A DNA stretch of 64,000 nucleotides, taken from NCBI GenBank assembly GCA_017506865.1, contig JAFCMP010000257.1, positions 124,001 to 188,000 on the forward strand. Direction: 5' to 3'. The translations under genes and the position numbers were made by a program. Under the pieces are notes generated by a model, which did not search any database, was not told where the DNA came from, and saw only the letters and a list, made by a program, of their open reading frames with translations. This document shows positions 1 through 64,000 of the stretch, one piece after another; position 1 is the stretch's first letter; each line of letters opens with the position of its first letter. Source of the DNA: Tribonema minus. Lineage: Eukaryota > Sar > Xanthophyceae > Tribonematales > Tribonemataceae.

Positions 1-3000
1 TGCAAAGCAGCACACACACACGATAACTCAAACTCACCTGCAGTTGCGTCCAATCGACTCCACCTTGGAGTACCCCGTGACCCTGCAGAACTCTGCGTTC
101 ACAAACACCATGGGCGCGCCCGGAACAGTCATCTCGCTGACCACGATGCACGCGGGAAACCCTTCCGCAGCCCTCACAAACTTGCCCAACCAATCATCCG
201 CATCCTCACTGCCGCGCCCGCTCCACGCCTTGCTGCTGGCTGCCAACGCCCCGTCGATACTGCGGCGGTGCGCGCCACTGCGCTGCGCGCTGCTGCCGCC
301 GCCGCCGCTGCCGCGCGCACTGCCGCCGCTGTTGCTGCCCGAGAACAGCGCGCCGCCGATGCTGGCGCGCGTTTTTGAGGCTATGCGGCCAAAGCCGGAG
401 GTGCTGCGTGGGGAGGGTCCGAAGAATGCGCTGCCGCCGCCGTGGCTGAGCCGTGATGCGGCGGCGCTGGTGGTGGAGCTGGCCGTGTTGCTGCGGGGGC
501 CGCCCATGGCAGCGAGCAGCTGGTCCGCCTGGGGGAGTGATATTGTGAGACATAAGATAAGGGTGAGGGTTAGGTTAAAATTAGAGGTTGGGCTAGGGTT
601 ACAGGGTAGGGTTGGCGTAAAGCAGGGTCTGGTGTCTGAGCTGAAGAGGGCGTTGGAAAGCTGGCGGCAGGGAACTTATCAATATAGCATAGCTGGGGAG
701 AGAGTGATTGCAAATGCCAAGAGCTGATGCACCCGATAACTTGGGGCTGGGGTTAGCGTTCTGCAGTGTGAGAGTTGGTGGAGTGGGGTTAGGGTTAGGG
801 TTAGCAGACAGTTACATTGTAGCTGGTGCTCCTAGAAAGGGAATCGTGCTTCTTCTGGTAGAGTCAACCCTGCGAACTTGAAGCTTTGCGCTGCCTCTGC
901 CTCTGATTGGACTTCAATCTGACTGACCATGGAGTGGGAAAACAAGCGTTGGGTTAGGTTTTGAGATGGGCTAAGAGCAACCTTTGACCCTGGACCTAAC
1001 TTTAACAGGTTGCTTTGATAAAAAGCATCAATCAGCCTTAGCTTTCACCACATGATTGCTTCCCTGGGCAGCATCACTGGTGCATTACGCAGTCTGTTCA
1101 TCGCGATGTCTGCACAAGTTGCTGGCGACTCTGGGGTAGCTTTCGTAAAAGGTGAGAGCACTCAGAGTCGGCTGACCTAGGGTTAGGCTTAGGGTTAGGG
1201 TTTAAGGAGGGTTTCCTGAGTTAAACGCATTCTATAAACAGCTGCCAGCCATTTTCTTCTCCTCAAGGATCAGCGAGAGTCGGAAAACTGGCAGGTTCAG
1301 CATAAATCAGCATCATCCCTACTACAAATGGCGCCATTGAAACCTGCAGTTATGCACACTACTAATATCGACCGTGGGATTTGGCTGACCCTTCGGGTTG
1401 AGCGGACCCTGCACTACCTGCATTTGTGAACATCAGGGACACCTGCGCTTGTTAACATCAGGGATATCATCCTAGATATGATACCATATCATACCTACAT
1501 ACCTATCATCATATCACACCTACATAACCTATCATTAGGGTTGGCACATCCGTATTCCGTAGATACACCGTATATCCGTATATACGCGTATATATACCCG
1601 TATCTCAATATTTGGCCTGCGAAATCCGTATAAATCCGTATTTTGGGGATATCAGCCTTAATGCACGTTGCGATGGCACTACTGGTCATCCTGTCTCTGC
1701 TTGAGCTAACGAGGCTGCGTACTGCAGCGGACACCTCCTCCAGAGAGGTTCCGACCTCGGCTCATTAGTTTCTTCTCTCTTGAAGTTGCGCTGGGTTGGA
1801 CACGCTGTGTGACACACGCTCTACGCAACTGGAGATCATTGCAATACTGCGCCTCGCAGCATGGCGGCTGGTGCTACCAGTGCAGTAGCAGCCGCAGGGC
1901 TGGGGCTGCGCCGGGCAGCTAACGCGCATCAGCTAACAGAAGGAAGGCGGAGGGATGTGTGTGCTGTATGTTAGCTACTGTGGTGTGGCGGCGACGATAT
2001 GACACGAGTTGCATAGCTAGCGTCACCAGCCACGTCCCGAACAGTAGTGGCTTGAGCGTTTGCGAGTCCACTGTGGCGATTCAACTAACATCACGCGGGC
2101 ACGCTTGCTGATGATGGCATCGACCTCACTGTTTCTCATTGCCTCACTACATACATATTTTAGCTACCTAGTTGCTGGAAAAGAAAACAAACGCATGGGT
2201 GGCGTATTTGAGAGCTCAAACCATACTTTAGTTGTGAGGCTCATGTCAGATTGGGCATGTGCGAGTCTTGTGTGGGGGGGCCTCCAAGGGGGGGGGGGGG
2301 GGGGGGGGGGATTGGGCATGTGCCATTCAACACGTCAACAGCATCATGATTTCAACGTCTTTCTGCCTGTGTGGTCATCTTATATTGCATCCAAATCACC
2401 CTTGATTTTTCAACTTGAAGTTACGTCGGGAAGTGCCAGTTCCATCGATTTGGGTTTGTCAGATACGGATTTGATATACGGATATACGGAAAATACGCTA
2501 AAATACGTATTTTTACCCGTATATGAAATCTCAATATACGGTTTTTGCCAACCCTACCTATCATCATACCATACCTACATACCCAGCTTGGGATACTGTA
2601 TGTACCTTGGGGTTGGGCGGGCCCTGAACCGCATGCAGTCGGCCGGGCAGCAGGTGCAGCAGAGAGTCCAGCTGCCTGAGGCGCTTCTTGAGATGACTGT
2701 CGGCCACAATCTCAAACTGCACGCCAATGACGTATCGATAGATGCCTGCGAGCGAAGTATGAGAGGATTGAGAAGACAAAAGACAGGTATTAATGAGTTG
2801 CAGCCCCCTGGAGGGTATCAAAGCCAACACATGACTGTTGCTAGAGCTAGGGTGGTAGACACGAAGCTGGTCAATACTGTTTGCCCATCACACCGCCGCA
2901 CATGCCTGCGAGTGACGCTTGAGGTTCAGTCATCAAGATAACGGCTCGGGGCAGGGTGAGTGTTAGATACATCCCTAGGTGGTGTTACAAGCTGCATCGG

Positions 3001-6000
3001 CATGGCTGGTGGGAATTGGGGGCAAATGGCTGCACTCGAGATGCCCATGTCAGTGCAACCTAGATCAGCTGCTGGACACATGTGAATTCAATTGGCACAG
3101 CACTGCAAAAAAGAATCCCGCTAACAAATGTACAACCCTAAGCCGCATGCAGTCGCGGCACTGCCACAACTCAGGGATCAGAAATAGTATGTATTAGCTT
3201 CAAGTTTTCAAGTTCATTCAAAGTTGAAGTTCACAGCGTCCTCACCTGCTCCATCAAACACGGGCCGCATGGAGAGCAGGTTGGTGAACTTGTCGCCGTT
3301 CTTGCGGTAGTTGGTGATGCGCACATGGCAGTCCTGACCACGGCTCAGGCGGCTGCGTATCATGTCAATGGCCTCCGGCTCCGTCTCTGGACCCTGCAGA
3401 AATCTGTGATAGCAGACGGTAGGAGCAAATGTAAGGGTGGGTGGTGGCAAGATCTCAAGCCAGAAAGGGCAAGAGCAATGAGCTGGCAAAATGCAGCAAT
3501 GCAGCACTGTAACAAAGCATCAAGAGGGAGTGCCCCAGTTGAGGCTGACGGTACTGAAGCTACTGTAGCACTGTCACACGCTTTATCCCTCTTTACTGGT
3601 CAGGCAGGGTTAGTAGCGCTGCATTGAATGCCTTGCATACTCCACAGGATTGCTGTGTCTGCTGTCTGACATGCATGCGCGATTGCGTACATACATTCAT
3701 TATAAATATGTTCAACTTCACAGTCAACAAGTGCGACCTTAACGAGAGCCACATAGCTGTCTGCTGGGTCTGTCACATTGGATACATCACACACAAGTCA
3801 GCAACTTCAACCCTGAGACTCACTTGCAGTTGCGCCCCTCCGCCTCCCCCTTGGCGTACCCCGTGACCTTGCAGAAGGCCTGATTCACGTACACCATTGG
3901 CGCACCGGGCTGCGTCACATACCAAAGATGAGGAGCAGCAGCACGCACGGAAGGTTAGCATTAGGATTAGGAACACAACCTTGAAAGCCACATTGTTGAA
4001 ATAAGCGCTGTTTTGTAGCAGTCGGGTTGCACTTGAAGTTGTGCACTTGACGTTGCAGTTTGTTCAAGATCTGTTGAGATCAGTTCGAGAGCTTTTGCAT
4101 GGCTGACTCAGCAATCCTGAGCTAGAATGCTCAGGCTTGTGCGTTCTTCCTTTCCTACACACTAGCACGTGTGTGTGTGACTTGTTGCTGCAATGGCTCA
4201 AGCTTACATTCCTCTGCACGGTGATTTGCGCGATGTCAATATTGCTACCACATGAATATAGAATTTGTACTTTTTATTAATTCTCGCTCAGGGCGCGAAA
4301 AAGCCCAGATGATTGGCATTTGTACCCCTGGACCAAATCATGTACCTGCGTCATGTCCGTCACCACCAGACACGCAGGAAAACTCTCCGCCGCCTCCGAG
4401 AAATTTCTCAGCCACTCCTGCGGATCTGCGCCCCCCTTCCCGCTCCACGCCTCCCCCGTGGCCGCCGCAGCTAGTGCGCTGTCCATCGCCGCCAGCGCCG
4501 CCGCCGCCGCCGCAGCGCTGCCGCCGCCGCCAGACAACGCGTTTGTGTTGCCGCCGCCGCCGTAGCTGCTGCGCGTGCCGCTGTGGCTGTTGAAGTTGGC
4601 GCCACGCACGCCGCCGCCGCCGCCGCCTCCGTAGCTCTTCCTGCTGCCGCCGCCGCCGCCGCCGCCGCCGGTGGCGCTGCTGCTGCTGCCGTGGCGGCTC
4701 TCGCGCTCCGGCGAGCGGAAGTACGTGCGCTGCGGCCGCCGCTGCTGCTGCTGCGCTGCCGCTGCCGCCGCCTGCTGCAGTCCCTGCGCGCCGCTGCTGC
4801 TGCCGCCCTGCGCCGCTGCTGCCGTCGGCAGCGCGGCGCCGCCTGTCGGTGCGGTGTCTACTTGAACTTGCAGCGGAATCAGCTGGTTGAACTTGAGGAT
4901 GACGCCGGTGCTGGTGACGCTCAGGCGCTGAGCCTCGCTGCCGCTTGGCAGCTGCATGCGCAGCTCCAGCAGCAGCGGGAAGAGCGGGCTCGCACAGAAG
5001 TGCGCGTACGAGTCCGTCTCTAGCATCTTGAGGACATCGCCTAGGGCATCATCGAAGATGTCTGCGGCGATGTGCGTGGAGGCCATGTCGGCGAGGATCT
5101 GGTGGCGCATGGCCGCGCTGATGTTGACCTGTGTGCGCGCGCGCGCGAGGTGGGTATGTGGGTTTATATGTTACATGTAACGACGGGGGTACGCAAATAC
5201 ATGAAAACAAATCAAAAGATCATGGAGCTCTAGGTGACAAGGTGTGCTTAGCTGTCAAATTGAATGCTTCCCACCAATGACCGTGGTCGCCGCTGCTGCA
5301 GCAATTGGTCACGAGTCAAACAGTACCACCATATCCACAGTAGTCAAAGAAGAGTTCTGTGTGCATGTTATATGTACTCTGGTCATACACGTGTATGTAC
5401 GTGTGTGATTAAAGTTGGCAGGCACATGAGGCTGGCGTGTGACGGTGAACTTGTGTGAAGTGACTGCTATGTGAAGAGAGGTGAAGTGATTGCTGCCGCA
5501 GGCACCGCGACACCAAAGACACGAAGCCATGTATGTAGAGACCGACGCAAGCTCGTGAAGCTGCACTGCTGTCTAGCGACATAGTGCACCTCCCCACCTG
5601 TTGTTGTCCACAAAAAAGGCGACGAGGTATGTATCTCCTGAATATCGCCAATTACACTTGTTTTACTTGCATTCCCTGAAACAGCACTTGAAGTTCACCA
5701 AACAGCACTTGAAGTTCATCACGGTACCTGATCCGGCGACCCCTCCCGTATGAACCGGTCCACCAGCGCGCTCGCCGCATCCGTAATCGCACTCTGCCGC
5801 CCCGCGCAGCCGCGGCGGTACATGAACCTCAACTTGAAGTTCATCACGTGCTCCCAGAACACCAGGTTCTCCACGCAGTGCGTCACCTCCAGGTGCTGCC
5901 GGAAGACGGCGCGCTGCGCGCTGTCCCTGAGCACCGCCTCAAAAGACGCGCCGCGCGCATCCATGGACGCAGCGTCCGGCACAGCAAACTTGCGCAGCTC

Positions 6001-8350
6001 CGCCACTGCCGCGCCGCTGCTGCTGCTGTTGTGTGCGCCGCTGCCTGCGACCACCGCCCAGACGGGCGCGCACACGCAGCCCCCTGCCTCCGCAGCAGCG
6101 CCGCTGCCGCCGCCGCTGCTGCTGCTGCCGCCGGGCTTCTCGCCGTCCGCGCCGCCCTGCGCCGGCGGCAGCGCTGCCTTGGCGGAGTGCTGCGCGCGCG
6201 ACAGCGACACCCTGTTGAGCACGCCGCTGACCCAGCCCGACTGCTGGCTGTTGCTGAGCGCTGCGTCCATGGTGTCGGTGACGCTGGCCGCGTGCTGTTG
6301 CTGCTGCGCCGCCGCCGCCGCGTCGTTCTCGGCGGCGTTGGCGACGACGGCGCCGCCGATGGCAGCGAGCCACGTGGCCTTGGCAACCGCATTGCGTGCC
6401 GTGAACACGAACGAGGCGTCCGCAGACAGCAGCATGAATGACGCAGCTGCGCCGTCCGCCGGTGCAAGCGCTGCTGCGGAGTCCACGACGTAGCAGCTGC
6501 GCAGGTCGATGCCCTGGTTCATGGCCACCAGCCCGCTGCTGCTGCTGCTGCCTGATGGGTGCTTGCGGCCGAGCAACAGCGCATCCTTGAAGAGGAGTAC
6601 GCGGTGCGGCAGCGGTCCGTCGCGCGTGATGACGCTCAGCGTGCCCTCCATGAGCAGCGGCCGCGCGGCAACAGCCGCCGCGACTGTGCATCATGGGGGG
6701 GGGAGAGGGGCAGGCATGGGCGTGGTGAGGCTGCAGGCGTTGCATACATGCTGTATTGCTCTTCGTGTGTGCCAGATGGGTTGTGTATATGTGTGATTAG
6801 AGTCTGTCGCACTGACTCCAGCACGCTGCATAGTGCACAAACTCTCCATGCTGCCATCTCTCCGGCACAGCAGCACCAGGCCTGGCCTCTCAGCACGACA
6901 ACCACAGTCTCACCCGACCTACACCAACTGTGCGTCTTAACCTAACCCTAGCCCTGCGAGGCTCACCGCTGGCGTCCCCAAAGTCGTAGCGCATGGCCAG
7001 CGCACCCCCCAGGTCCGGAGCCCCCCACTGGTGCATGTCCGCGTAAATGCGCCTCGCGATGCGCGCCAACCGCACCAGCGACAGCGCCGCAGGCCCCGGC
7101 TCCAACTTCAACAGGCTGGGCGTCAACGCGTAGCGCAGCACCTGCTGCACGGGCAGCAGCAGGAGGTCGCTGACACGCGTGTCCCCGGGGGTGGGGGAGG
7201 GGGGCGCGAGGGTGGACGCTTGAAGTTCGCACGCGCGCAGGAAGGCGGCGGCGGACTGGCGCGTCTCCAGTATGTGAAGTTGCTCGCGCGCCTCGTCGAA
7301 GGAGTTGAGGTACGTGGCGTGCAGCTCCAGGGAGCCCTTGATCTGAGCGGGCGGGGGGGAGAAGGAAGTGAGGGGGCTAGGGTTGAGTGTTGAGTCTAGG
7401 TGGGAATACTCTGGGTACATGGGATAATGGCTCAGTTGCAGCACTGCTGGTTTGTGTGATTTGGCAAATTAAGCCAGGTTTCAGTAGTGGATGGTCATAT
7501 TGCAGCATGCAATGCAGTTACACAGTGCTGGAAACAGTGCTTGCATTGGCTTCCTGATTGGGGGCGCATGCCCCTTGCACTGTCAAGCAGTTTGAAACGT
7601 TGGTGTCATCATGTCTTTGAGAAAACGGGAGAGAGTGTACTACTAGACACAATGGCCACCTGTGAGTGCAAATGCGGCAGCACTGCGTGCTTACCTACAT
7701 TACCGCTACTCCAACTGCCACGCGTACTTCAGTCGCAGATGGCAGTTTGAAGGCGCACACACCTGAATCTTGAGCTCTCGTGTCGCCGCGTCTCCTCCTT
7801 CCTTCATCATCGCCGATGTGATCCTCTCCAGCAGGTTTGCGTGGTATGCAGCGATGTGCTGCAAATTGCTGGCGATCATCGCAACATCCTCTGGAGACAC
7901 GTCCGCTGCGGGTGCCGAGCGCGACGGGTCATCTGCGACAGCCTCACGCTTGGCCGCTTGCTGGTCTGCCCAGCGCGCCAGCGGCCGTATGAAGCACTGC
8001 AGCAGCATCTGCAGGCCCTGCACGTAGGCAGTCTCGCAGCTGACGGCGTCCAAATCCTCCTGCGCGTTCGTCAGCGTCGACAAAGGCAGACAGTGAGCTG
8101 CAGCAGACGAGTGATGCCATGCGATCAAACGCCAGGCGTTGAAACGATGCGAGTACACAAGGCTCCAGCTACGACGCACCTTGTGATCGCCGTGACAAGT
8201 TCGATAAGCAGGTGCATCGCGCACGGTGTCTAGCGGGGCCGGAGCCTCTGTAAGTCCCTTGTCGCTGCTGCTGTCATGTTCACCCGAAGATACTACGCTG
8301 GTCTCTGCTAAGGTAGCCACATCGTTTTCCGCCATCGCACCCGTGGCCAT
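1..8350 (-). CDS. DH-PH-RGS-LOV-LOV protein: putative light-regulated Rho guanine-nucleotide exchange factor (3' end outside window)
   Basis: Nine exons join in phase: 8350-8180, 8059-7763, 7342-6967, 6683-5728, 5128-4346, 3909-3824, 3403-3246, 2745-2606, 528-38, giving at least 1,152 residues. The start is the first in-frame ATG (MATGAMAEND). Residues about 58-275 form a Dbl-homology domain (ETAYVQGLQMLL; LLLLPVQQVLRYALTPSLL). Residues about 290-390 form a PH domain (LLMEGTLSVITRDG, LLFKDALLLG). Residues about 505-655 form an RGS domain (VENLVFWEHVMNF, REGSPDQVNISAAMR, MLETDSYAHF). LOV1 (about 840-970) has GRNCKFLQGPET with the flavin-adduct cysteine at 889 and ends RYVIGVQFEIV. LOV2 begins in the last exon and reaches GRNC (C1152) at the window edge. 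Both LOV domains are split by a phase-2 intron just after the GRNC cysteine, suggesting internal duplication. From family knowledge, DH-PH exchanges GDP on Rho GTPases, RGS acts on G-alpha, and LOV senses blue light. Light control of the exchange activity is inference. Confidence 0.85.
1536..2556. mobile_element. Non-autonomous hAT-like DNA transposon in a LOV-gene intron
   Basis: The element begins TAGGGTTGGCA and ends TGCCAACCCTA, an inverted terminal match, and is flanked on both sides by the 8-bp direct repeat CCTATCAT (1528-1535 and 2557-2564). Subterminal regions on both sides are rich in CCGTAT/ATACGG words. An 8-bp target duplication with termini of the TAGGG type is characteristic of the hAT superfamily. 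At 1,021 bp with no transposase-like reading frame it must be non-autonomous. It contains a long G tract at about 2289-2310. Confidence 0.8.
4267..4320 (-). mobile_element. LINE 3'-tail remnant (family B) in a LOV-gene intron
   Basis: About 54 bp match the 3' terminus of the LINE copy at 14539-16838 in the same orientation (starting TGTACTTTTTATTAATTCTC on the plus strand). It lies about 26 bp from the 5' splice site at 4346. Only the extreme 3' end is present, as expected of severe 5' truncation during target-primed reverse transcription. Confidence 0.75.
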
Positions 8351-8680
8351 CACAGCTACGGAGGCTGGTATTGATGAGAGAATCACACGGCGGCGCGCGA
8401 AAAGCTGAGAGATTTTGGGGCTCTGACTGTGTTCTGCGCCGTCAGAGACTGATTCTTGCTGATACGGCCACAGCGCGTCGATTTCACTATCTGCAGGGAG
8501 GACTAGCGACACAGCACGGGATCGCCAGGGCGAGACCGGTGCATTGCGGCTGTCTGCTTCACACTGTGAAGTTCGAACACCAAAACTTCAACTGCGGCGA
8601 TTGTCCTCATCGATGCATCTCTGAGTGTACCTGGTCGCGAAAGCGGCGTATTTGATGCGCAGAGGCTGCTCAGCTTGAGC
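8351..8680. promoter_or_regulatory. Shared intergenic region, presumed bidirectional promoter
   Basis: The 330 bp between the first in-frame ATG of the LOV gene (minus) and the HPPD ATG (plus) must hold the 5' leaders and core promoters of both genes, unless there are unseen 5' exons. I see no convincing TATA box. The minus frame stays open to about 8512 without an upstream ATG. A short plus-strand upstream ATG frame at 8655 ends after a few codons. Confidence 0.35.
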
Positions 8681-11574
<2,894 letters not shown>

Positions 11575-12509
11575 GCGTGTGGAATGTCACATGCATGGGT
11601 AGGTAGGTATCTCTGCGCCTCACCTTTGTGGTGGGGGGCGTGGCCTTGTGGATATTCATAGCTATGAGTGTATTGATGTGGCAGTGCATGTTGTTTGTCA
11701 CTCCCAGCATGTACACACAGTGTCACACACACGTAATCGCAGTACTAGTAGTATCATGATACACCCCTGGCTGCGAAGCGTGGACATGTCAAAATCCTCT
11801 CTTTTGCGATTGTGTACATGTGCTGGCTGGTGTGCATGGGGTTTTTGGCGTGCTGCACCGCCTGACTGTGCTTGACACTTCGCTGGCATTGGTGCTTGCT
11901 TGGCACATGTGCAACATTGCGCTGCATCATTGCTCGTGCCAACAAGACGAAAGGGCAGTGTTGATGCTGCTTTCATAAAAGATCATCTGGGAACTTTGAT
12001 GAAAATGACTTCCATCCCAAAGAAGGGACTTGAGAAAGACTGTACTTTTTATTAATTCTCGCTCAGGGCGCGAAAAAGCCCAGATGATTGGCATCTAGCT
12101 GTAAGGAATCTACATGTCGCATGACAGTCTAAAAGAGTCGCAACGACAACCACTCAAACACCGCCGCCGCCAAATGGCATCTCGGGGTCCTCCCCTACGT
12201 CCTCCTCCGTACCAAGAGAGTGTTACTTTCAGCCTGTGCTTGAACTGTCTGAGATCATCAAGACGTGAGACAGCATGAGTAGAGAAGAGACGTATTTAAT
12301 GTTTTTTTTATTTAAGTAATGGGGCAGCTCAAGGCCGCATTTAGATGAAAGAGTCTACTCTGCAGAGGTTCATCACAGCAGTTGCCTCTAAAAACCAAAG
12401 TTCCCACAAGGTGACTCCCCAACTTGAAATACATCCAAAGAGTGTGTGTGTGCAGAGTGTGCTGTGACACAAGGCTCGTGGTCAATCTCTCAACTACCTT
12501 ACTCTGCAC
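11575..12509. other. Intergenic region between HPPD and the DCAF4-like gene
   Basis: It holds the HPPD 3' region, a LINE tail fragment (12043-12212) and the presumed promoter of the DCAF4-like gene. No convincing exon was seen. Confidence 0.5.
12043..12212 (-). mobile_element. LINE family B 3'-end fragment
   Basis: About 170 bp are nearly identical to the 3' end of the copy at 14539-16838, including the tail and the last codons of the endonuclease ORF (the Gly-repeat coding stretch before the stop). The copy is 5'-truncated and in minus orientation. Confidence 0.85.
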
Positions 12510-15500
12510 ATGAGCGACCGAAGCGGTCGAAAAGACAAGGGCAGGTCCTGGCTGCCGAAGAAAAAGCGTAGGCACGACTCTCGCGAGAGGAGCACAGCAT
12601 CATCATCATCAGCACCAACAGCTCCTCACATACTCGCTGCATTGGAGGAGCAGCGTGCCAGAGCACGCGAAACTGCAGCAGCAACAGCAGCCCTGGAGCC
12701 AGCAGCACCATTAGCTACAGGGCCATCACTGGCAACAGCAGGCACAGATCAACAACTTCAACGGCACAGTAGTATTAGTGCTGAAGCAAAGCAACCAGCT
12801 CGTCATCTACCAGGCTTTGTGTACGATGCATCCACCAATCGCTACTTCAAGCGCAAGGGACTGGCCCAGGTGCCTGGTCTGGCAATTGCCGCCGCTGCTG
12901 CCGCAAACCCCGGACGCAGAAAACTCCGAGCTGATCAGTGGCACGACAAACGAAATGACAATGCCGCGGCACGCAATCTGTTCAGTGCAGCGATTCGGTG
13001 GCGAAGAGGAGGCTGCGGGGACACGGGTGGCATGGAAAGCATGCTGTGTGCATCGCGGCTGCCGACATCAGCAGAGGCATGGGCGAACGCCATCGAGCAG
13101 GGGGGGCCGATAGCAGTTATGGCGGCAGCATGTTCTGCGGGCGTAGTGGTGACTGGACACAAGTATCTGAGCTTCTACAAGGTGAGGCCTCATTTCATGT
13201 TGACTTGGGCAGAAGTGCCTTTGATGTCCTGGAGGGAGTGTTGCAAGTCCACTGTTGAAGTAGAGCACCTATGTGAGCCACCAAGTGCATTGTGATGGGT
13301 ATCCGGATCTCTCAGGTGTGAGATCATCAAAGGTTGTCGCAATGGATATTAATTTGTGCATGACACTCACAAGCGTTGAGGGTAGTGTCTGCTTGCCTGT
13401 GGAGCACCACACATTCACGTCGTATAGGGCAGTGCAGCACCACAAGCGCATTCATGTCACGCACATGCGTTCATTGTGTGTACTAATGTGAACATCGCTG
13501 TAGTCCCGCAGTCTCTGACCGCATTGGTTGTGACCCAGACGCAGTAAGCTGGTTTGAAGTCAACTCAGCTCGTACATGGTGATCCAAGCCAGCGGCTAGT
13601 GGTGACCCTTGCATAACGTGCAGATTCCTTGCAGCATGATATGGGCATGCCTGATTTTGCCGCTTTGACGCTCTCAGAGTTGCATATCGCGCTACTGGCA
13701 GCGCTCGGCGGTGCCTGCGCTAAGTGTTGTGAAATCATTTGCCAATGCCAGGCGCACGCCTGCTACCTCATGCACGTGGCCATGCACAACCTAACCCTAA
13801 CCCTAAGGCGCTGACCTTCCGCTACGCCGCACATGCGCAACTCAGTGACCAGTATGCGCTGCGCCCCCGCATACATGCCCCATGCTGGCACCAGTGTGCG
13901 CTGATGCAGCCTTCACTATGAGAAGGACCATGTTGTGTGCAGCCTGCGATCACCTGTCCTGGCGGGGTCTTTAAGTATTTGGTCGACAGTGCTCACTCTC
14001 AGTCCTGTCGAGCCGGCAGATCACGCGCCAACTCCACTTTCGCAGATTGCGCTGTAGAGTGTGGAGCGCTGCTGCTGCGCAGAAGGTGTCGCCCATGTCA
14101 CTGGCCACAGCGCTCAGCCATACTGCGCGTACTTTCAATAAAGAGCGGAGATTGATCAATTGCGTATGCGCGTCGCTTCTCAGGTGGTGACACACCGCAC
14201 CACCACCACCAGCAGCACCAGCAGCGGCAGCAGCAGCAGCAGCAGCAGCAGCAGTGCTCAGATGCAGCTGCGCTCCGTCCAGGACCTGTGGCTGCCGGAC
14301 GGCGACGGCCTCAACATGTACTTCACGCAGGTGACACTCCAGCAGCTGGACCAGAGCCTGTGGTGCGCGGGCACGTTTGCGTCACCGGGGGGGAGCTCCT
14401 TGGCTGTTGTGCCGGTGCCTTGCCAGGAGGAGGTGCTCATGGTGCCCGACGTCCTGCATTTTACGTGAGTACATGATGAGTACAACTAAACACGTCGTTA
14501 GTACAATACAGTGGTCTGTACACTGTTCACTAGAGAAGCACACCTGTACTTTTTATTAATTCTCGCTCAGGGCGCGAAAAAGCCCAGATGATTGGCATCT
14601 AGCTGTAAGGAATCTACATGTCGTATGACAGTCTGAAAGTGTCGCAACGACAACCACTCAAACGCCGCCGCCGCCAAATGGCATCTCGGGGTCCTCCCCT
14701 ACGTCCTCCTCCATGTGCCCCCCCCCCCTGGATTCTGCCATGTGTGTCCTGACACAGCCAGAGTACGCCATGTGGAGCGCTGCCGACAGTGCCGAGCGTA
14801 AGCACGCCAGGGCGATGCCCTTGAGAGCTTTAGGGCGTGCTCCTCCGGGCACTGACATCCTGCTGGCATACTCCGTCGCCACAGCCTCCAGCAGCTTCCG
14901 CCCCTGCTCCCCGATGCTGTCAAATGACCCTATTGCCAAAGTGGCAAGTTTGTAGCAATTCTGATCATAATGACCAGAATAGTGGGTAGTCTTGGCGGCC
15001 TCTTGGTCGCGGCAGCATCGCTCGGGGTCTGCTGCAGTCTTCGCCGCCCGCGACGCCACCTGTGCCTCGAAGCAGGTAACGTCCACCATGAGCGGTAGGT
15101 GGCGTGTCGGGTCGTCGTAGCCGGTCACCGGGAAGGCGTCGGCAGGCAGCACGATGTCCATCCTGCGACTCCTCGGCGGCCCGGCGGACCCCAGAAACGG
15201 CGTGTAGTCCTCGTCCACCAGTCCCGTTTTGAGGTATTGCCGCAGGATGCGCTGCGTGGCCCTCTTGACGCTATTGTGGACGATGGTGTCGTGCGCCTTG
15301 ACGCGTGGCGCTTGACACAGCCGTGCATGCAGGGTGCCGCCCGGCGACTTCCCGCACAGCTTGCAGCCTGCCGTCTGCTCTTCTACTCCGATGGCGCGTT
15401 TGACGGTCAGCTGCCAGGATAGGCCATCGAACGAAGCCGTTGTGGAGTACACGGGCTCGTTGAGGAATGCCATGCCGATCGAGTGCATGTGGCGCTGCGA

Positions 15501-18500
15501 CCGGAATCGAGCAAGTGCTTGCGTGCGTTGCGTGCCCTGCGGCAGCTGTTGCAGGTCCGCCTCCACCTTATCTGCAAGCTCGGTAGCGACGGCATCTGCA
15601 AGCGCACTCTGATTGGGGCGCTTCAGGCTACACTGCAACTGCAGAGCACTGGCGTCAAGTACGCAAGCAGCATCCGCACCAGTGCCACCACCTGCTGTCG
15701 GCCGCAGCGGCGGCTGCTGCGTAGGTGGTTGCTGCTGCAGTGGCGTTAGCGTTGGTGGCAGTATATGTTCCAGCTTGTCACCTGTTGCTGCACGTAGAGA
15801 TGTGGCAGCTGTGGCGATCGTCCGCATGAGGGGCAGGCGCGCCACCTCTGCTGCTGCTGCGCCTTGTAGCATTGCTGGTGTGGAATGCGCAGCGCCTGCA
15901 TTGACGGCTGCCGCTGCTGCGTGCGCTGGTGCTGCAGCTGCGCCGCCTGCCGTTGCTGCTGCTGCCAGTGGTGTTGCTGCTGCTGCAGGTGTTGGTGCAG
16001 CACCTGCCGCATTGGCCGCTGCCACCGCCATTGCCGCTGTCGCAGCCGGCACGGTTGCAGCGCCGCCTGCCGACGCTGCTCCTGTTGCAGGTGCTGCAGC
16101 AGCCCTTAGGCTAGTAGGGCCTGTAGCAGCTGTGTTGCCTATGCCCGCAGCCGCTGCTGTTGATGCTGCAGTTAGTGATGCCGCCGAGGCCACTTGAGGT
16201 GCAACATGTGCTGCCGCTGCTGCAGCAGCCTCTGATGCTGGAGCAGCTGCTGCTGCCGCCGCTGCTGCTGCCGCCGGAGTAGTTGCGCCGTGCGCCGCCG
16301 CTGCTGTTGCTGCCGCTGGTGCCGCCTGTGCTGCCGCCGCGGCCCCTGATCCAGCGGCAGCTGCGTCGTGTGTTGCCGGAATGGCTGCGCCATAAGCGCG
16401 GCCAGCCGCTGATGCAGTTGCCGCTGCCGGAGCGGTCGCGCCTCCACTGGCAACCGCCGCTGCCGCTGTAACAGTTGCCGCTGCTGATGCTGCTGGTGCT
16501 GGTGCTGCTGCCGCTGCTGCCGGTGCCGCTTGTGTTGCCGCATCCTCAGCAGCGTTGTCTGCAGCCGCTTGAGGAGCCGCCTGCTGCAGCACCCCCGCCC
16601 ATCCAGAGAGTGCTGGTTGCAGCGCTTGCAACGTGCCCGCCACATACGCAGCATCAGCGATGTCGCAGGCGCTGGTAATGCCAAGGCCGCCATGCCGTGT
16701 TGGGAGTCACGCTTGCTGTAAGGCTGGGCCGTGCGCTGCCAGATGGAAGTGGGCCCCACTTTGCTCAAACTGGCGCCAGGTCTGGCCTGGTGGCTGCAGG
16801 CCCATTGAGTGCTCAAGCACCCACTGCGTGACCCGATCCTGTACACTGTTCATTATAGAAGTACTGCAGTTGGGAGGAGGTGCTTCGGATGGCTTACGTC
16901 CTGTGCTTCTCGTGAGTACAGTGCCGTAATCAGTACAGTACAGTACAGTACAGTACAGGACAGGACAGGACAGCCGTCAGTGCACTGAGCACTGCAGTAT
17001 GCAACTAGTACATTTGCAGCACACAGTGGTGAGTACACAGGCATGCACGTCTGTCCAATTGAAGAACGTTACGTAGTTTGACAGGCTCGCAGGGCGATTG
17101 CAGCTCATGCTCTTCACGATAACGTGGGTGAATTTCCTAAGTCTCGCGTCTTTGTGGATGTGCAGGGTGAACTTTCTGACACTCTGCATGGGATTACTGT
17201 ATCAAAACGTCAACTTGAAGTTGCAAGGCATGCTGCGCGCCAAGTGCAATTTTTTTAAAAAGTGCATGTGCACTACATTGTCCGATCTATGAGATCACCG
17301 GTACACTTGTGATTTCGGCGAGTGTGTATATCCTTGACGCATGTACTTCGAAGTATGTATATTCCCTGCACTGCACGCTTTGTGCTGCGTTGATTCATCT
17401 TCTAGAATGTACTGTGCGCAGTTTGTCACACGAACCCACACCTTTCTCCATGATGGGTGTAAGGTGCGTGCAGTGCACTGTGCGCCCTGAGCTACGTCAC
17501 ATTTTTCTTTCTTCAAAGTACTTCAAGTACCATTTGCAGTATACTTGTAGCAACTGATAGATCGAAACAGCCAATTCCTTAGTCCTTGATTGATGGTAGC
17601 CGCAGCTCATCACGGCTTTCAAAGTATGGATTCTCTTACGATGATAATTGTGAGTTTCTGGATTATTGCATCTGCACGGCTCCCAACAAAAACAAACAGG
17701 GCAGGGCAGGGTAGTGTGCAAGCTAGCTCCAAGTACGCACATAGGAGCCAAGGCGCAGTGGAGGGTTATAGGGTTTAGAAGTGGATTCGAGTTTAGGGTT
17801 AGGCCGAGGGTTAGGGTTAGGGCCGCTGGCGGCCCGCAACCAGCCATTGAACACACCATTCCTACAAGTACAAAGAGCGTTGCCATCTGAGATAGTTGTC
17901 GCAGGTTCATGTCGGTACCAGTTGCGACCATCAATTGTCTGGGCTTCTTTGCAGCCTGAGCGAGGTTCAGTCAAGACAATGAGTACAACTTCGTGTCCTC
18001 TGGTGTGTCACACCTGTTTCACTGACAAGTGTAACCATCAAACGTCTAGGCTTCTTTTCGCCCTAGAATTAACAAAGAAGTCCAACTACAACTTCAAGTC
18101 CTATGGCGTGTTGCACCTGTTTCACCGACCATGGCACCGACGCGTCCATTATGCTTTCTCCACAGCGGCTGCACGCTCGAAGGGCTACACTGGCCGGATG
18201 GCGGCGACAAAGTTGCTTTCTCCGCAAATAAGAGGCCATAAATTCACGATACACAATGCCGGCAACCTTCGGCAATCCGCACTCTCACTGGCCCTGGCAC
18301 TGCTGCGTTCACTTGACTCTACACGCAGCGGCCGCACGCTGGAAGGGCTGCACTGGCCGGACGGCAGCGACCAACTGGTCTGCGCTGGCAGCAAGAAGTT
18401 CCCCCTCTCGCAGCTTCACTTGCGGCCCATGAAGGCCATAAGGTCGGCATACATACCCCAGAGCGACGTGATGAGCGTTGCTTGTTTGGACAGCAGCGCT

Positions 18501-20274
18501 GACGTCGTGCTGGCGGGGGCGCGTTCGGGGGAGGTCAGCCTAATTGACTTCCGCAGCCACAGGTGCGTCACCTGCTGAAGTTGAAGTTGTGGTGATGCTT
18601 GGTGGCGTGGCTCAGCATCATGCATGACGCCGGGATCGTTGTACTAAGTGGCAACATGGTTCAGCAGCAATCGTTCATAGCTGTTGGCAGCACAGCTCGT
18701 TCTTAACAAGGGTTAGGGATAGGGTTGGGGTTTGTGTAACAGCGACTGGCAGCATAGCTCAGCCTGTGCCGGCAATTGGCAGCGCGGCCGAGGGTCTTAC
18801 ATAACGACTGGCAGCATGGCCCAGCGTCGTGCATAACAAAATGACAGCATGACTGAGCAGCCTTGATAAAAGACGACTGACAGCATGGCTAAGCATCATC
18901 AACAATATCTGGCAGCAGGGCTCAGCATAATGACAGCGGTCGGCACCAATGGTTCAATGCCATGCTAGCGACAGGCAGTATGGCTGAGCATCATGCACAG
19001 CTGAATTGTGTGTCGGTCAGGACGGATTGCTCATTCCACCCGCCTGTCACTACTTACTGCTGCAATCGCGCCTGCAAGCTGACTGCAATCCGCATGCACT
19101 CAGAATGGCTCACTCGTTGTAATTGCCCTCCATCGCAACACCATTAGGGCTTTGTACGCGCTGCTGCTGTGTTGCTCGGAGTGGATTGCTCATTCCACTC
19201 CCTTTGTCAACTTCACTACAAGTATAAACAAGTGCTGCTTCGTGTAGTGCTCATCAAGTCTCACTGACCATACTTGCGCTAGGCTTGTTGTTGCAACGAT
19301 AAGACACCAGGGCATCGGATGCGCACGTGCTCCGTTATTGTCTCGCACTTTGCTTTGTGCATTTCACCCGCTGTCATCACTGCTGTATCCAGACAGCTGT
19401 GCCAGGCACTGCCAGCACATCTGCTACATCATATATAGCCTACATGTGTGCGCTCAGTGCTCATTTCGACCGCGCACTGCCCTGCTTCGCAACGACACCA
19501 GGGCATCGGACGCGCGCTGCGCTGCACGCCAACTGCAATTCTCATGCAGTCAGAGTGGCTTACTCGATGTAATCTGCGTGTTGCCCTCCTGCGCAACGAC
19601 ATGACACCAGGTCATCGGATGCGCTGCTGCTGTGTCGCTCAGAGTGAATTGCTCATTCCACTCACTTTGTCAAACTAGCTGACAAGTACAAGAAAGTTCT
19701 CAAAATTCGTGCACGTAGTACTCAGCAAATCTCTCTGACCATGCATTGTGTTCTGCTTGCTGTCGCGATGACATGTGACACCAGGGCGACGGATGCGCTG
19801 CTGCTGGCACGTGTCTCCCACGCCAGCGTCGACCACATGCACCCCCTGCGGGACCAAAGAACCGTCCTGGCGAGTTCTCGGAACGGCGCTCTGGTCCGCC
19901 TCGACGCGCGCGCCGCCCCACATCGCGCCATACTTCAACACTATTTGCCCCCCGATCCGAGTGCGCAGCACGTGCACCGCGCGCAGTTTGCCGTTAGCGC
20001 ATCGGAGGCAACGCTCATCATGCCGGGCCAGCGCGTGTGCAGTGTCACAGAGTCTGCGGCGTCGCCCTCTGTTAGCGCGTTTTTGCAGGTAGTTGAAGTT
20101 GCACGCGGCGGAGCGCTGAGGAGAGTTGAACTTCCCGCCGGCGTGCGCAGTCCGGTCGTCGCTACGAATCAGTACGGCGGCGGCGATTTTGGTGATTTGG
20201 GCCAGGATGATAGCGTGCTGCAAGTGTATTGCGCTGATAGGCTGCGCAGCCAGGTGTATGCTGCGACCGTTTGA
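12510..20274 (+). CDS. WD40 protein of the DCAF4/WDR21 type (CUL4-DDB1 substrate receptor)
   Basis: Four exons (12510-13181, 14181-14464, 18329-18562, 19785-20274) join in phase to 559 residues. The N-terminal 90 residues are basic and Ala/Ser-rich (KDKGRSWLPKKKRRHDSRER). They are followed by LPGFVYDASTNRYFKRK, matching the LPGFYYDPxxNRYF signature I know from DCAF4. Later segments align by eye with DCAF4 blades: SDVMSVACLDSSADVVLAGA then RSGEVSLIDFRSHR, and TVLASSRNGALVRLDARAA. Family members recruit substrates to CUL4-DDB1 ubiquitin ligases. Oddities: the exon-2 linker has a CAG-type serine run (SGSSSSSSSSS); intron 2 contains a truncated LINE; introns 2 and 3 contain degenerate copies of the following exons. 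A candidate donor at CAG|GTAGTT (about 20089) inside the last exon could alter the C-terminus. The start is the first in-frame ATG. Confidence 0.75.
14516..14538. repeat. Left target-site duplication of LINE copy
   Basis: 23 bp (CTGTACACTGTTCA...GAAG) are repeated at 16839-16861 with about two mismatches, bracketing the LINE insertion. Long target duplications are typical of target-primed reverse transcription. Confidence 0.8.
14539..16838 (-). mobile_element. 5'-truncated LINE, family B (RT C-terminus plus restriction-like endonuclease)
   Basis: The minus strand reads, from 16838: an RT-thumb-like segment (DRVTQWVLEHSMGLQPPGQ ... LPTRHGGLGIT), a roughly 250-residue Ala-rich low-complexity linker, then a restriction-like endonuclease module. 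That module has a CCHC finger (CKLCGKSPGGTLHARLC), RRMDIVLP and LMVDVTCFEAQ acidic motifs, and ends GGGGV-stop at about 14658. The 3' UTR and tail run to 14545. An in-frame TGA just before LPTRHGG, together with 5' truncation, makes this copy dead. It sits antisense within intron 2 of the DCAF4-like gene. Confidence 0.85.
16839..16861. repeat. Right target-site duplication of LINE copy
   Basis: Partner of 14516-14538 (about 21 of 23 bases identical). It fixes the 5' truncation point of the LINE at 16838. Confidence 0.8.
16927..16972. repeat. Pentanucleotide microsatellite (CAGTA)n turning into (CAGGA)n
   Basis: A run of CAGTA units followed by CAGGA units in intron 2 of the DCAF4-like gene. 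The same CAGTA type recurs at about 37108-37190. Confidence 0.9.
18600..19000 (+). repeat. Degenerate minisatellite with GGCAGCATGGCTCAGC units
   Basis: Imperfect units of the form GRCAGCATGGCYCAGCRTCA recur about ten times between 18600 and 19000 in intron 3 of the DCAF4-like gene, at irregular 35-50 bp spacing. Confidence 0.7.
19295..19830 (+). repeat. Four degenerate copies of a splice acceptor plus exon start
   Basis: The segment GACACCAGGGCATCGGATGCGC, or a close variant, occurs near 19308, 19494, 19605 and 19777. The last copy is the real acceptor and start of exon 4 (ACACCAG|GGCGACGGATGCG) of the DCAF4-like gene. Surrounding sequence (CTCATTCCACTC..TTTGTCAA..) is also shared between copies. 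Confidence 0.8.
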
Positions 20275-21283
20275 GTGGCAACTGGATTGGCTCTGCGCTG
20301 TAAATAGATGCCAGGGAGCACATGCACAATTCCTGAAATAGATGAGTTCAAATAAGCCATAGTTGTGGTCATCGGTAATGACTCTCAGCCTTTCCTTGAA
20401 GCTGCTGCTGCTAGATGCAGACGTTGAGATTTGCAAGACCCCCCACCCTTGTCTAGCCCGTCTGACTCTGTGTAGGCAAGTGCACCACTCACCAAAATCA
20501 CATCATGTAATGCGACCAGCCTGAGATCTGCAGGATGTCGCTATCCTGTAGACCAAATGATCTCATCAGGCGTCATGTGCACAAATCTGATTTGTTTCAC
20601 CATTGGCAGTGCGGAGCAGTATCAAACGCAATGGTTTACGCATGCGAGTGTAGAGCTGAGTAAGCAAACAAGCATGATCCATGATGATGAGGTAGATGGA
20701 CACTAACATGCACACATGCGCAAATACGTGAGGTATGAGTGTGTGTGTGTCTCTGCAAGCAGCGGGCAACAGAGCCACACCGAAAGCGCCTCATGATCAA
20801 ATGTGAAGTCCATGATCGCCACTGCACAATGCGGCAGATGTCTATTCACGACAAAGTGAAGCACAGCAGAGGCCATCTGGTGGTAAAATAGCAGTGCTTC
20901 ATTGTGCCGCTGCAAAAACGTTGCAGTAAACAATCTGTTGCACTAAGTTCAGCAACGATTCCTGATGCTTCTTAGTTGGAAGTACGTTCAACGTTAAGTT
21001 GAAGTTACAGCAGCGCAGCGAATTACTGTGTGCTGCACGGACTGCGCTACAGCTGCAGCTATCAAGTAAATATAGCCTGGCACAACTTTTCCACTGCAGC
21101 CACTGTCTACTGTATGCAAAAATAGTGAATACCTTATGCCAGGCGCAGCTGGCGACTGCAGCAGCATGCGCACCTCTGCACTTTACACAGATAAATTCAG
21201 CCAAAGCTGGTGGTGCGCACTGCAGCCTAGATATCCTCAGACGCACAACTTCAACTTCAACAACGCGCGGCAGCAGCGCTCTA
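20275..21283. other. Convergent intergenic region
   Basis: It lies between the stop codons of the DCAF4-like gene (plus) and the beta-helix gene (minus). No convincing exon or RNA gene was seen. It contains (GT)n-type simple sequence at about 20735-20750 and GAAGTT words at 20995-21010 and 21247-21260. Confidence 0.5.
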
Positions 21284-24200
21284 CTAGTAGACGGACAGGA
21301 GCTTGCCGCCGCTGCCCTTGCCGCCAAGCCTCTTGGACACTTTGGTGGGGTTGGCTAGTCGCACCGCCCTCTGCGCCTGGTAGAGGTTTACTGGGCGTTC
21401 AGAAGGGTCTACTGCCCAGTTTGAGGTCAGGCCGCCTGTGGGATAGGCACTCGAAGGCTTGCCTGTCAAGTATGAACAAAGGAAGTGGGAAATGCCAACT
21501 TTAACGTTGATATTTTGACGCTGCTTGGCGGGTATGCCAGCCTTGTACAGGCTGAAACAGCTGAGCGTGCTGTTCAATCATGCAGTACACACATGCTTTG
21601 AAGCACTATGAAGTGCACTGTTACGAGTCGCAATCGACTGTGCGAGAGCGGCAGCATATCATGTGCAGCGTATACGCAGAGGCAAGTCCCAGTGATTCTT
21701 GGTTGATCACCATCAATGTGCAGGTTTTGGCAAAGCCAGTGCTGCCTGCACCACACCGAAGAACACGCTCGGATGGCAAAGCACACCAGGCTTGGAGATC
21801 ATTCTTTACAGCCCACAGTGGCGCAGCAGGACGGCACACTCACCCCATGACAACACATGTGAATGCACTGAAATGAGACACACTCGCTTACCAATATTGA
21901 CAAAGTTCATGTAGGGGCCAAAGTTGTTGTCCAGGCCACCAAGGCCCTGGCTGCCTGTGATGGTCCAGAACGTAGTGAACGAACCCGCGTGCAGGCCCCG
22001 GCCGGTACGTCCGCCGGATTGAAATGGCCTGCACTCAGAGTTAGCGGTAGGAGTATAGTTAGGGTTAGGGTTACGGCACATGTGCACAGTGCTCAGGCGG
22101 CAGCAACAGGACCATGCCAGGATTGAAACGGCCCTGCATTCAGGATTAGGAGTATAGTTGGGTTAGGACTAGGGTTGGGGCACACATGCACAGTTCTCAG
22201 GCGGCAGCAACAGCAGTCCTGGCATGGTTGCTTCTGCGGTGGCCATTGGCAATATCGCGGTAGTGCTTGAAGTAGAACAGGGTTGTGCAGCTGTGCATTG
22301 CGGAGCAGTACAGAAGAAGTACACACGGAGTTCTCAACAAAACATGACTATGCTGCACCACACACGGATTTTAATCAAAACGATGGCTTCTAAGCACCTG
22401 GGGCCGGGGGTGGTCATGCATCATAAGCTCCAGTAGAGCAAAATGCAAGCGCAACTGTGGTGCGTGTGCTCTACGCTGTGCAATGCAGAGTGCATTGATC
22501 AGCAGAATTTTTGTGTGTTTGTGCATTGTTTGTGCATTGAATCAGCAATATGCGACTCACCTGGTGCCAGCTCCTGCTCACAGCATAACAAGCGGAAAGA
22601 AACAGGCATGAGCGAAGAGGGGGGAAGGGGGGGGGGGGGGGGACAGAAGACGCGGACTTAGCTATGCAATTGGTAATGGGCATCGCATGACATCGAGTGT
22701 GTAACTTTTTTCAGTGTCTCCTTGATTGCGCATGAAAAAAGACTGGGGTAAATGCTTTGCGCGCTGGCGGTGCTCTTGAAGTCGTTGGGGATAGGGTTGG
22801 ATTGAAGTTGTGTGGCCATCAGCCAAACCCTACCCCAGTCAGCACCGCCGTAACAAAGCGAGCAAACTTCTCTGACAGCGTCCCACAAACAAATGCGTCA
22901 AGATATCTGAAGTGTGTGTCAGTCAAGCTGTGCGCATGTGCGTATAAGGAAAATGTATCATTGCATGCTACATCACAATCAAAAGACTTGCGCATGCACT
23001 CGTGAAGCAGTTATCTATGGTGGAAAAACAAAGGGTCGCGCCATTCATAAATCGTTGCGGCTCTGCCTAACTCTAATCTGACTTACTGCTGCAATCGCAA
23101 CTAGCGTAACATGTGGACAGCCCCCCGCTGCGGCATTGCAGAATAAAGATTAAAGTCATTCATAGTCGACTTGATGTGGAATACCACAGCGTCACTCACC
23201 AATATTAACCTCTGTCCAGAGGGTGCCGTAATTCTGTGCCATGTGGTGGTCCATGTTGATGTTCGAGCCCTTGCCCCTGCTGAACACCACGCTGTCTGCG
23301 TATTCGTCCTGGGGAAGCACACATACGGTATGTATGTATGCTCAGAGGTGGCTTTGCAAGACTAGCCTAGCGCTTCCATGATTAGACCTTGACAGGTTGC
23401 ACTTGAAGTTTCTAAAACAGCGCAAAAATTGCTGTGCAGCTAGCGCATCACGAGCAACTGTCATGGGGGGCATTGCACGTACAGTACTGCAGTACAAGTG
23501 TACTGTGACAGTGTGCTGTGCACTCTGGCAGCTGTACTGTGGCAGTGTGCTGTGAACTGTGGTCCAATGTTGCAAATACGGCGCAGCTCATGGAAACACC
23601 GCTCTGCATGCCTTCATTCCTAAACTCATGGAAGATCAAGGTGTACGCCAGCCATTCGAGTCATGAGCAGTTCCCTGCATTCATTCACGCACTAACAGTA
23701 TATCAGACGGGTATTGAACTTACCACTGAGAGGTCATGTACGTAGGTGGTGTTGATGTTGAAGTCCTCAAAGAGAACGCTGGTGCTGTTGTGACCGACCC
23801 AGAGGGCGTGGTGGCCCCACACAGGCACGCCGTGATCCAGCTCCACCATGCGCCGGTCGTCTGCACAAATGAACAGCACACATTCACAGGACATGTCGAC
23901 AATAAAGGTGCCTGTCAAGGACCCAATGTGCTGCAACTCAACCATGCGCCGGTCATCTGCACAAATTAATAGCAAACATTCATAAGACACGTTGATGAGA
24001 AACGAAGCCTTTCAAATACCCAATGTCAATCAAGCAGCTTGAGTGTGTGCGGCAGCGCAATGTAGGTGCACTTGGACGCGTGTGCATAATGCTGTGTCAG
24101 GTCATTCGATGCTGCGTCATGAGATCTACACTGGGTGGCTGTGCTAGAAGAAAATTACTTCAACTTCATGTGGCAGCCACAAGTACCGGTGCATGGCAGT

Positions 24201-27200
24201 GGGCTTAACAAGTCAACCAGCCGGGGAGGGGAGTGCGCAACAGCGCATGCATGCATCACACAGCACCTGTGCTGTGGATGGCAGAAACAGGCGCCAAGAC
24301 ATTGGATGTACACCAAGGGTGTCCAAGAGCATGATAACATGACAATGCACGAGCATACTTGAAAAGCATACTTTGGTTTCAAGGGCCAAGGGCGTCCAGG
24401 AGCACCATTATATGACGATCGCACACTTGACATAATCATACTTCAACAGTACACTTTTGAAGTACAACATCATGTATGCTGCAGAAAAATAACCAGCTCT
24501 GAAGTATCACCTTCTTGTAGCATGCGGATGGGACAACATGGTTCGGCGTATCCAAGGTGTCGCATTTTGTAGTTAAGCCCAAAAACTAAGATTGGGGATT
24601 AAGCTGTCGAAGTATATACACTTAAGGGTTACTACTTGAGCTACCTCACCTCAGCACTGACCCATCTCATGCACCTCCAGGTGAATTTGGGTTAGACTTC
24701 GCCTTAGGGTTAGGCTGGGGACCCTGCGCTCATGTGCTCGTGCGTGCATCGTGAAGCTTGAAGTACGTACTTCAAAGTATGTATGTGCCCAGCAAATGTG
24801 TGTATGATGATGTATGGTAGTACATGTGTAGACTACCTGTGACTTGAAACTTGAGCCTCGCACTGAATGATGAATGGTGGAGAAGGCATTCGCAGCTGCA
24901 ATCTGCTGCAGGCGATGATGATTTTGCAATGCGAATGCTGCAAGTATGGCCATACACAGGCGCGTTGTGTGAAGCATCAAAACATTTCCAGCTAAAGGAC
25001 GATGCCACCGAGCTTGCACAACACACATTATACTCTAGGGACTGTAACTGTTGAATGCAACTGCCATGTCTCACCGCCGTATCCGTTGATTTGCGTTGCC
25101 GTGACCGTGACAAACGCGGACCCTAGCACGTTGATGCCAATGTCGGAGTTGTCTATTACCACATCTGCAGTCAGCCCAGGGTCGCCAACGGGCAGGGCAG
25201 GCACGAGAAACATGCCAAGCACGTGAATGTCACATAGGGTAAAGCACCATCGGGTCTGAACAGGAGAGTTGTTTACGGTCAGCCGAAATCATCTGAGATG
25301 GGGAAATCTGGTTTTCTTCGGCAGCTAAGGAATAGTGCCACTCAAGGGCTGGCATTGCTCGTGCAGCTGCAATAAGTACAGAATCAGGATGAGCATCAGA
25401 CGCGAATGATAGGATTCCATGAATAACAAGCGGAGCTCATTCAATAACTCTTGGTTAAGCATGGGCAGCTCAGTGGTGCCGCTCGTAGATGTGGAGGCTG
25501 CAGCCAACAAGAGGTAAGGGTTGGGGTTAAAATAACCAGCAGTGTATATGTGTGAGTATGCGTCTTTGTGTGTGTGCGTTGTTGGGCCCGCATAAAAACT
25601 TCCCTCGCATTGCGTGCTGCATGTCAGGTTGCTTTTTACGCTTGCTCTGCATGCAAGTGCGGTAAAGATGCATTCAGAGCAACTACAAAAATCATATATG
25701 GTGGCACTGCCTACTGCTCAAGGAGTGGCTTGTGCTCAGCAGTGAAGTTGGAGTGTCACTGTGCCCTGTTAAAGTTGAATGGATCACTCCTGCATGCATC
25801 TGCTGGTGTGCAGTGCCTTGCTGCTTACAAGTGCAGTTTTTGCCTGCTTGAAAAGGGGTTCTTTAAGTTTTAGGCTACTCACTGGTACTTGCAAGGCTTT
25901 TGGCACGGAGGATCAGAACGTGACGTACCAGGAACACATGTATGCATTCCTGCATGTTTGTGTACATGCAAGTATGTATGCATACTGAACGCAATATAGC
26001 TCTCCCTCCATCAGTACTCCTGGCGAGCTCAAGCAGCATCGTACGCAACAGGATTGCTGCGATCTGAGATCATCAACAAGTCCAAGTCACAGATTGTCTC
26101 CACAAACGCTAATCCAGCAGCACTTCACAATGGCAGCACATAAAGACCCTACTCGTCCACCGAGTAGGGTCTTTTTGTGCTGCCAAGTACCCACCTCTCA
26201 CCCACGAGTTGAAGACATTTATGAGTTCAATGCCGTTGAATCCCTTCTCTTCGAGGTGCTTGACGTATCTCCCTGACACACACAGGATCTTCAGGCCCTC
26301 TACGCCAATGTTAGCGATCGCGGGGCGAATGCGGTGCAGCTCTTGCGGCGTGAAGGTGTTGAAGAGAGACCAGGGCAGCGGACGCTCCAACACCACGGTG
26401 TTGGCAGCGGTGTCCACCGAGGCAACGCGGCTGATGTGCCTGCGGCATGATCAGCAGAAGTAGGTATACAGGGGTATGTGCTTAAATATTGGGGTACTAC
26501 ATATTGCTTCAACGAAGTATGTTCTTAGTTGAAGACATCCTTTGTCAGGGCATGTGGGGGTATGTAGCGTTGCGGGACAGAGGTAACTATGGGCAGCAAG
26601 CGTTCTGGCATGCCCCTTGCGCTGGAGTGAGGGCCGTTACTGTACGTACATGCTCTCCATTAACATAGCATGGTGATGTTGAGCCTGTGTTGGCATCGCA
26701 CTCGACGGCATGGTATACAGGAGTATGCCTGGATGGGACTTGCAACATTGCAGGGTGGCGGTAACGTGATCAGGTGCCTCACAAGTCATATTCCGTACTG
26801 AATGACAGGTCATAATAAGTTGTTATCATGCATGACCATGGTATCGTGTATGCATGACGCACGAACTATGCATCGGACTTCGCACAATCTTGCGGTCAGC
26901 AAAAGATGACTTGGCGCGCAATCAGGGGGTCACAAGTGACTTGAGAGTTGAGCACAGGGCACACTAGCGGTAGGATATTGGATGTAAATGGGTTTCGACC
27001 TTCGACAAGTAATCTCTATGCATTGTAATGGCAGGCTGCTGTGCTAGGCCATTCAAGCCGGAGCATGCAAGCTCCACAACTGCCAACATAATAAAATGCA
27101 CACCAATGTCACAGCCGCAAGCTTTCATCACGAATTGTTGTGGCACTGCTCATGTGAAGTCAAGTCACATTTGCCCAAGCCCTTCATCAGGCTGAGGTTC

Positions 27201-30200
27201 CTCCTGTTTTGTATTCACTAGACAGTCATACGGATACCTGTCAGACGACCAAGAGCTCCGGACATACGGATACCTGTCAGACGACCAAGAACTCCGGACA
27301 TGCTACACATATACCTCGAAGTATATGCCTGCCAAAATGCGCGGCAAACTCTCAATTTTACTTGGTGAAGACTCACGCGAAGGCGTATCTGCCAGTGCAG
27401 TAGTCGTTGCAGCCCGCAGCTCCCATGTTCATGGAAGCCCATCTACTGGGGTCCACTCCTGCTGGCGCTGCCATTGTCAGAGCCACCCAGATGCCCACGG
27501 CAACGCCCGTGGTGCTGGTCACCTGTGATTAACAGTGATGGCAGTGCTCGTCAGTCATGCTCAGCGCTCAGCTCAGGCTTGATTGGGAATGGGGCTGGGG
27601 CTAGGGCTCAGGACTCTCGGAGATGCTGTGGGCAAGGTGAGGTTTGAGAGTTAAGATAGGGCTGCGTAGAATCCATGGATGCAACATTGACCCTAAACCG
27701 TAACCCTAACCCTCATTCCAACCCTGATGGGTCAGAAGTCTTGGGTCAGAAGTGTTGCCGGATGGGGACAAAACACTCCTGGAAGCACTCAGTTGTATGA
27801 AATTCAAGTTGAAGTATGTCAAATAGCAAAGCTCACCGCTATGGTGTTGCTCCCCCGTTTGCCGGTTGGTTTCACCGTGGTGATCTTTGTGGCATCGCTG
27901 TAAAACGCAGCCCCCTGGTAGGAGAACACAGCGTTGTTGCCAAAGGGATCTGGGTTGGGAGCCATAGCAGCCCTTGTGTAAACGATGGTGACTTTGCCGG
28001 ACCCCTCTCCCAATATGGAGATGCGCTTGCTGATGAGCACCTGGCTGTCCATCCTGTAACTGCCAAATGCGCAGAGAGGGGGGGCGATGTGATCAGAAGA
28101 AGTACGTATGGACTTGTATTTATAAAGGCCCAAGGGAGGCCGGGTTGCCTATGCAATCGAAAAGCTTGCGTCAACGCAGCAGCCTAGTCTGCGCTGTGCC
28201 CTAGGAGTTTGGATACCGGCGCCGCAACACAGCCCAGCATTCGCGCTCCACGTGTGTATGCCATGACGCGCTCCGCCAACTCCCGCGCCAGCGATATGCT
28301 CAGCTCAATGTGGATCTGACGCTTAGCTAACCCGGCCTTGCGTAACACATCTGCCTTCCCCCCCCCTGAGCACAGTGCTGAGTGCATTGCCAACTCCTTA
28401 ACAAAAAGGCTTGTCTGCTTGCCCAGCCGTCCGTACGACTCCTGCACGAATGGCACAAAAGCCCAAGATGACGTCAAGGTGCCGGTGTGGTGCTTGACCT
28501 TCGCGTCCTCCCCCACCCCAGCAGCATAGCCGTCCGTGTTCGAGGCATTTGTTTTGCCTGTCAGGTACGAGCTCGCTGTGGGTGCGCGCACACTTGTGTC
28601 TAGCACTATTCCCTTGTTACGGTATGCACTGCTAAAGTGCAGACACCCTGGGTCAATGACTGTGTCCGCCCGATACCCCGGTACCTTGAAGACGCTAGCG
28701 TCCTCATTGCGGACAATAGAGACATGGTGCTGTCTCAAGATGCGCTGTAGGCACCGCTTTTGGGCAGTGTGTGTCGCGTTGTGCCCCCGTATGTGCTGGC
28801 TGGGGCAGCTGATCGCATGCGTGGAGGTGGGGCTCACGTCACTGCACCGCCATGGGCACACCTCGCCCTGTATGCCCCACCCGTCTATAAAGATCGCAAC
28901 CATAATCATCGTGGCTGCTGCCATACTGGACATGGGCGCCGCACCCGGGCGGTCATTGGCAGCGGGTGGCACGCTCATCCACGCCATTGCCCCGGACGCA
29001 CGCTGGCTGCGCAGCTGCGCCAGGACCCGCGCGCTAGCCTGTTGGCGGCGGCGGCTGGTGTCACGCAAGTCACCAATAAGTGTAGCCTGCGTCGGCTTGC
29101 CCACGGCACCAGCCGAGGCAGCCTCTAGGTCCTCCACCAGGCAGTCCTCGTATTGACGTCGAAGAACATTTGAAAGGCCGGCTTGTAGTCCGTGCGTGAA
29201 GTGACCGCGCCGGCGGCGGGGCACTACCTTTCTGCAGATCTCGTCAGCATAGGCCTCCCAGTCGTCGTCGTCGTCCTCCTGCCCGCCGCTGCAGCTGCTT
29301 TCTTCCGCGCTAGTTTGTGTTTTAGCGGGCGTGGAAGAGGCAGCCGCGGCAGCGGCTTGAGGGCCAGGTACGGTCGCCGCCGCAGCGGCCGCCTCGGCGC
29401 CAGGCACAATGCCGTGGGTGTGTGGGGCTGGCTCAGTGGTCCCCGTCTCCGTGACGGCAGTTGCGGCGTAGATCGCTTGCACCGCAGTGGGGAGCGTCGA
29501 CGCTGCGGCCGTTGTATCCGCTGCCCACCGTAGCAACGATGCTGGGAGCTGCTCGGCCACAGCTGTGCGTGATTTTTCGCCGCCATCAGCTGTCAGCGCT
29601 CGCGTAGAGCGTCGCACGGCCTCGATGATTGGCGGCAGTCCCTGGTCCTCGCGTATTGCGCATGAGTGCTGCGCGAACCAGGTGACTGCGCCGTGTTCGT
29701 CAGTGCCGAGCCTCAGGGCCCCTGCTGCCACAGTGGCATGAATTATTGCAGGCCGCAGTGTTGTGCATGCCTGGGCCGTGTATGCGGCTGGTGCCAGTAG
29801 CCCCAAAAGCGGCATGCCCAGACCGCCTCGTCGCTCCGGCAACCGTGACGCCCGCAGTGGCACTGCGATGTCCGTGAGTTCTGGCGGGCCCAAGCGCGGC
29901 AATACCAGCACGCTGCCACTGCTGGCTACCTCATTGTCACCAGCAGTGCAGGCGGCCAGCAGGTGTGACTTCATGACTGCCGCGGTAGCGCAGCCGTGCA
30001 GGTGCAGCATGCGTTCAAGCGTCCATGCACAGAACCCGTCAAATGCGTGCAGCCATGTCTCACTCAAAGCCGTGTCAACGACCCGAGCTAAGAAGCCCAT
30101 GCGCTTTGTCAGTGACCTGCGCAGAATGAATTGTGCTGCCTGTAGGTGATGCCGCGCCATCCCAGCTAGCTGCCACGACAATCGCCATGTCCCTGCGTCA

Positions 30201-33200
30201 ACAAGATGCTTGCTCATGGCAGCATGCACATAGGCTGGGTGCCCTACCGGTACCCCGACCGACGTAAAGCCCTGACTGGATTCTGGCATGGTGGCGTCCA
30301 CAAACGGTATGTCAAGGGCGCGCAGGCGTGCTCTGGCCGCTTCATCAAACACTGTGCCGCGCATGGCAATGGCCAGCGACTTGTCTGGTCGAACGCGTAG
30401 GCCCCCTGCCGCAAGCCGACGGATCACCTCTGCCACCCCAGCGGCCGCTGCATCGTCGAAGTAGGCAGCTTGCAGCACGTTGAGGTCATCCAGGAAAGCG
30501 CAGTGCGGGGCTGGCGGTTCCGCTGTGCTGTGGCCGTAGGCCGGCATACTGCCGGGCGTCGCACTCACTCCATCAGGGTAGAAGAGTAGGAATGCCGCTG
30601 CCACTGCAAAGTACAGCGGCCCTAGAGGGTCCCCTTGCTGGCACCCTAGGTGGGAGCAGATAATGCGAGCTTCACCGTTCACCTCCACTCGCATCTCTGG
30701 GGCAGTGTCACCACAGTATACGGACTCAAAGTGCGGGAGCAGCTCCGGACAGAAGAGCATAAGTCCCCGCACAATGGCGGCGCGATCCACACTGTTAAAT
30801 GCGTTCTCACAGTCCAGCTGGATTGTGGTGCCATACAGCTCGTGCCACACGCGCGCGCGCGCTGCCACATGCTCGACGCCAGACCGGTATCCTACGCCAA
30901 ACTGCGACATGGAGGCCAGCAGCCCCGATATTTTGCCCTTGACACCCCGTGCCGCTGTGGACCCGAGGAGTCTGCGCCAGACACTGGAGCAGGCGATCGG
31001 ACGCCGCTTCTGTCCTATGCCTGAGAGGGCCGCGGCGCGGAGAAGCCGTTGCGATTGCTCCGGCAGCAGTTCGGGCTCAACAAGCAGCGTCGTGAACACC
31101 TTGGCCAGGTGATGGGCGAATGCCGGTTCCATCACATCCGATTCTGAATCACCAGCTAGTCCTGGCGAGGCACTGCCCACGGGGCGGGTGGCTGCTTTCA
31201 CTGGTGCACCAGGCCCAGCGGCCATCAAGAGGTGTTCATAGCGTAGGCCGTCCAGCCCTCCTGCCTTCCCCGCCCCTGCTGCGGACAAGGTCGACAGTAT
31301 GTCTGTCGCCTCCACCTCGAGGCGCCGTCCGGCTGCGCTGGCAGCATCCTCAGGCCTATCGCTGCGATCATGCGCCTGACCCGATTCGAAGACGGGACTG
31401 CCGCTGCCAGCGGGCCCGGCGGTCGTTGCCACCCCTGCGCCGTGCAAGCAGTGCCGCCGGGCGTCGCGTACCAGGCCGCGCACTTGCTCCATTGGCGTAT
31501 CGACTACCCCGGGCCGGGTGCCAGTTTCAGGGTGCTTTGCTGCCAGCACCTGTGCCGTGACCTCGTCTGCTGGGGCGCATGCTTCACGCGCCTCTAGTCG
31601 TGCGGCAGCCAGGCCTACCCCCCGTCGCTTGCCTGAGAGGGCAGCGCATGCTGTTTGCTGCCTGGAGTCAGCCTCCGTCCAGTCGGCATCGAAGTTCGTT
31701 TGTGCCGACGCCGTAGCTGCGTTGTTTGGTTTGGGGGCCCGCAGCGCCGCTGCTGCTGACAGCGTCTTTCTCAGTAGCTCCGCAAAGTCGCCAGACAGCA
31801 ACGCTGCCAGCCGGGCCGCAGGCGGCATACCGGTTCCCTCCGGTTGCCTACCAAAGGCCATTGCTGCTAGCAGGTGCAGCAGCCTGTAGCCGCGCTGCAC
31901 TAGAGTCTGAGAAACCTGATGAGCAAACGCCCCGGCACCATGGTGGAGGCGCACCCGTGCCGCCTCACGTGCACTGTCTGTGGCGTCCGCCAGTAGTCGT
32001 GTGGCGTGCTCCACTAGCCGTGCCCACTGGGTGCACTGCAGCTGAGTGCGGAAGGGGTTGGCAGTCGTGGTGAACCGTAGCAGCAGTAGATCCGCCTCAT
32101 TGGTCTGGTCAAGTGCGTGGACGACCGAGGGCGTCGAGAGGTCCCAAGCCAGGGATGCTCGTGACTGGGGCTTTGAGGGCCTGCCACTGGTGGTGGTGGT
32201 CGGGGGGGGCGGTGACGCGGCATCGTCCGGCGGGTCCAAGTCCATGTCCGCCCATCCCACGGCCGTCCCGTGGGGGGGGCTGCTGTCCTGCAGCCTTAGG
32301 CTGTTAGACTGAGTGCGGCTGCCGGCGCTGCCAGGCGGTGCTGCAGCAGCTGCCGTTCGGCGCCGGCGTTGCGCGCCGGTTGCCGTGGCCGCCGGGCGTT
32401 TCTTGCTGGACTTTGAGTTGGCAGCGCCACTAGCCGGCACCGCCGGTGGCTTTGGAGGTGTCGCTGCGGCAGCCCCCGCCGCCGCGGCCGCGCCGTCGCT
32501 ACCCGCACCCCCGCCCTCGGACTGGCCCGGGGGTACTGCCGGGCGTGCGCGCGTGGGGGCGCTTCCATTCCGTCGACACGTGTGGCATGGCGAGGTCAGC
32601 GCGCATTGCCTCTGCCCCGCGCTGGCTGACATATGGACCAGACCGCAGGCACCTGTGCATGCACTCAGCTTCCTTACCGCCCGTAGGAAGTCTTCTGCCG
32701 TGCAACCATACATGGTGCTCATCTCCTGCACACGCTTGGCATGGTGTGCCCCAGTGTTGCAGGTACTGCTGCCTGAAGGGGCACGGTCACCGGATGGGTC
32801 GTGATCAACCTGCTGCCGGATGCCCTTGGCGTATGCTGCCGCCAGATTTTGCTGACAGTGTGATGTGCTCGCCTCAGGGTTCAGCATCGACCTCGTGCAG
32901 CTACCACCGTTGAAGTGGGCCACTACCGGTGCCATGCGGCTCGCAGCTGACAGTTTGCCTCGCTGTTTGCTGTCCTCTTTCTGACCAAGCTGCCAAAATG
33001 CCAGTGTGCATAAAGGACACCTCAGTGGCTCAGGCTGCTGTGGCAACTGCAGCGCAGTACGGGGCTGTGTCCGACTCGGAGCCGTGATGTGGGTGCTGTT
33101 AGCTTGAGTGGTCGCCGACGCTGTCATAGTGGTTGGCAAGGGCGGAGCTGCCGCAGGGGCGACAAGCAGTTCAAAGTGTCCCACATTTGTATATAGCCCA

Positions 33201-36200
33201 GGCGGCGTCCACAGCACATCCAGATGGCAGTCAGGCTGAGCTGGAGTTGCCGGTGCGAATACCGCTGGCAGCCCCATCAGTTGTGCCAGCACCAGCCCTG
33301 TTGATTTTTGCGTGCTGCCAGTGGCCTGAGGCTCGGCCTGCCACACCGTCACCGAGACCGCGTAGACCGCTGCAACAATGGCCCACACAGACAAACCGAG
33401 GGGCCGTCCCCACACGCCCTCTTCCTGTAGGCGTTGCAGCAGGAGCGTGTGCCCGCTGTCCGCGCTGTCCGTTTCATTTGTGCCGTACTCGATTGCGAGG
33501 CAGCGAGCGCGTGTCCCGTACGTGTCGAATTGTTCACGTGTACACGCAGGTTGGGCTGCTGCATGCGCGGTCAGTTGACGCATCGATGACATGCTGGCCC
33601 CTTGTTTGCCCGCCCCCTGCGTGACGTATGCCACCATCCCGTCCAGCAGTGCCTCTCGCATGGCAATCACCAGTGCTGGGGCCGGCAGTCCGTGCTCAAC
33701 TGCGACGCTGTCTATGCCGTGTAGAGCTGTATGAATCAGGCAGTTGCCGTTGCCCACGTTGCTCACGGGGCGAAGCTCCCCACCACGTGCTAGCGTCGCT
33801 GTGTTTTCCCCAAGCGCCTGTTTGTGGAGTGCCTGCAGGCCCGTGTGCCAAGTGGAAAAACCATAGTTGGTGGCTTTTGCCAGCGCGTCTTGCTGCTCCT
33901 CCACGGTGACTGTATGGCACACGGTTGAGGGTATCCGGGTCGCCACCGTCACGGTGGTGACCTTCGCCGGCCCGGATATTGGTGCTGAGGGGGCAGAGGC
34001 ACCGCCCCTCGGCGGTGTGGTGGCTGGTGCCAGGGGTGCACGAGAATTGTCGCACTGGGCCTGTCGCTCCTGCGTCCGCCGTCTGTGTTTACCTCTGCGT
34101 CGACTGCGCTTTCCACTGGCAACCATAGCCGTGACAGGTGCTGTCTCGGTCATTGTTGCGTGGGTGCTGTTATCACCAGCCTGCGTTACGTCTGACTCAC
34201 CACGTTTCCCGGCTGGCTGGCGAGGCGACCTGGCAACGACCGGTTCCCTAAGGGAGAGTTGGTCAAACACCGTTGCCAGGTCATTACCTTCTTCTCGGAG
34301 GGAGAGCAAGCTGAACGTGACCGTCAGGTCATGCATCTGACTCACCAGCGGTGCGCAGGAAGTCCGGCCCAGCAGGGTCTGTGTTGCTGGCGCGTCGCTG
34401 GGCGCCGGCCGCATATGCAGTCGGCGTGACGTGCGGCAGGGTCCAAGCTTGGTACCCGTCGGCCAAGCGCAAAGCACCGTGACGCGTGCCCGATTGGGGG
34501 CAAGGGCCAGTGCACGTACCCTGCGCGCGAGTGCGCCAGCCGCCCCCAGCAGGCCTTGCCAGTGTGATCCCGTCGGGTCCCTGGGGCATTCGCTAGACTG
34601 AGCGCCCGCTGCGACAGCAGCTGCGGCACTGCCAGGTGTGCTGGGCACACGATCGTTGCTTGACATCGTTGCGCCGCTATCGCTAGCACGACTTTCGCCA
34701 GGCAGCACACCCATTGTGCTGCTCCGGGTCAGTCTCGGCAGCGGCGCATCTGCCACACCGTCCAACGTAGATGCATGGGCTTGCCTGGGGTCTACCCCCA
34801 GGTGCTCGCATCCGAGGAATTTGCGTATGGGACCACATTTGCTAGCGGCGGCGAGCAGCGCGGCTGTTGGCTTCAGGCTATTCCCCCCACCAACAGCTGC
34901 ACCACCCGCTGCCGCCGCGCATGTCGTTGGTCGGGTGTGTATGTCAGCAATGTGATCATGGCCTGATGCACGGTCACAGCCTGACAGTGTGCATGCTGTC
35001 GCGGCGACCGGGCCTGCGAGGCAGTCGGCGCAGCGCCACACGTCGCACTGGTCCAGGGCCCCTAGATCACCAGATGGTGTCGTGGCGCTTGCTGCTGTGC
35101 GTCTGATGAAGAGGTTGCCGCACCCGTCGCAGACCTGCTCTAGGCCGCCGTATATTGGTCGGTGGTCTAGGAAAAGCTGAACATGCAGTTCTGCAAATTG
35201 CTTCCCTTTCCCTGTGTGGCGCGTGCGCTGGTGTGCACATGCGTGTGCCGCTGGGCAATTCTTTCCCGGGGCCCGAGGATTTGCTCGCACTATGAACTTG
35301 TCGCACATGCGGCAGTCCAGCCCCGGGATATTGACCTTCCGGTTGGCAGCGGGTGTCTTGGCGGGCGCCAAAACTGTCATAGCGGTGATGCCGGATATTG
35401 GGTGCCCGTTGCGACTGTTACCGTCAGAGGTGACGCTGCCGCCTGACAGAGAGGCGCCGCTGCCAGCTGGCTGCAAAGACCGGGACGTGATTCGTCTCTG
35501 GTGACCCGCCGGCCCAGGTTCGCCAACTTCCATCGGTACAGGCATGGTCACGGTGACCGGCTTTGCCAGCGCACCGCCAGACTGTGGCTCTGGACGGGTG
35601 ACGCTGCCAGTGCTTTGGGCGCTGGCGCGGCGCCGACCCCGCCGGGGTGCAGCCGCCCCACGTTCGCCGCCCGGTGCAGCAGCCGCTGCGGCCGCTGGTG
35701 CTGTTGTCACCATGTCTGCAGTACATGGGGTTTCCGCTGCGGTGACCTCCATCGGCTGAGGACCGGGATGCCACTGGGGAGAGGCGCCGCTGCTAGCTGG
35801 CTGCGAAGGCCGCGACGTGATCCGTCTCTGGTGACCCGCTGGCCCACTGGTAGGTTCGCCAACTTCCATCGGTACGGGCACGGTCGTGGTGACCGCCTTT
35901 GCCAGCGCACTCAGTTTGCCAGACGGCGACTCTGGGCGGTTGATGCTGCCAATGCTTCCGAGGCGTCCCAGGGGCGGCCCGGCGCTGGCGCCGCGACGCC
36001 GACCCCGCCGGGATGCAGCTGCCCCGCGTTGGCCATCTGATGCGGCAGCGCCTGCCGGCGGTTTTGGCACCATGTCTGCCGCACGTGGCGTTGCCGCCGC
36101 CGTTAAGTCGGAGGTAACCTTGCGACCGCATGCAGCGGCGGCTGTGACAGTCGTCCGTGGCTGTGCAACCACCGGGTTGGCCGGTGCGGGCCCCGCCGCT

Positions 36201-38027
36201 GGTGCGGCAGTGGCAGCCGTCACTAAAGGCGTTTTCCGCCGCGAACGTCGTTTTGGCATTGGCGTTGTCGCTACTGGTGAATCCGGCGGCAGTGTCGCCC
36301 GACGGCGTTTATTTGCCGCTGGTGGCGGTAGTACCACCAAGCTCAGTACAATCATCGCTGCTGGCGGCAGTGCGTTTGAGTGGTTGTCGTTGCGACACTT
36401 TCAGACTGTCATACGACATGTAGATTCCTTACAGCTAGATGCCAATCATCTGGGCTTTGGCGCGCCCTGAGCGAGAATTAATAAAAAGTACACTAAAGCA
36501 TGTGGTTGCGGTACTCACTGCTTTGGGGAAGTGACACCAGGCATCGATATTAATGTCTGTTACGCTTATGGGCAGTATACATGATGTGCTCCGCAGTAAC
36601 TAGGTAGGCATAGATGCTGCTTTTACAAGAGTATGGGTTTCAGAGCTCCACATCACTGTTGGCTGACACTAGCTATGGGAGTACACAATGCACATGTAGT
36701 ACATGTATCGCGATATACATACCCAGCCAGGTGCTCTGAACTCCATCAGTCAATGTTTCAACAGCTTGCACATCAATGAAGCTTCCCAGAGTATACATGG
36801 ACTCCAGGGCACAGCACGGTTCCATGTAATCAAATTGCATCATGAAGAAACGTTTGCAGAACTCTAGCAAGTTGGAATTAAAGTCACGTGCTGGCAATCT
36901 GAAAAGTGACACGTACTACAAAGTATACCCAACTGCTCACGTTCCGGCGGGGACCCAGAGCACATCTTTCTTTGCCATAGCACTGATGGCGGCCATGAAG
37001 GCCGGACTGTCATCCACTGAGCCGTCGCCGTTTGCGTTGAAGTTCTTGATGTTGTGCGTGGGCACTAGGGTAGGTATTGGCGCCTCCCCCGCATTGTAGC
37101 CTGCCGCAAGTGCACAGCAAAGTACAGTGAGTACACAGAGAAGTACAGCACAGTACAGTGAGTGAACAGAGCAGTACAGCACAGTACATGGCCATCAGCG
37201 AGTGCATTCAGTGACAATCAAGAAATTCAAGATGGATTCTGAATTGCTGCTGATGAAGTGCCACATAATTAGCGGAAGCTCCACTGGATGTCAGGCTGTT
37301 CAGCAAGAGGTGTGGTGTGCTTATACCACACGACCACGTGATGTCAGTAAACATGGACAGCATGCACTTCGAAGCGTCTAATGCAAGACAGCTGCTTTGT
37401 GAACGCGATTTCCCGCTTGCACTCCAAATTGCCGTGCATAACCATCTATGCAACAAGCTTCCCGGCGTGCATAAAGACGGCAGTGAGGACACGCACTGCT
37501 GGTTGTCTCAGGCTTGCTCGTCCACCCCAATGCTGGTCAACCAAAGAGCCAGTAGAAGCGATTCGAATCATCACTCGTGCTGATGTTGCAGCTGCTATGA
37601 GCAATTAAGATGTTCGTGGTCCCGCAGCATCGGAGCCTACAGCAGCCGCATACTACGTAGACTGCAGACTTTGCAGTTGATGCAATGTTTTAACAAATGT
37701 TGAACATGTGTTTAGCACTCACCAGCATAGGACCAGTCGAGCAATCGATAGCTCGGGTTAAACAGCTCTCCGTTGGTTCCCCACAGGGACTCTACAGCAA
37801 ATGCAGGCGAATGCAGAAGAGCAAGTCAGAGTGGACTGTTTCGGCATCAATGCCTGTGCTGTGATGCTCTGCAGTGCGCACAATTACACCTGCTGCTGCC
37901 TACCTGCAGGGAGCGTTTTCACGGCGCCAACTGAACCACGCCAAGCGAAGCTCGCCAGGGCTGCTGCTGCAGCGAAAACGGAGTGCTTTGGCGGCCGCCG
38001 CTTACGGATGGATGGGCAGCTGCGCAT
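21284..38027 (-). CDS. Pectate-lyase-superfamily right-handed beta-helix protein, predicted secreted
   Basis: Twelve exons join exactly in phase to 543 residues: 38027-37904, 37791-37723, 37100-36941, 28059-27837, 27522-27377, 26439-26195, 25164-25075, 23860-23724, 23308-23200, 22573-22561, 22028-21892, 21462-21284. Residues 1-40 look like a basic, then hydrophobic export signal (SVFAAAALASFAWRGSVGA). Next come SYRLLDWSYAGYNAGEAPIP and the Pectate_lyase_3-type opening NFNANGDGSVDDSPAF, then beta-helix rungs (SKRISILGEGSG, NIGVEGLKI, HLEEKGFNGIELINVFNSWV, HHALWVGHNSTSVL, GKGSNINMDHHMAQNYG). It ends with VNLYQAQRAVRLA. From the family, it is a polysaccharide-active or binding beta-helix; the substrate cannot be inferred. 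Oddities: the fourth exon is reached across an intron of about 8.9 kb holding a LINE; exon 10 is a 13-nt microexon; introns carry copies of two acceptors. Confidence 0.85.
22010..22190 (-). repeat. Tandem copy of the exon-11 acceptor region of the beta-helix gene
   Basis: About 22016-22068 (GGATTGAAATGGCCTGCACT ... GGAGTATAGTT) recurs at about 22130-22180 (GGATTGAAACGGCCCTGCAT ... GGAGTATAGTT). The flanking GTGCACAGTGCTCAGGCGGC is repeated too, at 22081 and 22188. The repeat unit is about 110 bp and includes the true 3' splice site at 22029. Confidence 0.75.
22561..22573 (-). other. 13-nt microexon of the beta-helix gene
   Basis: GAGCTGGCACCAG is bracketed by GAGCAG| and |GTGAGTC on the minus strand. 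The flanking exons are phase-incompatible without it. With it they read NIG-AGTR-PFQSGG, restoring the frame and the GAGTRP-type loop I expect in this family. Confidence 0.8.
23840..23990 (-). repeat. Tandem copy of the exon-8 acceptor region of the beta-helix gene
   Basis: The segment ATGCGCCGGTCGTCTGCAC with flanking sequence (about 23840-23900) recurs at about 23931-23990 with a few changes. It duplicates the 3' splice site and the first codons (DDRRMVEL). Confidence 0.85.
26131..26185. repeat. Intronic hairpin beside a 5' splice site
   Basis: Arms of 25 bp (26131-26155 and 26161-26185) are complementary with a single T/T mismatch and a 5-nt loop (TCCAC). The right arm ends 10 nt inside the intron from the donor at 26195 of the beta-helix gene. 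Confidence 0.9.
27221..27302. repeat. 36-bp tandem duplication
   Basis: CATACGGATACCTGTCAGAC... plus CAAGARCTCCGGA is repeated twice in direct tandem with one difference, in an intron of the beta-helix gene. Confidence 0.9.
28184..36355 (-). CDS. LINE (non-LTR retrotransposon) polyprotein: Cys/His domain, OTU-like protease, reverse transcriptase, restriction-like endonuclease
   Basis: A single open frame of 2,723 codons starts at ATG 36355 and stops at 28184. The N-terminal third is Pro/Ala-rich with two related RRITSR / PMEVGEP blocks, then a Cys/His-rich region (CRMCDKFI, CDGCGNLF, WRCADC). Near residue 870 is an OTU-type nucleophile motif (VGNGNCLIHTAL), with the matching His near 1058 (NVGHFELLV). 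A CPLCTLAFW finger follows near 1112. The RT core is clear: LDCENAFNSVDR (about 1848), GCQQGDPLGPLYF (about 1905), FLDDLN (about 1953), RPDKS. The C-terminus carries a CCHC finger (CPWRCSD...H...C) near 2500 and endonuclease-like RADTVID / LDTSV motifs. OTU plus RT plus endonuclease resembles the RandI/Dualen type of algal elements, though I see no APE domain. The intact frame suggests recent activity. It lies in an intron of the beta-helix gene, same strand. Confidence 0.9.
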   Translation of the reverse strand: MIVLSLVVLPPPAANKRRRATLPPDSPVATTPMPKRRSRRKTPLVTAATAAPAAGPAPANPVVAQPRTTVTAAAACGRKVTSDLTAAATPRAADMVPKPPAGAAASDGQRGAAASRRGRRRGASAGPPLGRLGSIGSINRPESPSGKLSALAKAVTTTVPVPMEVGEPTSGPAGHQRRITSRPSQPASSGASPQWHPGPQPMEVTAAETPCTADMVTTAPAAAAAAAPGGERGAAAPRRGRRRASAQSTGSVTRPEPQSGGALAKPVTVTMPVPMEVGEPGPAGHQRRITSRSLQPAGSGASLSGGSVTSDGNSRNGHPISGITAMTVLAPAKTPAANRKVNIPGLDCRMCDKFIVRANPRAPGKNCPAAHACAHQRTRHTGKGKQFAELHVQLFLDHRPIYGGLEQVCDGCGNLFIRRTAASATTPSGDLGALDQCDVWRCADCLAGPVAATACTLSGCDRASGHDHIADIHTRPTTCAAAAGGAAVGGGNSLKPTAALLAAASKCGPIRKFLGCEHLGVDPRQAHASTLDGVADAPLPRLTRSSTMGVLPGESRASDSGATMSSNDRVPSTPGSAAAAVAAGAQSSECPRDPTGSHWQGLLGAAGALARRVRALALAPNRARVTVLCAWPTGTKLGPCRTSRRLHMRPAPSDAPATQTLLGRTSCAPLVSQMHDLTVTFSLLSLREEGNDLATVFDQLSLREPVVARSPRQPAGKRGESDVTQAGDNSTHATMTETAPVTAMVASGKRSRRRGKHRRRTQERQAQCDNSRAPLAPATTPPRGGASAPSAPISGPAKVTTVTVATRIPSTVCHTVTVEEQQDALAKATNYGFSTWHTGLQALHKQALGENTATLARGGELRPVSNVGNGNCLIHTALHGIDSVAVEHGLPAPALVIAMREALLDGMVAYVTQGAGKQGASMSSMRQLTAHAAAQPACTREQFDTYGTRARCLAIEYGTNETDSADSGHTLLLQRLQEEGVWGRPLGLSVWAIVAAVYAVSVTVWQAEPQATGSTQKSTGLVLAQLMGLPAVFAPATPAQPDCHLDVLWTPPGLYTNVGHFELLVAPAAAPPLPTTMTASATTQANSTHITAPSRTQPRTALQLPQQPEPLRCPLCTLAFWQLGQKEDSKQRGKLSAASRMAPVVAHFNGGSCTRSMLNPEASTSHCQQNLAAAYAKGIRQQVDHDPSGDRAPSGSSTCNTGAHHAKRVQEMSTMYGCTAEDFLRAVRKLSACTGACGLVHMSASAGQRQCALTSPCHTCRRNGSAPTRARPAVPPGQSEGGGAGSDGAAAAAGAAAATPPKPPAVPASGAANSKSSKKRPAATATGAQRRRRTAAAAAPPGSAGSRTQSNSLRLQDSSPPHGTAVGWADMDLDPPDDAASPPPPTTTTSGRPSKPQSRASLAWDLSTPSVVHALDQTNEADLLLLRFTTTANPFRTQLQCTQWARLVEHATRLLADATDSAREAARVRLHHGAGAFAHQVSQTLVQRGYRLLHLLAAMAFGRQPEGTGMPPAARLAALLSGDFAELLRKTLSAAAALRAPKPNNAATASAQTNFDADWTEADSRQQTACAALSGKRRGVGLAAARLEAREACAPADEVTAQVLAAKHPETGTRPGVVDTPMEQVRGLVRDARRHCLHGAGVATTAGPAGSGSPVFESGQAHDRSDRPEDAASAAGRRLEVEATDILSTLSAAGAGKAGGLDGLRYEHLLMAAGPGAPVKAATRPVGSASPGLAGDSESDVMEPAFAHHLAKVFTTLLVEPELLPEQSQRLLRAAALSGIGQKRRPIACSSVWRRLLGSTAARGVKGKISGLLASMSQFGVGYRSGVEHVAARARVWHELYGTTIQLDCENAFNSVDRAAIVRGLMLFCPELLPHFESVYCGDTAPEMRVEVNGEARIICSHLGCQQGDPLGPLYFAVAAAFLLFYPDGVSATPGSMPAYGHSTAEPPAPHCAFLDDLNVLQAAYFDDAAAAGVAEVIRRLAAGGLRVRPDKSLAIAMRGTVFDEAARARLRALDIPFVDATMPESSQGFTSVGVPVGHPAYVHAAMSKHLVDAGTWRLSWQLAGMARHHLQAAQFILRRSLTKRMGFLARVVDTALSETWLHAFDGFCAWTLERMLHLHGCATAAVMKSHLLAACTAGDNEVASSGSVLVLPRLGPPELTDIAVPLRASRLPERRGGLGMPLLGLLAPAAYTAQACTTLRPAIIHATVAAGALRLGTDEHGAVTWFAQHSCAIREDQGLPPIIEAVRRSTRALTADGGEKSRTAVAEQLPASLLRWAADTTAAASTLPTAVQAIYAATAVTETGTTEPAPHTHGIVPGAEAAAAAATVPGPQAAAAAASSTPAKTQTSAEESSCSGGQEDDDDDWEAYADEICRKVVPRRRRGHFTHGLQAGLSNVLRRQYEDCLVEDLEAASAGAVGKPTQATLIGDLRDTSRRRQQASARVLAQLRSQRASGAMAWMSVPPAANDRPGAAPMSSMAAATMIMVAIFIDGWGIQGEVCPWRCSDVSPTSTHAISCPSQHIRGHNATHTAQKRCLQRILRQHHVSIVRNEDASVFKVPGYRADTVIDPGCLHFSSAYRNKGIVLDTSVRAPTASSYLTGKTNASNTDGYAAGVGEDAKVKHHTGTLTSSWAFVPFVQESYGRLGKQTSLFVKELAMHSALCSGGGKADVLRKAGLAKRQIHIELSISLARELAERVMAYTRGARMLGCVAAPVSKLLGHSAD
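36365..36492 (+). mobile_element. LINE family B 3' tail, inverted relative to the adjacent LINE ORF
   Basis: About 125 bp match the 3' end at 39170-39297 (GTTTGAGTGGTTGTCGTTGC ... GAGAATTAATAAAAAGTACA) in plus orientation. The match begins about 10-15 bp from the initiator of the minus-strand LINE ORF, so 5' end and 3' tail are joined head to head. Confidence 0.85.
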
Positions 38028-39021
38028 GGCACTGCCCTGATCACGGCACTGCAACTCCAACTTCGGCGCAATTTGAAGTTGTATATTATGTCCTGGACCG
38101 CATGGGCTGCGCGCACGATAAATCGGGCTTGCAATAACTAAATCTACGGAGGAGCCGGCGGTTCGGCGCTGGCCGGCGAGGGCCGCGGCACTTGCAAGCT
38201 GCCCTGCGAGCTCTGCTCGGCGAGTGCGTGTAGCAGCGCTTGGGTGTCGCGTGACATAGTTTTAAGTTCCGGATTAAGGCGCAGTGCGAAGAAGTTTTTT
38301 TTTTTTTTCCAAAACCCAGCAAAAAAATAGGTCAAATGGGGGCTAGGGCATTAGCCCTGCGCCTCACTGCACTGGTCGCACTGGTCCCAGACGTACATGC
38401 GAGTGGCACAAGCCTTTTTTCAATCAAGCTGAAGGTGTAAGGCATGCATGATGCAACCATAACCATGCAACGATTTTTGTGACATGATTCATAGATAGAC
38501 ATGTCATATGAAGGCCTTCACGGAGGCCAGGTTTCCCACATGTGTAGTACACAAAGCTGTTCACGGTTAGGACCATTTTGGCAGAGACACGGGAGGCCTC
38601 AAAGTGGGTCTGGTCGTGTAGAGGCAGTAGCTTAGGCACTTTGGTGCAGCATGATAGTGGGGACCGATCGGGGTTTGGGTGGGGTTTGTTGGGGTTGGGT
38701 CGGACTCTTCGTAGCAACAGCATTGATACCCTTAGCACCAGTGCCTGGTGCCTAGTGATCATTTTGCCTAGAGGCGTGATTCAGACGTGTCAGCATGGTC
38801 CTCAGTTCTGGGCGCTGTCAAAGGCGACCCAGGCCTGCATAAATCTTCTTCAAGACGGGACAAGTGTGCCTCACGGCTGGGCAACCCTAAGTAGGGTTCG
38901 GTTGTGGGGTGTTGGTGGTAGTGTGAAGAGGGGGAAGCCTGTTTGCGGTTGAGTCTCTCTTCGGAGAAGGAATGTTGCATTGAGTGCACATCCAAAGAGA
39001 GGGCTTTTCGCCCCTTGCGAA

Positions 39022-39048
39022 GCGAAATTAATAAAAGTACACAAAGGC
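39022..39048 (+). mobile_element. LINE tail remnant
   Basis: GCGAAATTAATAAAAGTACA matches the extreme 3' terminus of LINE family B. It lies directly upstream of the next truncated copy, so two insertions ended at or in the same tail sequence. Confidence 0.7.
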
Positions 39049-39297
39049 ACTGTCGGCAGCGCTCCACATGGCGTACTCTGGCCGTGTCATGACACACATG
39101 GCAGAATCCAGGGGGGGGGGGCACATGGAGGAGGACGTAGGGGAGGACCCCGAGATGCCATTTGGCGGCGGCGGCGTTTGAGTGGTTGTCGTTGCGACAC
39201 TTTCAGACTGTCATACAACATGTAGATTCCTTACAGCTAGATGCCAATCATCTGGGCTTTTTCGCGCCCTGAGCGAGAATTAATAAAAAGTACACAA
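39049..39297 (+). mobile_element. 5'-truncated LINE family B copy
   Basis: It encodes the last about 45 residues of the endonuclease ORF (SAALHMAYSG..., MEEDVGEDPEMPFGGGGV equivalent) followed by the 3' UTR and tail, in plus orientation. A poly-G run at 39110-39120 is expanded relative to the 14.7-kb copy and shifts the frame. Confidence 0.85.
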
Positions 39298-39958
39298 AGG
39301 CGATTGCATCATATATGCATGTGGCGAACTCATAACTTGTAATGTATCGACAACATGCTGGTCTTAGAACTTTGACAATTTTAATTGTACTGTTCTCATT
39401 CCTTTCCTCTTTGTAAAAATGGGTCGGTTTCACCAGCGTCATTTTGTTTTGACTGATTTCTGATTCGCGTACGCGTGACACTTGTTGTATATCATGCGCG
39501 TTATTCTGTTGCTCACTACAAGTCGTCGTATGCCGGCGACTAGGCCATTGGCATGTTTACAGCACCGCTGCTGCGATATATATGATGCTGTGATGTTGCA
39601 AGGAGTTGATGTCAGGCGCTCGTAGTTCCAGATGAGCTGAACCTCAACAAGGTGGGGCAGAAAAAAAAGAGCTTCTCTGATTGTGGAGAAGAGTTCGAAC
39701 TAATGCTTGTGTGCCTAGTGTTGCAGGTGCATGTGGTACAGTTGAAGCTTGCTCAGCACGTTGTGAGCATGCATGCCGGTGTCATACTTTTGTGGCTTGC
39801 TTACGAGTAGGATAGGGTTAGGGTGGCTTAGATTTCTCCGTGCCGATCGTTCCCGGCCGGCGAACGATCCCGGAGAACGGTGAACGGTGTGCCAGGCTTG
39901 GGGTCTCGTTCCTCTGCTCGCAACACACAGCAGTCGTAACAGCACGCAGGGATTGGAG

Positions 39959-42900
39959 ATGGAAGCCTCCAACGCTCTTTTCGAAGGCCAGCAGAATGGC
40001 GTAGACGGCGCGCTCAGCAGCAGCGCCAGCGGGAGCAGCTCTAGGAGCTTGGATGAGAATGTGGCTGGCGCCAACACTAACAACAGTGGTAATGGCGGTG
40101 GTGGCATCCTGGGACTGCCCCGGAAGCTTCTCAGAGGTTATCGCAAGCGCAATCACAAAAAGCAGGCCAAGAAGCTCGGCAAGCAGCTCAAGAGGACGCT
40201 GGCACAGCCCGTGCGCCTCAGGTAGGAATGGTAATTCCGAGTTGCCAGCAAAGCGATGTTGTTGTGCTAAAACAGCGACAAGAGGAAAGGTTGTCGTCAG
40301 CGCCGTCTTCAACATTTGTTACACGGAATGATGCTTCATCCTTGCGAGACGGTGTTCATGCCGCACACGCACTTCGCCCAACACGCCGCAGCGGTGAGTT
40401 GTGCAGCCGCTCCTCGAAGTAAAAAAACAGTCTGCAGACCACAATGCTCTACTCTGCTGTTACAGGCCTCACCGTCTATCGGAGCTCTCTTCCCTGCGCC
40501 TTGCCGCGGAGCTGGACGGCGGCGCCAGCACCACTCCCAAGCTTGCACTGGTGAACGTTGACGCCGCCATCGCCAGGGCGATTGAGGCATGTGGTGTGGA
40601 GGTGGTGCACAGAACAACACTGGGTCCGAAGGATGCCCGCGCGGCTGCACTGGCCTCAGGCAAGTGGAATTGTTATGCTGCTTCCTGTACCGTGTTGTAC
40701 TGCATCTGTGTGCATTGCGAACCAAGCAGGCTAGGACAGGCTAGGGCCGCCAGTAGGTAGGTGTTGCACCTAGTGTTGAGAGACAGCAAAGCCGCGCGTC
40801 AGCACAGATGCGTTGTGCAGACTATTAGCTGATATGCTGCTACCTCGAGGTGCGGCAGTGCAGCATGTTGCACTGAACATCACAGAGCACCCCCGGGCCG
40901 GTTTCTTCTGCAAAGCTGCAATATCGATTGAGGCATGTGGTGTGGAGGTGGTGCACAGAACAACTCTGGGTCCGAAGGATGCCCGCGCGGCTGCACTGGC
41001 CTCAGGCAAGTGGAATTGTTATGCTGCTTCCTGTACTGTGTTGTACTGCATCTGTGTGCATTGCGAACCAAGCAGGCTAGGACAGGCTAGGGCCGCCAGT
41101 AGGTAGGTGTTGCACCTAGTGTTGAGAGACAGCAAAGCCGCGCGTCAGGACAGATGCGTTGTGCAGACTATTAGCTGATATGCTGCTACCTCGAGGTGCG
41201 GCAGTGCAGCATGTTGCACTGAACATCACAGAGCACCCCCGGGCCGGTTTCTTCTGCAAAGCTGCAATATCGTTGTTATGGCTTGCGCAGCATGTGCAGC
41301 ACATACATCATTCAGCATGCATGGGTATCAGCACAACTTCCCATGGCGAACTGCTGCCCTGCTTCATCTTCAACTTTAGTCTCAACTCTACATGACTGTC
41401 TCTCAAATCTGCGCAGGCTCAGAGGAGCTGGAAGTGGACGCGCTGGTGCTGCAGTGTCACGGCAAAATCCTGAGCAAGGCTGAGAAGACTACCATAGCAG
41501 CAGCCTTTCTGGCGTCGCGACTGGTGGTCCTAGCAGCTGTGGGTCTGGGTGCGAATGAGGCGCAGTCGCTGGCCAGGGACGTCACTGCGTGGTCTAACTC
41601 AGTGTTCAGCGTGCTGAGCACTGCTGACGCGCTTACACAGGTCAGTGGCAAAGTTAGGCTACCCTGTCTGTATCAGCATTTGAGTACAAGTGGTTCTTGA
41701 AGTTGAACTTGATGGGATGGCTCCGGCATTCACAGTGTGCAGTGCAGCGTGTTGCTCAATGAGTGCAGATATGATATCACGTACATGGTCATGGTAGTGC
41801 ATGTCAGTTGTGGCGATGGTTGACATACGTGGTGGCGTGACGATGCGCTCATCACGAGGCGTCATTGGGCCAAGGGGGACGTCAGTTTTCGCCACTATTG
41901 AGGGCCACACTCATGCCATGTTGGACCTGTTGCTGTTTAAAGTGCACGCAACTCGTGCATACTTGATTGGCTGTCCTAGTGGCTTTCCAAAGCGCCCACA
42001 CATCATACGCATACTTGATCGGCCGTTTTAGCGTTGTGTTCAACGAATGGCAACCGTGTACACCTGATGAAACCATTGTGCTTGTCCTCTTTTGTTCCAT
42101 CCCAAGGCAATGATGTGTATCTGATGACACCACTGCACCCGCCCTCTTCTGCTCTGTTCAGCACATCTCAGGCCCTCTGAAAGAGCAGGTGCTACTGCGG
42201 CGCATCGTGCTGGCGGATGTTGTCGAGCGCATTGAGCCTCTCAAGAAGCAGAAGACGGTTCGCCACTTTGTCACCAGGAGTGCGGCGGCTCAGGTGCCGC
42301 TAGGGGTGAGTGGGGCGTGATTACATTTATGATATACCCTAAAGGAGTGTAAACACTGACAGGAACTTACAACATCGTGAGAGTGAATTTATACATGTGA
42401 CCACACAATGGGCACGTCCTCAGTGAAGTTATGTTGGTTTTGTTTCAGGTAAGTGCAATTAGCGTGGGGTTTAGGTTGGCAGCGGTTTTTAAAGATCCTC
42501 ATTAGGTGGGTATGAGGCGGTACATAGCCCACACGTTCACTGCAGTGGCATGTTACCATTCTTAGGTGCACTGCAGGTGCACTGTGACTATAGAAAGGTC
42601 ACGACGCTGAATGCATTTTGACATGTGACAACCAGGCCTGCACCCCAAGCTGAGGCGTGCAGCATCTAAAGCCCACGTTGTAGGTTGAACACCAGCACAG
42701 TCATGGACCAAGTGCTGTGTGTTTCCATATGCGCCCTCCCTGTTCTGTTGTGCCAGCAGGTGCCAATGCTCAGCATCTCTGGGATGTTCAAGCTCACACA
42801 CATGGTTGGCTGGTCACTTGTTACCTTAATGCTGCCTCATCTGTAGCCTTGACCTTAACCCGCACCCCTCTCACCTCTTTATGGCAGGTGACAACGCTCA

Positions 42901-44604
42901 ATTTTGGCGGCATCCTCAAGCGCACGCAGCGCACCATGATCGCAGTTGACAGTGCCCTCATATTGTGTTCACCCGTAGCCTCAAGCTCCCCCCCCCCTCC
43001 CTCCCCCCCCCTGCGCTTTTGACAGGTCACAACGCTCAACTTCGGCGGCATTCTGAAGCTCACGCAGCGCACCATGGACGCAGTCGGCGCCGCACCCACC
43101 CCCGCAACGGTGCAGGAGGCGGCCAAGCGTGGTGGCATTGCAGGTGGTGCCCAGCTCGTGGCCAATGGCGCCGGCAGCGTTTACCAGGCGGCCATTGTGG
43201 GGCCTGCGCTGGCTGATTTCGGCACGGATTTGGCCACGGATGGTCTGTCAGAGGCGCTGGGCGCAATGGAGGTGAGACTCCGGTAGCATTTGATTGTAAT
43301 GGTGAACATGGTTTGAGGGCAGATGTGTTGTTATCAGCGCAGCTCGCAGTGCGATGCGTGCCCTGTAGGGTTGCAAAAAAGCGTATTTTGAAGTTTATTT
43401 TGGAGTTCAAGTGCCCCTTTTGTGGCAGACTGTATGCTCAAAATTGAGCAGACTCACCGCATGCCCCACAAATACACCCTTCACGCAGCATACTATCATG
43501 TTGAAGTTTGCTCACGAAGTATTCCTGGTTGCCAAATACGCCCCAAATGCGCCATCTTTGTGTGGCCAAAGACATTTTTTTTGCAACCCTAGTGCCCTGT
43601 GGCTGTTGTGTGCCTTTGAAGGGCACAGAAATGGGCACATTTTACATGTTCTGAACAAACCTCAGAGGGTGTCAGAAGGAGTGTCACAGCCACTGACTCA
43701 GCGCCATTGCCCCTCGTCCATTCTCCCCCCCTTTTTTCACACAGATTGTGGATGGCTTTCTTCTGGGGTCCATCTTCATTGTGCGCGGCGCCGTGTCCGC
43801 AGCAGCAGATAGAGTCACTCGCCCACGCCTCGTGCGCAGCCTGGGCCGCTACCTGGCTGCTCTACAGGTAATGAGGATAGCTCAAATATGTTGAAGCTTT
43901 ATGTCATGGACTTCATGTGCATTGTTGCGCAGGATCGTGCACCGTTGTGCGTCAGCTGTTCAACACTGTTAGTCTCGCTGTGCGTATGACTACCCAATCT
44001 GTACATATCTAGCTGGTGCACTGCAGCAGTCATCGTCTCTGATAGCATGCCTTCGTCCTGTCTCAACCATTAGCCACAATCCTACAATTTACATACCCTA
44101 ACCACATACCTACCTACCCCCATACCACAGGTGGCGCACGCCCTCCACCCCCAGCTGCGTGAAACCCCCGAAGCCGCCGCCGCCACCGCCGCAGAATACG
44201 ACCCCTTCGGCACCATCGCCGCCGCCGCGGCCGCCGGCGTCGCCGAGGAGGACGACGCCAACAACTTCAAGTTGAAGTCCGACGACGAGCTGCCTCTGTT
44301 CGACTCGCAGCGCACCGAGCAGCGCGAGTGGGGGTATGTGAGCGGTAGCGGAGAGGGGGCATTCAGGGGGGCCGCGCACCCCAACCCCAACGACGGGCAC
44401 AACTCGGACGGCGGCTCACGCGTCATTGCCGACGAGCGCAGCGGCCGCTTTGAAACTGCTGATGCTGCCGGCGTTGGCGGCGCTGCGTACGGCGGCGGCG
44501 GCAGGGCGGTGGTGGGTGACAGCACCGGGCCGTCGCCGTTTTGGCAGGAGCTGCCGCCGCTGCCGCCGCGCCCGGCTGCCGGGCCCGCTGTGCGCATCTT
44601 CTGA
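39959..44604 (+). CDS. Protein of unknown function, 555 residues
   Basis: Seven exons (39959-40221, 40466-40659, 41417-41640, 42162-42305, 43026-43271, 43745-43867, 44131-44604) join exactly in phase. I do not recognise the family. Visible features: an N-terminal Ser/Asn/Gly-rich stretch; a strongly basic segment (PRKLLRGYRKRNHKKQAKKL); and an alternating hydrophobic alpha/beta-like middle (PKLALVNVDAAIARAIEACG, VDALVLQCHGKILSKAEKTT, SRLVVLAAVGLGANEAQSL). These are followed by Gly/Ala-rich, possibly membrane-associated helices (GGIAGGAQLVANGAGSVYQA, IVDGFLLGSIFIVRGAVSAA) and an acidic, Pro-rich tail ending PAVRIF. Exon 2 ends in a GC-type donor (TCAG|GCAAGT). A 345-bp tandem duplication covers the 3' part of exon 2, and the start of exon 5 has an upstream copy. 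The phase closure supports a real gene. Confidence 0.7.
40583..41273 (+). repeat. 345-bp tandem duplication spanning an exon end and its donor
   Basis: 40583-40926 and 40927-41273 are nearly identical (only a few substitutions, such as 40617, 41037 and about 41150). The unit contains the last 77 nt of exon 2 of the unknown gene (IEACGVEVVHRTTLGPKDAR...) with its GC donor and the start of the intron. The second copy has no acceptor at its left edge. Confidence 0.95.
42885..43095 (+). repeat. Duplicate of the exon-5 acceptor and exon start of the unknown gene
   Basis: CAGGTGACAACGCTCAATTT (42888) and CAGGTCACAACGCTCAACTT (43023) begin two related blocks of about 65 bp. They encode VTTLNFGGILKRTQRTM and VTTLNFGGILKLTQRTM. 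Only the second is in phase with the downstream donor at 43271. Confidence 0.9.
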
Positions 44605-46499
44605 GTAGTGAGGCAGCGCTGCTCAGTAACGCGTGGCATCTGTCAGGCGCGCAGGTAAACAAAAGCGGCGTAGAAAGAGAGGGTGCCTTTGGGCAGGCTG
44701 CAGGGCAAGCCCTACTACATACCCAGCTAAGCTGCCGATACTTGCCAATCCTGCTTTTGTACTTGGTATACCTATGTGCCCCTGCTACAGTCGGTGGCAA
44801 GACACCAGACTCCGGTATCTACTACACGGTAGTTGGGGGCGTTTTGGACCCCCAGTGTCAGCGCTCATTTAAGCTTGCGGGCAGTGTTCAGCCGGTAGGC
44901 CTGCTACCTACACACCCTCAGAGTTCTTCAAGGAGGATGGTGTGCACGCAGGGGTTGTTTTTGTTTGACCTGTAGAACGGGCTCTACTGCAGTGGCGTGT
45001 GTGGGCCTACACCATCATCATGCGCTATCATGCGCTTCCGCTCACATGCTGAGGCTGCTGCACAGCTCGTACATGTGGCATCCACGCGATCGACAGGCAA
45101 AAGTCTGATGGACAGTCCGGCCTGCTCCAAAGGGAGCCGTTTTGTAGTGATAGTGCGTTGAGCGCTGTGGTTGGCACGGGCTCATTGCTACTACAAAGTT
45201 GAAGTTTCAGCGACACATGTTTTGATGTGCGCGCCGTAACCTTGAAGTTCGTAAGCTGCCGCTGTGCACCTGCCCTCGAGCGGTTTCGAGCTCGCCATGT
45301 GAATACCATCATACAACACACGCATGCGTGCCATTCCACCTGCTATGCTATCAGTGCATTTGCTTGTTGTGATAGTCCCACGCCTGTTACAGCGGCCACA
45401 CTTCATAATCGGTCTGTGCATGCAGCATTATAAGCATCGGCCAAATGATTGATTGTTATAAGCATCGGCCAAATGATTGATTGTTTTTGTGGCAATTCCA
45501 CACTGTTTTTTTTTTTTGGAATGACGAGTGCATGCACGCAAGTAGGTATGTTTTGGTGCACAAGTCAAGCACTAGACGATATACGCGAGTTGCGTCATGC
45601 ACACATCATAAGGCCAATTTTCGATTGCTCTCGCAACAATACATGTACACTTCCATGACTTTGCCACAAACGTGGAAATGGTCATGGCAAACAGCACCAT
45701 TCAGATGCAGCACCATTTGGATCTGCACGATGCGTGCATGCCCTTGCCTATGTCAGCTGCCTCATCTGATAACGTTGCACTTACGTGACTTGGCAAGCAC
45801 GGGCATCAATGTTAGCTGCGCTTTGACATGCACAGCTGTCGCAGCCCATGCCTTTTGAGCTGCTCGCGCAGTTATCGAATTGGGCGTCCTCAGTTCCTAT
45901 GAAGTTCCTGAGCACATTTCTACAGTTATGCTTTGCTTCTTTGCGTATTAATTACAACAGTTGGTGCAGTACCGGCCACGCTTCTGCTGTTCTCCACAGC
46001 CCGTAGTGTTGGAGCACATGGCCATTCAGGGCAAGAAGCTGATGTTCGAAGTTTGTACAACCATGTAATGATGGGACGGGCCTTGAATTTTTGAGGCTGG
46101 GCAGTCGGCCACCATTGTCATCTTGTGTCATTGACGATGTTAGAGCTGGCTACTGCTCTCGCAGGTGCAAACCACAATCTCACAGTGTCGTGCAGGCCCA
46201 CAGCATGGTTACCATCAACTGTATGTAGCCACTGCGAGTTGAAGTCATGGTCGATGCCCCTCATCAACGGCAAATACGACCAAGCCTGCACAACAAGTAC
46301 TTCGAAGTATGGAATTGCAACTGCTCACACATCAACAACCACATACCAGGCAGCATTTGCACGACGAGCGGTCAATCTACCCTGCTCAACTAGGGTTGAA
46401 CTTCGAAACTCAAACCCCAGGATCTCGGAATTGTGATTCAGCCCCCCTAGACGCGCACTAGCTGGAAAGGTAAGCATCTGCACGTACAGTTGTACGGCA
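44605..46499. other. Intergenic region
   Basis: No supported gene. There is a possible short terminal exon at 46002-46069 (VVLEHMAIQGKKLMFEV, then stop) with a CCACAG acceptor, but no partner exons were found. A 28-bp tandem repeat (AAGCATCGGCCAAATGATTG) occupies 45430-45485, and there is a T tract at 45508-45517. Confidence 0.45.
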
Positions 46500-48341
46500 A
46501 TGCGCGTCGCTGTGCTTCTCGCTGTCGCTGCGTCCATGAGCTTTCGCGCCGCTCTCGCCCTGACCGTTCGCCCTGCGCTTGGGTTCACGAGATCTTCCGG
46601 CCTTCTACGTATACCTTCGCAGCACTACACCAAGGCACACGCTACAACTGCTACCATGGCTGCAACCGGATCTTTCGAGAAGCAGGAGAAGTTCTGGGAG
46701 CTGGTGACCCAGTTCCACGACTGCATGCTGGTGACCAAGGACAAGTGAGTGCACAACACACTTGCAAGTTCAAGTACACTACAAGGCTCCATCGTGCTGC
46801 GCATTTGCGGTCTCTGCTTTCAAGGAACAGATGTGCGTCACATGCGTCAGGGTCGTGGCTTTTGAAACACTGAGCAAGCATGAGCAACTGCAGTAAGCCT
46901 TGAGCGTGGATCTTCCACACCACTCAGAGGATCCCGAGCGTGTTCCGTGCTGCACACCTAGTGCCATGGGGCGCTGCTTCCGTGTTGTTGCGGCTAAGCA
47001 TTGCCTTGTTCAATCGGCAGCCTATTTGACAGGAACGATAATACATCATGTTGCAGGTTATAATTTGACACGTGCCCTGTCGCACACAATAAACCCCGCC
47101 CCCCCCCCAACGGCTGCTATATACACCTCTGTTATAACTGTAAGTGCTATGTGATACCTGCAGAAACACGGGGCAGCTGCGCAGCCGCCCCATGGCCCCG
47201 CGCGTGTCCAAGACGCGCAAGCAGATCCTCTTCATTACTGAGAAGAACTCCGTAAAGACGGATGAGATTGACAGCTGCCAGGATGTGGCTCTGGCGTTCA
47301 TCAAGGCAGGCAACTGGGTCAGCGTGAGCGGCAAGGCGCACATTCTGTCGGACCGCGAGCTGGTCAGCGCCATTTGGGACAAGGAGATGGACACCTGGAT
47401 GGCTCAGGTGCGTGGTGTTCAACTAGGGTTAGGGCTAGGGCTAGTGTGCAGTGTGTGTAGGGTTTGGGTTGGGTCACTGTGAAGGGCTGGTCAGCTGCTG
47501 CTGTGTGGGTCACATCCGCAATGGAGTGGAAGAACGCTTCGGTGTGTGCTAAACTGATCTATGGGCTGATGGGAAGAGTCAAGTGTATTGATTGCTGCTA
47601 CATGGCCCATTGCGAAGGTATGCGTGCATTACAGGAGGTGAGATTGTACACTAAAACTTCACCTTGTGTGTAGCAACTGAGGTCAAGGGGTAAGCTCATG
47701 GTTAGGCTTCACAGTTTTCTGCTGGCTGTGAACATGTCAGGGTTAGGGTCAAACATTGTTCGTGTCGCTGGCACTATGGGTGTGGTGAACACGTGCTGCG
47801 TGCTCATAGACTCTCATGGAAACCATTCAATTCTGAGCAGATGGCACATTGTGCAATAGCCAATTGATGACAGGACACAATGAGCTAATGTTGTCAGTGC
47901 AACAATCCAGGTAATGCAGTCCTTTGGCATGCAGGTGCGGCCTTGTCCGCCTTTGCACCGTGAGATCGTCGACGTAGGCATAACAAGGAGATTGGATAGC
48001 CTGACAGTGTGAACATTATTTAATATGTACATGGTGCCTCTGGATAAGCATACCTATGTTGTGTTGTACTGCCTTTTTGGCCTCTGTATCGTCACTACTC
48101 AACATCACCCCTCACCTCCCCTCCGCATTTGCCCCTCCCCCCTCCCCCCCCCTCACCCCCTATGTAGGGCAAGGATGACCCCAATGTGGTGGTTCTGGCG
48201 GTAGACCCCCAGATGGCGGAGTACTGGGACGTAACTGCCAACAAGATGACGCAGGCGTATGAGTTTGCTGCTGCGCGCATGGGTATGAAGGAGCGCCCTG
48301 ATGTGTCCGAAAATGTCAAGGTCGACCTCGAGGCCTCCTAA
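46500..48341 (+). CDS. Pyridoxamine-5'-phosphate-oxidase-like (general stress protein 26 type) flavin-binding protein
   Basis: Three exons (46500-46744, 47164-47407, 48168-48341) join in phase to 220 residues. The split-barrel core is recognisable: HDCMLVTKDKNTGQLRSRPM, ILFITEKNSVKTDEI, QDVALAFIKAGNWVSVSGKA, then DDPNVVVLAVDPQMAEYWDV. These follow the FMN-binding small general-stress-protein pattern (T..G.LRSRPM; FxT..NS.K..EI; GxA.I..DR; YWD). The first about 52 residues are an Arg/Ala-rich hydrophobic leader (MRVAVLLAVAASMSFRAALA) that the bacterial family lacks. A second ATG at 46655 (MAATGSFEKQEKFWEL) would make a leaderless form, so dual targeting is possible. The substrate is unknown. 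Intron 2 contains TTAGGG-like repeats and C-rich tracts near its acceptor. Confidence 0.85.
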
Positions 48342-49515
48342 ACAGGCGCGCACGGCGCCTTGGGTTGAGGCTGGAGATTCTATTTTTGAGTCTACAGACA
48401 GCTCCAAGAGCTCCTCGGCTCAAGAGTCATTGCAGGTTGACAACGCAATTGGCACTGCCGTGCGCTCTTGTTGTGCGGGCAAGGGAGCTGGGACTGTGAT
48501 GATCAGTTGGAGTCTAAGCCAATGCTGGAGGAAGTGTGGACTGTGAGAAGCAGTCATGTGGGGGGCAACAAAGGGGGGGAGGGGGGGGGGCAGCACTGCA
48601 TGCGACAGTATAGAGGAGAGACTGCTACGGCAGGGCTCACTCACTGCTCGCGGTTTATATACATGTACATGTGTCGGAGTCTCAGTAGCTAATTCATGTG
48701 ACAAATGTAACATACTTACTCTGGCGCAGCGACCACAAATCGAGCACAAAAGCGGGCGACCACCTTCAGGTTTCTGCAATACACACAACAGCTACAAGCG
48801 CTTCGCTGCATACAGCAGCAGCTTCACGAATGCATCGTTTTCGTTGACTGTCCTGATGGGTTGAGATGCATGACATGTTGCTGAGTGCTTGGTGTTCTTG
48901 TCGGCATGCAGCTGTTTGCGTGTAGGCATGAAGTGCGAGCGCTTGAGACAAAGGTGCGCATGGCATTTGCATGTCAGTGCTGCATGTGAACTGCTTCCAC
49001 GGGTCTGCATCTACATCATGCGCAGCAATTTCCCATGTTGATGCTATGTGTGATAAATAGTGGCGTGATTCCACACATTGGCATTCACCAAAGCTGGCGG
49101 TAGTGTGTGCGTTTGCACCCGGTCCTGTGCACAGTACAGGCGCCTGCAAACAGGACGCTAGAAAATACCTGACTTGCAAGTGTGCATTTGATGCGCATAA
49201 GACCAGACACCAGTGTAACACATACATTTGCAACATGTCGCACTCTGAAGTACATTCATGAATGTGCTGGCCACAGACACATTCGCTGGAGTATGAATCT
49301 AGTCGTTGTTGTAACCCAAGTCGCCGTAACTGACTCTCAATGCCATGACTGCTCAATATTTACGAGTCCCTCGTGCCACTGCAATGCGCTGTACACTTGA
49401 TACTGGCACTACTAGTATCCTCAATGCCTTCCTAGGTTTGTACTCTGATGGCCGGCTCGAACCCCTGCATCAACAAGTAACAGCTATAGATGACAGGCTG
49501 CACTGTGGGGTTTAC
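48342..49515. other. Convergent intergenic region
   Basis: It lies between the PNPOx-like stop and the FYVE gene stop. It has a G tract at 48574-48590. No supported gene. Confidence 0.5.
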
Positions 49516-50532
49516 TCACATACCTACATCAAACGTGAGGACCATGCAGGTCATCGCCGCCATGAGCGGCACGAATATGGCCAGCTGCACAACGACAGCC
49601 GTAACTGTCCATGACACTTCAACTTGAACTTGAACCACCTCCTCAATCTCTGAGGCAACTGCGTCCCCCTGCTGCTCCCCCTCTGGCGCGCACTCTCCGC
49701 AGCTGCCGATGCACCCCTGACACGCCTCCGCCACGACGCCGCCATTAACCCTGTAGAGCGCGTCAAACTCCTCACCTTCCACAACGTGCGTCGCGGGCAG
49801 CGTGTCAGGGGCGTAGATGGCGGCAATGTGCTCAATGCCGTAGCGCCGCGTGCGCGGAGCCGCGGCCACCGCCGCGAGCGCATTGAGGAAGCCGATCGCG
49901 GCGCGTGGCTCCGCTGGCGCTGCCGCCTGAACGCCCGCTGCCGCTGCCTCGATGGCGGCCTGCGCTGCCTTGCTCCTGGGGCTCTGCTGCTGCGAAGACG
50001 TGGGAAGGCTGCTGTCATCGCCCCAAAAAAGGGTTGGCTGTGGCTGAAGGGCATCCGCAGAGGACTGCTCGCATGGCGAAGAGGGCGCAGTTTCCAGCTC
50101 CTCTGCAGCTGTGGTCGTGTTCATCTGCTTGATGATGGTGACGAGGTCAGCGCCAGCAGGCGCTGGGGCGAGCTTCTCGCAGGCACTGCACACCCTCTGC
50201 AGTCCGTCCATGCCCGGAACAGCGCGACGGGCCTGGGAGCACGAGTTGCAGCAGGCCGCCAGGCAGTCCCTGCAATGGTGTCTTCTGTTCATGATGGAGA
50301 AGGCTGAGGAGCAGCTGATGCACTCCGTCTGATTGAGCTCTCCGATGACCTCCCTAAAGGACGTCTGCACTGCATCGGGGCTGCTGGCTGCTGCGGGGTC
50401 TGAGATGGCCGCTGCCTCCAGCTTCTGGCCCAGGACTTGCAGACGCTGCTTGGTGCGGGGTGTGCGTGCTGCTCTGCTGCGCAATTTAGGTTCGTCAAAG
50501 TCCATTTCTGTTGATAGCTCCTCGAGCATCAT
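49516..50532 (-). CDS. FYVE-type zinc-finger protein with C-terminal membrane segment
   Basis: A single-exon frame of 338 codons. The start is the first ATG at 50532 (MMLEELSTEMDFDEP); the frame is open further upstream but only with a GTG. Residues about 68-120 carry four CxxC pairs (CISC, CRDC, CNSC, CSAC) and the RRHHCRDC signature that binds phosphatidylinositol 3-phosphate in FYVE domains. The canonical upstream WxxD is missing (LNQTE instead), so specificity may differ. The middle is Ala/Gln/Ser-rich. A short Cys cluster (CQGCIGSCGEC) near 280 precedes an acidic stretch and a hydrophobic segment at about 310-335 (VVVQLAIFVPLMAAMTCMVL), a likely membrane anchor. A FYVE finger with its own transmembrane helix suggests an endosomal tether. 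A splice donor overlapping the stop (GTAG|GTATGT) leaves open a further exon. Confidence 0.75.
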   Translation of the reverse strand: MMLEELSTEMDFDEPKLRSRAARTPRTKQRLQVLGQKLEAAAISDPAAASSPDAVQTSFREVIGELNQTECISCSSAFSIMNRRHHCRDCLAACCNSCSQARRAVPGMDGLQRVCSACEKLAPAPAGADLVTIIKQMNTTTAAEELETAPSSPCEQSSADALQPQPTLFWGDDSSLPTSSQQQSPRSKAAQAAIEAAAAGVQAAAPAEPRAAIGFLNALAAVAAAPRTRRYGIEHIAAIYAPDTLPATHVVEGEEFDALYRVNGGVVAEACQGCIGSCGECAPEGEQQGDAVASEIEEVVQVQVEVSWTVTAVVVQLAIFVPLMAAMTCMVLTFDVGM

Positions 50533-50961
50533 GGCGCTATTGTTTGCTGCCGCCACTGCCTCAAATGCTTATTGTGTGCGGTAAGCCTTCAAGGTGAGAA
50601 TGAGAGCCGCGCGGTGTGTGTTGACAAGCCTCTCGTGGAGATCAACTTGTTGCACTGGCTCTGCAAGGCGGCTGTGTCAAAGGTTGCAGCGCGAGTGGTG
50701 TGCCACTTGCACTGCAGTGCGCAATGGTGCGCTTACATGATGAGAGATGACAGTTCAATACCGCCGCATTCCATAGTGATGGCAAATGCATTGAATGACT
50801 ATGAAGCACACCACTTCCGGATCGGATGACCCTGGACGTCTGCCGTTCCAGCATCGAGTGACTTCGCCCTTGTGAGTCATGACTCGGCAAAAACTTCAAG
50901 TGTTCGCCCTGACAAAAGCAGTGTGCCCCCTGCTGCCTCGTAGGTACATACAAAGGCGCAG
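50533..50961. promoter_or_regulatory. Divergent intergenic region, presumed promoters
   Basis: 429 bp separate the start codons of the FYVE gene (minus) and the acidic-protein gene (plus). No clear core elements were seen. Confidence 0.3.
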
Positions 50962-52008
50962 ATGGCATCTGCTTTCACGGAAGCATCGGCAACAGCTCCT
51001 GCGGCGGTTTCTGCCACAGCGTCGACAACGGCAAGCGATGATTTGCCGCACGCCAGTAGTGGTAGCACTACTGTGTCACAGGAGCTGATCGACTCTGAGA
51101 CTCTGCAGGAGCGGCTGGCAGCCATCATTGCGTCCATATCTTCCGACAAGTTTGCTGTGAGCGGTGACGCCAGCGCGACAGAGACATCAACATCAATCAT
51201 GTCATCGCGGCGGCCATTAGCATTCGGCGAAGACCAAGACCGCAGCGACAGCGGCAGCGACGCTAGCAGCAGCGGTGACCTGAGCGACCTGAGCGCGGCA
51301 ATCTCTCGTCAAATATCAGACCAAATCTCCAAACAGCTTTCGGACCAAATTGGTCAGGAGCTTGCAGCAGAACTGGACGCACAACTGGACGCCCAGCTAG
51401 ATGCCGCGATGGAGCAGGAGTGGCGAAAATCCTTCTACGACAGCGTCGATGCGGAATTGGATCGCCAGATGGACGAGCAGATCCAGTCCATGATCGACGC
51501 GCAGAGAACGGAAGCTGGGCTGGGCGACGAAGACGCCAGCGACGCAGATTACTGGGACAAACAGCTGGCGGCGCTCTGCGAGAGGGCACCCGATTTCGGT
51601 GCCGATGGCGACGCCTATGACTACGATCTCGACGACTTCTCCGACGACTATGAGGAACATGGCGACGGAGAAGACGGCGGTTATAGCAACGATGGCGAAG
51701 AGGAAGAGCAGGGCTCCACCATCGGCGATGTGGAGGCCCTCAGCAGCTACTTCAACCCCGCTAAGCGCAACGCGCTGGCGCGGTTGCGATTGCTGGGCCT
51801 CGCAGCCCCCACAGACTCCGATGCTGCTGACGGCGAGCTGCAGCGGCAGCCGTTTGGCGGCGGCAGCAGCGGCGCGCGGCAGCTTTCGCAGGGGGAGCTA
51901 CACGCGCTGCTTGACAGTGTGTACGGGCCGGGGGGGACAGGGGAGGGTGCGGGGGGGGCACAGGGTGGTGCGCCGGCTGCTGTGGCGGCGTGGAATGCGG
52001 ACAAGTGA
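50962..52008 (+). CDS. Acidic, low-complexity protein of unknown function, 348 residues
   Basis: Single-exon frame from ATG 50962 to TGA 52006-52008. I recognise no family. Residues about 110-180 form an amphipathic helical region with short repeats (ISRQISDQISKQLSDQIGQE, LDAQLDAQLD, LDRQMDEQIQ), probably a coiled coil. Residues about 190-255 are extremely acidic (YDYDLDDFSDDYEEHGDGED). A more ordered C-terminal part follows (VEALSSYFNPAKRNALARLR; LSQGELHALLDSVYG). Coding is supported by the long intact frame and regular periodic composition rather than homology. Acidic plus coiled-coil composition would suit a histone- or scaffold-binding role, but that is speculation. Confidence 0.65.
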   Translation: MASAFTEASATAPAAVSATASTTASDDLPHASSGSTTVSQELIDSETLQERLAAIIASISSDKFAVSGDASATETSTSIMSSRRPLAFGEDQDRSDSGSDASSSGDLSDLSAAISRQISDQISKQLSDQIGQELAAELDAQLDAQLDAAMEQEWRKSFYDSVDAELDRQMDEQIQSMIDAQRTEAGLGDEDASDADYWDKQLAALCERAPDFGADGDAYDYDLDDFSDDYEEHGDGEDGGYSNDGEEEEQGSTIGDVEALSSYFNPAKRNALARLRLLGLAAPTDSDAADGELQRQPFGGGSSGARQLSQGELHALLDSVYGPGGTGEGAGGAQGGAPAAVAAWNADK

Positions 52009-52806
52009 TGTTGAGCGCATGCTGGCACATGGTAAATAACACCTGCACATAGCACCTGGCATGTCATGCTGTTAGTGCGTGATGCTTGTTGCCCTGTGAT
52101 GTGATAGGCGTACGCAGCCTGCCTGATTGCCAGCAATGCTAGCAGGCACATGATCATGTGTTATGCAAGACAGAACGGCCGAACGCGTATGCTACGGCTT
52201 GCGCTCCAGATCGGTGCTGTTGAAGTGTTCTGGGTATCTTCACCTGGGGTCATGTCGCTGCTGGCGCAACATGTTGCTCTCCACACTTACCATTGGCTGC
52301 CCTGTGCATCGCATTAGTTGTACCACAGAGCGTGTTTGGACGCCAGCTTGATGCTGATTGCATTAATTGTACCACAGAGCGTGATTTGACGCCATGCTTG
52401 ATCCTGGGCACGATAGAGCTCCAAAGCACTGGCCCGTGCCATGCATACAGTTGGACCATGGCCCAATCACACGCCAGTCTTGCATAATTTGTGGCGTGGA
52501 GCTCTCTAATAGGCTGCGCCACTGCTGCATGAAATCCCCAGGTGTGCTAGCTGCTTTGATGAGAACGTTTCCTCACTGGCTGGCCAACTTCAAGTTGCCG
52601 TGCGGTTGTATGTATGCAAGGAACATGGCTTTTCAACATTCAGCCGTGCATCGCCATGCAGAGGGGTTTAATGTGCTCGATGGTGCCAGAGCGAACACAT
52701 GAACAATGCAACTTCAACACTGCATGAGCGCAGCGCAACACGAGCATCGCACAGCACATGAGTCAACAAGTATGTATATATGTTCGCGCATTGTGTGGAC
52801 CACCTG
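52009..52806. other. Convergent intergenic region with a 54-bp direct duplication
   Basis: Two related units beginning GCATTARTTGTACCACAGAG occur at about 52311 and 52365. No gene seen. Confidence 0.55.
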
Positions 52807-54470
52807 CTATGCACAGACGAGGCGCTCGAGCTTGGCCGTGGCGCGCGCAATTCGCCTGTCCCAGTACTTCTCGCGCACAGGGTCAATGTCATTTCTCAGC
52901 TTCTGCAGCAGCTCAATGGCAGTGTTCAGCGACTCTTCCGTGCCTTCTTGCTCGTGCGCCTCGGCTAGTAGGTTGTGGAGGTGGGCGCAGTCGGCAGCGC
53001 CGCTGTGTTCGGCCAGCAGTTTTTGGCAGTGGGCTTTCACCTGCGTTTGATAAGACGTGGACGAGTAGGACAGCATGTTCATTGATGCCATGTGTGGCAA
53101 AGCGCAAATGTAGATGAGCGGTAGGAGAAGTCAGAGTCAATTGTGTGGGCAAGCGGCAAGATGCATGCGATCAGTTGAACAGTGGCTTGAAGGACATGCG
53201 TGTGTGCCATGAAATGCCCCCTGTTGCATGTGGTATGAGATGAGTTGATGCTCTTTCAGTGCCGACAACCAGAAAGGTTAAGTATGTCCAAGTATTATCT
53301 TCTCAAGAAGGGCTTCAGGACAGCGAGGAGACACGGTCCTGAATGTCAACTTCAACTTGGTCACTCATCCTTCCTGTGTAAGAGCAAGCAACACTGCCCC
53401 CCTCGCCATGACCCTGACCCTAAGCCCCGCCTTACCACTAAATGCAACGCAATCAATGCATGCTACAAGCTGCCGAATACATATTCCTACGCTCTCAAAC
53501 TGGGCGCATTGCCAAAAGTATGAATTCTACGCTTTCAAACTGAATGCACTGCCAGTGCTTTCGCGCAGCACTCACGCACCTGTGGATGCTTGTCAAAGCT
53601 CGCGCCGTCCACGAGGTAGCCGCGCAAGTAGTTCCAAGCGCTCTCATTGTGCACCGCCCGCTCAATATGCCGCAGCGCAAATTCCGCCTCCGCCGCCACC
53701 GCCTCTGCTGTCACCGCCACTCCCGCATTATGAATCACAAACCATCGGTGGTTCCACGCGCTGTTGTTCCGCAGATCCGCTGTTAATAAGGCCTCCGTTT
53801 CCTCCAGTTCCCCCTCCCACCCCCCGTATGTCTTCAGGGCCCACTGGCGGTGCGCCCAGGCATGGTAGTTTTTGGCATCCAGTTGCAGTACTTCATCTAC
53901 AAAGGGGATTTCCGTGGAGGCATCGCCCAGCTGCTCCACGACTGCCCGCCTGTGGTACCAGATCTGGTAGTTCTTGGGGTTGGAGAGAGCTACGTCTCTG
54001 ACGTACGAGAGCTCTTCCGCGAGGTCCTTGTTGAGGGCGAACAGGCAGCGCCGCCGGTACTGCCAGGCGGTGTAGTGCGCGCTGTTCATGTCGATGATGT
54101 CTGCCGTCAGCTCCAGAGCTCTCTCGCTCAGTTCGCCGCTGGCCTGCGCTGCCCTAAAGTAATCCATGGCTGTCTCGTAGTCGGAGGCATAGGCGATCCT
54201 GGCAACGGGATTTTCGCACTCTGCCTGTGGGATCGGAGTAACATCCTCCCAGCCTGGCAGAGGCTGCTGATCCACGTACATCGCCTGCAGCAACAAGGGC
54301 AATGGTATACGGTGAACGACAGTGTCAGCATGTGTTCTTGATCTTGATGATGCACGCATAACACAAGGCTGAATGAAGCCTTCACTCAGCAAACAGGTGA
54401 TCATCTGTTACGAGCCAAAAGATGACATTCATGAAAGGTGCCAGGTGGTCTGATTGTGAAATCTCACCAT
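52807..54470 (-). CDS. FNTA: Protein farnesyltransferase / geranylgeranyltransferase-I alpha subunit
   Basis: Main exons 54284-53580 and 53040-52807 give about 311 residues from ATG 54281. An upstream ATG at 54470 abutting a GT donor would add two residues (M-A-M-Y-V-D). The PPTA repeats are plain: DMNSAHYTAWQYRRRCLFAL, LSNPKNYQIWYHRRAVVEQL, LDAKNYHAWAHRQWAL, DLRNNSAWNHRWFVIH and NESAWNYLRGYLVDG. The C-terminal ELLQKLRNDIDPVREKYWDR matches the family's conserved end. The subunit pairs with a beta subunit to attach farnesyl or geranylgeranyl groups to CaaX-box proteins such as Ras/Rho GTPases in the cytosol. Length and repeat count are normal. Stop at 52807. Confidence 0.92.
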
Positions 54471-54567
54471 GATGTCGTCGTCGGCCGTGAGCAGCTGCAG
54501 GTGAAGCTAACGACAACGCTTTTCTCGACCTTGCACTTCAAAAGGGGGAGTCACCCGTTTCTTTGGG
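54471..54567. promoter_or_regulatory. Very short divergent spacer between FNTA and the Tubby-like gene
   Basis: If the outermost start codons are used, only 97 bp separate the two genes, implying overlapping promoters or 5' leaders. No TATA box was recognised. Confidence 0.3.
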
Positions 54568-57500
54568 ATGAAACCGATGAAAAACTTTACCAGTAGGAAG
54601 CTCCAGATCATCGCGGCTACGGCTACAGGGACAGGCAGCTCACGTGCTTCACAACGACCCCAACGCAGCCTTGAATATAAATTGATTGCTGCTCAGTGCT
54701 CTCCAGCAGCAACGTGCCAGCGCGACTTCAGTGCCCGGGCAAACGACAGCGTCAGCGACATGTTTATGGATGAGAGTGCCTTCGAGCTGGACGATCTGGA
54801 GCGAGATCTGGCAGCAGCTGGCCTCGCAACCGACGAGACCCCTAAAGTGCTGTCATCCACAGTGCCGCTGGCCGTCAGCACGCTCGGTGACAGCATGTCT
54901 ACAGACAGGCGGGGCATTCCAAGGTGGCTGCGGCTGACGGAACGACAGCTCTCTTGCGAATGTGCTGAACAAAGAAACGTCCAAGAGCTGACAGGCTCAC
55001 ATCAGCATGGCATACGCTAGTCACCTCATCGATGACTGGCGCCTACGCAGCCTCCTTTCCCACGATCCACCTTGCATCCTCTGCTCCGCAGGCCTACGAG
55101 CAGCGCAGGAAGGTACGCTCGAGCTGCGGCGACCATGGAACCACCGGCATCCGCGCCACCCACACACCACCCAAAGAGCAGCAGCAGGAGTGGCGGAAAG
55201 GGGTTGGTGGTGCCCCCTAAAGAGCCCCCTCCCCCGGGACTGGTGCAGCTGATGGGCAACTCAGGGGGGGGGGAAGAGGACCTGAGCCTGACAGGAGGGG
55301 GACAGGGGCTGAGTAGGGCGCGTGTGCTGGCGCAGCAGCGTGAGCTACAGGTAAACCATGGCCAATGAGGCATGGTACATTTTTTACCAGAGCCTGTATG
55401 CGTATACTCCCTAAGTCTCAAGCGTGTGTTTCGTGCACTCAATCGGTTGCTGTTGCACATGGCAGCGTGTCAAAGTGTGCTGTCGAGTGGAGGGCGTCCG
55501 TCAAGATGTTGAGGTCTAAAAGCAATTGCTTGCAGTACTATAGTTCAAGATCGCAAATCTTGAACGCAAGTACAGCCTCGGCCATCGCCGTGACTTCTGT
55601 CTGAAGTATCTGATAGCCCATCGGCATATTTTGACATAGATTGGTTCAGCGCTTGACATGTGTACATCCTTTGCAGCACCTGGTCGCGCCCTGTAGGATA
55701 GTCTTGAACAAAATTTGGGACAGTACAGTAGCAAAGATAAGCTACAGTAGGGTTAGGGTTCTGACGCTGCCCTGGTAACACTGTCAGAAACAGTGCTAAG
55801 ACTTGTCCTACGTCCATACAAGAATGGATACCAGCACCACAAGCGCTATGGCAGTGGTCGCATCAAACTCAAACTTCATGGTGTCGGCGCAGTAGGGGTG
55901 CCAGCTGCTCATCAATACTCAGTCGCCAGCTGCCCACCAGTGCTCAGTCACAGCCGCTCGGCGCTGTAAGAGCTACGGCATAAGCCGCACCAGCTGCCCA
56001 TCATCAGTGCTCAGGCGCCAGCTCGTCATCAGCGCTCAGTCATCAGTTGCTCATCAGTGCTCAGCTATGAGCTCCACATCAGTGCTCAGTCATCAGTTGC
56101 TCATCAGTGCTCAGTCATCAGTTGCTCGTCAGTGCTCAGATGACAAACACTCTAGGTATAGCCGCTGCACTGGCAGCACATGCCTGTGCGTTCGTCGACA
56201 AATGGGCCCACATTTGCAGAATTACTTTTGCGGTTGCTGTGATCATGCGCTCAGTATACAAGACATCACATGCATATGCATGTGTCATTCTCACTCTTCA
56301 AGAAACTACATGCATTATGCGTCTGACGTTATATGTTACCTCGATACTCGTGTATTGTGACATGCTGCTGACTGCAGCCGTGCTTTCGCTCACAAATGGG
56401 CCTGGATCTGCAAAGTTATTGGGGCGGTCATTGCGAGACACCACATTCATAAGCGTGTTTCATCACATGTTACTTCGGTACTCACATTGCGACATGCTGC
56501 TCACTGCTAACCCTTACCCCTAACTGCAGCTGAAGCGGCGGCAGCAGGCCATCACCTCAGGTGCCATTCGGCTCAACAGCGAGTCTGCAGCAGCAGCGGC
56601 GGCGGCGGCGGCGGCGGCATTGCGGGCGCAGCGCAGGAAGGACAAGGCACCCTCGTCTGCCTCTGCTTCGCCGCTTATGGATGGCGGCAGCAGGAGGGGT
56701 GATGCCTCAGCTGCGGCGCCTGCTGTCAAGCAGGTACATTAAGTTGACTCCAAAACCTGGAGGAGAAATTGAAGATGTTTGCATGCGGTTAAAGGTGCTG
56801 TTGCGTGAATGAAAGTGATGCACCTGCTGTCAAGCAGGTACTTTGTGAGGTTGACTGAACTTGACGCTATCCGCGGCGAGGTTGTGCTGATGCCCTTGTC
56901 ATCCTCTCATGATATTGGTGACAGTGTGTGTCAAGCAGATGCATCAAGTCTGAGTTGTCGACATGAGAGGTGGAAAAAAGTACTTAATTCAAAAAGTACA
57001 TGTTATTGAAGTTGTTATTCCATATATAGAGTGATGCTGCTGCAGCGCTTTCCGTCAAGCAGGTTTATGAGCTGGAGCTTTTCAGGAAATGTTTGCGGAA
57101 GCGATGTTGTGCCAAGCCGTATTCAGGACATGAATAATTTGACAACGGGTGAGAAGTTCATTTTGGCGCCGGTCGCAAAGCCCCAGCGCAGCCTCCGTGC
57201 ATCAGTTGAGCAACACTGTAGAATGCCAAATGCCTCATGCGACATCCAGATAATTATCCTTGCCGCCTCAGTAACAATGGATCTTGACCCTTGCCGACCT
57301 AACTCTTATCCTCATCTCAACCCCAATCTTCATTGTGACGTTTATCTTAACTCTCTCATTCCAACCGGACCCTGGTTCTCAGCGCCACGGCAGCATGTGC
57401 GCGGCAACGTCCTGATCCCAACCGTGACCCCACTCCTGATTTACCCCAGTTCTCAGCGCCACGGCGGGATGTTCGTCACGACAGTGGCAACAATGAGGAC

Positions 57501-60500
57501 CGCAGTGTTCGCCCGACTACGCCTTTGATCGTTAACGATAACACAAATTGTTATGTTGATTCTAACTCTTCCCCAGTTCTCAGCGCCGCGGAGGCATGTG
57601 CGCGGGGACAACGAGGACCGTGATGTGGGGCCCGACTACGCCTTCGACCGCAGCCTGCGGGCCAGCTACCAGGCGCAGCTACCTGACCAAGAAGACGACC
57701 CTCAGCTAGGGCTAGGGCTAGGCGACGATGGCACGGCTCAGACAGCAGCGCTCAGCCCCCCCCCCATGTCCAGGGGCTCTGTGCGTCAGAGCGGGGGGGA
57801 GTATGAGGGGGAGGGGAGGGGGGGGTCTGCCAGGGGGGAGTATGATGATGGCGGCAGCAGGGGGCATACGGGGCAGAGGGGGGGGGAGGAGAGGGAGGCG
57901 CGCGGGAGCAGGCGGGGCAGCGACAACAGCGACCGGGAACACAGGTGGGCCTTCGAACAGGTTTGAGTTGAAGTCAAGGTTCAAGTTAAAGTAAAGATTG
58001 AAGTTGAAGTTAAGATTGCCATCAGAAAGGTGTATATGTCCGTTACCTTAGGCTTGTCTGTTGCGCGGCTGGCAGTCCGCATGATATGTTGAAGTATGTT
58101 GCATGTAACAGATCACAGCTGTGCATAGTCCTGGGCAAGTGGCTGCTTCGCAAGGTCCGTGCATGTGATGATCAGCCTGCCCTGATGCCTGGATGTAAAG
58201 CAGGGAGTAGGGCTGTGGTCGGGGTTGGGGTTAGGGTTAGGGCTAATTTGACCTTGATGCTTAGCGCACACCCTGTTCGTGCCTTTGAGGTAATCTTCTC
58301 GATGGATCAGGTTGTCATGCCAGCATCGGTGCCAGGCCTACTTGCGACCTTCGCTCTTGCTACATGGCGCTGCCTACACCTTCCTTTGTTGAAATGTGAA
58401 AAACCATATGCAAGCCAGGCCATGGTTGAGCACTGCTGAGTAGCCGCATAGCTTACGCCAGCCACAGGCATTTTGCCAGCGCTGACTGCAACTTGCGCTT
58501 GCATGCTTGCGCTTTGACTGCAACTTGCGCTTTGACTGCAACCCTAGGCGCGAAGCGAGCGACGGTGTCAACAGCAGACGGCTCCACTACACGACTGGCG
58601 GTATGGATGATAGTGAGAGGGGCAGCAGCCACGCCATGCCTCAGAGGTAAGTACAAGTACTCTCATGTTAAGGGGGGGGGGCGAAGGGGGCTTGGGGGTT
58701 GAAATTGGGGTATGAAGCTGTGTTTGAAAGCAACAATCAAGTATGCAAAGCTCCACAAGAGCACTTCCCTTCGGATGAGTTATGCTGTACCTGTAGGCTG
58801 TACCACACCATTGTACAATACTCGTATGGCACACATTGGTGCTTGGGTTGGACAGCGGTCATAGGCATGCTCCGCGCCGGGCCATGTGGTCAAGTTGCAC
58901 ACAGCTTATTGTATACCTGCAGTACATATAAGATATATGTAGTGATACTGTACTTATTGCGTGCGATGATACTCAGCTCACGCGGAGCGCTGCCACGTGC
59001 AGGCCCGCGGAACGGCGCAACCGCGAAGGCGGGCGGCCCAGGCGGTCCAGCGATGAGCGCGCGCACCGAGAGGCACGTGAACAGGCACGTGAACAGGCAC
59101 GCGAGGAGGCACGCGAAGAGGCAGCGCGCAGCAGGGCGCGGCAGGAGGCGGAGCGGGAGCGCGCGCGGGAGCGCGAGGCGGCGGAGCAGCAGCGCTCCGT
59201 TGAGCGGCGCTCGCGCAGGTGATGTGTGTCACACTTGAAGTTGACGAAATGAATTGAAATTAATGGCACACAAAAAAGTTGATGACACACACTTGAAGTC
59301 AATGACATATAGACAGTTGTAGTTCGGTCGAGGACTCGGTCACTATCTGCATGAGGTAGTAGCTGCCCCAAATGCACGGTGCTAAGCAACTGGCAGCAGC
59401 GCTCCGTTGAGCGGCGGTCGCGCACTTCATGATGGAAACACTTGAAGTTTGATGCGCTCTGCACTGCGCTGCGTGGCACATGACCTTGGTGAAATACTGG
59501 CCTGGAGTCAGGGCGTGGGTAAATTCCGTCCCTCAGGCGATTGCACACACTTAAAGTTCAATGCGAAAACTTGAAGTTCATGGCACAACTCAAAGCTCGG
59601 TTGAGGAGCTCTTCACTCTATCTGCATATGGTAGCCGCTGCCCCACATGCATGGTTCTACTCGACTGGCAGTGCCTTTGTAACTTGGCTTGATGCTCACA
59701 GGCAGAGTTGGTCATCAGATTCACATGTCTGATCACTGCATTCTATGTATGCCGCATATGCAATAAACTCAGGGACAGGGACAGGCGGCCAGGGGATGAC
59801 GGCAGCCACAGCGGCAGCAGCGAAGGCAACAGCAGTGCAAGGTATTGTTCTTGGAGTAAATATATACCCAAGAAGTCACTAAGAGATGTGTATATATCAG
59901 CCTCTTTTCTGGCACACGCCCTCTGCTCTCATGCTACTGATGTTGAGCGCAACTGTCGTCGCCAGTCGAAGTATTGCCAAAAGTGCAGCCTGCATTGGTG
60001 TTGCCAACTCAGAGGCACAGTGGTGTTGGAAGCCTACTGACAGTGAGTCAAATTCTGAGTCTAACAGACTCAGAATTTGACTCACTGTCTGGGATGCAAG
60101 GCACATTCCTTATTTCTTGTTGCATATGTCACGCAAAGCTTGGCTTTAGCATCTGCTGTACTACTTTCACAGCAAGGAGGGTGATGCACGAGGATGACCA
60201 ATGACTACAGTATTCCACACGACAGTCTTGGTGTGACAGCAGCATATCCGCGGCAGCTGATGATGTGCTGCCCTAGTATGGCTTGTTGCCTCAACAGCAC
60301 ATTGATTGATCATCAAGGCATGTGGCACACAGCTGCTACTCTGGTGGTATGTACATATCGTGGCGACGCAACACAATCCTAACGTGAAGTAGCAAATTCA
60401 GCAATTGCCGGTGTCTGGCTCTTCCATAGTCACGTACATAGAACACAAAGCGTCCTGCCATTGATGATCAACACATGTGTGGGCATGCTGCTCGCTGCTG

Positions 60501-63500
60501 CTCTGGGGTATGTAGGTATCGCGGCGACGACGGCCAGAAGACGCCACCCTTCAGCCCCGCTAGGAGCCGCCACCGCCGCGGCGAGAGTCGCGACTACAAC
60601 CGAGATGATGATGCTCAACCCAGCAATGCCATGTCGGCAGCGCGGAAATCGAGGAGAGAGCAGGAGGAACAGGGGGATTACAGGCCCCGGAGAGGTGGCG
60701 GCAATGGGGATGGCAGGGACAGGGAGGACGGGGGTGATGACGGCAGCAGCAGCCAGGGCAATGCACGCAGTAACGGGCACGGCGAAGACGGGTGCGTGTG
60801 TGTGGGGTATGTATGCACTGATGGCTGCTGTCGCAATCGGGAGTATCACATTTGAAGTTGTTGTGGAGTTTACCATGTTTTTGCTTCTTCAGTCTAAAAG
60901 CACGTGAAACTGGCAGCGGTGGCGTTCGTCAATATGCCTCGGCTGTAACCGTTTTGCTGCCTGCAGCCATTTGTCGGCAAACGGCTGACATAGCATCCGC
61001 TGACTGCCAAACTTTAACCCTACCTCTTGCACTAACCTATTGTCAAGTCTGTCTCCAGCATTTATCCTCTTCGCAACCCTCTGTCAACCTCACCCCCCCA
61101 GCAGTCACCCACAGCCACTTGATGCTGTGTCATTGCTGAAACATTAGGCGGCGACGCAGCTCCAGCGCAGAGCACCGCAGGGAGAGGCACGAAGCGTCCG
61201 CAGCCGCCATCGCCGCAGAGCCCAAGTCAGACGATTACACACCCCCTGGGCACCGCCACGCAGCATCCGAAGGCCCCAACGGCGCCATGGCAGCTGTTCA
61301 GGACAGCCTGTCGCCCATGTCACAGTCGTCGCGGTCGCTGCAGCTGCAGGCGCAGCCCAAGGTGAACATTGTGGGCACCACAGCGATCAACCTGGGGGAC
61401 ATGAAGGGGTTCCTGACGTCCCCCTGCCCGCGCGCCGCCGGGGTGGTCCAGTGCTACATCAGGTGATGCTCCGATTGGTTGCTTCTGTGGCCAGAATGTG
61501 ACCGAAATTAATCGTCAGTCGGAACCTTCTGCTGTCATGCCCATTTACCACTGTTGGTTGGGATTCTTGTAGCAGCGCTCGTCTCTGCTGTGACTGGCTG
61601 CAGAAACTGCAATAAATTTGTATGCCACATACCGTTGACCTGGGGGTGCATTGCACTGAGCTTTGTGGCTCTAGGTCAGGAAAATGGTAGAGTTCGGCTT
61701 ACCTTGACCGATCATATCCAGCTCACTCTTTGGATGCAGCTGCACTCTTCTTCAATCTGTGTTTTATGCACTTTGTCATTTTCAGGTATAGCACCTTAGC
61801 GCTGGCGCTGCCTAACTCTGAACACATCAGCATGGGGCCGGTGCTCTTGCCTGCCTATTTTGTTGATGTGCGTGCAGTTTAAAGTCTTTTGCTGTGTGCC
61901 ATTCACTATTGGCAGGGTAAGGGCTAGGGTTAGGGTCAGTGCTGCGCGATGGGTTAGCGCTGTGCGACGGTATGCCCCCCATCATGCATTATACTCACAT
62001 ACACATAGTGCGTCATGTACAGCTGCTGGTTCATCATACCTCTGAACCCTTCTGCCCTTTCACCGGCCTGAGCGCTCTCACTACATTAGTTGTAATGATT
62101 TCGCCCGTGGCAACGCTGCGCCCATGTTCGTCCATAGCGCTGTATCTGTGCTGCAATCTGACTTCAACTTCAACTTCAACTGTTGGTCACCAGGCGCAAC
62201 AAGGCCGGCACCGCCAAGCTGTTCCCCGAGTACCACGTCTACCTTGCGGATGGTGACAAGTTCCTCATGTGCAGCAAGCGCCGCCCCAACAACAAGACCT
62301 CCAACTACATCATATCCATGCGCGCTGGCGATCTGAACCGCGGCAGTCCCAACTATCTCGGCAAGCTCAGGGCCAACTTCATCGGGACGGAGTTCCAGGT
62401 AGGTGGCCATGTCTGTACCTCTATTGATGGAAATCTGAGGGGGGGGGGGGGGAATTTGGGGGTATTGGATAGGGGTTGTGCCTGGCGTTTCTGGGGGGAA
62501 GCGCAGGAGCGGCTAGGTGAAGGTAGCACTCTGCGCGAGCAGTGCTCAGGTCAATATGACCGCCAGCTTATATTGTTATTGGTAGCAAAAGTGGGTTTTC
62601 CGCAGTCATTGTGACTCACGTCGTTATGCTGCTGGTGCGTCCATCACCAATGGGCGTACCACCCTTCTCACAACCTGGTATTGACGGCAATTTGCCATCA
62701 CAAATACAGTTTTGCACAAATGAGACATCCGGACACCTGGTCCATTGCTTCATCAACACACAGTCAACGCCTCTCTCACCAATTCTCCCCCCCCCCTCGC
62801 CCCCTCCCCTCTCGGCAATGAACTTGAGCAGATCTTTGACCACGGTGCCAACCCCCGCGACCTACTGGCCGGCAACTTTGGCCACCCAGAGCAAGCGCGT
62901 TCCGAGCTGGGCGTCGTTCTTTACGCCAGCAACGTTCTCGGCTCCAGGGGCCCGCGCAAGATGCAGGTGGCCATTCCCAAGATCAGAGAGGATGGTACGC
63001 CGCTGGCTTTGGCCAAGGGTACTGGGGCTGGTGCCAAGGGCACCATGCCGGTGAGTGCAAGGGTACCGTGATTCACGGAGTAAGAACCCCCCTCCTCTTG
63101 CATAAACCCCCCCCATCCTATTCTGTAGTAACTCTGAAGTATGAGACACCCCGTCTCTGTAGAGGTGTGCGTATGTGTACGCAAGACAGGGGGTAAGAAA
63201 TCTGCAACTGCATTGTAATACAGTGACATTGGGCAGAAAACGTTTTGGCATAGCCTGTTGGCTCGACTCTACCTGCCAATGTGCTTGGGGATATACGCTG
63301 GCAGAGTCAGCATCAGCACAATTTGTGTCCCCTGACTGTTTTAGCCTGCTCGTTTTTCCCATGCAGGAGGCGAACATTGTGCTGCACCTGTAAGGGGTAG
63401 TGCAGCTTCTCTGCAGTTGACCTCATGTGCTGATGTGGTACCTGCGTAGCTTGCCCCAGTTAGGGTTAGGGCAAGTCAGCCCTAGCCCTAGCCCTAACCC

Positions 63501-64000
63501 TGATTCTAACCACCAACCCTAAGCCTATTGCCCCTCATTGCCTCGTCCCCTCTGCAGGAGGGGGACATGATGATACCTACCAGCATCATGATGTTGCTGT
63601 ATTGGCAAACCTGCATCATCAGCCTGTAGCAACTGACCCTGACTGTAGTCCTAACCTAAACCCTGACTTCAAATGCTTACCCCCAACCCGCACCCCATCC
63701 TCCATTCCCTGCTGCAGGAGGAGGACATGATGATGCACCTCAAGAACCACAACTGCGAGACGCTCTGCTACCTCATCAACAAGCCGCCGCGGTGGAACGA
63801 TCAGGTGCGAATGCGATGACACCTGAGCACTGCTGTAGGCCTGAGCGATGCTGGGGTGAAACGACCAGGTGCAAATGTTATGACACCTGAGCAATGCTGC
63901 AGGGTGTGCTGAGAAATGCCGCAAAAGCAGTGACTGGTTGCGATGCTGCCTGAACATTGCAGCACGGGTGCTGAGTACTGCTGCAAGTACAATGATACCT
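54568..64000 (+). CDS. Tubby-like protein (3' end outside window)
   Basis: Twelve exons close in phase: 54568-54923, 55092-55350, 56530-56733, 57577-57944, 58548-58646, 59003-59218, 59773-59841, 60516-60791, 61148-61462, 62194-62398, 62832-63050, 63718-63804 (at least 891 residues). The N-terminal 690 residues are disordered: acidic start (MFMDESAFELDDLERDLAAA), Gly/Ser stretches, and an Arg/Glu-rich helix (EAREQAREQAREEAREEAAR). The Tubby domain starts near 700 (DMKGFLTSPCPRAAGVVQCY). It continues FPEYHVYLADGDKFLMCSKR, NKTSNYIISM, YLGKLRANFIGTEFQIFDHG, LYASNVLGSRGPRKMQVAIP and CYLINKPPRWNDQ. The SKRRPNNKTSNY segment corresponds to the basic PI(4,5)P2-binding site of animal Tubby. Family members link membrane phosphoinositides to ciliary traffic or transcription. 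The donor of the first exon (AAG|GTGGCT) is weak, and ATGs at 54760 and 55132 are alternatives. Many introns carry copies of exon ends. Confidence 0.85.
55900..56145 (+). repeat. Minisatellite with CATCAGTGCTCAG units
   Basis: The word TCATCAGTTGCTCATCAGTGCTCAG and variants (CAGCTGCYCATCAGTGCTCA) recur about nine times in the second intron of the Tubby-like gene. Confidence 0.85.
56700..57065 (+). repeat. Degenerate copies of the exon-3 donor of the Tubby-like gene
   Basis: GCGCCTGCTGTCAAGCAGGT (real donor, 56717-56735) is echoed at 56820-56839 (GCACCTGCTGTCAAGCAGGT) and more weakly at 57045-57063 (TTTCCGTCAAGCAGGT). Confidence 0.8.
57365..57660 (+). repeat. Three tandem copies of an acceptor and exon start of the Tubby-like gene
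   Basis: Blocks beginning TTCTCAGCGCCRCGG at about 57379, 57450 and 57577 share downstream sequence (ATGTGCGCGG; ACAATGAGGACCG / ACAACGAGGACCG; CCCGACTACGCCTT). The third is the exon in use (SAPRRHVRGDNEDRDV). Confidence 0.9.
59170..59435 (+). repeat. Downstream copy of an exon end in the Tubby-like gene
   Basis: AGCAGCGCTCCGTTGAGCGG followed by CGCTCGCGCA (59188-59217, exon end) recurs at about 59395-59425, but there the GGTGATG donor is replaced by CTTCATGATGG. Confidence 0.85.
60039..60089. repeat. Perfect 23-bp inverted repeat with 5-nt loop
   Basis: Arms 60039-60061 and 60067-60089 (starting GACAGTGAGTCAAATTCTGA) are exactly complementary around TAACA. It lies in an intron of the Tubby-like gene on the transcribed strand. 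Confidence 0.95.
60335..60545 (+). repeat. Upstream copy of an acceptor region of the Tubby-like gene
   Basis: CTGCTACTCTGGTGGTATGT followed by ACATATCGTGGCGACG (60332-60367) matches CTGCTGCTCTGGGGTATGTA then GGTATCGCGGCGACG (60495-60529), where the exon begins at 60516. In the upstream copy the AG is lost (GTACATATC). Confidence 0.75.
63360..63750 (+). repeat. Three copies of an acceptor plus exon start in the Tubby-like gene
   Basis: GCAGGAGGCGAACATTGTGC (63364), GCAGGAGGGGGACATGATGA (63555) and GCAGGAGGAGGACATGATGA (63714) share an acceptor and first codons. Only the third leads into an open exon (EEDMMMHLKNHNCETLCYL). Confidence 0.85.
63788..63990 (+). repeat. Tandem copies of an exon end and donor in the Tubby-like gene
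   Basis: GGTGGAACGATCAGGTGCGA plus ATGCGATGACACCTGAGCA (63791-63829) is followed by GGTGAAACGACCAGGTGCAA plus ATGTTATGACACCTGAGCA (63854-63893). A third partial unit runs to the window end. Confidence 0.9.

What the first reader, a model, noticed from the sequence alone, without database searches (positions are those of the whole stretch)
1..8350. A natural DH-PH-RGS-LOV-LOV protein: candidate blue-light-gated Rho exchange factor coupled to G-alpha signalling
All nine exons close in phase, and each domain is recognisable by its core motifs, including adduct cysteines in both LOV domains. RGS-LOV and other LOV-effector fusions are known in fungi and algae, and engineered LOV control of DH-PH modules is familiar from optogenetics. 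I know of no described natural protein that joins DH, PH, RGS and two LOV domains. The order parallels animal RGS-RhoGEFs (RGS then DH-PH) with the RGS after the PH and photosensors appended, so it could connect blue light to both heterotrimeric G proteins and the actin-regulating Rho switch. The exchange and GAP activities, and their light dependence, are inference.
Basis: partly seen in the sequence, partly recalled or inferred. Interest (0 to 1): 0.95.

Follow-up and report, generated by a model that had tools for sequence, protein, structure and literature searches.

The report
Light sensors fused to G-protein regulators
An alga of the group that includes brown algae carries a gene that joins a Rho-switch module, a G-protein brake and a row of four blue-light sensors in one protein, a combination that could wire light directly into G-protein signalling.

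Summary
The gene is real and larger than reported. Its nine exons (window 8350-38) close in phase; eight more beyond the window edge give 17 exons and 1754 aa with one terminal stop: DH-PH-RGS plus four LOV domains, not two. Pfam confirms RhoGEF, RGS and four PAS_9; PH is sub-threshold by sequence but clear by predicted fold. The PH-RGS and RGS-LOV1 joins each lie inside one open exon. The same genome holds a collinear paralog with five LOVs, two DH-PH-RGS genes without LOVs and helmchrome-like RGS-LOV units; one database protein, P0001, is DH-PH-RGS with ten LOV-like domains. An aureochrome marks the host as a photosynthetic stramenopile. LOVs resemble helmchrome's; the RGS belongs to the DH-PH-RGS family. 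LOVs look photoactive and the RGS keeps most Galpha-contact residues, but the DH lost residues matching P-Rex1's catalytic pair, so exchange activity is doubtful. Best reading: a blue-light sensor acting on Galpha, with DH-PH a weak exchanger or docking module. I found no published description.

The parts
8180..8350 (-). exon 1: start codon and 57-aa N-terminal tail
   Evidence: start codon not confirmed by homology
7763..8059 (-). exon 2: DH (RhoGEF) domain, first half
   Evidence: aligned to paralogs
6967..7342 (-). exon 3: DH domain, second half (CR3 LLLLPVQQVLRY) to the DH-PH border
5728..6683 (-). exon 4: end of DH-PH linker, PH domain, linker and first half of RGS in one open frame
   Evidence: PH fold
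6355..6657 (-). PH domain (aa 291-391)
   Evidence: sub-threshold (13-14 bits); fold match to FARP2, PDZ-RhoGEF and p115-RhoGEF DH/PH; homologs C120 and P0121 over the Pfam PH cut-off, C346 and P0122 just under it
4979..5946 (-). RGS domain (aa 528-650), split by the intron 5727-5129
   Evidence: PF00615 69.8 bits, cut-off 23.9
4346..5128 (-). exon 5: second half of RGS, largely low-complexity linker, helix before LOV1 and start of LOV1 in one open frame
3824..3909 (-). exon 6: LOV1 core up to GRNC; adduct cysteine codon 3828-3826
3246..3403 (-). exon 7: LOV1, KFLQG to ..FDGAG
2606..2745 (-). exon 8: LOV1 end (IYRYVIGVQFE) and following helix
38..528 (-). exon 9: linker and LOV2 up to GRNC; adduct cysteine codon 42-40
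1..37 (-). start of intron 9; exons 10-17 (rest of LOV2, LOV3, LOV4, stop) lie outside the window at coordinates -828 to -7358 (L009 9171-2641)

Best explanation
The gene encodes one 1754-aa signalling photoreceptor of a photosynthetic stramenopile: DH-PH-RGS followed by four tandem LOV domains that keep the photochemical motifs. It arose when helmchrome-type LOV units, multiplied in tandem, were attached behind an RGS-containing DH-PH protein whose LOV-less relatives still exist in the same genome. Proposed mechanism: blue light forms flavin-cysteine adducts in the LOV array; the change passes through the helices that flank each LOV and alters how the neighbouring RGS engages active Galpha (GAP and/or docking), while the PH, and a DH that has probably lost most exchange activity, place the protein at membranes or hold a Rho-family GTPase. 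Shown by computation: the gene, its frame, its domains, its paralog and the residue states. Inferred: the order of the fusion, flavin binding, light response, GAP activity, weak or absent exchange activity, cellular site.
For: 17 exons, one terminal stop. Pfam RhoGEF 44.6, RGS 69.8, four PAS_9 stretches 240.1 bits in total. Two of the three joins between domain types need no splicing. Paralog C533:132364-148849 has DH-PH-RGS-LOVx5 in the same order, with shared intron positions: RELKIQ|, SPDQ|VNIS, and GRNC|[RK] in 4 of 4 and 5 of 5 LOVs. P0001 is one 3055-aa frame with DH-PH-RGS and ten LOV-like domains (Pfam RhoGEF and RGS precomputed). All nine LOVs of the two genes have GRNC[RK]FLQG, NYRK.G..F.N and VIGVQFE. 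RGS is 55, 37, 43 and 27 % identical to C533, C346, C120 and P0001 but 18-20 % to four helmchrome RGS domains; over 107-111 residues the LOVs are 64-74 % identical to the two canonical helmchrome-like LOVs of contig C446. RGS keeps E, N, N, D and S, five of seven Galpha-contact positions checked (numbering of RGS4 recalled). DH has D for the P-Rex1 E56 equivalent and Y for N238, the pair that makes P-Rex1 GEF-dead when both are Ala (PMC3559689, passages; mapping through). Galpha genes are present (best row 208 bits).
Against: No transcript, protein, spectrum or activity is shown. Asp is a mild change for Glu, and exchange activity may persist; P0001 keeps the Asn. C346, which has no LOV, shares the Glu-to-Asp change and has His for Asn, so the DH changes do not simply track the LOV fusion. 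The RGS has His where RGS4 has Arg167 and Met for Leu159. Nothing shows that a LOV signal reaches the RGS across a 185-residue, largely low-complexity linker (aa 651-835). In the C533 fit the second LOV intron (FD..|G.YRYV) sits as in the window gene in only 1 of 5 LOVs. The long intron 2605-529 leaves room for a transcript ending after LOV1.
Confidence: 0.55

Rival explanations
1. A true light-gated Rho exchange factor: light in the LOV array switches DH-PH exchange on Rho/Rac, and the RGS both senses and ends Galpha signalling.
For: DH-PH-RGS order is kept in five homologs; RhoGEF over cut-off; the PH model resembles PHs of DH-PH exchange factors first; CR1 second Glu and CR3 RY kept; C346 without LOV shows similar catalytic changes, so they need not mean loss of use.
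Against: Catalytic Glu to Asp, catalytic Asn to Tyr, CR3 PVQR to PVQQ; the paralog with LOVs has D, L and PVLQ, whereas the LOV-less C120 keeps E, N and PVQR. The best Pfam RhoGEF stretch covers profile positions 7-146 of 180, against 4-180 in C120.
Confidence: 0.27
2. It is a helmchrome: a phototaxis receptor of the flagellum whose N-terminus has merely picked up a DH-PH.
For: LOVs are 64-74 % identical to the canonical helmchrome-like LOVs of C446 and fall among photoactive helmchrome LOVs in the tree, order unresolved; helmchromes are RGS-LOV proteins (PMC10967245, passages).
Against: Its RGS is 18-20 % identical to helmchrome RGS and 37-55 % to RGS of the three other DH-PH-RGS genes of the same genome; helmchrome alternates RGS and LOV, here one RGS precedes a run of LOVs; helmchrome-like units exist separately at C446; the GRNC|R intron is absent from their open frames.
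Confidence: 0.08
3. Two or more genes wrongly joined: a DH-PH-RGS-LOV1 gene and a separate multi-LOV gene, split at the 2-kb intron 2605-529.
For: The intron is long and repeat-bearing; without splicing, translation stops 13 codons after exon 8; an ATG lies early in exon 9.
Against: Exon 9 joins in phase 0, as do the other two inter-LOV joins; the paralog has five LOVs in the same layout; P0001 carries DH-PH-RGS and ten LOV-like domains in one unbroken frame.
Confidence: 0.05
4. A decaying pseudogene or a duplicate without function.
For: A broken LOV-exon copy sits in intron 9 (L009 about 9283-9220), and the DH is altered at catalytic positions.
Against: 1754 codons without an internal stop, all 16 introns GT/AG, LOV photochemical motifs kept in all four repeats.
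Confidence: 0.05

Closest known systems
Helmchrome (RGS-LOV proteins of brown algae and other photosynthetic stramenopiles)
   Same: RGS plus several photoactive-looking LOVs of the same type; Ectocarpus P0012 is taken as helmchrome by its architecture (identity with CBJ26132.1 of PMC5795050 not checked)
   Different: P0012 has no DH-PH and alternates RGS and LOV four times, two of the RGS matches being weak; its RGS is of another lineage that lacks the two Asn kept here
RGS-RhoGEFs of animals (p115-RhoGEF, LARG, PDZ-RhoGEF) and of Entamoeba (EhRGS-RhoGEF, PDB 4gou) and Naegleria (NfRGS-RhoGEF)
   Same: RGS and DH-PH in one protein; in Entamoeba and Naegleria a canonical RGS binds active Galpha (PMC3499586, PMC9283941, passages)
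   Different: in EhRGS-RhoGEF the RGS matches at chain residues 15-129, here it follows the PH; no LOVs; DH catalytic residues altered here
Aureochrome (bZIP-LOV) of photosynthetic stramenopiles
   Same: LOV photoreceptor of the same lineage; one is present in this genome (C246)
   Different: transcription factor with bZIP and one LOV; its LOV is about 40 % identical to LOV2 here
Engineered Intersectin-NPH1-Intersectin chimera (PDB 5hzi, 5hzj, 5hzk)
   Same: a LOV joined to a DH-PH module
   Different: man-made; seen only as rows
P0001, unnamed 3055-aa database protein (source label lgn)
   Same: DH-PH-RGS followed by LOV-like domains in one frame
   Different: ten LOV-like domains, six with the full cysteine motif by the pattern; RGS has Pro for one contact Asn; DH keeps the Asn

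Membership tests
Dbl-family RhoGEF (DH-PH) | DH domain over the Pfam RhoGEF cut-off | tested here: met
   44.6 bits vs 27.6
Dbl-family RhoGEF (DH-PH) | PH domain directly after DH | tested here: met
   Pfam sub-threshold (13.4 bits vs 25.1); the model of exon 4 has the seven-strand plus helix arrangement (pLDDT of ten-residue blocks 43-80 over residues 1-120; whole model 45.8) and its first Foldseek matches are DH-PH exchange factors
Dbl-family RhoGEF (DH-PH) | catalytic Glu (CR1) and Asn (last helix) | tested here: not met
   Asp and Tyr; both present in C120
Dbl-family RhoGEF (DH-PH) | nucleotide exchange on a Rho-family GTPase | not testable with these tools
   needs an assay
RGS protein | RGS domain over the Pfam cut-off | tested here: met
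   69.8 bits vs 23.9
RGS protein | Galpha-contact residues (RGS4 E87, N88, N128, L159, D163, S164, R167; numbering recalled) | tested here: inconclusive
   five of seven kept; L159 is Met, R167 is His
LOV photoreceptor | PAS/LOV domain with GRNC[RK]FLQG, NYRKxG..F.N and the Q of VIGVQFE | tested here: met
   four of four LOVs
LOV photoreceptor | flavin binding and photoadduct | not testable with these tools
   needs spectroscopy
Helmchrome | alternating RGS-LOV units with helmchrome-type RGS (as in Ectocarpus P0012) | tested here: not met
   one RGS of another lineage, then four LOVs
Helmchrome | no DH-PH (as in P0012; my criterion) | tested here: not met
   DH-PH present; of the 120 listed relatives only P0001 matches the home-made DH profile
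Helmchrome | location in the posterior flagellum | not testable with these tools
   feature from PMC5795050, passages
RGS-RhoGEF | RGS and DH-PH in one polypeptide | tested here: met
RGS-RhoGEF | RGS N-terminal to DH-PH, as in EhRGS-RhoGEF | tested here: not met
   RGS follows PH in all five homologs aligned

The most novel reading that the evidence does not exclude
A natural light-gated RGS-RhoGEF: one protein in which four LOV sensors jointly control both Rho-family exchange and Galpha signalling, so that blue light directly links heterotrimeric G proteins to the cytoskeleton, and which forms a family with variable LOV number (4, 5, 10) that grows by tandem duplication of LOV units.
Probability: 0.28. 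Interest if true: 0.88.

Novelty: new variant of a known kind. Interest (0 to 1): 0.74.

Why it matters
LOV control of DH-PH modules is built by hand in optogenetics; here nature has fused LOV arrays to a DH-PH-RGS protein at least once and kept the result as two paralogs in one genome and in another database protein. If the RGS or DH responds to light it would be a soluble route from blue light to G-protein signalling that needs no opsin, would bear on how stramenopile algae steer by blue light, and would give optogenetics a natural multi-LOV part. It also extends RGS plus DH-PH proteins, reported in 2012 only from animals and amoebozoans (PMC3499586) and later from Naegleria (PMC9283941), to a photosynthetic stramenopile.

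Tried and rejected
Protein search with the DH-PH-RGS part of the window protein (aa 50-700): the 7999 candidates sharing most words were scored, none at E <= 0.001, perhaps swamped by low-complexity linker words. An alignment query found four proteins among 7999 scored: P0121-P0123, PH-RGS fragments 40-42 % identical to the C533 paralog, and P0124, an RGS joined to unrelated domains. The contigs of P0121-P0123 could not be opened (metagenome scans not available), so whether they carry LOVs is unknown; none of the four fragments themselves matched the LOV profile.

LOV tree: 67 rows; the order in which the DH-PH-RGS-LOV and helmchrome LOV groups arose is not resolved, several long branches meet, and the bootstrap had not settled; used only to say that the LOVs lie among photoactive helmchrome LOVs. 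C446 groups with Ectocarpus and Discosporangium at 93/90, under the tool's starred threshold (95 and 80).

The genome search for RhoGEF did not list the window gene or C533:132k, because it scores exons singly; its count of RhoGEF loci is a lower bound.

The model of exon 4 has mean pLDDT 45.8 with only four sequences; only the PH part (about residues 6-125) was used, the RGS half was too poor.

Rfam on the window: 0 matches. Host identity by rRNA and a pattern search for Rho-type GTPases could not be done. The Ras-superfamily search gave 80 rows; the four loci read look Rab-like to me, not Rho; Rho presence is untested.

Fu et al. 2014 and 2015 on helmchrome, Glantz 2016 and Coesel 2021 are not held; of these I saw nothing beyond a reference-list entry for Fu 2015 and mentions in citing papers. 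Papers seen as passages only: PMC5795050, PMC10967245, PMC9283941, PMC3559689, PMC3499586, PMC3727952, PMC12558739; others only as search listings. 'Not described' rests on searches of an open-licence library, whose listings were capped at the rows asked for.


Full report
Observation. The window is bases 124001-188000 of contig C257 in a 158-Mb, 554-contig assembly. Pfam finds RhoGEF (45.4 bits), RGS (70.5) and PAS_9 (70.6) above their cut-offs and PH below it (14.1 vs 25.1).

The gene runs past the window edge. With the 10 kb to the left (L009) the reading continues through eight more exons to a stop at L009 2641 (window -7358): 17 exons, 5265 coding bases, 1754 aa, one stop at the end. The protein is DH-PH-RGS-LOV-LOV-LOV-LOV. 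The four LOVs are 65-72 % identical to each other over 130 residues. Each is coded over three exons with the same phases: the GRNC|[RK] intron (phase 2) and the following phase-1 intron recur in all four, and the inter-LOV introns are all phase 0, so the row grew by tandem duplication.

Can it be several genes? The PH and the first half of the RGS lie in exon 4, an open frame of 318 codons; the second half of the RGS and the start of LOV1 lie in exon 5, an open frame of 261 codons. The RGS itself is split by intron 4, whose position is shared with the paralog. DH to PH needs one intron; that neighbourhood is standard for Dbl proteins. Between LOV1 and LOV2 lies a 2-kb intron; here continuity rests on phase, on the paralog and on P0001.

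Paralogs in the same genome. Contig C533 (132364-148849, plus strand) encodes DH-PH-RGS-LOV x5 in the same order, 1792 aa as fitted, followed by TGA. Over DH-PH-RGS it matches the window protein at 271 of 608 aligned residues, shares two intron positions there, and has the GRNC intron in five of five LOVs; the second LOV intron, however, sits as in the window gene in only one of five in this machine fit. Contigs C346 and C120 encode DH-PH-RGS; no LOV match was found at E <= 0.01 in the 30 and 20 kb read around them. Pfam scores: C120 RhoGEF 131.7, RGS 68.8, PH 28.2 (over cut-off); C346 RhoGEF 83.0, RGS 65.9, PH 21.0; C533 RhoGEF 42.1, RGS 62.7, five PAS_9 stretches, no PH row. Contig C446 carries RGS-LOV units of the helmchrome kind without a DH match. 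In the two other RhoGEF loci read over 10 kb (L043, L044) only DH matched.

Relatives elsewhere. A search with two LOV repeats of the C533 protein gave 181 proteins at E <= 0.001, of which 120 are listed. With profiles made here, 1 of the 120 (P0001, 3055 aa) has DH, PH and this RGS, followed by ten LOV-like domains in one unbroken frame. P0001 was itself in the DH profile, but its Pfam RhoGEF and RGS calls are independent. Many of the other top hits are helmchrome-like RGS/LOV repeats, among them Ectocarpus P0012 (RGS-LOV x4, two RGS matches weak) and proteins of Choristocarpus, Discosporangium, Aureococcus and a Pavlovales alga; some show LOVs only. A search with DH-PH-RGS found P0121-P0123: PH-RGS fragments 40-42 % identical to C533, which read on past the same exon border (SPDQ|V in the window protein, APDQ|V in the fragments).

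Origin. The RGS is 55/37/43/27 % identical to that of C533/C346/C120/P0001 and 18-20 % to four helmchrome RGS domains. The LOVs, in contrast, are 64-74 % identical over 107-111 residues to the two canonical LOVs of C446 and fall among helmchrome LOVs in the tree, order unresolved. So the protein looks like a chimera: a DH-PH-RGS protein plus helmchrome-type LOVs. The GRNC intron shared by both paralogs and absent from the C446 frames fits one fusion before the paralogs split; P0001 could be the same or another fusion.

Host. L021 (C246) reads as an aureochrome, bZIP followed by LOV. Aureochromes appear restricted to photosynthetic stramenopiles (PMC12558739, passage). The C446 helmchrome LOVs group loosely with brown algae. 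The species was not identified.

Residues. All nine LOVs of the two genes keep the cysteine motif and the flavin-site motifs. The RGS keeps Glu, Asn, Asn, Asp and Ser, five of seven Galpha-contact positions checked, with Met for Leu and His for Arg (RGS4 numbering recalled). In the DH, the P-Rex1 pair E56/N238, whose double Ala mutant is GEF-dead (PMC3559689, passages), maps by alignment and spacing (182 residues) to Asp and Tyr here, Asp and Leu in C533, Asp and His in C346, Glu and Asn in C120, Asp and Asn in P0001. The CR3 motif PVQR is PVQQ here, PVLQ in C533, PVRR in C346 and PVQR in C120. So the DH is altered at its catalytic face here, while C120 is intact; that LOV-less C346 shows part of the same changes speaks against tying them to the LOV fusion. 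This is a sequence inference, not a test.

Mechanism. Most likely a LOV-array photoreceptor whose best-preserved output is the RGS, acting on one of the host's Galpha proteins (40 match rows, best 208 bits), with PH and DH serving placement or Rho docking. In Entamoeba and Naegleria a canonical RGS inside an RGS-RhoGEF binds active Galpha (PMC3499586, PMC9283941, passages), which makes the Galpha arm plausible. A light-gated exchange factor remains possible.

Known or new. Helmchrome and RGS-RhoGEFs are known kinds; their combination in one protein is not described in the papers searched (open-licence papers only). PMC3499586 reported RGS plus DH-PH only in animals and amoebozoans in 2012, PMC9283941 added Naegleria, and PMC3727952 (passage) names RhoGEF as the one effector not found in all four diatoms examined. 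I rate it a new variant of a known kind: a new architecture made of known parts, with P0001 as a second case outside this genome.

Noticed in passing
L009 about 9283-9220 (window about -716 to -779): A broken copy of a LOV exon start (FLQEGRQNQMRQTR...) lies in intron 9 just before the true exon 10, perhaps a relic of tandem duplication of LOV exons.
   Followed up: no
window 5831-5841 and 28 other places: The 11-mer AACTTCAAGTT (up to one mismatch, both strands) matches 35 times at 29 places in the window against 0.56 expected; the 9-mer AACTTCAAG is enriched elsewhere in the genome too (18 in 170 kb vs 0.7 by base composition). One copy sits inside exon 4 where the RGS has five residues that P0121-P0123 lack.
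   Followed up: partly
introns in the window and neighbouring loci: CCCTAA/TTAGGG-type short runs are among the commonest 9-mers of the window plus 170 kb of loci, scattered inside introns.
   Followed up: no
window 8681-9739, plus strand: Divergent neighbour: a frame resembling 4-hydroxyphenylpyruvate dioxygenase (Pfam Glyoxalase_5 26.3 bits, just under its cut-off 27) that begins with a signal-peptide-like stretch ending ASASAW, as in secondary-plastid algae (motif recalled).
   Followed up: partly
C446:161-174 kb (L034, L035): Helmchrome-like units: two canonical LOVs alternate with two divergent ones (GRNCHFLVG, GKNCKFITG); whether this is one gene or two was not settled.
   Followed up: partly
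C346 (L037, L038) and C120 (L039, L040): DH-PH-RGS genes without LOV in a stramenopile; C120 keeps the DH catalytic pair and would itself be an RGS-RhoGEF outside animals, Entamoeba and Naegleria.
   Followed up: partly
P0018, P0029: LOV-repeat proteins whose precomputed Pfam calls include PF00027 (cyclic-nucleotide binding), and in P0018 also ankyrin families and PF00520 (ion channel; names recalled): possible light-regulated channel-like proteins.
   Followed up: no
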